IMG/VR virus record: IMGVR_UViG_3300028920_002654
Location: 1-36,615 of that record
Origin: a virus
Direction: 5' to 3' (one strand)
Length of the DNA stretch: 36,615 nt
The notes beneath the pieces are model-generated. The model was not told the DNA's origin and did no database searches. It saw only the letters and a program-made list of their open reading frames with translations. Shown in pieces: positions 1 through 36,615 of this stretch; positions within the stretch are counted from its first letter, which is position 1, and the number at the start of each line of letters is the position of its first letter. Made by a program: the position numbers and the translations under genes.

Positions 1-102
1 CTCATTCCGTACTGGTTCGCTCAGACGTTCCTGTACCTCAATGAACTCGTGACGCCTATCGAGTCCGCGACCTGGGGATCAGTGAAGGCGCTGTATCGGT
101 GA
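1..102 (+). CDS. C-terminal end of a protein with a SATWG tail (partial)
   Basis: An open frame runs from the first base of the window to a TGA at 100-102, giving the last 33 residues of a protein whose start lies outside. It ends in ESATWGSVKALYR. The same tail pattern (SATWGxVKAxxR) closes the secreted protein at 9072-9467, so the tail is probably a real conserved element rather than chance. A strong hairpin terminator follows 30 bases downstream, which supports this being a true gene end. The product cannot be named from 33 residues. It is the only gene on the plus strand in the left 14 kb, so it probably lies outside the cassette array. Confidence 0.6.
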   Translation, partial: LIPYWFAQTFLYLNELVTPIESATWGSVKALYR

Positions 103-131
103 GACGCCCGAGCAGAGGGACGCACCATGCG

Positions 132-156
132 AAGACCCGCTCACTGAGCGGGTCTT
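132..156 (+). terminator. Hairpin terminator after the partial CDS
   Basis: A perfect 12-bp inverted repeat (AAGACCCGCTCA and its complement, separated by one base) is followed by TCCTCGTTTCG. It lies 30 bp after the TGA of the partial plus-strand gene. The T-tract is weak, but the stem is very stable. Confidence 0.75.
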
Positions 157-277
157 CCTCGTTTCGAGGGCCAGCCGCAAACAACCTGCGACGAGTTTGG
201 CGGCACCCCGTCGTCTCAGGGTTCCCTCAGAGCTGCAGGGCCATGTACGACTCACATCGCCGGAGGCCTCGAGAGTT

Positions 278-1306
278 TCAGCCCTCCGGCCAGGCAAACA
301 GATTCTCGGTGACGGTCCTGTAGTTCCCGTCCAGCTCGGGTCGCAGGGCGACCAATGCGGCCAGCCGACGAATCATCTCCGTCACATGGCGGACCTCGTC
401 GGGTGTCAGCGAACGACCGAGAAGTGGTTTCTCCCTGTACGAGAGCCACTTCTTGATCACCTGGTATCCGCCGATGGTGAAGTCCCACCCCTCCTGAGGA
501 ACGTTCCGCCAGCACGACACATCGTTGAGGAATACGTCGAGGCCACCGTCGTCCCTCTGCACGAGCTTCCCCTTCCCCGGCATGGTCACGCCTCGTCTTC
601 CCGCGTGCCCCCACCCCGCGGTCACGTCGAGATCGCCGACCTCCGGCCTCGCGGGCTTACCATCGACTCTCTCGAACAGCCCCACGCTCTTGAACTCCCC
701 TCGGACCCGCCCTGATGTGACGCCCGGAACCGGCTTCTCGGTGTCGAGCAGAGCGGCCACCTGACGGCCGAGCGCTGCGGAGGCAGTCAGGAGGCTCTCC
801 GCAGCCGGCATCGGGATCCTCGGCCAGTCCTGCCGAACGCCATCCTCATTCTCAGTGAGATAGGTAGGCGAGTAGCCGATCGCGAGGGCGTGGTACCAGA
901 TGACGTCGGCGGCGACCTCGCTGCCGTCGGGGTCAGGGAAGCCGAGGGCCGCCAGGTAGGCACGGGCAGCGGTCGAGAGATTCGCGACAGGATCCGCCGC
1001 AGTGTGCTCCAACCCCGGGATCAACGGACCGGCCGATGGCGAGGCTTCCTCCCGCCGCAACCTCATCGGTATGGCTACTGCATCGGGCGCCAGCAGGTGA
1101 TCATCGCTAAGGCCTCTTGCGATGTAGAACGGCACCCCCTCGGGATCCTTTGCGCGCTTGAATCTCGATAGCAGGAACGCGTTGCCATCCCAACATTGCG
1201 CCCACAACGAGGGACGAGGCTCGTTCCAGATCGGGCGGACAGGCGTGAAGTAGCACCACTTGTGATCGAGAGGGCGCAGGCCGGTGTGACGGGTGTGGGC
1301 ATCGCC
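278..1306 (-). pseudogene. 5'-truncated type ISP restriction-modification enzyme (C-terminal specificity domain remnant)
   Basis: The frame is open from just after the TGA at 1307 to a TGA at 278, about 342 residues. It reads as the C-terminal target-recognition part of type ISP restriction-modification proteins: KWCYFTPVRPIWNEPRPSL near the start, a LSDDHLLAPDA segment, a LGFPDPDG...IGYSPTYL segment, and the hallmark GYQVIKKWLSYRE...LLGRSLTPDEVRHVTEM near the end. Intact family members are well over 1,000 residues and carry nuclease, helicase and methyltransferase domains, none of which is present here. Homology begins abruptly about 20 bases inside the stop codon of the neighbouring secreted-protein gene, in the same frame, which points to a deletion or insertion breakpoint. 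An internal TTG could start a 309-residue product, but this is most likely a dead remnant. A weak inverted repeat (259-266/283-290) overlaps its end. Confidence 0.8.
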
Positions 1307-2206
1307 TCAGTCGTCGTCCCCCTCGTGCTGGAGGACGAGGATGACCGTCCTCTCCGGCAACGGCCCCTCAACGACTTCACCAGTCTCTCGAGCGTGCTGG
1401 ATCTGGTCTGCGGCACCACCGATCTCGTTCTCACCGCAGAGCAGTGTGGTGCCGCCGTGTGTGATGAAGTACCAACAGGGACCTGCCCACTTCGACATTC
1501 TCTCGAAGACGGTGGTCGCGAACAGCCTCTTGCCGCGTTCAACCCACTCAGGAGTCGGCGCTCCGCGATGCTCGTGGGGCACGTCTCGACCGAGGGGTAC
1601 CCGCTCGAAGCCAGACCGCCCCTTCCACGATAGCCAGAGACAGCCCTCACCGACCCGAATCTCCTGGGACCAGTCCAGCATGTCCTCTGTGTCCAACTCG
1701 GGGAGCAGCTCAAACGCCCGCTCAACAGCTTGTGTCTCCTCCCCCAACGACTCAACCAGCTCCGCGTATGTCTGCCGGATGCGCTGGCGAAGGACTCCCT
1801 GTTGCGTCAGAAACTCCCTGCCTGCTTCCTCAGGGCTTCTCCCCGCAGTCAGAAGCCTTTGGAACATCGGGGCCTGACCGTACGTTTCCGCCCAGTCCGA
1901 TTGCGTCGGAAGCGGTGGCGGGGGTCCGGGACGCAGGGGGCGAACCGCGATTCCGTTGACCCGAAGGGAGTCACCTGGTTCAAGGGTGAGAACGGCGTGC
2001 TGGATCCTCTCCCCGTAGACGTACAGCCGATTGTGAGGCGGCACGTCGAACTCACACGGAAGAGCGATGATCTCGCGCTCGGCAAGCTCCAAGCTCCTGG
2101 GGCCACCCGGAGCTTCGCCGTTCGCCTCTGCCTGTTGGGGCGCGATGGCGACCATGAGCAGCGCAACCACCAACAGCCAGGCCCTCATCGGACGCTGATC
2201 GCTCAT
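1307..2206 (-). CDS. Secreted protein of unknown function
   Basis: This encodes a 299-residue product starting at an ATG preceded by GAGGAG six bases upstream. The N-terminus has a typical signal peptide (MRAWLLVVALLMVAIAPQQAEA), so export is likely. The rest contains a Pro-rich stretch (RPGPPPPLP), a helical charged middle, and a C-terminal part with two Cys residues (GPCWYF and TLLCGENE) ending in EGDDD. No family is recognised. It reads in the same direction as the integron cassettes and has an attC just upstream at 2262-2362, so it may be the last cassette. No attC follows it, because the sequence passes directly into the type ISP remnant. Its own attC may have been lost in the rearrangement that truncated that gene. 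Confidence 0.75.
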   Translation of the reverse strand: MSDQRPMRAWLLVVALLMVAIAPQQAEANGEAPGGPRSLELAEREIIALPCEFDVPPHNRLYVYGERIQHAVLTLEPGDSLRVNGIAVRPLRPGPPPPLPTQSDWAETYGQAPMFQRLLTAGRSPEEAGREFLTQQGVLRQRIRQTYAELVESLGEETQAVERAFELLPELDTEDMLDWSQEIRVGEGCLWLSWKGRSGFERVPLGRDVPHEHRGAPTPEWVERGKRLFATTVFERMSKWAGPCWYFITHGGTTLLCGENEIGGAADQIQHARETGEVVEGPLPERTVILVLQHEGDDD

Positions 2207-2261
2207 AGCAGGCTCCTCTGCACCTGAGTTCGCGGTCGGCTACTCGGACTCGTGATCGGTC

Positions 2262-2362
2262 GACGAACGTGTCGGGCTGGCGGCGCGGGTGCGCTGGGCG
2301 AATCAGCGCCAGGTCCAGTCGACGTGACGCAGGCAGCCGTCGGCTGCGTGCGCCGGTTAGGC
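2262..2362 (-). repeat. attC site A
   Basis: On the plus strand it ends GCAGCCGTCGGCTGCGTG...GTTAGGC (2356-2362), a good simple site. The other end (GACGAAC, 2262-2268) departs from the RYYYAAC consensus. The stop codon TAA of the gene at 2357-2959 falls inside the terminal box, which is common for cassettes. Confidence 0.75.
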
Positions 2363-2959
2363 GCCCCCGTTTCCCTGCAAGACCACAGGTACACCAAGCA
2401 GCTTCCTGAAATCCGCTCGAAGTGCCTCAATGGTCGTCCTGATCTCGCCCTGTCGTAATGAATCCCAGGCAGCTTTCCAGTCCTCATACTTGCCTTCGAA
2501 CTCACCCGGGTGCCACACATGAATCGAGTACTCCCAAGTGGGCCTGCGTATGTTCTCTATGCAGGTTTCCAGTTGGGAGTCGAGATCCTTGTCCAAGAGA
2601 ATCCTCGTCTCGTCGAAGTAGTTGAACAATTCGTGCAGCTCACGCATCAGAGTCTGGTGCTTGTCGAGCTTGTCTGCGTCGCCCTCAAACCCAACTGGAG
2701 AAATGAAGGCCTCCGCAGCTCTCACGGTCCGGGCGAGCTTCGCGTGGAGTTCCAAGATCGCCTCGGCCCGCTTGGCGTAGAGGCTCCGGAACCGGACCTC
2801 ATGTTCAAGAAGGCTGCGCTGCACCGCGGCTGCGAGTCTGGACTTGTACTCCTCCAAATCCCGCGAGATCAACAGAGCCATGAGCTTGCGGATCAGCCAA
2901 GCAGCGAGCGACAAGAACACCACGCCAAGGCCGAACTCCTTCGCTAGCTCACCCCACAT
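2357..2959 (-). CDS. Membrane-anchored coiled-coil protein of unknown function (cassette gene)
   Basis: This 200-residue product has one N-terminal transmembrane helix at about residues 11-32 (GVVFLSLAAWLIRKLMALLI). A long helical, highly charged region follows (about 33-90, EEYKSRLAAAVQRSLLEHEV...) that is likely coiled coil. The remaining part contains LHELFNYFDETRILLDKDLD and a WEYSIHVWHPGEFEGKYEDW segment. The probable topology is a short N-terminal anchor with a large helical soluble domain. No family is recognised. The gene is a single-ORF cassette: its stop lies in attC A, and a degenerate attC (B) lies upstream. A role cannot be assigned. Confidence 0.75.
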   Translation of the reverse strand: MWGELAKEFGLGVVFLSLAAWLIRKLMALLISRDLEEYKSRLAAAVQRSLLEHEVRFRSLYAKRAEAILELHAKLARTVRAAEAFISPVGFEGDADKLDKHQTLMRELHELFNYFDETRILLDKDLDSQLETCIENIRRPTWEYSIHVWHPGEFEGKYEDWKAAWDSLRQGEIRTTIEALRADFRKLLGVPVVLQGNGGA

Positions 2960-2964
2960 GAGCG

Positions 2965-3056
2965 TCCTCCACAGGATGACAGCCAGAGGTGGCGCGGCAG
3001 TTGCGCATGCAACCGGCGTGACACCGACGTGCGTCGGCAGCGGCCGCTACTTAGGG
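2965..3056 (-). repeat. attC site B (degenerate)
   Basis: On the minus strand it starts CCCTAAGTAGCGGCCGCTGCCGAC and continues GTCGGTGTCACGCCGG, matching the left half of the other attC sites (GCCTAACTAGCGCATGCAGCCGAC, then CGGTGTCACGGCGG). The opposite half (CTGGCTGTCATCCTGTGGAG) is poorly conserved. The stop codon TAG of the gene at 3047-3667 lies inside it. It is likely a decayed attC. Confidence 0.55.
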
Positions 3057-3667
3057 GGCACCGACGCAACCCACGTCTGAACGACAAGGGCAAGCAGCAG
3101 TATCACAAGCCCCAATGATGTGTGTCTCGACGATCTGTACTGCCAGACCCACGTTTGCAGAACGTCTGTCCGCCCGAGTATGTGAAGCTGCCCATCATCG
3201 TGACTGCCAGGGCCCTGTTCCGTAACCACCCCGAAGTAGACATCTGCAGCCCTGTAGCCCTCGTCGAAGTCGCTGACCATGCCTCTCTCGACTGCGGCGA
3301 CCACTGTCCAGTCTTCAGGACGCGGAGAAGAAACGAATCGCGAGATCACACTCTGGAGCTCCGCGAAGCCGGGTTCGTCCCTGCGGATGAACACAGGCGT
3401 GTCAACCCACTGGTCCGACGCGGGCACACGCGTTGCCTCAGCGAGGGCATTGAGCGCACCGTTGAGCTGAGCCCAAGGTGAGCGAGTGTCGCGTCGGGCG
3501 CGCTCGAAGGGTATGTCGTCACCAGCGATGACATAGCCTCCCGTGAATCCGACAATCAGACCAGCGACCGCAACGACTCTGGCCGCACGCGACCGGCGCG
3601 ACTCCCGCCGACGCGGCGCCGTCACGGAGACATCACACGCGTGCTGATCCAGGTTTGAGCAATCCAA
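3047..3667 (-). CDS. Two-pass membrane protein of unknown function (cassette gene)
   Basis: The frame is open from attC C, where there is no ATG. The best start is a TTG at 3667, with GGAGG 12 bases upstream, giving 206 residues; a GTG (VTAPRRRES) further in is an alternative. A basic N-terminus (APRRRESRRSRAAR) precedes a transmembrane helix (VVAVAGLIVGFTGGYVIAG), then a soluble domain of about 130 residues (WAQLNGALNALAEATR... to LHILGRTDVLQTW), then a C-terminal helix (LGLVILLLALVVQTWV). The positive-inside rule suggests both ends in the cytoplasm and the middle outside. No family is recognised. It lies between attC B and attC C as a single-gene cassette. Confidence 0.7.
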   Translation of the reverse strand: MDCSNLDQHACDVSVTAPRRRESRRSRAARVVAVAGLIVGFTGGYVIAGDDIPFERARRDTRSPWAQLNGALNALAEATRVPASDQWVDTPVFIRRDEPGFAELQSVISRFVSSPRPEDWTVVAAVERGMVSDFDEGYRAADVYFGVVTEQGPGSHDDGQLHILGRTDVLQTWVWQYRSSRHTSLGLVILLLALVVQTWVASVPPK

Positions 3668-3690
3668 GTGGCTGTAGTACCTCCGTGGGT

Positions 3691-3814
3691 GCCCCAAACC
3701 CCTCGTGCGTCAGCCGCGGGGGGGGCGGCGGCGCGGGGTGTGCCGCGACCGAAGGCTGCCCCGTTGCAGACCCTGTGACACCCGAAGGCCGCCGGCTGCA
3801 TGCGCTAGTTAGAC
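3691..3814 (-). repeat. attC site C
   Basis: It contains CGTGCGTCAGCCGCGG at the left and GCCGGCTGCATGCGCTAGTTAGAC at the right, with a G-rich centre carrying GCGCGGGGTGTGCCGCG and CCCGTTGCAGACC. The outer left box (CCCCAAAC) is degenerate. It belongs to the longer attC subtype shared with D and J. Confidence 0.8.
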
Positions 3815-3825
3815 GCGCCGCCTCA

Positions 3826-5364
3826 TCAACTCCCGCCACGCATCTCGTGATGGTCTGGAACATAAAGGAGGCCCGTTCTGAGTTGCCTTGCCTTCTTGGC
3901 CTCTTCGATGGCGATCATCTCCACGAAGTACAAGAGAGCCGATCGAGCCAGTTGAAGCCCCTCTGAGAGCTCACGTTGGAAGTCGCGAAGCATGCAGTGA
4001 TCGACGTACGTAGATCTCCTGAAGTCGCCCATTAATGGGTCGTGCAGTACAGCAAAGCGATGAGTCGCCGTGTTGCGCCACGCTGACTTCGGCTTGAGGT
4101 AACCGTATTTGCCGAGGTCCGAGCTGACCTCCGCCAACGCAATCACTGCGTAGTTGCCGCTACGGATCACGGCGTCTATCGGCGGCTGCCACGCAGGTAC
4201 TTCGTGGGGTTCACGCTTCTGAAACCACCTGGTCCTGAAGTAGATTTTCTGGGATCTGCCGGGGATGCCTAAGTAATCGCTGACAGCAACGGCCATCTTG
4301 TCTAGAAGATCCATGCAGACTCTGAGCGCGCCCGTGAGCAGAGAGACTGAGACGCCATACCTCGCGTAGTCCAGCGTATCATGATAGACGCCGCTCTCCT
4401 GGACAGCGTGGGTCTCCGCTGCGAAGGCGAGATAGCGGGCGAGCAAGAAGTCCGATTTGAGCGTATTGAACATGGCGAACATGGGCGGGACTCGCCCGTT
4501 CTCCCCGATCGGCTCGATGATGTGCCGAATCCTGAGGCGATCCCAGAGACGCGCATCCGCGTCCAAGCCCTCTATGGTTGGTGATAGCACGAGTCGACGA
4601 TCAAGCACGAACCGCTGGTAGTCCGTCAGCTTGTCGGGATCAATCTCCACGCCGGCAGAAGGTTGCGGAAGCGACAAGGACTCCAAGTACTTGACAGCAG
4701 CAGGACCTGCTAGGTCTTCCAGCTTGCGTGAGTGCTCTCTAGCGAGAGCGAGGTTCCTCGCCGCCGCCGAGAGAAGAACGTCGCGCGAGCCCACACCTCG
4801 TTCCAGACATCGGATCAGGACACGCACAGCGCCTGTTGAAGCGACACCATTCGTTGGGTCGTTTGCGAGTGCGGCCTGATAGCAGTCGTAGGCTTCAACC
4901 CATCTGTGAGACCTCCAGAGCGCGTTGCCCAACCCACAGCAGGCTCGAGCAGTGAGACCGGAATCCAGGTTGCTCAGAATGGCGTCCTTGTAGAGGCGTC
5001 TCGCCCGGAAGCGGCTTGGTCCTGTGCTGAGGTACCAGTCCGGAGCTGGGGTCTCATCGAGATTAGCCAAACCGCTAAGCCCGTTCGCCAAGGAGCAAGC
5101 CAGATTAGGGCGACGGGCCTCGTCGTCTTCGAGGCGTTCGAGGATGTCGACGCCCTCAGCGATGATGTCTGGAGAGCCGGCCTCAATGCCGGCATCTACG
5201 AGCACGCCTCCCCTGAAGCCTTGTGTGAAGAACTCACCGAGTACAGGATCCTCCGCCAGGCACCGCACAGCGTCTGCAGCGGCCAACGGGTCGGAATTCA
5301 TCAGACCGTAGTAGCGCTGAGTCAGCTCTTCGAGCCTTGCTGCGATTGCCTGATCGTAGCGCAA
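3826..5364 (-). CDS. TPR-like/HEPN (LA2681-type) protein, putative RNase toxin or defence protein
   Basis: The frame stays open through attC D, so the first codons upstream are not coding. The best start is a TTG at 5364 with AAGGA eight bases upstream, giving 512 residues. Residues about 10-230 are all-helical, with TPR-like units (ARACCGLGNALWRSHRWVEAYDCYQAALANDPTN). Residues about 245-500 match the LA2681-like HEPN domain: LTDYQRFVLDRRLVLSP, MFNTLKSDFLLARYLAF, TLDYARYGVSV, DKMAVAVSDYLGI, YFRTRWF. A canonical HEPN catalytic motif R-N-x3-H is present at R430-N431-H435 (WRNTATHRF). HEPN proteins of this kind are generally metal-independent RNases in toxin-antitoxin or defence systems. That function is inferred here. 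No antitoxin gene accompanies it in the cassette. Confidence 0.82.
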   Translation of the reverse strand: MRYDQAIAARLEELTQRYYGLMNSDPLAAADAVRCLAEDPVLGEFFTQGFRGGVLVDAGIEAGSPDIIAEGVDILERLEDDEARRPNLACSLANGLSGLANLDETPAPDWYLSTGPSRFRARRLYKDAILSNLDSGLTARACCGLGNALWRSHRWVEAYDCYQAALANDPTNGVASTGAVRVLIRCLERGVGSRDVLLSAAARNLALAREHSRKLEDLAGPAAVKYLESLSLPQPSAGVEIDPDKLTDYQRFVLDRRLVLSPTIEGLDADARLWDRLRIRHIIEPIGENGRVPPMFAMFNTLKSDFLLARYLAFAAETHAVQESGVYHDTLDYARYGVSVSLLTGALRVCMDLLDKMAVAVSDYLGIPGRSQKIYFRTRWFQKREPHEVPAWQPPIDAVIRSGNYAVIALAEVSSDLGKYGYLKPKSAWRNTATHRFAVLHDPLMGDFRRSTYVDHCMLRDFQRELSEGLQLARSALLYFVEMIAIEEAKKARQLRTGLLYVPDHHEMRGGS

Positions 5365-5388
5365 CGTCCCATCCTTCTTGAGCGACGC

Positions 5389-5512
5389 GTCTAACGAGAC
5401 GCGTTTCAGCTGCGGGCGCAGTGTGGCGCGGGGTGTGCCGCGCGAGCAAAGCGAGCGCCCCCTTGCAGACGCAGTGACGCACGCGGCCTGCGGCTGCAAA
5501 CGCCTGTCAGAC
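5389..5512 (-). repeat. attC site D
   Basis: It begins GTCTAAC (5389-5395) and ends GTCAGAC (5506-5512), with inner TTTCAGCTGCGGGCGCAGTG and CTGCGGCTGCAAACGCCT boxes. The central part (GCGCGGGGTGTGCCGCG, CCCCCTTGCAGACGC) is shared with sites C and J. The R'' box is a perfect match to RYYYAAC. Confidence 0.85.
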
Positions 5513-5521
5513 AGCGCCACC

Positions 5522-7405
5522 TCAACCATCGCCAGCAGCACCATGCCACCAAGGCGGCGGTCCCGCGATCTCAGCTTCGTGTTGTCGGGTTGACACCAGG
5601 ATTCCGCCTGGAATCGGGTGAACCAGGCGGATGGGGTGCCGTGTGGCAACCTCACCGACAAGGCTGCCGTCAGCTGAGAACCAACGGAAGGACTTCTCGG
5701 ACATCAGCCCGAATCCCGTCTGACCGAGAACGAGATCACCCTCGCCAAGAATGTCGACTATCGTCTCGAGGCTGTCGCCGCGAATCACGTAGAGACGGGT
5801 GCGAGTCTGGATGAAGAGTCGGTCCCCTGTGTCGACAATCCGCTCCGGGGAGTTGCCGACATCGTAGACTCTCTGAGGTTGCCCGTCGGACGACAGCTGG
5901 ACGACCTTGCCCTTCTCGCTTCCGACGTACACCGTGCCCCCGCTGGCGGCGAAGCTCGAGGCGTGCAGCCAATCCCCCATGCGGTCTGTGATGATGCTGG
6001 CCGTCATTGTCAGCTCAACTCCTCCAGCCGTGATCGTGCTGGAGTGCTGCTTCTGCCTATAGCTCACGCCGGTTGAAGGACCGAACTCAAGGTCCGCGGG
6101 ATTGGTGCCCGTCAGTACCTCGTACGCGTGATTCAGCTCCACCATGCGATCATGGCTTGCTGAGCTGCTTCTGTTGACGTCGGGGTGCCACTTCAGCGCT
6201 AGCTCCTTGTACCGCTGCTTGACCTCGTCTGGCGAACACGGGAGTGAGAGGGACATCAGACGCAGGGCCTCTCCTACTTCCGCGCTGGTCCCAGTAACCT
6301 CCGATGTGTCGACGAAAGGTTCCCACCCGTCAGGTAGCGGCATCTTGATGCTCCACAGAATCCGGCCAGCGCTGTCTAGGCACCAAGCTTCGTCGTCGAC
6401 TGTGTACAACAAGCGCTCGCCATCGTGCGAGACATCGACGGAGTCAATGTGTATCCTGTAGCTCGAATGGTCCCACCAGTCACGCGCCAGGCGCCGCACC
6501 TCCGGCCTCTTCCCGAGCTCGAGACGGGATGTCTCAAGAAGCTCGGCGTCGAGCGCCACGAAGAGCCCGTCAGAAGACATGTACGCGAACCTGTCGGACG
6601 TAGGATTGGATGACCGAACATCGATGTCGTGGTCTAGGGCCCTCTCGTGGGCGACTCTGCCCCCGGCGTCCCGCTTCTGCAGCACGGCTTCCGCACCCGG
6701 GAAGCGCTTGCTCCTGCCCCGGCAGTCCTCAAGGACACAACCATCGCGCGTGATGTGGAAGAGGTCAAATGCAGGATCGGGTCGTTCGTCCATGGGTAGC
6801 TTGCGCTCTGAGGCAACTGCCCACCCACTCCCGGGTGACACAGTGAACAGGGGTTCCCGCTGCTCTGGCAGCAGCTCAACCTGCGAGTACGGGCACTTCT
6901 TGCCAAGCTTCTCGCACTCGCGTATGAGCTTGTTCAGCTTGCGGCGATCTCTGTTCGTGACAGCACTCGGCAGCTCCTCGAAGAGCTCGGCGCACCACTT
7001 GGCAGCGATGTGCGGCTTTCCCTCCGCTTCCCGCTTCCGCACGATGTTCCGGTAGGCCCGCGCGCACACCCTCCCGAGGTGTCCAACTCTGGCTTCCGGA
7101 GGGAACTCGCGCATGAGGAGCAAGACCTTGTTGTACTGCTTCGCGCCATACGTGTACAGCACCGGCGCGGTCTCTGGGTCTCCGAGGAGCTCGAGCTCGC
7201 CGTAGTCTGGCTCCCGGACCTCCCACACATCTGGCGACCTCGGCAGAGGCACATAGCTGATCGACTCAAGAGATATCTCCCGAGGATCTGGCGTCGAGTC
7301 CGGCCGGCCGCTGGTGGACACGAGGTCCAGCTTGGACTCACCAGAGTTCTTCTGTGTCCGTCGACGGCCAGAGATGCGGGAGAAGAAACCCATGACGTCA
7401 CTCAT
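5522..7405 (-). CDS. Beta-propeller-like protein with an internal J domain (cassette gene)
   Basis: This product has about 627 residues, taking the ATG at 7405; an ATG at 7393 is an equally possible start. A helical N-terminal part with a Cys-rich segment (to about residue 190) is followed by WD/PQQ-propeller-like strands (PTSDRFAYMSSDGLFVALD, SVDVSHDGERLLYTVDDEAWCLDSAGRILW). A complete J domain follows at about residues 380-435 (MSLSLPCSPDEVKQRYKELA, ALKWHPDVN, MVELNHAYEVLTG) with the essential HPD triad at about 407-409. More propeller-like repeats follow (ASGGTVYVGSEKGKVVQLSS, TGDRLFIQTRTRLYVI). J domains stimulate Hsp70 ATPase, so a client-recruiting cochaperone role is possible. Lodging a J domain inside a propeller-like protein is unusual. 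There is no signal peptide, so it is cytoplasmic. Confidence 0.8.
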   Translation of the reverse strand: MSDVMGFFSRISGRRRTQKNSGESKLDLVSTSGRPDSTPDPREISLESISYVPLPRSPDVWEVREPDYGELELLGDPETAPVLYTYGAKQYNKVLLLMREFPPEARVGHLGRVCARAYRNIVRKREAEGKPHIAAKWCAELFEELPSAVTNRDRRKLNKLIRECEKLGKKCPYSQVELLPEQREPLFTVSPGSGWAVASERKLPMDERPDPAFDLFHITRDGCVLEDCRGRSKRFPGAEAVLQKRDAGGRVAHERALDHDIDVRSSNPTSDRFAYMSSDGLFVALDAELLETSRLELGKRPEVRRLARDWWDHSSYRIHIDSVDVSHDGERLLYTVDDEAWCLDSAGRILWSIKMPLPDGWEPFVDTSEVTGTSAEVGEALRLMSLSLPCSPDEVKQRYKELALKWHPDVNRSSSASHDRMVELNHAYEVLTGTNPADLEFGPSTGVSYRQKQHSSTITAGGVELTMTASIITDRMGDWLHASSFAASGGTVYVGSEKGKVVQLSSDGQPQRVYDVGNSPERIVDTGDRLFIQTRTRLYVIRGDSLETIVDILGEGDLVLGQTGFGLMSEKSFRWFSADGSLVGEVATRHPIRLVHPIPGGILVSTRQHEAEIAGPPPWWHGAAGDG

Positions 7406-7417
7406 TCCTGTGGCGCT

Positions 7418-7522
7418 GTCCAACGAATCGCGCGTCAGCCGCGGCTGGGTGGGGGCGGGGCTGGTGCCACTCTCGCAGCCGCCGTTACACCGCCCGCCGT
7501 CGGCTGCATGTGCTAGTTAGAC
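7418..7522 (-). repeat. attC site E
   Basis: This is a clean site of 105 bp. GTCCAAC (7418-7424) and GTTAGAC (7516-7522) are the outer boxes. GAATCGCGCGTCAGCCGCGG and CCGTCGGCTGCATGTGCTA are the inner boxes. It is nearly identical in these boxes to sites F and G. Confidence 0.92.
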
Positions 7523-7551
7523 GCCCGCGGTTACCAAGTGAGCACTGACCT

Positions 7552-8526
7552 CTACGTCAGCCCATCGAGAGTAGTCAGAGGATCAGGAAGCCACAGTCCA
7601 CTCTCATTGGGACGGTAATCCATCAGCCAACGAAGGAGATCGCTCTTGTCCCTGAGTTCAACTCCCATGAGCGACAGCTGGGTCGGCGTGTAGCGTCGCC
7701 CGGCACTGAACCCTGCAAGAGACACGATGAGTGCAGCATGCCAGCCGATACGCGGACGTTCAGCCATCATGGCACCGTACACCTTCTCAATGACTTCCAC
7801 TCCCACCGTGGAGTGGGTGCGCTTGACCTCCACGAAGACCCGAAGTGTGGTGCCGAGCTCATCACTGAAGCAACTAGCGAAGACGTCAGCTGCCGTATCG
7901 GTCGATCTTCCTACCAAACGGACGTCGTCGAACCCCTTTGCTGCGAAGAACTCGGCAACGAGGTGCTCGAAGACATCCCAAGGGATGTCAAGTAGCTGCG
8001 AATGGTCCTTCTTGAGGTGGCGAATGAGGTCAGGCGTTAGTCGCGAGACCTCTGCAATCACTCTGGAGGTAGCCTTGGGCCGCGCTTCCGGTGTCTGGCG
8101 TGCGGCGAAGCGCTCAATCCACCTTGCGTCGAAGGTGGTCTTCGCGTTGCGGAGCGCGAGCGTCTCGGCACGTTTGACTGCGGCAGGGGTACGCCCCAGA
8201 AACTCCGCCACGACTTCATGGGACATCGGGGGATTGCCTGAGAAAACCCCGTATCGCATGCGAAGCACCTCTGCCTGAAAGGGAGTGAGCTGCGAGAAGA
8301 CATGCTTGAGTGCCTGTTGCAGATCGCGCTCAAGCCTCCGCCTCTCGCGAGCTTCCTCGTCAATGACCTCGATGCCAGACTCATGAAGGGCAGTGTACAC
8401 GTCGTCCAGCACTTCCGGCGTGAAGAGAGAGTTGGGGATGCCCTTGCTGACATGCTTGTAGCTGAGGCTGCGCTGTTTGGTGCCTTCTCGCACCAAGCGG
8501 CGTATGACATCTTCCTTTGAACGCAA
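7552..8526 (-). CDS. Sigma-70 region 1.1 / region 4-like protein fused to an Mrr-like PD-(D/E)XK nuclease
   Basis: The 324-residue product starts at a TTG at 8526 with AAGGAG six bases upstream. Residues about 4-58 (IRRLVREGTKQRSLSYKHVS..., LDDVYTALHESGIEVIDEE) resemble region 1.1 of primary sigma factors. Residues about 68-130 (LTPFQAEVLRMRYGV..., HEVVAEFLGRTPAAVKRAET, LALRNA) resemble sigma region 4 with its helix-turn-helix. Regions 2 and 3 are absent. Residues about 175-303 form an Mrr-type restriction-endonuclease-like domain: E187 in FEHLVAEFF, D214 in TAADVF, and E233-V-K235 in FVEVKRT as the expected catalytic set, then HAALIVSLAGFSAGR. It may be a DNA-cleaving defence protein that uses sigma-like modules to bind promoters or RNA polymerase. 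The function is inference; the three-part architecture is what the sequence shows. Confidence 0.82.
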   Translation of the reverse strand: MRSKEDVIRRLVREGTKQRSLSYKHVSKGIPNSLFTPEVLDDVYTALHESGIEVIDEEARERRRLERDLQQALKHVFSQLTPFQAEVLRMRYGVFSGNPPMSHEVVAEFLGRTPAAVKRAETLALRNAKTTFDARWIERFAARQTPEARPKATSRVIAEVSRLTPDLIRHLKKDHSQLLDIPWDVFEHLVAEFFAAKGFDDVRLVGRSTDTAADVFASCFSDELGTTLRVFVEVKRTHSTVGVEVIEKVYGAMMAERPRIGWHAALIVSLAGFSAGRRYTPTQLSLMGVELRDKSDLLRWLMDYRPNESGLWLPDPLTTLDGLT

Positions 8527-8568
8527 GACCGGCTCCTTCGCCTCCTCTACGCTCAGCGGCGGGCATCT

Positions 8569-8658
8569 ACCGAACGAATCGCGCGTCAGCCGCGGCAGGC
8601 GCTCATCCTCGCAGCCGCCGTGGCACCACCCGCCGTCGGCTGCATGCGCTAGTCAGGC
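8569..8658 (-). repeat. attC site F
   Basis: This is a compact 90-bp site. The left outer box ACCGAAC deviates by one base from RYYYAAC, and the right is GTCAGGC (8652-8658). The inner boxes GAATCGCGCGTCAGCCGCGG and GCCGTCGGCTGCATGCGCTA match sites E and G. Confidence 0.88.
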
Positions 8659-8672
8659 CGCCCCCGTCAACA

Positions 8673-8873
8673 TCAGTGGCCCCATGACTCTGGCATCTTC
8701 GCCACGCCTGGACACCGGGACCAGTCAAGCGCACCGTCTGGCCCCTTAGTGACACATCCGCAGTTCGAGGACTCCTTGCACTCGAAGTGCAGGAGCTTCC
8801 CTCCGTGGTCGTCCTCGGCGTAGAGGCCGGTAAGATGGGCGGTGCGGCTGAGAACGCGGCATCTGAAGTCCAC
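8673..8873 (-). CDS. Small Cys-rich cassette protein of unknown function
   Basis: This is the only plausible reading frame in the cassette between attC F and attC G. From a GTG at 8873 it gives 66 residues. The frame is open further upstream to a TAG inside attC G, but no conventional start lies there. The product has five cysteines (FRCRV, FECKESSNCGCV, SRCPG), which could bind a metal or form disulfides. No signal peptide is visible from the GTG start. No family is recognised. The cassette may instead be non-coding. Confidence 0.4.
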   Translation of the reverse strand: MDFRCRVLSRTAHLTGLYAEDDHGGKLLHFECKESSNCGCVTKGPDGALDWSRCPGVAKMPESWGH

Positions 8874-8949
8874 TCTGCGGTGGCGTCTCTTTGCCGAAAT
8901 GAGTTCAATCCCTTCTTCGGTCCGTGAGTCTCTGCACAGAACCTGGTCG

Positions 8950-9057
8950 GCCTAACGAATCGCGCGTCAGCCGCGGGCGCCAAGGCTGGCGCGGCAGGTG
9001 CCCTTCCTCGCAGCCGCCGTGACACCGCCCGCCGTCGACTGCATGCGCTAGTTAGGC
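8950..9057 (-). repeat. attC site G
   Basis: This 108-bp site has textbook outer boxes GCCTAAC (8950-8956) and GTTAGGC (9051-9057), which are exact reverse complements. Inner boxes are GAATCGCGCGTCAGCCGCGG and GCCGTCGACTGCATGCGCTA. It is the best-preserved attC in the array. Confidence 0.93.
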
Positions 9058-9071
9058 GGCTATCGAGTGGG

Positions 9072-9467
9072 CTACCGGAAGTCAGCCTTCACGCGACCCC
9101 AGGTGGCGGATTGTGTTGCCGATGGAGAGTCGGGCCACTGACCGGCTGTCGACCAGTGACCTCCGTCACCCACAAGGGCGACCCAAGCTGCACCGTCGTA
9201 TGTGACGAAGCCACGGGCCGACCAGAGCTTCACGTCTGAGACAGGCACAGGGAGCGTATCGAACCCGGTCCGCTCCCACATACTATGGGCCAACCTCCAC
9301 GTGACGCCGTTCTCATCGAGCACGAAGACGTCATCGTTGAGGGTAGACATAGCAACGGCACCCGTTAGCGTATGGTCAATGTAGCCGGCCCCCGTCGGAG
9401 TCGCCACGAGGTGGTAGCCGAGGGCAAGACACAGCAGTGCAGCAGCAGCGTACAGGAACCTTCTCAT
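9072..9467 (-). CDS. Small secreted protein with a SATWG C-terminal tail (cassette gene)
   Basis: The 131-residue product starts at ATG 9467 behind AAGGAGGGG. A signal peptide or membrane anchor covers residues about 1-25 (MRRFLYAAAALLCLALGYHL). The body contains strand-like repeats around Trp and Gly residues (DDVFVLDENGVTWRLAHSMW, RGFVTYDGAAWVALVGDGGH) that resemble single blades of a sensor-type propeller. The last residues, SATWGRVKADFR, match the pattern at the end of the truncated gene at 1-102. The tail may be a sorting or interaction signal, but this is not established. It is a single-gene cassette between attC G and attC H. Confidence 0.8.
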   Translation of the reverse strand: MRRFLYAAAALLCLALGYHLVATPTGAGYIDHTLTGAVAMSTLNDDVFVLDENGVTWRLAHSMWERTGFDTLPVPVSDVKLWSARGFVTYDGAAWVALVGDGGHWSTAGQWPDSPSATQSATWGRVKADFR

Positions 9468-9501
9468 CTGTACCCCTCCTTGGAATGCGCCATCGGTCGG
9501 C

Positions 9502-9590
9502 GTCCAACGCCTGCGCGTCAGCCGCGCCAGGCGAATGGCACGAGCGGTGGCTACGTTTCGCCCTAATCACCCGACTCCCGGTCGGCTGGT
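9502..9590 (-). repeat. attC site H (one end degenerate)
   Basis: GTCCAAC (9502-9508) and CTGCGCGTCAGCCGCGCCAG are clear. The far half keeps only CCCGGTCGGCTGG and lacks a recognisable GTTRRRY box. The stop codon of the DUF4238 gene (9563) lies inside the site. It shares the centre AGGCGAATGGCACGAGCG with site K, defining a third attC subtype. Confidence 0.7.
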
Positions 9591-10471
9591 CCAACTCCGC
9601 GGATCGTGAACCCCGGTTTGTCTTCCCACATGCCTGGCCGTACATCGAAGTCCGCCGCGCTCTTCGCGTAGAGGAACCGGTTTGCGGAGTTGGCCAGGTA
9701 TCCGTGGTAGTGCAGAAGATTGTCCTCCGTAAGCCGCAGCACCTCTCCGTCGTACACGTCATACATGTCCGGCTCTGCGATCGATAGAAGCGCCGTCGGC
9801 GATATCGCCAGTTCGAAGACGACGCCCGGTGAACAGAAGCCGAGGTTTCCGAAGGGTCTCGGCTTGCGCTCGTTGTACTTGAACACCGGCGTGTCTGACG
9901 TACAACAGCGCTTGCCCTTGGGCGCGAGCGCGACACGCCATGCTCTGTCGAGCAGCAGCGGATACAAGCGCGCTATCTCCTCGATAAGGCCGATTTGCAG
10001 TGCGGCGGCGTGCTCAGGCGTTCTTGACTCCAGCCCCTTTTCGAGTTCGGGCGCAACGGGTCCGAACTTCCGCACATGTTCGATGATCATTTTGGGTTGC
10101 GCCTCTAACGACCTCCTGAGAGCGGGCCCCCTGACCGACTGGACGGTGATGAATAGCGCGATTGCGTCTCGTTCTCGCCTAGATAGCTCCAGCACTGACA
10201 GCGACCCCCGGAGTGTCTCGAATGCGCGTGCGGCCAAGGACTCGAGGCGCTGAAGAGCCGGGTCGATCGTGATGGAGACCTTGTCGCTGATGGCAACTTC
10301 GTAGTAGTGGTTCTCACATGCGACGTTGTTCAGACCCGTGCTGAAGATCTTGCTTTCACGCAGATCGTCAACCGCGACTACCTTCTTCTGCTTCCTCTTG
10401 CGGGTTCTCACAGAGCAGAACGCGTCCAGATAGAACTGCGGTACGTAATGCTGAGTCTTCGGACGTGACAA
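9563..10471 (-). CDS. DUF4238 domain protein (cassette gene)
   Basis: The 302-residue product starts at a TTG (10471) with GGAG seven bases upstream. The opening PKTQHYVPQFYLDAF is the hallmark of DUF4238 proteins, and NNVACENHYYE, DPALQRLESLAARAFE and the IALFITVQSVRGPALR segment fit the family. A later FKYNERKPRPFGNLGFCSPG..., VFELAISPTALLSI stretch also fits. The family has no established biochemical activity, but members are frequent in accessory and defence-rich regions. The ORF extends into its attC, so the last few residues may vary among cassettes. It is cytoplasmic, with no signal peptide or membrane segment. Confidence 0.85.
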   Translation of the reverse strand: MSRPKTQHYVPQFYLDAFCSVRTRKRKQKKVVAVDDLRESKIFSTGLNNVACENHYYEVAISDKVSITIDPALQRLESLAARAFETLRGSLSVLELSRRERDAIALFITVQSVRGPALRRSLEAQPKMIIEHVRKFGPVAPELEKGLESRTPEHAAALQIGLIEEIARLYPLLLDRAWRVALAPKGKRCCTSDTPVFKYNERKPRPFGNLGFCSPGVVFELAISPTALLSIAEPDMYDVYDGEVLRLTEDNLLHYHGYLANSANRFLYAKSAADFDVRPGMWEDKPGFTIRGVGPADRESGD

Positions 10472-10502
10472 TCACATCTCCTGTCTACTCTGTGTTGGCG
10501 CA

Positions 10503-10621
10503 ACCTAACGAATCGCGCGTCAGCCGCGGGCGCCAGACTGGCGCGGCGGGTGCTGCGGCGAAGCCGCGGCAGCAGTCCGCCGTGGCAGACAAGCCCGACG
10601 GCTGCAAACGCCAGGTAGGTG
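10503..10621 (-). repeat. attC site I
   Basis: ACCTAAC (10503-10509) with GAATCGCGCGTCAGCCGCGG is clear. The centre is a long GC-rich palindrome (CTGCGGCGAAGCCGCGGCAG). The far end, CGACGGCTGCAAACGCCAGGTAGGTG, has a degenerate outer box. Confidence 0.8.
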
Positions 10622-10677
10622 CGATGCGCAGCAGCGAAGTCAGGACACCGATTCACGTGCTCACCCAACAGCGCTCA

Positions 10678-11808
10678 TCAGTTGCGTGTGTCCCGAGGTG
10701 AACCGCGACGGACTATCGCCCCAGAACTGTCTTCAACAGCGTGCATGGCCCACTCACCTGCCTCTGTCAGCGTGAAACGCCTTGGAAGCGGAAGAGCGAT
10801 GCTGTCAGGCCAATCTCGCCCAGACATCTTGTCTCTGAGGACGCAATCGCTGTCAATGAGGTATGCACGAGTGTCGACAAGATTGATTTCCGCCACTGCT
10901 CTCCCTGTGCCGCGCACTTTGTTGGCGGCGACGTACATGATTTCTCCGCTCCTCTTCGCGCCGGGTGCTGGCGGAAACACGACATACCAGAGCAGCTTCG
11001 CTTGCTCCTTGTCTGAGAGGAAATCAGATGGAGCCTGCGTGTCGCCAGTCAGCGAGTCAGGTTTGAGAGCGAACACGACAGGCGCAAATCCCTTCAGCTT
11101 GAGCGTATCTGCCAGCAGGTTGTTCTTGGCCCAGACAACAAGCTCATCCGTGCCATCCCCATCGAGGTCGATCTGCATCACACCCTCGATCCTGCCGCAG
11201 TGCCACAGACTGCCTTCAACAGAGGGCTTCAGAGGATCAAGCTTGATCAAGCGGCTCAGCGCCCAACGAGGATCCCTCGCCGTGACGAAGACCGGAGCGC
11301 GCGGGCGCGGCCATTCTCTCATGACGTGAATCGCGTCGATTTGGAAGCAATCGGAGCACGAAATCCCGGTGTCCCACAGTCTCTGGGCCGGACCCTCCTT
11401 GAAGCAGTCGATGGAATCACCCTTGCGTTCGCCACGCCAGTCGTACACAGTGACTATCCCAGGAGCGTCAGATGCCTCACCCGTTCCGATGATGACCCTT
11501 TGCTCCCTCCTAGGACCGTCAGTCCAAGTGGCCACCTCCAGATCAGAGACCCCAGGGCAAGGGATGTCGGTAATCCGGATGCCCCAGCTGTCGTACAGCT
11601 CGACGACTGGAGGCTCCCATCGCGCTACGGCCAGCACCGGGGGGACCAAGCCGACGAAGATGCGCCGGGCCCATCGAACCGAGTATTCCCCAAGCACGGC
11701 CGTTACCATGAGACTGATAATGGCACCACCTAGACCGCCAAGTACGTAGCCCACAACGGGCTTGCGCAGTCTGTTGCCGACGGTGACTCCGCTCTGGAAC
11801 TTGCGCAT
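10678..11808 (-). CDS. Membrane-anchored FG-GAP/VCBS-like protein (cassette gene)
   Basis: The 376-residue product starts at ATG 11808 with GGAGG upstream. A basic N-terminus is followed by a transmembrane segment (VVGYVLGGLGGAIISLMVTA). The large remaining region is beta-rich and includes a calcium-binding FG-GAP/VCBS-like motif (QIDLDGDGTDELVVW), with similar blade-like segments (GVSDLEVATW, EQRVIIGTGEASDAPGIVTV). A Cys cluster, DTGISCSDCFQID, is present. The likely topology is N-in with an extracytoplasmic propeller-like domain. The role is unknown. It is one ORF between attC I and attC J. Confidence 0.75.
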   Translation of the reverse strand: MRKFQSGVTVGNRLRKPVVGYVLGGLGGAIISLMVTAVLGEYSVRWARRIFVGLVPPVLAVARWEPPVVELYDSWGIRITDIPCPGVSDLEVATWTDGPRREQRVIIGTGEASDAPGIVTVYDWRGERKGDSIDCFKEGPAQRLWDTGISCSDCFQIDAIHVMREWPRPRAPVFVTARDPRWALSRLIKLDPLKPSVEGSLWHCGRIEGVMQIDLDGDGTDELVVWAKNNLLADTLKLKGFAPVVFALKPDSLTGDTQAPSDFLSDKEQAKLLWYVVFPPAPGAKRSGEIMYVAANKVRGTGRAVAEINLVDTRAYLIDSDCVLRDKMSGRDWPDSIALPLPRRFTLTEAGEWAMHAVEDSSGAIVRRGSPRDTRN

Positions 11809-11838
11809 GGCGTACCTCCCTCACTCAGATGGCATCGC

Positions 11839-11965
11839 ACCTAACGACTCGCGCGTCAGCTGCGGGCGATGGGTGGCGCGGGGTGTGCTGGCCGGAGCGA
11901 AGCGACGGCCCCCCTTGCAGACCACGTGACATCCCACGACCGTCGGCTGCACGCGCTAGTTAGAT
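11839..11965 (-). repeat. attC site J
   Basis: ACCTAAC (11839-11845) and GTTAGAT (11959-11965) are good outer boxes, with CGCGCGTCAGCTGCGGGCGA and CCGTCGGCTGCACGCGCTA inside. The 127-bp length and the centre (GCGCGGGGTGTGCTGG, CCCCCTTGCAGACCACGTGA) place it with sites C and D. Confidence 0.9.
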
Positions 11966-11983
11966 GGCTGATCGATTCCCAAG

Positions 11984-13878
11984 CTAGCGCACAACCAGGA
12001 GTTTCTCCGCTGCTTCTCCCTTGTCTGTGTGAACGCGACAGAAGTACACGCCGCTGCCGACAGAGAAGCCTATATCATCGCGTCCATCCCAGACTGCGAT
12101 GTGTTGCCCCGCTCTCATCGGTGCTTCGCGGCGAAGAGCTCGGACACGTCGGCCTGTCAGTGTGTAGATTCCGATTGAAGCAGCTGAGCATTCCGGCAGG
12201 TAGTAGTGGATCACCGCAACTCCGCTTGACGGATTCGGCGCTATCGAGAGCATCTGTAGTCCCCCGGGCAACAGCCCCGGTACGCCGACCCAGCTTGTGA
12301 TTGTGACTGTATCAGCTGCCATCGCTTCGCTTTCACTGCAGACACTGTTGAAGGCAGTGATCTCGATCACGTGAGTCCCGGATGGTAGGGAGTCAGTCGT
12401 CAGGACGAAGTATTCGAGCGAATCATCGAAGGCACCATCGAGCGGAATTGCTGACGACCAGGCCCCCTCATCAACACGGTACTGCACGGAACTGATGGTG
12501 TTGACAGTCATGTCGACCCGTGGATTCCAACTCGCCGGGTTCTGATTGTGTGCCGGCAGGTCCCAAGCCACGCCCGAGTAGGCCAGATGACTCTCATGTG
12601 TCGGATCAGGGCTGTAAGCATCAATAAACACTGCGGGGGTAGTGTCAATCACATCAGGAAGACCGTCCTCGTCACCATCCCACCAACCCAGTTGCCCTGC
12701 ACCATACGGGTCAAGCGCACCATCCGCATATGGTGTGATGCCTCCGCGCATGATAGACGGTTCATTGATGAGACAGCCACCCTGCCCACCTCCCAAGACA
12801 TCAGCGTTTTGGTTCTCCGTGTCCAGGTACCCGCCCCCTTCATCGCAATCACCACAACCTTGGTACTGGTCCAGCGCCCATAGAATGTGACCGGTCTCGT
12901 GAGCAGCGACGGCATCCATTTTGGCGATCCCGTAGTACTGGTTGTCATAGGTCATCACGAAGAACGGACCACCTAACCACGCAGCAGCGAACATGCCGTC
13001 CGGGAACATGCCATTAGCGTCTGCAAGAGAGTTGGCCACGAACGCCCCGAATGCCCAATCGCATTCGTACGCGGTCCGCATGTCGAGCAAGTAGTCATAG
13101 CAGATCTGAAGACACTCTCCGCTGTATCCCAACTCCTGGAGCACGTCTTCGATCCAGATGAAGTGATCACCGAACCCCTCACAGTGCGTCCCCGAGAAGT
13201 CCGTCCCTATAAGCTCGTATGAAGTCGGTACGACTCTTGGGGCACCTTGGTCATACACAAAGGTCAGGGAAGCTCCACTCCTGCCGCCCTGTCAACCCAC
13301 CAATCCATGGCTCCTACGACTTCGGAGAAGACCTCCGAAACCTGCTGTGTTGTCCATGGGGCCTCAGTGCAGCTCTCTCCCATGCATTCCGGGAGGATCA
13401 GACCTACTACGATGGTCCCCGCCATGTACTCCGAGGTTGCGTAATAGGTGTCAGAGACACCCCGTGATGGGGTGCGCTCTAGAACATCGTTGGGTATGGG
13501 CACCGCGCGCGCGCTCCGAGTAGGGCCTTCTCTCGCCGGTTCCTGGGATCCGAGCCATGCGCGTGCCGCCAGCCACGCCTCTCTGCCGTAGCTTTCAAGA
13601 ACATCCTCTGGAGCGAATTCGCCGAAGTAGACCTGCTTCACAGCACAATGAGTTCGGAGGGATTCGTCCACACCTTCGGCGATGAGCGCGACATTGGGGA
13701 AGATGTGACGCACATGTCCGCCGGACGCCTCGATCGATGAGACAGCGTGCCGAACATCACTGAAACCTGAAGCGTCGAGAAGCACGAAGGCCGAGTGCTG
13801 GCTCGCAGGAGCTGCCGGAGACGCAATCATCAGACATAACAGCAGCGCAGTCGCGAACCCAATGGACGTCCTGATCAT
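11984..13878 (-). pseudogene. Secreted zinc metalloprotease-like protein with C-terminal sorting domain, split by a frameshift
   Basis: Two abutting minus-strand frames (13878-13264, then frame-shifted to 11984) read as one protein of about 630 residues. The first part has a signal peptide (IGFATALLLCLMIASPAAPA) and ends prematurely after WWVDRAAGVELP. The second resumes in the -1 frame at about 13,270 (SLTFVYDQGAPRVVPTSYE). The second part carries a zinc-protease HExxH site (AVAAHETGHILWALDQY) and a Cys-rich loop. It ends in a FlgD-Ig/type IX-secretion sorting domain (APNPSSGVAVIHYYL, GRRVRALRREAP, VWDGRDDIGFSVGSGVYFCR). Intact relatives would be secreted peptidases. The shift near 13,260-13,285 could be a true mutation, programmed -1 shifting or a sequencing error. 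Confidence 0.75.
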
Positions 13879-13928
13879 GACTCGTTTCCTTCCAAGAGGA
13901 GAGCATCGACCCTCCCAGGCGAACAGTC

Positions 13929-14010
13929 ATCTAACGAGTCGCGCGTCAGCCGCGCTAGGCGAATGGTACGAGCGCTGCGGCGAAGCCGGTGCAGCACGCG
14001 CGACACCGCC
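13929..14010 (-). repeat. attC site K, truncated
   Basis: ATCTAAC (13929-13935), GAGTCGCGCGTCAGCCGCG and AGGCGAATGGTACGAGCG match site H. The site follows the common pattern up to GCGACACCGCC (ending 14010). It then diverges before the expected GTCGGCTGCATGCGCTAGTTAGGC half. The missing half marks a junction with unrelated DNA. Confidence 0.75.
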
Positions 14011-14419
14011 GGGAGATCAGTGATGGGCACTCACATGCCAATAGCCTACTGCCAACGGGATGTCTCAGTCAACCCCACCATTGCTGCCAACCACACCCGA
14101 CACCTGTGAGAAGCAGGATCCCGCGCACGAGAGCCCCCACACTCCGCTCTGGCCTGCAGGGCGCGATTCCGATCCAGCCAGGAGTAGCTTCTTCAGTGCG
14201 TGTCCCCATCCGAGGCTCTCAGCCCCCCTTTGTCCTTAGGAAGCGGTATGTCCTCGACCCGAACAGGCTGCGGAACGCCAGCGCGTAGGTACTTCCGGCG
14301 CAACCAGAGCGGGTGCCGGCGACCCCGACTTTCAGTACGTGCGAGGCGCCTGAAACAACTTGCCAGTTGCCACTTGCCAGTTGCCACTCGCGGGGAAGCA
14401 GTGGCGCGGGAGGATGCAG
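14011..14419. other. Left end of the phage element, no confident gene
   Basis: These 409 bases separate the broken attC from the methyltransferase gene. Short open frames exist (for example 13989-14288 and 14248-14436, plus strand), but none has both a good ribosome-binding site and a recognisable product. The segment holds a run of TTGCCA repeats just before the methyltransferase and may contain the attachment site and promoter for the packaging operon. A gene truncated at the left may also be hidden here. Confidence 0.5.
14360..14387 (+). repeat. Four tandem 7-bp repeats (TTGCCAS)
   Basis: TTGCCAG, TTGCCAC, TTGCCAG, TTGCCAC follow each other without spacers, ending about 32 bp before the ATG of the ParB-methyltransferase gene. 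Three more copies of the TTGCCA core in either orientation lie inside that gene at 14547-14552, 14563-14568 and 14570-14575. The run may be an operator or a binding site for the ParB-like domain. Confidence 0.7.
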
Positions 14420-16000
14420 ATGACACGGAAGACTGAAGCGCCCGCGGATGCCGAAAAGGCCCAAGTCAAGGGCCCGAAAGGCCGCAAGGCCACCACGAAG
14501 AAGGCGGCAGCACCGTCCGGGCGTCGGCCCACGAAGAAGCGAAAGGTGGCAACCGGGAAGGGTGGCAACTTGCCACCCTCAGGGCCTGCCACGGCAGATG
14601 TGCCGGAGGCCTTCGCCGTGACGCTGCCGGGCAAGCTCGAGCACTGGCCGATCGACCGGCTCCGCCCCTACGAGCGGAACCCCCGGACCCACAGCGCCGA
14701 GCAGGTCACGAAGATGGCGGCGAGCCTGCTCGAGTTCGGCTGGACCAACCCGATCCTCGTGGACGGGGACTCAGGGATCATTGCGGGGCACGGCCGGCTC
14801 CTTGCCGCCCGCGAGCTTGGCATGACCACCGTCCCGGTGATCGAGCTCGCGCACCTCACCGAGGCCCAGAAGCGCGCGTACATCATCGCGGACAACCGGC
14901 TCGCACTCGACGCCGGCTGGGACGAGGACCTGCTCGCGGAGGAGCTCAAGGCGCTTGAGGGCTTGGACTTCAACCTGGTGCTCACCGGGTTCGACCTGGA
15001 CGAACTGCACGCGCTCCTGGAGGACGAGACGGCTGAAGAGGTTCCGGCACCGGAGCCGCCTGAGGATCCCGTCTCCCGCTTGGGTGATCTCTGGATCATG
15101 GGTGAACACCGCCTGCTCTGCGGCGACTCGTCCGATCCGGGAGCCGTGGATCGGCTGCTCGACAGCGCTCCGATCCACCTCGTGAACACCGATCCGCCCT
15201 ACAACGTGAAAGTCGAGCCCCGCTCGAACAACGCGATCGCCGCCGGACTCTCGAGCTTCCCAGCCGCCAGGAACGCGGTGGAGGCCTCCGACGCCCAGGG
15301 CATGCACCACCAGGGTTTCGACCTGGCACGCCACAAGACGAAGTCGAGGCCCACCGGAAGGATGCGTCCCAAGGACAGACCGCTGGCCAACGACTTCATC
15401 TCCGACGAGGCGTTCGACGAGCTGCTCCTGGCGTGGTTCGGGAACATCGCGCGCGTGCTTCTCCCCGGCCGCTCGTTCTACATCTGGGGCGGTTACGCAA
15501 ACCTCGCCAACTACCCGCCGGCGCTCAAGGCCGTCGGGCTCTACTTCAGCCAGTCGGTCATCTGGGACAAGCAGCACCCGGTCCTGACGCGCAAGGACTT
15601 CATGGGCGCGCACGAGCAGGCGTTCTACGGGTGGAAGGAAGGCGCGGCTCACCAGTTCTTCGGGCCGAAGAACGTGCCGGACCTGTGGGCGGTCAAGAAG
15701 GTCAACCCGCAGAGCATGGTCCACCTCACTGAGAAGCCGGTCGAGCTCGCGGTGCGAGCGATCCACTACTCCTCAAGGCCAGGCGAGCACGTGCTCGACC
15801 TCTTCGGCGGAAGCGGCAGCACGCTGATCGGCGCCGAGGAGACCGGGCGGCGGTGCTTCATGATGGAGCTCGACCCGGCGTACACCGATGTGATCGTGCT
15901 CCGCTGGCAGGAAGCGACGGGCGAGAGCGCGATCCTCGAGGGCGACGGGCGCCGCTTCGACGAGGTCTCGGCCGACCGCAGGCCTGAACGGGGCGTGTAG
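14420..16000 (+). CDS. ParB-domain DNA methyltransferase (N4-cytosine/N6-adenine type)
   Basis: The 526-residue product starts at ATG 14420 with GGGAGG six bases upstream. Residues 1-50 are Lys-rich and disordered (KAQVKGPKGRKATTKK). Residues about 73-165 form a ParB/Srx-like domain (WPIDRLRPYERNPRTHS, GIIAGHGRLLAARELGM, AYIIADNRLALDAGWD). Residues about 220-510 form a class-beta methyltransferase with motif IV TDPPYN (257-262) before motif I DLFGGSGST (about 460-468). The KPVELAVRAIHYSSRPGEHV segment matches the N4/N6 methylase family. Such fusions are common in phages and may protect phage DNA from restriction or mark it for packaging. The next gene, the small terminase, begins four bases after its stop in the same frame, suggesting one transcript. 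Confidence 0.9.
   Translation: MTRKTEAPADAEKAQVKGPKGRKATTKKAAAPSGRRPTKKRKVATGKGGNLPPSGPATADVPEAFAVTLPGKLEHWPIDRLRPYERNPRTHSAEQVTKMAASLLEFGWTNPILVDGDSGIIAGHGRLLAARELGMTTVPVIELAHLTEAQKRAYIIADNRLALDAGWDEDLLAEELKALEGLDFNLVLTGFDLDELHALLEDETAEEVPAPEPPEDPVSRLGDLWIMGEHRLLCGDSSDPGAVDRLLDSAPIHLVNTDPPYNVKVEPRSNNAIAAGLSSFPAARNAVEASDAQGMHHQGFDLARHKTKSRPTGRMRPKDRPLANDFISDEAFDELLLAWFGNIARVLLPGRSFYIWGGYANLANYPPALKAVGLYFSQSVIWDKQHPVLTRKDFMGAHEQAFYGWKEGAAHQFFGPKNVPDLWAVKKVNPQSMVHLTEKPVELAVRAIHYSSRPGEHVLDLFGGSGSTLIGAEETGRRCFMMELDPAYTDVIVLRWQEATGESAILEGDGRRFDEVSADRRPERGV
14560..14578. repeat. Perfect palindrome inside the methyltransferase gene
   Basis: GGGTGGCAA-C-TTGCCACCC is a 9-bp inverted repeat around one base. 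It carries the same TTGCCA core as the tandem repeats upstream and lies within the Lys-rich, poorly constrained N-terminal coding region. Confidence 0.6.
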
Positions 16001-16003
16001 GCC

Positions 16004-16546
16004 TTGGCCCGGCGGAAGAAGAAGGGGCTCATCTCCCAGCGCGAGTACGCCCGCAGGCGCGGCGTCTCCCACTCCGCGGTCCAGTACGCGGTCAGCTCGG
16101 GCCGCATCACGACCGTGGACGGGAAGATCGATCCCGAGCAAGCCGACAGCGAGTGGCGTGAGAACACCGACCAGAGCAAGCCCCGGAACAGGATCACGGG
16201 CGACCCGAAGCAGACGCGCGATCAGGGCGAGCCCTCGCAGCCGATGGGCTCCGGTGGTGGCAACGGCAGCGCGACCGGTTACGCCAAGGCGCGGGCGGCC
16301 AGGGAACTCTACCAGGCGCAACTCGCCAAGCTCGAGCTTGACCGCAGGCGTGGAGAACTCGTCCGTGCCGACGAGGTTCGGATCACCGCGTTCAACATGG
16401 CCAGGAAAGCGCGGGACCAGCTGATCGCCCTCCCCGAGCGAGTCGCCCCGATGCTCGCGGCCACGGAGGACGCCGCCGAAGTCCAGCGCATCCTCGAGGA
16501 AGAGATCGAGCGGATCTGCCAGGAGATCGCGGAAGGCGAACGATAG
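16004..16546 (+). CDS. Phage terminase small subunit (Nu1-like)
   Basis: The 180-residue product starts at a TTG three bases after the methyltransferase stop codon, in the same frame; the ribosome-binding site is weak. The N-terminus (KGLISQREYARRRGVSHSAVQYAVSSGRITT) is a MerR/Nu1-type winged helix-turn-helix for cos or pac recognition. The Gly/Ser-rich linker (GSGGGNGSATGYAKARAARE) leads into a helical oligomerisation region (ELYQAQLAKLELDRRRGELV, IALPERVAPMLAA, IQRI-like repeats). The position just before a GpA-type large terminase is the usual one. It recognises the phage DNA end for packaging; this is inferred from family and context. Confidence 0.85.
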   Translation: MARRKKKGLISQREYARRRGVSHSAVQYAVSSGRITTVDGKIDPEQADSEWRENTDQSKPRNRITGDPKQTRDQGEPSQPMGSGGGNGSATGYAKARAARELYQAQLAKLELDRRRGELVRADEVRITAFNMARKARDQLIALPERVAPMLAATEDAAEVQRILEEEIERICQEIAEGER

Positions 16547-16568
16547 AAGACTCTGTCCAGGAGGGATC

Positions 16569-16766
16569 ATGATGACCGTGGATCGTCTCCGCCAGCTGCT
16601 TGCTGAACTCCCCGGGCAAGCGACCATTGAAACCCAGAACGTCGATATGCGCGGGTTCCTGATCGAAGATCGCGCAACCGGAGGTATCTGGCACATCCGT
16701 CTCCCGTGGGACATCCAGAGAATGCCCATACAGGAACTCGTCGTCGTCCGTGAGCCACAGGAGTGA
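16569..16766 (+). CDS. Small phage protein of unknown function
   Basis: This 65-residue product starts at either of two adjacent ATGs behind CAGGAGGGATC. It contains VDRLRQLLAELPGQATIETQ and an acidic/aromatic C-terminal half ending VVREPQE. Its TGA overlaps the GTG start of the large terminase (GTGA), so translation is probably coupled. No family is recognised. Confidence 0.75.
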   Translation: MMTVDRLRQLLAELPGQATIETQNVDMRGFLIEDRATGGIWHIRLPWDIQRMPIQELVVVREPQE

Positions 16767-18625
16767 CCACGCAGCAGCAGAACGGCCGTGAGGTCTACGA
16801 GTCCGCCTACCGAGACGGTTGGCGCCCCGAACCCCGCATCTCAGTCAGCGCGTGGGCGGACGAGCACCGCGTGCTCGGGAACCGCGCCGGGCGCGCCGCG
16901 ATCCACTGGCATACATCCACCACACCCTATCTGCAGGAGATCATGGACGCGCTGGGGCCGCGTTCCCCCGCGCGGCGTGTCGTCGTGATGTCCGGAAGCC
17001 AGCTGGGGAAGACCGAGACCGGCCTCAACTGGCTCGGCTTCATCATGCACAACACACCGGGCCCGACCTTGCTCGTTCGTCCCACGGTGGAGGAGGCGCG
17101 GCGGTTCAGCAGGCAGCGGCTCGATCCGATGATCGCGACGACCCCCGTGCTCCGCGACCTCGTCAAGGAGGCCCGGTCGCGCGACGGCGGGAACAGCCTG
17201 CTGATCAAGGAGTTCCCAGGCGGCGTGCTCTTCCTCACCGGTTCGAACTCCGCGACCGGCGTGAAGTCGATGCCGATCCGCTGGCTCTTCTGCGACGAGA
17301 TCGACGAGTACCCGGGCGACGTGGACGGCCAGGGTGATCCCATCGCGCTCGCGGAGAAGCGGACCACAGGGCCGATGTACCCGAGGCGGAAGGTCCTACT
17401 CGTCTCCACGCCAACGGTCAAGGGGCTCTCCCGCATCGAGCGCGAGTTTCTCGCCTCCGACCAACGCCACTACTTCGTCCCCTGCCCCCACTGCGGCAAC
17501 TACGACTGGATCCGGTGGGAGAACATCCGCTGGGAGGAGGGCGATCCCGGCAGCGCGGCCCTTGCCTGCGTGGAATGCGGCGCCCTCATCGAGGAGCGGT
17601 TCAAGACGGAGATGCTGGCCGGCGGCGAGTGGCGCCCGACCGCCGAGAGCGTTGGCGAGACAATCGGGTTCCACCTCTCGAGTCTCTACTCCCCGCTCGG
17701 CTGGCTGCCGTGGTCGGCGGCCGTCTCCGAGTTCCTCGAGGCGAAGGAGAACCCCATGCGCCTCAAGAACTGGATCAACAGCGTCCTCGGCGAGACCTGG
17801 GAGGAGCGCGGCGAATCGGTGGAGCCCGAGAGCCTGCTCGCCCGGGCGGAGAGGTACCCGGCGGAGGTCCCCGCGGGCGTCGGAGTGCTCGTCGCCTCAG
17901 TGGACGTTCAGGGCGACCGCCTCGAGTGCGCGGTGAAAGGCTACGGCGCGGCCGAGGAGTCCTGGCTCATCGCGTTCTCGCAGTTCCACGGCGACCCAGG
18001 GCGGGAACAGATCTGGCTCGACCTCGACCGGTTCTTGAGACAGGAGTTTACGCACGAGAGCGGGCAGAGGGTCCCGATCACCTGCGTGGCCGTCGACAGC
18101 GGAGGGCACCACTCCGAGCAGGTCTATCGCTTCTGCAGGGCGCGAATCGACAGGCGCATCTTCGCCGTTCGAGGCGGCTCCGAGCGCGGCAAGCCCGTCG
18201 TCGGACGGCCCAGCAACAACAACAGATACCGCGCGAAGCTCTTCACGCTCTGTGTCGACACCGGCAAGGAGATCGTCTACTCGCGGCTGCGCATCGGGGC
18301 GCCGGGCCCCGGCTACTGCCACCTGCCTGAGTGGATCGACGAGGAGTACGTCGCCCAGCTGACTGCGGAGAAGGCGGTGCGGAAGTGGAAGAGGAACAAG
18401 GGGACGGTGCGTGAGTGGATCAAGACCCGCGAGCGGAACGAGGCGCTCGACCTTGAGGTCTACTGCCTCGCGGCGCTCTACATCCTCGGGCCGGCGTTCG
18501 TGCGGTCACTGCCAGAGCGCGCGGCCGCGCTGGCTAGGAAAGCGAAGGGTCGGGCACCGTCCGAGCGTGGGCCGGCCGGTCCTGTACCAAAAAGAACCGG
18601 CTGGATTGCTGGCTGGAGGGGATGA
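16763..18625 (+). CDS. Phage terminase large subunit (GpA family)
   Basis: The 620-residue product starts at a GTG overlapping the previous stop. The ATPase domain has Walker A SGSQLGKTE (about 77-85) and Walker B WLFCDEIDEYP with D178/E179. A four-Cys zinc ribbon follows (C241-x2-C244 and C269-x2-C272). The nuclease half carries LVASVDVQGDRLECAVKG and CVAVDSGGHHSEQVYRFC, typical of GpA-type terminases, with an EWIDEEYVAQLTAEK segment near the end. It would pump and cut phage DNA at the procapsid portal. No portal gene follows, which is abnormal, because the next two genes are on the other strand and look like restriction proteins. Length is normal for the family. Confidence 0.95.
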   Translation: MTTQQQNGREVYESAYRDGWRPEPRISVSAWADEHRVLGNRAGRAAIHWHTSTTPYLQEIMDALGPRSPARRVVVMSGSQLGKTETGLNWLGFIMHNTPGPTLLVRPTVEEARRFSRQRLDPMIATTPVLRDLVKEARSRDGGNSLLIKEFPGGVLFLTGSNSATGVKSMPIRWLFCDEIDEYPGDVDGQGDPIALAEKRTTGPMYPRRKVLLVSTPTVKGLSRIEREFLASDQRHYFVPCPHCGNYDWIRWENIRWEEGDPGSAALACVECGALIEERFKTEMLAGGEWRPTAESVGETIGFHLSSLYSPLGWLPWSAAVSEFLEAKENPMRLKNWINSVLGETWEERGESVEPESLLARAERYPAEVPAGVGVLVASVDVQGDRLECAVKGYGAAEESWLIAFSQFHGDPGREQIWLDLDRFLRQEFTHESGQRVPITCVAVDSGGHHSEQVYRFCRARIDRRIFAVRGGSERGKPVVGRPSNNNRYRAKLFTLCVDTGKEIVYSRLRIGAPGPGYCHLPEWIDEEYVAQLTAEKAVRKWKRNKGTVREWIKTRERNEALDLEVYCLAALYILGPAFVRSLPERAAALARKAKGRAPSERGPAGPVPKRTGWIAGWRG

Positions 18626-18637
18626 TCGCCACCGACT

Positions 18638-19501
18638 CTAGAACCCATGCATTGCAATCAGGTGATGAACGCGGCAACCTCGATCCGACGCGGCCGGAAG
18701 GAGCTCCTGCCATGAGAGCACGCGGATCGTAGAAGACAGCTCGCTTAGCTTCTTGGCCCATCCGTACGTCGGGTTCCCGAAATAGGGATTCCTGTCATCG
18801 TACAGGAGAGTCCACGTAGCCGTCGGATTGAGGGCGCGGGTCTCAGCCACATTGTGCACCATCTGATACGCCGCCCAGATGGGGCAGGTGATCGGCGGTG
18901 CCGGAGGAGCTGCGTTCAGCCGGAAAAGCTCAACTGCAGCATCCCAGTAGCGATCAGCAGTAGCCCTGTTCGCCAACGGTTCGCCCATGGGACAGCCACG
19001 GTGAACTCCGTCTCGCGGGCGCCAGCTGCCGTCACACCGACCCTTGCCAGGATAGCTGCACTTGCCGAACCCCTCCTCCGTGAACTTGGCTTCCAGAGTC
19101 GCTACGACCTCATTGGTGCGACTCCGAAAGGTCACATCGAAGTTCGTGCGCCCGTGTACCTCCTCAAAGCCGAGGCTCACGTCGTGCATGCCAATGACGA
19201 GATGTAGGGAGTCCGCTGCGGCAAGAAGCCCCATTACCTCGACGACGAGGGCCTGCGATGACCTCGGGCTATAGCAGTCCGTGTGCCACGCGTCCCCTGG
19301 CACCTTGGCAGCTAATCCTCCCAGTCTCTCGTACATCAGCGCCGCCCTCTGCTTGTCGTCGATGCGTCTTGACCGAGGGCGTCCGTTCTCGTCCACATCG
19401 GGATGCCCCGCGGCAAGCCACAGCCCATAGAGACGATCCATGTAGCGCGAGTAGCTCGCGCCGCAGGCAGCCTCAAGCTCCGATGGGGTCAAGAAGTTCA
19501 T
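18638..19501 (-). CDS. PD-(D/E)XK nuclease, PGN_0703-like putative restriction endonuclease
   Basis: The 287-residue product starts at ATG 19501, 51 bases after the GmrSD-like gene in the same direction. The nuclease core is HGRTNFDVTFRSRTNEVVATLEAKFTEEGF, with D122 and E137-x-K139 as the expected active site. Four cysteines lie downstream (C148 in GKCSYPG, C156 in GRCDG, C170 in RGCPMGEP, C206 in ITCPIWAAYQMVHNVAE). They could hold an iron-sulfur cluster or zinc, as in RecB-like nucleases. This pattern resembles the PGN_0703 family of putative restriction enzymes. Together with its neighbour it forms a two-nuclease module, probably anti-phage. It is convergent with the large terminase, 12 bases apart. 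Confidence 0.75.
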   Translation of the reverse strand: MNFLTPSELEAACGASYSRYMDRLYGLWLAAGHPDVDENGRPRSRRIDDKQRAALMYERLGGLAAKVPGDAWHTDCYSPRSSQALVVEVMGLLAAADSLHLVIGMHDVSLGFEEVHGRTNFDVTFRSRTNEVVATLEAKFTEEGFGKCSYPGKGRCDGSWRPRDGVHRGCPMGEPLANRATADRYWDAAVELFRLNAAPPAPPITCPIWAAYQMVHNVAETRALNPTATWTLLYDDRNPYFGNPTYGWAKKLSELSSTIRVLSWQELLPAASDRGCRVHHLIAMHGF

Positions 19502-19552
19502 CAGACCGCACCGGCAGTGGAAAGACGTGCAGCGGCACGCAACGTCGTCACA

Positions 19553-21253
19553 TCATGCACCGAGGAACCCATTGAGCCGGTCCGCCACGAGCGCCCGACG
19601 GCGGGACAAAAACTCCTTGTAGGCGTCAACCGTGAGAGTCTCTGGATCGGTCGGTATGCACTGCGCCTCGAAGACGGACAGTCCCGACTTCTTGAGTATC
19701 TCCGGGAAGTACTCGCTAGGCGTCTTGTCACTAATCTGGCGATTTGTCTTCCCCGAGATGAAGCAGAGGTTCGCAATGTCATCTGCTTCGCGCCCAGTGT
19801 AGGTACCCTTGAGAACAGCCTTTGGGAAGATGTGATGGAACTGCAGCTTGTGTTGAGCACCGGAATGGTCAAGGGCAATCGCGACCTGTGATCGCCAGTC
19901 TTTGGCTCCCCCCTCGCGGAATGCCAGGAACATCGTCTTGAACAGCGCGCTGCGCTGGCTTCGCCCTTCAAGTTCCTCGGGAGCTACATCCAGACGACCA
20001 ACCTGCTGCCGGAGTTGGTCGACAAGCTCCTGCGCTCCTCCGCCGTCCCGGAGAATCGCTAGATCCTGATCCAGAATCGTCTCGCTAGACCCGCGCGAGT
20101 AGCGGCCCTTGGCATTCGCCGTGAGTGTCCAGTGCCTCAGGAGATCGGACTCTTCCGGAGAGAGATCGTAGTCGTGCTTGTGCCCATGGAAGCCCAGTGC
20201 GATGACAATGAAGGGAGACGACATGAGGGCCGGGCTGTCGATCCCCACGTTGTTCTTCAGGAAGTTGATCGCGAACTCCATCCCACGGCAGCTCTCCTTC
20301 CAGCCACTCTTCAGCGCACCCAGCCTCAGCCCTCCAACGGTGCGGAATCTCGACTGACCCGTGGTGAACGCCACAAGGTTCTTCAGATGCAGGCCGAGAT
20401 CCAGATCGAATCCATCCTCCTGACACTGGCTCTGGAAGGATTCAAACACCTTGAGCGAGTTGCGCCACTTGGCGGTGATCTGGGCCAGCGCCAGATCGGA
20501 GCTACGCAGCTTCGCGCCGAGCGAGTTCACGCGCACGAAGATCTCTGTGACTTCGTCATACGTGAGCCGTCTCTCAAGGACGTCCATTCGGTAGACGTAC
20601 TTCCGAACCGCCCGCAGGCGCGCAAGCCTCTGACTATAGCGTTCGTAGTTCGGATCCTCGAACCCCGTGACACCTGCGCGCTTGAGAAACTCCTTGTCGC
20701 TGTCAGTCTTGAAGACCTCCGATACCTTCACCCACTGTGGCAGCCGTTCGAGCTTCCGGGTGGCGACCACGAAGGTCATCTTGTTGAATCGCCTCTGCAG
20801 TTCGTCTTCAGTGGAATCGACCTCGTCCTCAGTTCGGTCGACCTCCTCCTCATCGTCGTTCCCATCCTCATCGACCTCTGTAACCACGTCCAGTTGCTCG
20901 GGATGCTCGAGGTTGAACAGCAGCTCCACTGGCCGCTTGCGTCCACGCACCTTCACCGGCTTCCCGCGGATCACCGCCCAAAGCGAGGTGAGGCGTTGCT
21001 GTCCATCGAGCAGGAGTCTGGTGGTCTGGTAGGGATTCGACTCCTGGCTGACGGCCATGTCCTGCAACGGCACCTCTTCATCAGTCTCCCAGACGAGAAT
21101 CGCGCCGGACGGGTAGCCACGGTAGAGCGAGTCGAAGAGGTCGCGAACGCGGGTTGACCGCCAGACGTAGCGGCGCTGCATTTCGGGTAGACGCAACTCA
21201 CCACGCTCGATCATCCCGACGAGTTCTTCCACAGAAGCTTCGGCTTTTGCCAT
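19553..21253 (-). CDS. DUF262/HNH protein (GmrSD-like type IV restriction enzyme)
   Basis: The 566-residue product starts at ATG 21253 behind GAGAGGG. The N-terminal DUF262 (GmrS) domain shows LRLPEMQRRYVWRSTRVRDL and LLLDGQQRLTSLWAV (83-89 DGQQRLT), the ParB-like nucleotide-binding motif. A strongly acidic repeat linker lies at about 120-150 (DGNDDEEEVDRTEDEVDSTE). A helical middle follows, then an HNH (DUF1524/GmrD) nuclease: LQFHHIFPKAVL (H473/H474) and DDIANLCFISGKTN (N495). Family members cut modified phage DNA in an NTP-dependent way. It is the first gene of a minus-strand pair with the PD-(D/E)XK nuclease. The pair sits where the phage portal and capsid genes should be, so it is probably acquired cargo. 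Confidence 0.88.
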   Translation of the reverse strand: MAKAEASVEELVGMIERGELRLPEMQRRYVWRSTRVRDLFDSLYRGYPSGAILVWETDEEVPLQDMAVSQESNPYQTTRLLLDGQQRLTSLWAVIRGKPVKVRGRKRPVELLFNLEHPEQLDVVTEVDEDGNDDEEEVDRTEDEVDSTEDELQRRFNKMTFVVATRKLERLPQWVKVSEVFKTDSDKEFLKRAGVTGFEDPNYERYSQRLARLRAVRKYVYRMDVLERRLTYDEVTEIFVRVNSLGAKLRSSDLALAQITAKWRNSLKVFESFQSQCQEDGFDLDLGLHLKNLVAFTTGQSRFRTVGGLRLGALKSGWKESCRGMEFAINFLKNNVGIDSPALMSSPFIVIALGFHGHKHDYDLSPEESDLLRHWTLTANAKGRYSRGSSETILDQDLAILRDGGGAQELVDQLRQQVGRLDVAPEELEGRSQRSALFKTMFLAFREGGAKDWRSQVAIALDHSGAQHKLQFHHIFPKAVLKGTYTGREADDIANLCFISGKTNRQISDKTPSEYFPEILKKSGLSVFEAQCIPTDPETLTVDAYKEFLSRRRALVADRLNGFLGA

Positions 21254-21824
21254 GGTCGGATCCCTCTCGCTATATCCACTGCGTGCAAGCCGCCCGATTG
21301 ACCCGCCCTCGTCGAGAGGCAGCAGGATGGCTCTCGGTGAACCAGGCGGGGCTAGAAGCTAGCCGGCACGCGAGTCCGCAGGCATCACGACGCAGGCGAG
21401 GTGTCCCCATTCTTGGGCTGAAGGGACCCTTCTGCATACGGACACTCTGGACATTCGGTGACTGCTTCGAATGAGGACAATGCTGTACGGATTCTACTCC
21501 CTCGAGAGAGGACCTGCAACGCTCGCCGCCAACGGAGCGGCAGTTGACGCCTACTGTGTCCTGGCTAGCACGATGCCAGCCTGTGGTCCCGCCAGGACGC
21601 CAGCTGCATCAACTGAGTCTGAGATGGCCGACTGGCCGTCGGCATGCGGCGTGGGGCTCCGCCCCTCTGTCCGAAGACGCGCCACCCTGCGACCGATCTT
21701 GGCCACGCTAACCCCCTGCGAAATCTCTAGTTACAGCGTCGATTCCCCTTCCCATCCGGCACCCCAAGCTCGTCACTGTGACTGCGCCGGCATGGGGCCC
21801 GGCGGAGCGGAAAGGAGAGGCAGC
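21254..21824. other. Intergenic region between defence cassette and small-ORF operon
   Basis: These 571 bases hold the divergent upstream regions of the GmrSD-like gene (leftward) and the small-ORF operon (rightward). A plus-strand frame is open from 21471 but lacks a ribosome-binding site, and its product is low-quality until the ATG at 21825. No promoter, tRNA or repeat could be identified with confidence. It may contain a remnant of deleted structural genes. Confidence 0.5.
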
Positions 21825-22202
21825 ATGAAGACCACAAAGGAGCTGTTCGACGAGAGCGTGGAACGCGGGGACACCCGGTTCGCGGAGAGGAAGGAGATCG
21901 AGGCTCGGAGCCTCAGTGTCCGGCTCGAGGCCCAGCAAGCAAGCGAGGATGCTGACCAGCACGCTCTGAGCGCGGTCACTTCTGAGGCCCTTTCAACCGC
22001 GGAGCGGGCGATCCACAGAGTCGATCAGGCGTTCGATGCGCTCGAGCACCTGAGGCTCGAGCTCATCCAGATTGCCATCGGGGAGCGATGGCACCAGGTC
22101 GAGCGCCCACCGCACATGTACGACCTCGCCCGCGAGCTGGGCGAGCTCACTGCTTTGCTCCAAGTCCGTGAGGTCCTCGCCCAAAGAAAGGAGACCCGAT
22201 GA
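21825..22202 (+). CDS. Small helical phage protein
   Basis: This 125-residue product starts at ATG 21825 behind AAAGGAGAGG. It is highly charged and helical (ELFDESVERGDTRFAERKE, STAERAIHRVDQAFDALEHL), probably coiled coil. Its TGA overlaps the next ATG (ATGA). It is the first gene of a plus-strand operon of five small ORFs. No family is recognised. Confidence 0.75.
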   Translation: MKTTKELFDESVERGDTRFAERKEIEARSLSVRLEAQQASEDADQHALSAVTSEALSTAERAIHRVDQAFDALEHLRLELIQIAIGERWHQVERPPHMYDLARELGELTALLQVREVLAQRKETR

Positions 22203-22411
22203 TCCGGCAGGCCAGCTGGAACGACATCGACGCTCTCGAGGCGATAGACAAAAAGGTCGCGAAGATCCGCGAAGCTCTCAACGCGGTTGCGGATCTCGAC
22301 GGGGTGAGCGACGCGCTCGCTCTGGCGGATCAGCTCGGCGAGGTTGTCGCGGACATCGCCGCGAACATCGAGCTGGAACTACACGAGCGCCGCGCTGAGA
22401 GAAAGGAGTAG
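22199..22411 (+). CDS. Small helical phage protein
   Basis: This 70-residue, acidic, all-helical product (IDKKVAKIREALNAVADLDG, ADIAANIELELHERRAERKE) overlaps the previous gene by ATGA, so it is translationally coupled. It ends three bases before the next gene. The function is unknown. Confidence 0.75.
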   Translation: MIRQASWNDIDALEAIDKKVAKIREALNAVADLDGVSDALALADQLGEVVADIAANIELELHERRAERKE

Positions 22412-22414
22412 ACG

Positions 22415-22678
22415 ATGCGCTACGGACTCGATGACAAGCTCTGGGTCGTGGTGGACCCCACGCCGCAGAGCACGCTCGGGGACATCCTCTTCCAGGCGTC
22501 GCTCAGAGACTTGAGCCTGCAGTTCAAGGGCGGGTTGAGCGTGGATGAGAACCCGACGCTCTTCACCGACGAGCAGGAAGCGATTGCCGAGGTCCACCGG
22601 AGGCTCGATTCGATGCGGAGCAGGCTCGACAAGCTGGCGGACGATCTTCCGGAGTCCTCCTCGGAGGCGACATCATGA
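22415..22678 (+). CDS. Small phage protein of unknown function
   Basis: This 87-residue product starts at ATG 22415 behind AAAGGAG. A beta-rich first half (KLWVVVDPTPQSTLGDILFQ, LSLQFKGGLSVDEN) leads into a helical tail (EVHRRLDSMRSRLDKLADDL). Its stop overlaps the following ATG (ATGA). Confidence 0.75.
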   Translation: MRYGLDDKLWVVVDPTPQSTLGDILFQASLRDLSLQFKGGLSVDENPTLFTDEQEAIAEVHRRLDSMRSRLDKLADDLPESSSEATS

Positions 22679-22905
22679 AGGCCAACGCGACTGCACGCTT
22701 CGGCTTTGAGGCACACCAGGTCTTCTGGAACGAGCGTGGCAGCATCGTCTGCGCGTGCTGCCACATCCCCTACCCGGGATCAGACACGTGGGTCTGGGAG
22801 CGCTGGGAGGAGATCACACCGGAGATGATGGTCGAGATCGACCGCGAAGGCGGTCACGTGGCGTGCGAGGGCTGCGGCAAGGAGCCGCGCCGGATCGTGC
22901 GCTGA
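22675..22905 (+). CDS. Small zinc-binding phage protein
   Basis: The 76-residue product has two Cys pairs, CACCHIP and CEGCGKEP, separated by about 43 residues, which look like a treble-clef or zinc-ribbon site. It is translationally coupled to the preceding ORF. The function is unknown; such proteins are common in phage small-ORF operons. Confidence 0.75.
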   Translation: MKANATARFGFEAHQVFWNERGSIVCACCHIPYPGSDTWVWERWEEITPEMMVEIDREGGHVACEGCGKEPRRIVR

Positions 22906-22928
22906 ACCCAATGGGAAGGAGAAGCGAG

Positions 22929-23183
22929 ATGGCCAAGTCCAAGAGCACGAAGAAGACGGCCAAGGCCCGGAAGCCCGCCGTCAAGAAGGCGGAGAAGAAG
23001 CCGCAGCGCGATGAACTCTGCGTGTTCGCGTTCCGCCTGACCCCAAAGGAGCGCGAAGACATCCACAACGCCGCCGGTCCTGGAAAGGCCTCGAAGTTCG
23101 TCAGGACGCTCGCGGTCGCAGCCGCCAGGAACGACGAGGCGGCGGTCAAGGCCATCATGGAAGGGGTGCAGACGAAGAAGTAG
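22929..23183 (+). CDS. Small basic phage protein, possible DNA-binding
   Basis: The 84-residue product starts at ATG 22929 behind AAGGAGAAGCGAG. The first 30 residues are a Lys/Ala-rich tail (KSKSTKKTAKARKPAVKKAE). The rest, VFAFRLTPKEREDIHNAAGP...FVRTLAVAAARNDE, looks like a ribbon-helix-helix-type fold (strand then two helices). It is the last gene of the plus-strand operon and is followed by a strong hairpin. Confidence 0.7.
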   Translation: MAKSKSTKKTAKARKPAVKKAEKKPQRDELCVFAFRLTPKEREDIHNAAGPGKASKFVRTLAVAAARNDEAAVKAIMEGVQTKK

Positions 23184-23202
23184 AAACTCGCACATGCTCA
23201 GC

Positions 23203-23234
23203 CCGAGGGCCTCTCGAAGCCGGGAGGTCTTCGG
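23203..23234. terminator. Hairpin between convergent operons
   Basis: A 14-bp stem (CCGAGGGCCTCTCG pairing with CGGGAGGTCTTCGG, a few G-U wobbles) with a four-base loop lies 19 bases after the last plus-strand stop and before the minus-strand operon end. There is no T-run, so it could act in either direction or slow polymerase. Confidence 0.55.
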
Positions 23235-23312
23235 CGTTCATGGACGGCCCCCGCCAGCGACCTGCGATCGATTCTGTCAATTCTGTCCACGATCTCGAGC
23301 CTCCGACGAGGT

Positions 23313-23540
23313 TCACTTCCTACCTTTCGCTCTCCGTTGGCGCCACGCCTTCGCCCTGCACGCGTCGGAGCAATAGACCCGCTCGCATCTGGCCTTCGCG
23401 TGGCGCCCGCGCGGCAGCCTCGCACCGCAGACAGGACACGTCTTGAACGCACAAACGCGCGCCCGTTGAGCGTTCGCTGGCGTAGGTAGTGTCACCGTAA
23501 GGCCCACGGCGCGATCGTCGCATGGTGAGCGTTCGCACAT
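23313..23540 (-). CDS. Small zinc-finger phage protein
   Basis: The 75-residue product starts at ATG 23540 with GGAGACG eight bases upstream. The C-terminal half has CPVCGARLPRGRHAKARCER followed by VYCSDACRAKAWRQRRAKGR, a C-x2-C...C-x3-C zinc-binding unit with a basic tail, common in small phage proteins. It is the last gene of the long minus-strand operon, about 260 bases after the prim-pol gene. The role is probably nucleic-acid binding but unproven. Confidence 0.7.
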   Translation of the reverse strand: MCERSPCDDRAVGLTVTLPTPANAQRARVCAFKTCPVCGARLPRGRHAKARCERVYCSDACRAKAWRQRRAKGRK

Positions 23541-23803
23541 CGTCACTCGTCTCCCAGCATCCGAGCGTCGAGCGGTCCGCATTGAAACCTTCCCCGTTTC
23601 ACCCCACCCCTATACACACACATGCTAAAAGGGGGGTCTATACGAGCGTGCAGGGGGGTAGTGAAAGAGAGAAAGATAGAGAGAGTATGTAGTTCTAGGA
23701 CCCTTTCGGCAGCTAATCCTTCACTATCTTTCACGGTTCTTCACCTTCCCCTCGAACGCCATCTGGCAAGAATCTTCCACACTTCACCAATCTCCCACGT
23801 GAG
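23541..23803. other. Intergenic region rich in A/G and C/T tracts
   Basis: These 263 bases between the prim-pol gene and the zinc-finger ORF are unusually AT- and purine-rich for this element (runs such as GAAAGAGAGAAAGATAGAGA, and AAAAGGGGGG near 23630). A possible minus-strand frame (23543-23734, GTG start) is weak and low-complexity. The segment may hold regulatory sites or a decayed gene. Confidence 0.45.
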
Positions 23804-25933
23804 CTATTCCGCCTTCGCATCGCCACTCCCCACTTGCGTTTCGTGGTCGCCCGGGAGGTCGACCAGCCGATAGAACCGGCCCGACTTCGTGGCCGTCGCC
23901 TGCGTCCGGACGATGATGTCCCCCCGCTGCTCAAGGGTGTTCACGACATCCCCGAAGCTCTTCGTGTCCATCTTCATCCGCTTCAGAAGAACGCTGTGCG
24001 GGAGTTCCTTCCCAGGCGCCGCGCGGAGCTTCCGCAGGAACTTCAGGCACTCGGCGTGGAAGGGGTTGTCCGCCACGTGCGACTCGGCCATGAAGAGCAT
24101 CCGTCTGGCCTGATGGATGACGAACCGGCCAGCCCATTCGGCGGCTGCCGTACCGATCTTCGGATCCAGGTAGCTCTCGCTTATGGCGTAGACCAGCGCC
24201 AGCTTGCGCGCGTGTTCGCTGGCACGTCCCCAAACTGCCGTCCCGACCGCATCGCAGGATCGCTCGGCCTTCGCATACTCGGCCTCCGCCTCCAGCCGGG
24301 TCTCGATGAGGGCGCTCCTAGCGCCGTCGGTGTGCGGCACGACGCGTGGTACGGGGTGCCAGTTCGAGAGGTTCCCTGTGCCGCACCGGAAGTCCGCCCA
24401 CCATTTGGCGGTCTCGAGCACGCGTCCCGGAAGCGGCTGCACGCCAGGCTCCTGTCCCGGACCACGGTAGCCGCACTCGAGGACGATCATGCGGGCGAAG
24501 AACCCGTTGGTGAGCATTCGCTCCGAGAGCGCCTCGTAGTAGTGGTTTGGGATCGCAGTGCCGAGTACCACGAGACACGGCTGGTCGATCGCGCCGGGTG
24601 AGTCCTTGCCGGCCCTTCTCCGCATCGGGAAGACCGAGTTCGCTGACGAGTACATGGTCAACATCGTCCCCATGATGTTCTCGTGCCTGGCGTCCCGGGC
24701 CTTGTTGATCGACTGGAGCATCCCGTCGATCTCGTCGGTCTGGAACAGCATGCAGGGCTCTGCGAAGAGCGCGTCCTGGAGACCTTCGCCCGAGGCGAAG
24801 CGCCCGCCGACATGATCGGACAGCCCGACCGCGTGGAGGATCTCCGTGTTGAGCTTCCGTGGGTGCTCTTTCCCTGCGGATGAGTGGGCCAGGCCGAGCA
24901 GGTACACGTTCGTTCGGTTATCGCCCGGGTCGCGGACCTTGCGCCCGGCAAGCACGGCCTGAAGCGCGAGCGCGCCGGCGAACGCCATGACCGGGTTCGG
25001 GTACGGGGCCGTCTCCAAGCAGTGGTCCATGACCTCCGAGACGAAGCCGGGCACGCGGAAGAGCTCTTCCGGCATCGGGCCGGGATCCGATGCTGCAGGC
25101 ATCGTGTCGTCGGGAGGCGCCACGTGCTCCATGTCCTGCGCCCAGTGGTTCTCGGCCACGGCCACCGCAACCTCGTCGGGCTGGTAGCGCGAGACGCTAG
25201 CGGCGATGCGCTCCACTTCGCCATCCGGCAGGGGCGGCCGGCATCGATCCTCGTTCGCCCGGACGAGCGCCGCCAGTATTTCTTCGCGGCTCATGCCCAC
25301 CCGGCGCATGGTCCCGCCGAGTCGCGCAAGGGTGGCGTTCCGTTGGCCCGTTGGTATCACGTTGCCATCCGGCGCGAGATCGTCGCCCAGTGGCGCCCTG
25401 TGTGCGCCTGTGTGCGCCCCGTTCGCGCCAAGGGCGTCCAGCTCGGCCGTGAGCCACTCGGGCGGCTCCGGCAGCGCCGCGACCTCGTCGAGCGTCGAGA
25501 CCTCACCCCACTGATACCCCTTCCCATCCACGACCGAGGGCGGGAGCAGGATGTAGCCCCCGTTCGCACGCGTGTCGACCTTCGGAGCGATTCTGCCCGC
25601 GGTGTTCCCCCACTCCCTGCCGGGCGGCTGGCGGAAGATGTAGTGGCGGCCGCCGCGCGGGGTGAGAGACATCGCGCCGCTCGCGAGATCCAGAACCTTC
25701 GCCGGGTCATCCGGCCATGTGTTGTCCGCGCCGTCCACGTCGATGACGAGCAGACCAGCCGTCGGCATGGCCACATTGGCGTCGGGGTGTTGCTCCCACC
25801 ACGCCTCGATCTGAGCGCTATCGGTCGTCGCATTCTTGAAGCCGTGAGGAGTGAGCGGCGCCTTTCCTCCCGCTTCGCAGGGGAAGACCGGATGGCCCGA
25901 CTGGGCGTAGCGCAGAGCGGCGTCAAGCAGCAT
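23804..25933 (-). CDS. Phage replication protein: prim-pol domain plus DUF3987 ATPase/helicase-like region
   Basis: The 709-residue product starts at ATG 25933 (a TTG two codons earlier is possible), three bases after the helicase stop. Residues about 1-180 are a bifunctional primase-polymerase (prim-pol) domain: LLDAALRYAQSGHPVFPC, catalytic LVIDVDG (D65, D67) and LTPRGGRHYIF (H97). Residues about 270-520 resemble DUF3987 ATPases: MAFAGALALQAVLAGRKVRD, a degenerate P-loop AHSSAGKEHPRKLN, and LFQTDEIDGML as Walker B. The C-terminus (SVLLKRMKMDTKSFGDVVNT) looks like a winged helix. It would prime and perhaps unwind phage DNA. The gene directly follows the helicase gene. Confidence 0.88.
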   Translation of the reverse strand: MLLDAALRYAQSGHPVFPCEAGGKAPLTPHGFKNATTDSAQIEAWWEQHPDANVAMPTAGLLVIDVDGADNTWPDDPAKVLDLASGAMSLTPRGGRHYIFRQPPGREWGNTAGRIAPKVDTRANGGYILLPPSVVDGKGYQWGEVSTLDEVAALPEPPEWLTAELDALGANGAHTGAHRAPLGDDLAPDGNVIPTGQRNATLARLGGTMRRVGMSREEILAALVRANEDRCRPPLPDGEVERIAASVSRYQPDEVAVAVAENHWAQDMEHVAPPDDTMPAASDPGPMPEELFRVPGFVSEVMDHCLETAPYPNPVMAFAGALALQAVLAGRKVRDPGDNRTNVYLLGLAHSSAGKEHPRKLNTEILHAVGLSDHVGGRFASGEGLQDALFAEPCMLFQTDEIDGMLQSINKARDARHENIMGTMLTMYSSANSVFPMRRRAGKDSPGAIDQPCLVVLGTAIPNHYYEALSERMLTNGFFARMIVLECGYRGPGQEPGVQPLPGRVLETAKWWADFRCGTGNLSNWHPVPRVVPHTDGARSALIETRLEAEAEYAKAERSCDAVGTAVWGRASEHARKLALVYAISESYLDPKIGTAAAEWAGRFVIHQARRMLFMAESHVADNPFHAECLKFLRKLRAAPGKELPHSVLLKRMKMDTKSFGDVVNTLEQRGDIIVRTQATATKSGRFYRLVDLPGDHETQVGSGDAKAE

Positions 25934-25935
25934 GC

Positions 25936-27636
25936 TCAAAACGGCACTCCTCCGTCCCCCGCGTACGCGGGGCACTCATCACCAAACAGGTCGTCCCAGT
26001 CGTCGACGGCTTCCGTCCACGGAGGCCTTCCATCGAGCTCGTATCCGGTGATCGAGTCGTACTTCTCCCCCACAACGCTCCGCACCGTGATAGACCTCGT
26101 CTTACAGAGTGCTCCGGATTGCGCGAGCTCCACGGCTTCTTCCGCCGACTCGGGAATCGGCGCGTTGGAACGGCGGCGCCACCATGACTCCGCCTTGAGG
26201 CGCGGCCACCCCCTGTGCTCGAAGCAGATCCATTCAGACTGGTACTTGCGGAAGCCGATGCGGTACTCGACCCTGAGCGTCCTCGGCGCGTCTTCGGGAG
26301 CGCCACGCTTGTGGTGCACGTTGTAGTAGACTGCCTCCACAGGATACACCGTGGTTGAAGACTCGCCGGAGAGGATGCCCTCCGTCGAGGCCGTCGCGTC
26401 GTGCGTCTGGCGCTCCGGCGGCGGGAACTCGTATCCGCAGTCGGGACACACCGCGTACCCCGCCGCGATGATGCTCCGGCACTCGGGGCACTGCTTCGCC
26501 GGCGCCTCGCCGTTCCCGCGATGGTTCACGTTCTGAATGCGGATGGCGTCCACGGGCCCGTGCCGCAGGACGTTGCCACCGAAGTCGAGAACCAGGCAAT
26601 TGTCCTTCTCGTCATGGAGCCTGAACCCGCGCCCGACCATCTGGTAATAGAGCCCGGGCGAGAGCGTCGGACGGACCATGGCGACGCAGTCGATGTTCGG
26701 CGCGTCGAAGCCCATCGTCAGCACGTTGACGTTCACCAGGTACTTGAGCGACCCGTCCTTGAAGCTCGCCAGCAACCGGTCGCGCTCTGCACTGGCGGTC
26801 TCGCCGAACACGGCCGCTACGTCCGCGCCCGAGATCTTGCTAAGCACCGCAGCCACGTGCTCCCCATGCCGCACCCCCGCCGTGAACACGAGTACGGACC
26901 GGCGATCCCTAGTCTGATCGACGATCTCCCGACAAGCGGACTCGACGAGCTCGTCCCGGTCCATGAGGTCCTCAGCCTCGCCGGCGATGAACTCACCCGC
27001 GCGGACGTGCAGGCCCGATGTGTCGATCGTCTCGCGGCTGCCCTTCGTGACGAGCGGGCAGAGGTAGCCCTGGACGATCAGCTCCTTGACGCCTATCTCG
27101 TAGCAGACGTGGTTCAACACGTTCTCCGGCTCGCAGATCATGCCGCTCTTAATGCGGAACGGCGTGGCCGTGAGTCCGATCACCCGCACGTTCGAATTGA
27201 CGCTCCGCGCGTCCTCGAGGAACGAGCGGTACATCCCGTCGCCGTCCGGCGGGATCATGTGCGCCTCATCGATGATGATGAGGTCGAACGCGTCGAGCTC
27301 GCAGGCACGGCGGTAGACCGACTGGATGCCGGCGACGATGATCGGGTGCTCGGTATCGCGGGACTTCAGGCCGGCGGAGTAGACGCCGGTCCTCATCCAC
27401 ATGTCCGGCGCGACGACGTGGAGCTTCTCGACGGCCTGCTCGAGGAGCTCGCGGACGTGCGCCAGGATGAGGACGCGGCCGTCCCACTGGCCCACCGCGT
27501 CCTTGCAGACCGTGGCCATCACGTACGTCTTGCCTGATCCCGTTGGCAGCACCACGCACGGAGCGTCGTCCCGCTCGCGCAGGTGCCGGTAGACAGCCGC
27601 TACTGCTTCCTCCTGATACGGCCTGAGTTGGAGCAT
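25936..27636 (-). CDS. SF2 (DEAH-box) helicase with zinc ribbon
   Basis: The 566-residue product starts at ATG 27636, overlapping nothing but directly abutting the RusA stop (TGAATG). It has the superfamily 2 motifs: LRPYQEEAV (Q-motif region), P31-TGSGKT-37 (I), IIIDEAH with D123-EAH (II), LTATPFR (III), LVNVNVLTMGFDAPNID (V) and YQMVGRGFRLH (VI). A four-Cys zinc ribbon follows, CPECRSIIAAGYAVCPDCGY. The C-terminal extension (WWRRRSNAPIPESAEEAVEL) is typical of phage helicases of this type. It works in phage DNA replication or recombination with its operon neighbours. Confidence 0.93.
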   Translation of the reverse strand: MLQLRPYQEEAVAAVYRHLRERDDAPCVVLPTGSGKTYVMATVCKDAVGQWDGRVLILAHVRELLEQAVEKLHVVAPDMWMRTGVYSAGLKSRDTEHPIIVAGIQSVYRRACELDAFDLIIIDEAHMIPPDGDGMYRSFLEDARSVNSNVRVIGLTATPFRIKSGMICEPENVLNHVCYEIGVKELIVQGYLCPLVTKGSRETIDTSGLHVRAGEFIAGEAEDLMDRDELVESACREIVDQTRDRRSVLVFTAGVRHGEHVAAVLSKISGADVAAVFGETASAERDRLLASFKDGSLKYLVNVNVLTMGFDAPNIDCVAMVRPTLSPGLYYQMVGRGFRLHDEKDNCLVLDFGGNVLRHGPVDAIRIQNVNHRGNGEAPAKQCPECRSIIAAGYAVCPDCGYEFPPPERQTHDATASTEGILSGESSTTVYPVEAVYYNVHHKRGAPEDAPRTLRVEYRIGFRKYQSEWICFEHRGWPRLKAESWWRRRSNAPIPESAEEAVELAQSGALCKTRSITVRSVVGEKYDSITGYELDGRPPWTEAVDDWDDLFGDECPAYAGDGGVPF

Positions 27637-27993
27637 TCACATCCCCCCGATGCGGACGATCGTGCGGCCTCCCGGCACGGATCTCCGCTTCTCGATCCTG
27701 AGTTGCACGATCTGGCCGTCGTCATGGAATGCGCCTCCGTGTTGGAGCGCGTCCAGCAGAGCCTTCTGGACGTTGTCGATGTCCCTCCTACGGCGGTCGG
27801 GCGGATAGACCTCGATCTCCAGGCGGAGCGGCCCCGCGAGCGGCGTGACCTCAGCCGCCGCGAGGAGCGAGCAGACAGTCCGTCTGAACTTCCGCCCCTC
27901 GCGGCTGATGAGCGTCCTCCGCCCCACACGGCGGTAGTAGTGGTTCACCGAAGGCGGATATGGCAGCTCGAGCTCGGTCACCGGCGGGCCCAC
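27637..27993 (-). CDS. rusA: RusA-family Holliday junction resolvase
   Basis: The 118-residue product starts at GTG 27993, overlapping the end of the DUF669 gene by 16 bases; a GTG at 27981 is an alternative start. RusA signatures are clear: LPYPPSVNHYY, then RRRRDIDNVQKALLDALQHG with D71, D73 and K77, and AFHDDGQI with D91/D92, which are the metal-binding residues of the family. It would resolve junctions formed during phage recombination and replication. The gene lies between DUF669 and the helicase, as in many siphophage early regions. Confidence 0.93.
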   Translation of the reverse strand: MGPPVTELELPYPPSVNHYYRRVGRRTLISREGRKFRRTVCSLLAAAEVTPLAGPLRLEIEVYPPDRRRRDIDNVQKALLDALQHGGAFHDDGQIVQLRIEKRRSVPGGRTIVRIGGM

Positions 27994-28433
27994 GGTGGCG
28001 TATCCGTCGCCTCCTGCTGGGGGACCCCGCTGACGGCGTCCTTCTTCGAGTAACCCCGGATCTCATTGACGATGTCTCCGGTGTCCTCGCGCCGTTTGCA
28101 CTTCACGGACACGAGAAGCGGCAGGTTGTGGAGCTCGACCGAGTCTCTGGGCTGCATGATCCCGACGGCGCGGCAGATCGCAGAGAGCTGCCCACGGGCT
28201 ATCTGGACGGCCAGGGGGTTCGGGTTCTCGAGGTTGAGCCTGGACCAGAGGAGGCGGTTTTTGTAGGGCCCCTCGACCAGCTGGAACTGAAGCTCGAGGT
28301 ACCGTCCGTCTCCGCTCTTCGTCGACTTCATGTCGCTGTCAACGATGACGGCGAGGTACTTCCCGGCTGGGATCGGCTCGAAGTCCGCCGCGGGGTCCAC
28401 GTTGTTCGCATTGAAGTTCCCAAGATCTGCCAT
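27978..28433 (-). CDS. DUF669 phage protein (likely single-strand DNA-binding protein)
   Basis: The 151-residue product starts at ATG 28433, two bases after the ATPase stop. It matches DUF669: FEPIPAGKYLAVIVDSDMKS, GRYLELQFQLVEGPYKNRLL, WSRLNLENPNPLAVQIARGQ, NLPLLVSVKCKRREDTGDIV. DUF669 proteins sit beside recombination ATPases and are thought to act as phage single-strand-binding proteins, although the biochemistry is not settled. The neighbours here, a Sak4-like ATPase and RusA, support that. Confidence 0.88.
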   Translation of the reverse strand: MADLGNFNANNVDPAADFEPIPAGKYLAVIVDSDMKSTKSGDGRYLELQFQLVEGPYKNRLLWSRLNLENPNPLAVQIARGQLSAICRAVGIMQPRDSVELHNLPLLVSVKCKRREDTGDIVNEIRGYSKKDAVSGVPQQEATDTPPWARR

Positions 28434-28435
28434 GG

Positions 28436-29221
28436 CTACTTCGCTCCTTTGCTCTTGTCGTCCTGCGGTGCATCGTTGGCTCTACGGCTCAGGTGGCGGG
28501 CGTACGCGATCCAGTCCAGTGGCATCTCCTCCGGCAGGTTCAGCCGGTTCTTCGCAACGTGCGCGGGGCGCTCAACGGTGCGAAGAATGCGCTCGCCGGT
28601 GCCAATGCCGTGGGTCCGCTTGCGGTTGAAGCCCTCGTCGGTCTGCTTGGTGTAGACCTTGAAGTTGGCGAAGAGGACCTCGTCGCACCACTCCTGGACG
28701 ATCTGCGACGCCAGGCGGTGGAGGCGTGGGACGTAGCGGTCGTACGACTCCGTCTCCGGGTTCTCGAACCGCTCGATCCGCGCGTGGGCGATCAGGACAA
28801 CCATCATGCCCCTGTCGTTCCTGAGCGCCGTCAGACCATCGAGGAACTCGCGCCACTGGGAGAGGGCGAAGACGTAGCCCTTCGCGTACCCGATGTCCTC
28901 GATGCTCTCCACGTTGCGCTTGCGGCAGACCTCGGCCCAGATCAGCCGCTCGAGCCAGTCCAGTGAGTCCACCACGACTGTGCGGAATGCGTGCTTGTCG
29001 GTATAGAGCTCCGACAGGGCCTGCATGGCCTCATCGAACGTCGTGATGAGCGGGAACTTGTCGCACTCGATCTCGCCCAGCCCGTCCTCGGTCTGGATGA
29101 AGACGGGCTTCGGCGCGTGCGAGGCGAAGGTGCTCTTCCCGACGCCGTGCGTCCCGTAGAGCATGAGCCGCCTCGGAGCCGTGCTCCGCCCGGTCGTGAT
29201 CTGCTCCAACAGCTTCTCCAT
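28436..29221 (-). CDS. Sak4-like phage recombination ATPase (AAA_24)
   Basis: The 261-residue product has a RecA-like fold with Walker A LYGTHGVGKS (G23-S30) and Walker B TVVVDSLDWLERLIW (V82-D85). FIQTEDGLGEIECDKFPLIT and GMMVVLIAHARIERFENPET are typical of the phage nucleotide-binding family that includes Sak4 single-strand annealing/recombination ATPases. It sits between the RecE-like exonuclease and DUF669, forming a phage recombination cassette. The ATG is at 29221, right behind GAGGAG, with another GGAGG 14 bases upstream. Confidence 0.88.
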   Translation of the reverse strand: MEKLLEQITTGRSTAPRRLMLYGTHGVGKSTFASHAPKPVFIQTEDGLGEIECDKFPLITTFDEAMQALSELYTDKHAFRTVVVDSLDWLERLIWAEVCRKRNVESIEDIGYAKGYVFALSQWREFLDGLTALRNDRGMMVVLIAHARIERFENPETESYDRYVPRLHRLASQIVQEWCDEVLFANFKVYTKQTDEGFNRKRTHGIGTGERILRTVERPAHVAKNRLNLPEEMPLDWIAYARHLSRRANDAPQDDKSKGAK

Positions 29222-29291
29222 CTCCTCACAACCTCCTCTCTTGCATCGTGATGGCGGCGTCGGACGTACCCGGCCGGCCGGCCGCCCGTGT

Positions 29292-30140
29292 CTAGATCCA
29301 GTCGAACTCCCGGATGGCCTCGTACCCCGTGGGCCAGTGGTCCCGTTCCCGGTACGTCTTGAGCCGTGAGATCGCCTCCTCGTTCTCGATCAGCCCGAAC
29401 TCCAGCACGTTCTCCCCCATCAGCCACACGCCGCAGCGGTACGGCTCCCGCTTCTCCACGGCGATGACGTGAACCGGAAGGACGGTCCCGGCGACGCAGA
29501 CCACGAGGGCCCGGTAGAACGCGAGCTGGTGCGCGTATCCGTACGAGCGCGCGTCGGTCTGGAACCAGTCGAGGTTGTCGCAGGTCTTGAACTCCACGAT
29601 GCCCCGGTGAGGGTTGAGCCAATCGAGCCGGGCCTGGCATGGCACCCCGCAGTACTCCGTCCGGACGACGCCTTCCGGAACCCCTTCCGAGAGCAGCGCG
29701 GCCGCGTGCTCGTGCCCGCGCACTGAACCGCTCATGTTCTCGATGAGAACCGCCTGGGCGTCGTCGAGCACGGGCTTCCCCTGTGCCTCGGCCCACTCCT
29801 GGAACGCCTTGGTGCGGTTCCCGAAAGGCTCCCCTGTCTTCGGGTTGATCGGACCGCCGAACGCGTACTCGCGCTCGTAGGCCTCACGGCCCTCGAGGAC
29901 AGCTGTGTGGGCCGCGCGCCCGATCAGGTAGGCGGGCCGGTCGTCATCCTGCACGAGGCCGAGCTGCTTCTTGTGGTAAAGGAGCGGGTTGCGCCGGAAG
30001 TCCGAGAGCTCGTGGCTCGTGAGGAACTCGCCTCGCTTTGCGTGGTAAGCCTCTGCCGGCTCGCGAACCAGGAAGCTCGTATCGATCTCAAGGGGCTCGT
30101 TCTCGGCCCGTCGCTTGCGGAACACTGCGGGAATGCTCAT
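29292..30140 (-). CDS. RecE-like exonuclease (PD-(D/E)XK, DUF3799 family)
   Basis: The 282-residue product starts at ATG 30140 overlapping the previous stop (ATGA). Motifs fit RecE/DUF3799 nucleases: EFLTSHELSDFRRNPLLYHK, RAAHTAVLEG (H78), CQARLDWLNPHRG (D173), IVEFKTC (E183-x-K185), and SYGYAHQLAFYRAL. It would degrade one strand of phage DNA ends to give substrates for annealing with the Sak4-like ATPase and DUF669. Unlike many members it lacks a fused RecT; none is visible here. Confidence 0.9.
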   Translation of the reverse strand: MSIPAVFRKRRAENEPLEIDTSFLVREPAEAYHAKRGEFLTSHELSDFRRNPLLYHKKQLGLVQDDDRPAYLIGRAAHTAVLEGREAYEREYAFGGPINPKTGEPFGNRTKAFQEWAEAQGKPVLDDAQAVLIENMSGSVRGHEHAAALLSEGVPEGVVRTEYCGVPCQARLDWLNPHRGIVEFKTCDNLDWFQTDARSYGYAHQLAFYRALVVCVAGTVLPVHVIAVEKREPYRCGVWLMGENVLEFGLIENEEAISRLKTYRERDHWPTGYEAIREFDWI

Positions 30141-30307
30141 GTTCGGACCTCCTGGGATGCCGAAGCCGGCGGGGCGCCGGACGACCCGCCCCGCTTCTTC
30201 ACGTAGGTCACGATGAGATCAGCAAGAGCAGCGACGAGCGCGTCCGTCTGCTTCTCGGACATCTCGCCGTAGTGGCGCTTGATCTGGATGGGCTTGCGTG
30301 ATGCCAT
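30137..30307 (-). CDS. Small phage protein of unknown function
   Basis: A 56-residue ORF starts at ATG 30307 behind GAGGAGGG, three bases after the stop of the gene above. It begins MASRKPIQIKRHYGEMSEKQ, has a helical middle (DALVAALADLIVTYVKKRGG) and a Pro/Ala/Ser-rich end. Its stop overlaps the start of the exonuclease gene. No family is recognised. Confidence 0.75.
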   Translation of the reverse strand: MASRKPIQIKRHYGEMSEKQTDALVAALADLIVTYVKKRGGSSGAPPASASQEVRT

Positions 30308-30310
30308 CGG

Positions 30311-30577
30311 CTAATCCCTCCTCAGCGAGAGGAGGAAGTCCTCGATGGCCGGGTGGGGTTTCAGGTTCGGGCGCCGATACCACGGCTTGGCATCGTCGTC
30401 CGGTGGCTCGTCACTAAGACGGCGCAGCGTCCTCACACGGATCACATCGAGGTTCTTGATCAGGCGCCACACCAGATCGTCGTCCAGCTTGTGGACAGCG
30501 ACGAGCCCGCCGATCACTAGAGCCTCTTCCTCGAAGAGGTCGTTGATCAGGTCCCGCGCTTCGGCCGTGCTGATCAT
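30311..30577 (-). CDS. Small phage protein of unknown function
   Basis: The 88-residue product starts at ATG 30577 behind GAGGAGG. It is helical (AEARDLINDLFEEEALVIGG, DDLVWRLIKNLDVIRVRTLR) with a polar C-terminus (SDEPPDDDAKPWYRRPNLKP). The stop lies three bases before the next small ORF. No family is recognised. An upstream in-frame extension to 30670 is unlikely because the ribosome-binding site fits only this ATG. Confidence 0.75.
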   Translation of the reverse strand: MISTAEARDLINDLFEEEALVIGGLVAVHKLDDDLVWRLIKNLDVIRVRTLRRLSDEPPDDDAKPWYRRPNLKPHPAIEDFLLSLRRD

Positions 30578-30666
30578 GGCTTGCCTCCTCTGGGTTCCCT
30601 GTTGTGCGTCTCCCCAAATGACAAAAGGGGGACAAGGGCGGTCGGAGGGGACAGGTCGTCTGTTGA

Positions 30667-31461
30667 TCACCGTGTTTCTTCCTCGAAACGCCGGATGGCC
30701 GCCTCGGCCCGCTGGCGCCGCTTCTTCGCGACCTGGTAGTCCAGGCCCACGTCACGCGCATACTCCGCCACGGACTGCCTGTAGAGCCGTGTGCCCGCCA
30801 GGAGGAAGAAATCGGCTTCCTTGATCCGTCCGGCATCGAGGTGCTCCTGCAATCTCGCGATCTCCAGCTCGACCGTTTCCTGCAGGCAGAGAAGCTCAAG
30901 ACCCATGTCACTCACCGCCCGCGCAAGCTTCGCCATCTGCCTGGGGTCTGTCAGGATCTCCCGATTGGTTCGTTTCCAGCGCCGCTCGTAGCCCTGGTAG
31001 ACGTAGTGGATCGTGTCATTCACGACCTTCTGGACCAGCCGCGCTGGACGACGTTCTAGATCCACGCGGCAGATCACCTGGAGAAACGTCCACACGACGT
31101 TCTGCCAGAGCTCGTTAGGATCGTCGTCCCAGTGGCAGTTCCGGTGCGCGATCGACTCGAGGCCGGGCCAGAAGATCGCAAGGAAGATGGTGCGCCAGCG
31201 TTGGTCCTGATCCTCGCCGTGGGCCTGGAAGATGGGCCGAAGAACCTCGTCCTTCTGAGGGTCGGTCGAGGTTCCGCGCCGCATGCAGGTGATGACGTCC
31301 GCCCACGTTCTGAACTGCCGCATGAACGGGCTTCTGTCTTGGAGGTATTCGAGAAGTTCCTGGTGCTCAGGAGCCAGGAGCTTCTGTTCCAGCTGCTCTC
31401 GTTCACGATCCCACCTGGTAGTAGCCAAGACGCCTGGCCTTTCCGGCCGGGCGTCTCGCAC
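30667..31461 (-). CDS. Sigma-70-like factor encoded in the phage early operon
   Basis: The 264-residue frame begins at GTG 31461, but its Shine-Dalgarno abuts the codon, so the true start is uncertain (a TTG lies at 31428). A sigma region 2-like part shows RTIFLAIFWPGLESIAHRNC, DDDPNELWQNVVWTFLQVIC and VNDTIHYVYQGYERRWKRTN. The C-terminal part has a region 4-like helix-turn-helix (RQSVAEYARDVGLDYQVAKK followed by RRQRAEAAI). Conservation to known sigma factors is weak, so it may be a divergent extracytoplasmic-type sigma or a late-gene activator. If active, it may drive the packaging or late genes. It lies between a Com-like gene and small ORFs. Confidence 0.65.
   Translation of the reverse strand: MRDARPERPGVLATTRWDREREQLEQKLLAPEHQELLEYLQDRSPFMRQFRTWADVITCMRRGTSTDPQKDEVLRPIFQAHGEDQDQRWRTIFLAIFWPGLESIAHRNCHWDDDPNELWQNVVWTFLQVICRVDLERRPARLVQKVVNDTIHYVYQGYERRWKRTNREILTDPRQMAKLARAVSDMGLELLCLQETVELEIARLQEHLDAGRIKEADFFLLAGTRLYRQSVAEYARDVGLDYQVAKKRRQRAEAAIRRFEEETR
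31428..31456 (-). promoter_or_regulatory. Hairpin overlapping the start of the sigma-like gene
   Basis: On the minus strand AGACGCC-C-GGCC-GGAAA-GGCC-A-GGCGTCT forms an 11-bp stem with a GGAAA loop, starting five bases into the GTG frame. A stem in this position could mask the ribosome-binding site and tune translation. It could also be a weak intrinsic terminator after the Com-like gene. Confidence 0.5.
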
Positions 31462-31520
31462 CTCCTACTGGCCAATCAGGGCGTCAGGCGCCTCGAGGTC
31501 GTCGCATCAGATTCCGCACA

Positions 31521-31721
31521 TCACTCCGGTGCCGTGCTGCCCAGTGCAGCCGCCACACTCTCGTCGCGCAGTTCGTTCAGCGTTCCGCAGTTTCGGCAGA
31601 CGCTGGTGACGGGGAACCCGACGAGGTACTCGTGCCCCCGAGAGAACCGGATGTGCAGCCGCTCCCCGCGCACGACCGCGAGGAGCTTCCTGCAGCGGAT
31701 GCAGCGCCACTCCTGTTCCAT
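31521..31721 (-). CDS. Com-like zinc-ribbon protein
   Basis: The 66-residue product starts at ATG 31721 behind AAGGAG. It has CIRCRKLLAVVRGERLHIRF then VTSVCRNCGTLNEL, so two C-x2-C knuckles (C7/C10 and C42/C45) with the KLLA...L.I.F...C..C.TLN pattern of the phage Mu translational activator Com. In Mu, Com activates translation of the mom DNA-modification gene. Here it may bind mRNA or DNA of a neighbouring gene; the target is unknown. It follows the iteron region. Confidence 0.75.
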   Translation of the reverse strand: MEQEWRCIRCRKLLAVVRGERLHIRFSRGHEYLVGFPVTSVCRNCGTLNELRDESVAAALGSTAPE

Positions 31722-31778
31722 AGGTCTCTCCTTCCGTGGTTGCTGTCCTGTCCCACGGGGAGAGTCTGGCGGTCTGGT

Positions 31779-31821
31779 CTGTACGCGGAATGTATGTGGC
31801 CTGTACGTGGGCTGTACGGAG
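31779..31821. repeat. Four iteron-like 10-bp repeats at an 11-bp period
   Basis: CTGTACGCGG, ATGTATGTGG, CTGTACGTGG and CTGTACGGAG start at 31779, 31790, 31801 and 31812. They are spaced exactly 11 bp, about one helical turn, in the gap between the coupled unknown pair and the Com-like gene. They are good candidates for a replication-initiator, activator or repressor binding array. Confidence 0.75.
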
Positions 31822-31842
31822 GAAGAGAAACTGGGGGTCGCG

Positions 31843-32964
31843 TTAGGGACGCGGCAGGAAGATCAACGCGAAGCGGAAGCCGGGATCGGGCTGAAACAGA
31901 TACTCGGTGTGCTTGTCGAACTTCACGGACTTGAAGATGCGCCACTGCGTGGTGCCGTCATCGGCGCGGTACTTCACATCGATGGCTTGGCGGGCACGCT
32001 GGAAGGTCTGCTTCCCGGACTCCTGGTCATCATCCGGCCCATCAACGCCGGGGTCGAAGCGGCCGGTCTTCTCAACCGCCACACGGATCATCCGGAAGTA
32101 GCTTGCCCGGATCCCGTCCTCGCTCCGACCGTGCTTCCAGACGACCCGAGCTTTCTCATCGGCCAAGATATCGTACTCGTGGGCCGTCTCGATCAGATGA
32201 TGATATCCCGCCTCATCGAGGTCTTCCCAGCCGTCCTGCGTGCGGACACGGGCAACCGGTGGCCCCGACATCATGAGAGTCCTACGCCCCGAGCCCCCCA
32301 GCACATGGAGCGGGTCATCAGACATCGTCAACTGACCAGCCCCATCGACCCCGATCGTACCGCGAAGCGCGACGACCGGGATGCCGAGCGTCGCCATCTG
32401 ACGTGTCGTGTCGGTGCCCACGAAGCGATCCGTAGGCACGAGGATGCCGAAACTCCGCCCATCCTGCCGCGAGCGGAGCGCATCGAACGCCTCCGCATAC
32501 TCCCGCGCGTCGCAGCGAGCAACGAAGTACACCGCGTGGCGGGTCGACGGATCAGGCTTGAAGGTCCCCGTCCGGTACACACCCCTGAGGCCGGGGACCG
32601 GTTCCACCTTCCCGCCCACGCAGAGTGGCCTGCGGAGCGCCTGGCAGAGTAGTTCGGGATCGACACCGAGGACCTCAATGTCCTCGAGCGTCAGATCGAC
32701 CTCGTCACATTCCGGAGGGACGTTGCCGCAGATCGCTTGGAAGGTGCCATCGGGACGCTCAATGACCTGCCGAGGGCACCCGGCCCCGCCCGGGTGCGGG
32801 CACGCCACGGTGTCGGCCACGCGCAGGAACGTCAGGAGCCCGCCTGCCTCCAGGGCGGCGACGAGACCGTGCCCAAGGCGTGCCCTCAGGTCACACCGTG
32901 GGCCGGCCAGCGGGAAGTTCGTCTCCAGGAGTTCCCAGAACAGCGAGAGGTCAAGACCGGGCAT
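31843..32964 (-). CDS. Unknown protein, second gene of a coupled pair behind lexA
   Basis: The 373-residue product starts at ATG 32964, overlapping the preceding gene by 14 bases. The N-terminal part (LSLFWELLETNFPLAGPRCD, ALEAGGLLTFLRV) is helical. A Cys-rich knob follows: VACPHPGGAGCPRQVIE and AICGNVPPECDEVDLTLED. The central part is alpha/beta (AVYFVARCDAREYAEAFDAL, FGILVPTDRFVG, MATLGIPVVALRG). The C-terminal part (AGYHHLIETAHEYDILADEK...SYFRMIRVAVEK) is mixed. A possible start at 33054 is less likely. No family was identified. Its close coupling to the preceding unknown gene suggests the two work together; defence, partition or regulation are all possible. Confidence 0.75.
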   Translation of the reverse strand: MPGLDLSLFWELLETNFPLAGPRCDLRARLGHGLVAALEAGGLLTFLRVADTVACPHPGGAGCPRQVIERPDGTFQAICGNVPPECDEVDLTLEDIEVLGVDPELLCQALRRPLCVGGKVEPVPGLRGVYRTGTFKPDPSTRHAVYFVARCDAREYAEAFDALRSRQDGRSFGILVPTDRFVGTDTTRQMATLGIPVVALRGTIGVDGAGQLTMSDDPLHVLGGSGRRTLMMSGPPVARVRTQDGWEDLDEAGYHHLIETAHEYDILADEKARVVWKHGRSEDGIRASYFRMIRVAVEKTGRFDPGVDGPDDDQESGKQTFQRARQAIDVKYRADDGTTQWRIFKSVKFDKHTEYLFQPDPGFRFALIFLPRP

Positions 32965-34108
32965 CGCTCGAGTTTCCGATCTTGATGTATCCGTTGACCC
33001 GCATGAAGGCATCGGTCGGAACTCCGTCACGGTCCCGGTCGTAGATGGCGACATTCGGAGGGCGCAGTTCCAGCTTTCGTGCCCGCCCGCCGCTCGAGTA
33101 CTTCAGGAGGAACGAGGCACGCAGCAGGCGGCCTTCGGCGAGATTGGGCTTGCCGTACTTGGCGATGCTCTCGGCGAGGCTGTATGCCTTCGAGGTCTGG
33201 ACGAACCGCTGGTCGTTGTCGATCTGGACCCACACCTCGCTCAGCCGCACCGACTCAACTCCGGGCACCAGCCTCAAGGCGTCGCTCCCGCGCCTGAGGG
33301 GCACGAGCGTGTAGAGGTCCTCTCCGGGGAAGTGACCGGGATCGTCAAAGAGCACTCGCCCGAACGCGTCGCGGTAGAGGTTCTTCTCCGCCTGTGTTTG
33401 GGCGTTGACCCTGAGCACGCTCAGCCTGTTATCGTAGATGATCGAATCATGCTTCTGCGGCCGGTACGCGACGCGGGAGCGCCTGAGCCGCTTGTCGAAG
33501 CTCCCGTCCGTGCGAAGCAGACGCCCGTGTGTGATGAGGAACCTGATCTCCGCGTCCTCTTCATAGGCATAGATCTCGCAGGCTGGGCTTCGGTCCTTCG
33601 ACTCGAACCAGGGTCCGAGCGTCGACTCGAGCTGCTTGAGTCTCTTCTGGGCCGCGGCAAGGCTCAGGCGGGCGTTCGTTCTGGCCTGGTACTCCTGGTA
33701 GTTCTTGACCTTCCTGTAGAGAGTCTTCTCATGGCACACCCGCACCAAGTCCGGGTAGCCTCGGTGGGCCGCGATGGCGAACTCCCCCGCCGTCATGCCA
33801 TCTCCATCGACGCTGAGGCCTTGCCTTTCCGCCTCGTGCTGTATCCGGTCGTGCCCTGACTCGTCGGCGAGGTCGTCGAGCACGTACAGCGTCTCGAGGA
33901 GATCGGCCGGCATGCTCTCGTCCGGCTGCGTGAAGACCTGTAGGAGCCGGCGATCGGTTGCGTCGTTGTTCGTGAGGTTGCCGATGTCGATGCCCTGCCG
34001 CTTGAAGTACTCGCGGTGCGGCTCAAGAAGGGGTCTGAGATATTTCGGCTTGTCGATGCCCTGGATGAATGTGAGATCACTGAAGTTCTTGAACCGAAGC
34101 CGCGCCAT
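32951..34108 (-). CDS. Unknown protein, first gene of a coupled pair behind lexA
   Basis: The 385-residue product starts at ATG 34108 behind GGAGGAG, 11 bases after the lexA stop, so it is in the lexA operon. The N-terminal third is helical (IDKPKYLRPLLEPHREYFKR, PADLLETLYVLDDLADESGH). A coiled-coil-like segment follows (LYRKVKNYQEYQARTNARLS, LAAAQKRLKQLES). The C-terminal half is beta-rich (YAYEEDAEIRFLITHGRLLR, VAYRPQKHDSIIYDNRLSVL, RVNAQTQAEKNLYRDAFGRV). No conserved catalytic motif could be named. It ends by overlapping the next unknown gene. Its position implies SOS-type regulation by LexA. Confidence 0.75.
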   Translation of the reverse strand: MARLRFKNFSDLTFIQGIDKPKYLRPLLEPHREYFKRQGIDIGNLTNNDATDRRLLQVFTQPDESMPADLLETLYVLDDLADESGHDRIQHEAERQGLSVDGDGMTAGEFAIAAHRGYPDLVRVCHEKTLYRKVKNYQEYQARTNARLSLAAAQKRLKQLESTLGPWFESKDRSPACEIYAYEEDAEIRFLITHGRLLRTDGSFDKRLRRSRVAYRPQKHDSIIYDNRLSVLRVNAQTQAEKNLYRDAFGRVLFDDPGHFPGEDLYTLVPLRRGSDALRLVPGVESVRLSEVWVQIDNDQRFVQTSKAYSLAESIAKYGKPNLAEGRLLRASFLLKYSSGGRARKLELRPPNVAIYDRDRDGVPTDAFMRVNGYIKIGNSSDARS

Positions 34109-34119
34109 CTGTTCTCCTC

Positions 34120-34761
34120 CTACCGCCTGCCGCCAATGATGCGCACCACACCCACTACCTTCCCCTGAATCCTGAACTCACCGTCCCTGACCCGGATGGC
34201 CTTCATCCTCTTGTTCGCGGGTTCGAGCCGGACACCGCCGCGCTCACGATAGAACCGCTTCAGCGTCGCCTCGTCCTCGATGAGCGCCACGACCATGTCA
34301 CCGTTCTCGGCGGTGTCTTGCTTCCGGACGACTACGTAGTCGCCGTCGAGGACTCCGTCGTCTATCATGCTCTCGCCTTCTACCTTCAGGGCGAACCCCG
34401 CTCGACCCAGCAGCATGTTCTGGCCCACGACCACGGCGCCACGATCATCCTCGATCGCCTCGATGGGCTGGCCGGCCGCGATGCATCCGACGACCGGGAC
34501 TTCGATGCCAGCCTTCCTCAGCTCACTACGTCCGCTGCCTTTCTCAACGATCAGCGAACGCGCTCCCAGATCGCCGCGCCTGAGATAGCCCTTTCGCTCC
34601 AGCGCCTTCAGGAGCTCGAAGACGGTGGAGCTCTTGATATCGAAGGCTCCGCCTATCTCCCGCACGGTCGGGGGCATGCCGTTCTTTCGGATGAAGCCCT
34701 TCACCCAGTCGAGAGTCTCGCGCTGCCTAGGGGTGAGCGGTTGTCTGCGTGTTCCAGCCAC
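34120..34761 (-). CDS. lexA: LexA-type SOS/prophage repressor
   Basis: The product is 213 residues from a GTG at 34761 (GAGGAG nine bases upstream); a GTG at 34770 is possible but too close to the Shine-Dalgarno. The N-terminal winged helix-turn-helix (PLTPRQRETLDWVKGFIRKN, MPPTVREIGGAFDIKSSTVF) precedes the S24 peptidase domain. It has a GCIAAGQPIE cleavage site (A96-G97), catalytic Ser in VEGESMID (S131) and Lys in DEATLKRFY (K168). RecA-stimulated self-cleavage on DNA damage would derepress the early operon it heads. A palindromic operator sits between the -35 and -10 of its own promoter, consistent with autoregulation. It is divergent from the serine recombinase gene. Confidence 0.93.
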   Translation of the reverse strand: MAGTRRQPLTPRQRETLDWVKGFIRKNGMPPTVREIGGAFDIKSSTVFELLKALERKGYLRRGDLGARSLIVEKGSGRSELRKAGIEVPVVGCIAAGQPIEAIEDDRGAVVVGQNMLLGRAGFALKVEGESMIDDGVLDGDYVVVRKQDTAENGDMVVALIEDEATLKRFYRERGGVRLEPANKRMKAIRVRDGEFRIQGKVVGVVRIIGGRR

Positions 34762-34810
34762 AGGCGTCACCTCCTCTTCCCGGGAATCCGCAGATGCTGC
34801 GAACCGATAG

Positions 34811-34839
34811 ATGATGCCCTAACGAACGTTAGCAGTCAA
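34811..34839 (-). promoter_or_regulatory. lexA promoter
   Basis: On the minus strand TTGACT (34839-34834) and CATCAT (34816-34811) are separated by 17 bases, the optimal sigma-70 spacing. The -35 is a near-consensus match and the -10 is weaker. It would drive lexA and the whole leftward early operon. Confidence 0.65.
34819..34832. promoter_or_regulatory. Probable LexA operator
   Basis: CTAACG-AA-CGTTAG is a perfect 6-bp inverted repeat around two bases, lying wholly in the spacer of the lexA promoter. Binding there would block RNA polymerase. No second copy was found elsewhere in the window. Confidence 0.65.
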
Positions 34840-34975
34840 GGCATTCCCGCACCCTGTCCCCGTTTTCGGCCCACACCCCCTTTCTACATGTGGAAGCGCC
34901 ACTGGGGCGCGGGTCCTTGGCCGTCAGGATTGCCTTGATGCGGGCGCGCCGCCAGAGGTAGCTGTGTCACTGGGC

Positions 34976-34991
34976 GCACGACGTAACGTGC
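34976..34991. repeat. Inverted repeat upstream of the recombinase
   Basis: GCACG-ACGTAA-CGTGC lies 21 bases before the recombinase start codon. It may be an operator or part of an att site. The 5-bp arms are short, so chance is possible. Confidence 0.35.
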
Positions 34992-35011
34992 ATGCTCGCG
35001 GGAGGTTGCGA

Positions 35012-36586
35012 TTGTCGAAGAGCAGCAGAGGCCCGGGGAAGCAGCCGGGAAACGGGCGCGGCGATCAGGTCCGGGTCGCCTTCTACACCCGCATCTCGAC
35101 CGACGAGGACCACCAGAAGTACTCGCTGGACGCCCAGAAGGACCGGCTCGAGGCCTACTGCACGGCCCAGTGGGGCGACGAGTGGCGTCTCCACAAGATC
35201 TACCGCGACACCGAGAGCGGCACCCACATGAACCGCCCGGGGCTCGAGGAGATGCTCTATGACGCGGAGTCCGGGACCTTCGACACGCTCCTGGTCTTCC
35301 GCGTCGACAGGCTCTCACGGAAGGTCAGAGAGCTCGCCCTCATGGTCGACGAGCTCACCAAGCACGAGGTCGTCCTCAAGTCCATCACCGAGCCGTTCGA
35401 CACCGCAAACGCCGCCGGGAAGATGATGCTCCAGATGCTCGGCGTCTTCGCCGAGTTCGAGCACGCGACGATCGTCGAGCGAACCAAGGTCGGCATGGAG
35501 AAGAAGGCAAAGAGCGGTGAGTTCGTAGGCGGATCGGTCCCCTACGGCTACGGGCTCGACCCAGAGAAAGGCTTGGTCATCCGGGAGGATGAGGCAGTCC
35601 TCGTCAGGAAGATGTTCCGGATGTATGTGCTCGGCCGCGAGGGCGCGCATACGATCTGTCACAAGTTGAACGACGCTGGCCACCGCAAGCGCAGCGGCAA
35701 GAGGTGGGACAAGCGCGTGATTCTACACATGATCAAGAACCCGCTCTATATCGGCAAGCTCCGCTGGTGTGAGGTGACCTACGAGGGGAACCACGACGGT
35801 ATCGTCTCGGAGACGCTCTTTGACAAGGCCCAAGAGATCATGAGGGAGCGGGTGGAAGAGCTGAACGGACGCCGCTTCCAGAACGGGCAGGAGCGTCTGC
35901 TCGCCGGGATCATCAGGTGCGCGCGCTGCAACGGCCACATGGTCGGCGTCAGCACCCACAAGAAGGACCGGGTGTATCCGTACTACCTCTGCAACAAACG
36001 TTGGAACACCAAGGAGTGCGACCAGGACTACGTGCGCGCCGATCTCCTCGAGGACGCGATCCTGCAGGACATCAGAGCCATGTTCCTGGACGAGCAGTTC
36101 ATGGCTCGTGTCTGGGAAGAGGCTAACCGCCGCCTGAGCGCGGAGAAGCCCAGCGTGGACCGCGAGATCGAAAGCGTGGATGCCCAGATCACGAAGGCGC
36201 GGTCCACCATCGACCGCTACTTTGAGGCCTTCGAGGCCGAGACGATGAGGCCTGAGGTCTGCATGGCCAAGGTCGATGATCTGAACGCCCGGATCGAACA
36301 GCTGGAGGACGAAAAGCGGGTCTTGGAGGAGCGGCGGGAGCGCCTGGAGATTGCCGCTATCGATCGGGAGATGCTCTCGGGTCTCGTGGATAACCTTGAG
36401 GATGTGATGGCCCAGGGGACCAATCCCCAAAAGAAGGACCTCCTCCACCGGATGGTGAAGAAGGTCCTCGTTCACAACCGGAGCACGATCGAGATCTGGT
36501 ACGCGTTACCGAACCAGGCCTCAGTTCGTAGTCCGGCACATCTGGCTCCCCGGGGTGGTGTCCCAGAGCGTGGTGCTGTGGGATGA
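35012..36586 (+). CDS. Large serine recombinase (phage integrase)
   Basis: The 524-residue product starts at a TTG with GGAGG six bases upstream. The N-terminal catalytic domain has VRVAFYTRISTDEDHQKYSL with the nucleophile at S29, then LLVFRVDRLSRKVRELALMV and MLGVFAEFEHATIVERTKVG. The recombinase domain follows (GGSVPYGYGLDPEKGLVI, HTICHKLNDAGHRKRSGKRW, ILHMIKNPLYIGKLRW). A zinc-ribbon domain has CARCNGHMVG and YYLCNKRWNTKEC, followed by a coiled coil (IEQLEDEKRVLEERRERLEI). It would catalyse integration and excision between attP and attB. It closes the element at its right end and is divergent from lexA. Confidence 0.95.
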   Translation: MSKSSRGPGKQPGNGRGDQVRVAFYTRISTDEDHQKYSLDAQKDRLEAYCTAQWGDEWRLHKIYRDTESGTHMNRPGLEEMLYDAESGTFDTLLVFRVDRLSRKVRELALMVDELTKHEVVLKSITEPFDTANAAGKMMLQMLGVFAEFEHATIVERTKVGMEKKAKSGEFVGGSVPYGYGLDPEKGLVIREDEAVLVRKMFRMYVLGREGAHTICHKLNDAGHRKRSGKRWDKRVILHMIKNPLYIGKLRWCEVTYEGNHDGIVSETLFDKAQEIMRERVEELNGRRFQNGQERLLAGIIRCARCNGHMVGVSTHKKDRVYPYYLCNKRWNTKECDQDYVRADLLEDAILQDIRAMFLDEQFMARVWEEANRRLSAEKPSVDREIESVDAQITKARSTIDRYFEAFEAETMRPEVCMAKVDDLNARIEQLEDEKRVLEERRERLEIAAIDREMLSGLVDNLEDVMAQGTNPQKKDLLHRMVKKVLVHNRSTIEIWYALPNQASVRSPAHLAPRGGVPERGAVG

Positions 36587-36615
36587 GGTCGGGCTTGAGG
36601 TGGCTCCCGGGGCCA

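Follow-up and report, generated by a model that had tools for sequence, protein, structure and literature searches.

A putative integron cassette gene joining sigma-70 regions 1.1 and 4 to an Mrr-type nuclease domain

We analysed a 36.6 kb window, an IMG/VR record taken at its full length, in which one gene encodes region 1.1 of a primary sigma factor, a sigma region 4-like helix-turn-helix, and an Mrr-type PD-(D/E)XK nuclease domain (Mrr_cat), in that order from the N-terminus. This three-domain order is real, and the protein is a genuine and very rare fusion. At roughly even odds (a probability of about 0.5), we propose a solitary restriction nuclease of the Mrr type (type IV-like), encoded by an integron cassette, in which a domesticated RpoD fragment may serve as the N-terminal targeting module. 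The first-pass annotation of this DNA had already recognised the three domains in sequence, and both the Pfam matches listed in Table 1 and the RpoD/SigA chains found in the PDB bear this out.

Domain architecture and active site

The coordinates of the gene and its features are collected in Table 1. An AAGGAG motif precedes the TTG start by about 6 nt. In Pfam, Sigma70_r1_1 scored 38.1 bits against a cut-off of 22.5, Mrr_cat scored 56.7 bits against a cut-off of 21, and Sigma70_r4 barely passed its threshold with 24.2 bits against 24.1. We accept the region 4 assignment despite this marginal score because the structure and the relatives agree with it. NCBIfam RpoD models match residues 3-67, RpoD of 1tty matches region 4 at 1.1e-5 in phmmer, and several of the RpoD/SigA chains recovered by a PDB sequence search align over two separate stretches, which correspond to region 1.1 and region 4.

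At E<=10, no Pfam match was obtained for sigma regions 2 and 3, and the earlier statement that both are missing thus stands. Searches at the same threshold gave no match for the HARE-HTH domain (PF05066), Sigma70_r1_1 being found there instead, and none for the N-terminal winged-helix domain of Mrr. The missing winged helix bars only membership of the classical Mrr group and not of the wider kind, as Mrr-type nucleases differ from one another in their N-terminal part. The four catalytic residues were found at the positions first proposed for them and fall in conserved columns of the Mrr alignment. The set of active-site residues is complete.

Table 1. Features of the sigma/Mrr cassette and its flanking attC sites in the window
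Feature	Position	Strand	Details
Sigma/Mrr cassette gene	7552..8526	-	324 aa, TTG start; only open frame with all three domains
Sigma-70 region 1.1 domain, residues 4-62 (R counted as 1)	8338..8514	-	Pfam PF03979, E=1.5e-9
Sigma region 4-like helix-turn-helix, residues 76-125	8149..8298	-	Pfam PF04545, E=2.3e-5
Recognition-type helix, residues 113-130	8134..8187	-	PAAVKR replaces RpoD RERIRQ
Mrr_cat PD-(D/E)XK nuclease domain, residues 179-300	7624..7989	-	Pfam PF04471, E=3.3e-15
Catalytic residues E187, D214, E233, K235 (Met = 1)	span 7822..7968	-	Align with conserved Mrr columns FE.L / D / E.K
C-terminal GLWLP motif	7585..7599	-	Common to all three sigma-4/Mrr members
attC of the sigma/Mrr cassette	7418..7522	-	GTCTAAC ... 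GTTGGAC on the gene's strand; matches RYYYAAC + GTTRRRY
attC of the adjacent cassette, upstream of the sigma/Mrr gene	8569..8658	-	attC-type repeat

An AlphaFold2 model of the protein has a mean pLDDT of 80.7, reaching about 91-94 in region 1.1 and near 90 in most of the nuclease, and a pTM of only 0.52, so that the position of the domains with respect to one another is uncertain and not reliable. The alignment behind the model contained rows for sigma region 4 and Mrr only, and the prediction of region 1.1 therefore drew on the window protein's sequence alone. Region 1.1 is predicted to be joined to region 4 by a single long helix, residues 56-77. In Foldseek, the middle part matches many SigA region 4 chains at about 1.6-2.0 A across some 60 residues; beta-flap chimeras are among these structures, as is 4g6d, a complex of sigma-4 with G1 ORF67. 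The nuclease part matches MspJI (E=1.1e-4) and AspBHI (8.7e-3), which supports the PD-(D/E)XK fold; whole-model TM-scores against these two enzymes are low, at about 0.3, since the nuclease domain alone matches. Structure prediction thus agrees with what the annotation had assumed of both the region 4 fold and the nuclease fold.

In E. coli sigma-70, the -35 element is read by R584 and E585, which belong to the hexamer RERIRQ at 584-589 (PMC2613000). When located by its flanking sequence, the motif RER(I/V)RQ was invariant in 100/100 RpoD motifs. Its counterparts in the three known fusions are PAAVKR in the window protein and VSTVRK and YSTVRR in the two relatives, with R584, E585, and the motif-end Q589 replaced in every case, while the region 4 scaffold motif LTP....LRMR[YF] is retained. 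The core of region 1.1 carries a net charge of 0 in the window protein versus -3 to -11 in 19 RpoD cores. Judged from these sequences, the sigma module is clearly derived from RpoD and has lost both its promoter-reading features and the acidity typical of region 1.1 in RpoD. Such losses argue against canonical promoter targeting and would favour a repurposed role in DNA binding or as an adaptor. The initial suggestion that the protein targets RNA polymerase (RNAP)-bound promoters is accordingly weakened, and more so as the two relatives do without region 1.1.

Integron array and surrounding genes

The left 14 kb of the window is an integron cassette array that continues up to and past the left edge of the record, and the right 22 kb is phage-like, with a GpA terminase, a LexA-like repressor, a primase, and a serine recombinase. 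About ten attC-type repeats, all in one orientation, lie within 1-14 kb, where 0 matches were expected by chance, in agreement with the cassette status first given to the gene. The sigma/Mrr gene fits exactly between two of these sites and shows the arrangement of an integron cassette: one gene, then an attC with RYYYAAC and GTTRRRY ends, in a tandem array. The attC of this cassette folds as an end-to-end hairpin with an unexceptional z-score of -1.69, and the folding z-score of the attC on the other side of the gene is likewise unexceptional. Cassette status therefore rests on the attC repeats, the folding z-scores not being exceptional, and the gene is best read as a bacterial integron cassette gene. 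No copy of the window's attC was found in other viral contigs, and an Rfam search gave no match.

Several other genes in the window deserve mention. The cassette protein at 3826-5661 (-) combines TPR repeats with an LA2681-like HEPN domain (Pfam 5.5e-36); the start of this frame overlaps an attC repeat, and the true start is probably further downstream. The cassette at 5522-7423 (-) encodes up to 633 aa, with a DnaJ domain (6e-11) in the interior of the protein and repetitive segments on either side of it that appear propeller-like by eye. At 9563-10471 (-) there is a DUF4238 cassette protein (Pfam 1.4e-31; PADLOC DUF4238-Pers 1.8e-6), and at 278-1207 (-) the C-terminal specificity domain of a type ISP/IIG restriction-modification enzyme stands alone, possibly as a remnant. 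In the phage-like part, REase-ARP-like and GmrSD_N/HEC-05-like genes at 18638-21253 (-) come just after the terminase on the strand opposite to the phage genes, and this pair is likely phage-borne defence cargo. At the edge of the phage-like region, the gene at 14360-16000 (+) encodes a fusion of a ParB-N domain with an N6/N4 DNA methylase.

Relatives of the fusion and the N-termini of Mrr nucleases

Two relatives were found. The first, in a Syntrophobacteraceae MAG (L009), is a fusion of 303 aa that is 41% identical to the window protein from residue 70 on, with matches to sigma region 4 (3.1e-11) and Mrr (2.1e-9) and without region 1.1. The second, in a genome of the same order (L057), is a sigma-4/Mrr fusion with VEVKR intact, also without region 1.1. 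In a tree of 26 Mrr domains, these two and the window protein form a clade with 100/100 support, and the nuclease of this separate clade is marked by an 'RPR.GWH' insertion and the GLWLP tail. Since both relatives possess the sigma-4/Mrr pair and neither has region 1.1, sigma region 4 plus Mrr is the conserved core, and region 1.1 is not essential to the common function of the family. Thus, the domain order noted at first recurs elsewhere as far as region 4 and the nuclease are concerned, and its region 1.1 does not.

By tblastn, the sequence upstream of the two relatives gave no match to region 1.1; the RpoD controls were found with RpoD queries and not with region 1.1 of the window protein, which makes this result weaker for a diverged copy. 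Loss of region 1.1 by frameshift in either relative was considered and rejected, as tblastn detects none there (a partial control). With regard to the individual genes, arginine replaces the catalytic lysine (VEVRR for VEVKR) in the relative at L009:3090-4001 (+), which is otherwise well conserved and is perhaps an inactive or altered member. In the gene at L057:1143-2007 (+), the sigma-4 and Mrr parts lie in different frames as assembled, through either a sequencing error or a real break, and the gene downstream looks like ribF.

The family is sparsely distributed. The fusion occurs in 2/39 genomes of the order shared by the two relatives and in 2/56 of the class. Among 395 genomes of the phylum of the Syntrophobacteraceae MAG, the only full-length match came from that MAG itself, the others being mainly RpoD. 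The family was not seen in 294 genomes of Planctomycetota, in 399 genomes of the phylum of an Ectothiorhodospiraceae genome, or in 241 genomes of the phylum of a Spartobacteria genome, about 930 genomes together. In IMG/VR and in phage and plasmid collections, no close relative with the sigma part was found, and the Mrr half alone was recovered. With this, three sigma-4/Mrr members are known, of which one carries region 1.1.

Across related Mrr nucleases the N-terminal parts are diverse, as expected for targeting modules that are swapped. One such protein, an unusual fusion encoded at L024:1214-2332 (+) in an Ignavibacteriales MAG, joins an Mrr nuclease to a NusG/RfaH/UpxY-like domain that includes a KOW-like part; the N-terminus of this protein matches the UpxY model of NCBIfam at E=3.7e-11 and NusG above the Pfam cut-off, and its structure model is poor in the NusG part. 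The adjoining NTPase resembles STAND proteins by eye. We considered placing this fusion in the sigma/Mrr clade on account of its GLWLP tail and rejected the idea, as the tree places it elsewhere. That transcription modules have been fused to Mrr nucleases on two separate occasions, once from sigma and once from a NusG-like protein, is suggestive, but the number of cases is small (n=2).

Possible functions and comparison with known systems

If the protein is a restriction nuclease with a domesticated RpoD head, the region 4 helix-turn-helix, tied to region 1.1 by the long helix, would bind DNA or a partner and not the canonical -35 element. The sigma head would thereby bring the C-terminal PD-(D/E)XK domain onto invading DNA, which would then be cut. 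It is possible that self DNA is spared through the sensing of DNA modification, by analogy with MspJI and AspBHI, which the nuclease domain resembles. That the protein is an active nuclease, binds DNA through its sigma part, acts in defence, and spares self DNA is inferred from several lines of evidence: the three domains with their catalytic residues, the confidently modelled domains and their Foldseek matches to SigA region 4, MspJI, and AspBHI, the 100/100 clade, a match to PDC-S02 (discussed below), the diverse N-termini of Mrr nucleases, the loss of RER(I/V)RQ in all three members, and the change of region 1.1 from acidic to neutral. The HEPN, DUF4238, and restriction-type proteins in neighbouring cassettes point the same way. 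Other observations sit less easily with the proposal. Region 1.1 of sigma factors sits in the RNAP channel and does not read DNA, so its retention would be odd in a pure DNA-binding module. The R that replaces the catalytic K in one relative means that not every member need be a nuclease, the NusG/RfaH-Mrr fusion hints that an RNAP-related role may be selected, and the known members number three, with region 1.1 in one alone.

A nuclease aimed by sigma mimicry is a more doubtful proposition; here, docking to RNAP on phage DNA, or the baiting of anti-sigma proteins, would turn takeover of the host polymerase into DNA cleavage. The two separate transcription-module/Mrr fusions keep both versions alive. 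For docking, region 4 would bind the beta flap and region 1.1 the clamp or channel, carrying the nuclease to actively transcribed or phage-reprogrammed DNA. We consider docking unlikely. The region 4 scaffold is kept and its fold matches SigA region 4, beta-flap chimeras included, and a nuclease outside the sigma clade has acquired a NusG/RfaH/UpxY-like N-terminus beside a seemingly STAND-like NTPase. However, the residues that read the -35 element are lost, region 1.1 is neutral where the channel element is acidic and is missing from both relatives, a sigma factor without regions 2 and 3 lacks its main core-binding surface, and the NusG fusion has been seen only once.

Sigma regions 1.1 and 4 are both known targets of phage takeover: region 1.1 is the route by which T7 gp2 acts, and region 4 is bound by T4 AsiA and phage G1 gp67. 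In the second version, which takes up the phage sigma hijacking raised by the first-pass annotation and which we regard as quite unlikely, these two regions would bait phage anti-sigma proteins, and their binding would unleash the nuclease. The retained segments are exactly the two known phage targets, and the promoter-reading residues were not kept. Structures of AsiA and gp67 with sigma-4 and of gp2 with holoenzyme have been listed (PMC4496699), and the match to 4g6d is of this kind. Yet no partner or regulation is visible, the charge of region 1.1 is unlike that of RpoD, region 1.1 is missing from both relatives, and a bait would be expected to keep the surface identity of RpoD, which the recognition helix did not.

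In a weaker candidate reading, the two regions form an autoregulatory head. Free sigma-70 is prevented from binding DNA by its region 1.1, and in the window protein this region might similarly mask the helix-turn-helix of region 4 until it is displaced by DNA or a ligand. The single long helix that links both domains in the model is compatible with such a switch; the low pTM leaves their placement uncertain, the relatives do without region 1.1, and its acidic character is gone, all of which makes this reading improbable. An accidental fusion or assembly artefact without function is very improbable, because although region 1.1 occurs in one sequence and the viral, phage, and plasmid collections searched hold no close relative, sigma-4 and Mrr are joined in the same way in two further genomes that were assembled independently, the frame is open throughout with an intact active site, and the gene lies exactly between two attC sites.

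These readings differ in what they would imply. If sigma mimicry were true, this protein and the NusG/RfaH-Mrr fusion would define a class of restriction nucleases guided by the transcription machinery. Contact of the sigma part with RNAP or with phage anti-sigma proteins would link restriction to transcription takeover, a link that to our knowledge is undescribed. If the sigma part is a DNA-binding module only, the protein would still show that a core transcription factor can be taken apart and its pieces made into the targeting head of a restriction nuclease. With the separate NusG/RfaH-Mrr fusion, the broader question becomes open to testing.

A combination of sigma region 1.1, region 4, and Mrr was not found in a literature search of limited scope, which accords with the earlier view that no described system is built in this way. 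Regions 1.1 and 4 of the window protein are homologous to those of RpoD and other group 1 sigma-70 factors. In contrast to these, the protein lacks regions 1.2 to 3, has its -35 readers replaced and a region 1.1 that is not acidic, and carries an added nuclease; without regions 2/3, R584 and E585, and an acidic region 1.1, it does not qualify as a sigma factor. Sigma-type domains have precedents in anti-phage proteins, namely MzaA, the sigma factor of the MZA system, and DndH variants with an inserted sigma-type helix-turn-helix (PMC10853773). The window protein matches MzaA over region 4 only, scoring 15.5 bits against an equivalog cut-off of 800, and none of mzaB-E was found among the scanned neighbouring ORFs. 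Moreover, MZA and DndH are multi-gene systems whose nuclease/ATPase make-up differs from that of the window protein.

The nearest likeness is to the Mrr or type IV restriction endonucleases (PF04471; E. coli Mrr), with which the protein shares a C-terminal catalytic domain, E / D / E.K, placed behind an N-terminal part of helix-turn-helix type. Several models of PDC-S02, a PADLOC candidate solitary defence nuclease, match its Mrr part and leave the N-terminal half unmatched. The best PDB matches of the nuclease domain in Foldseek, MspJI and AspBHI, are modification-dependent restriction enzymes, whereas the N-terminal half of the window protein is sigma-derived instead. The difference from Mrr likewise lies at the N-terminus, which here consists of the RpoD-derived regions 1.1 and 4 and holds no other Pfam domain.
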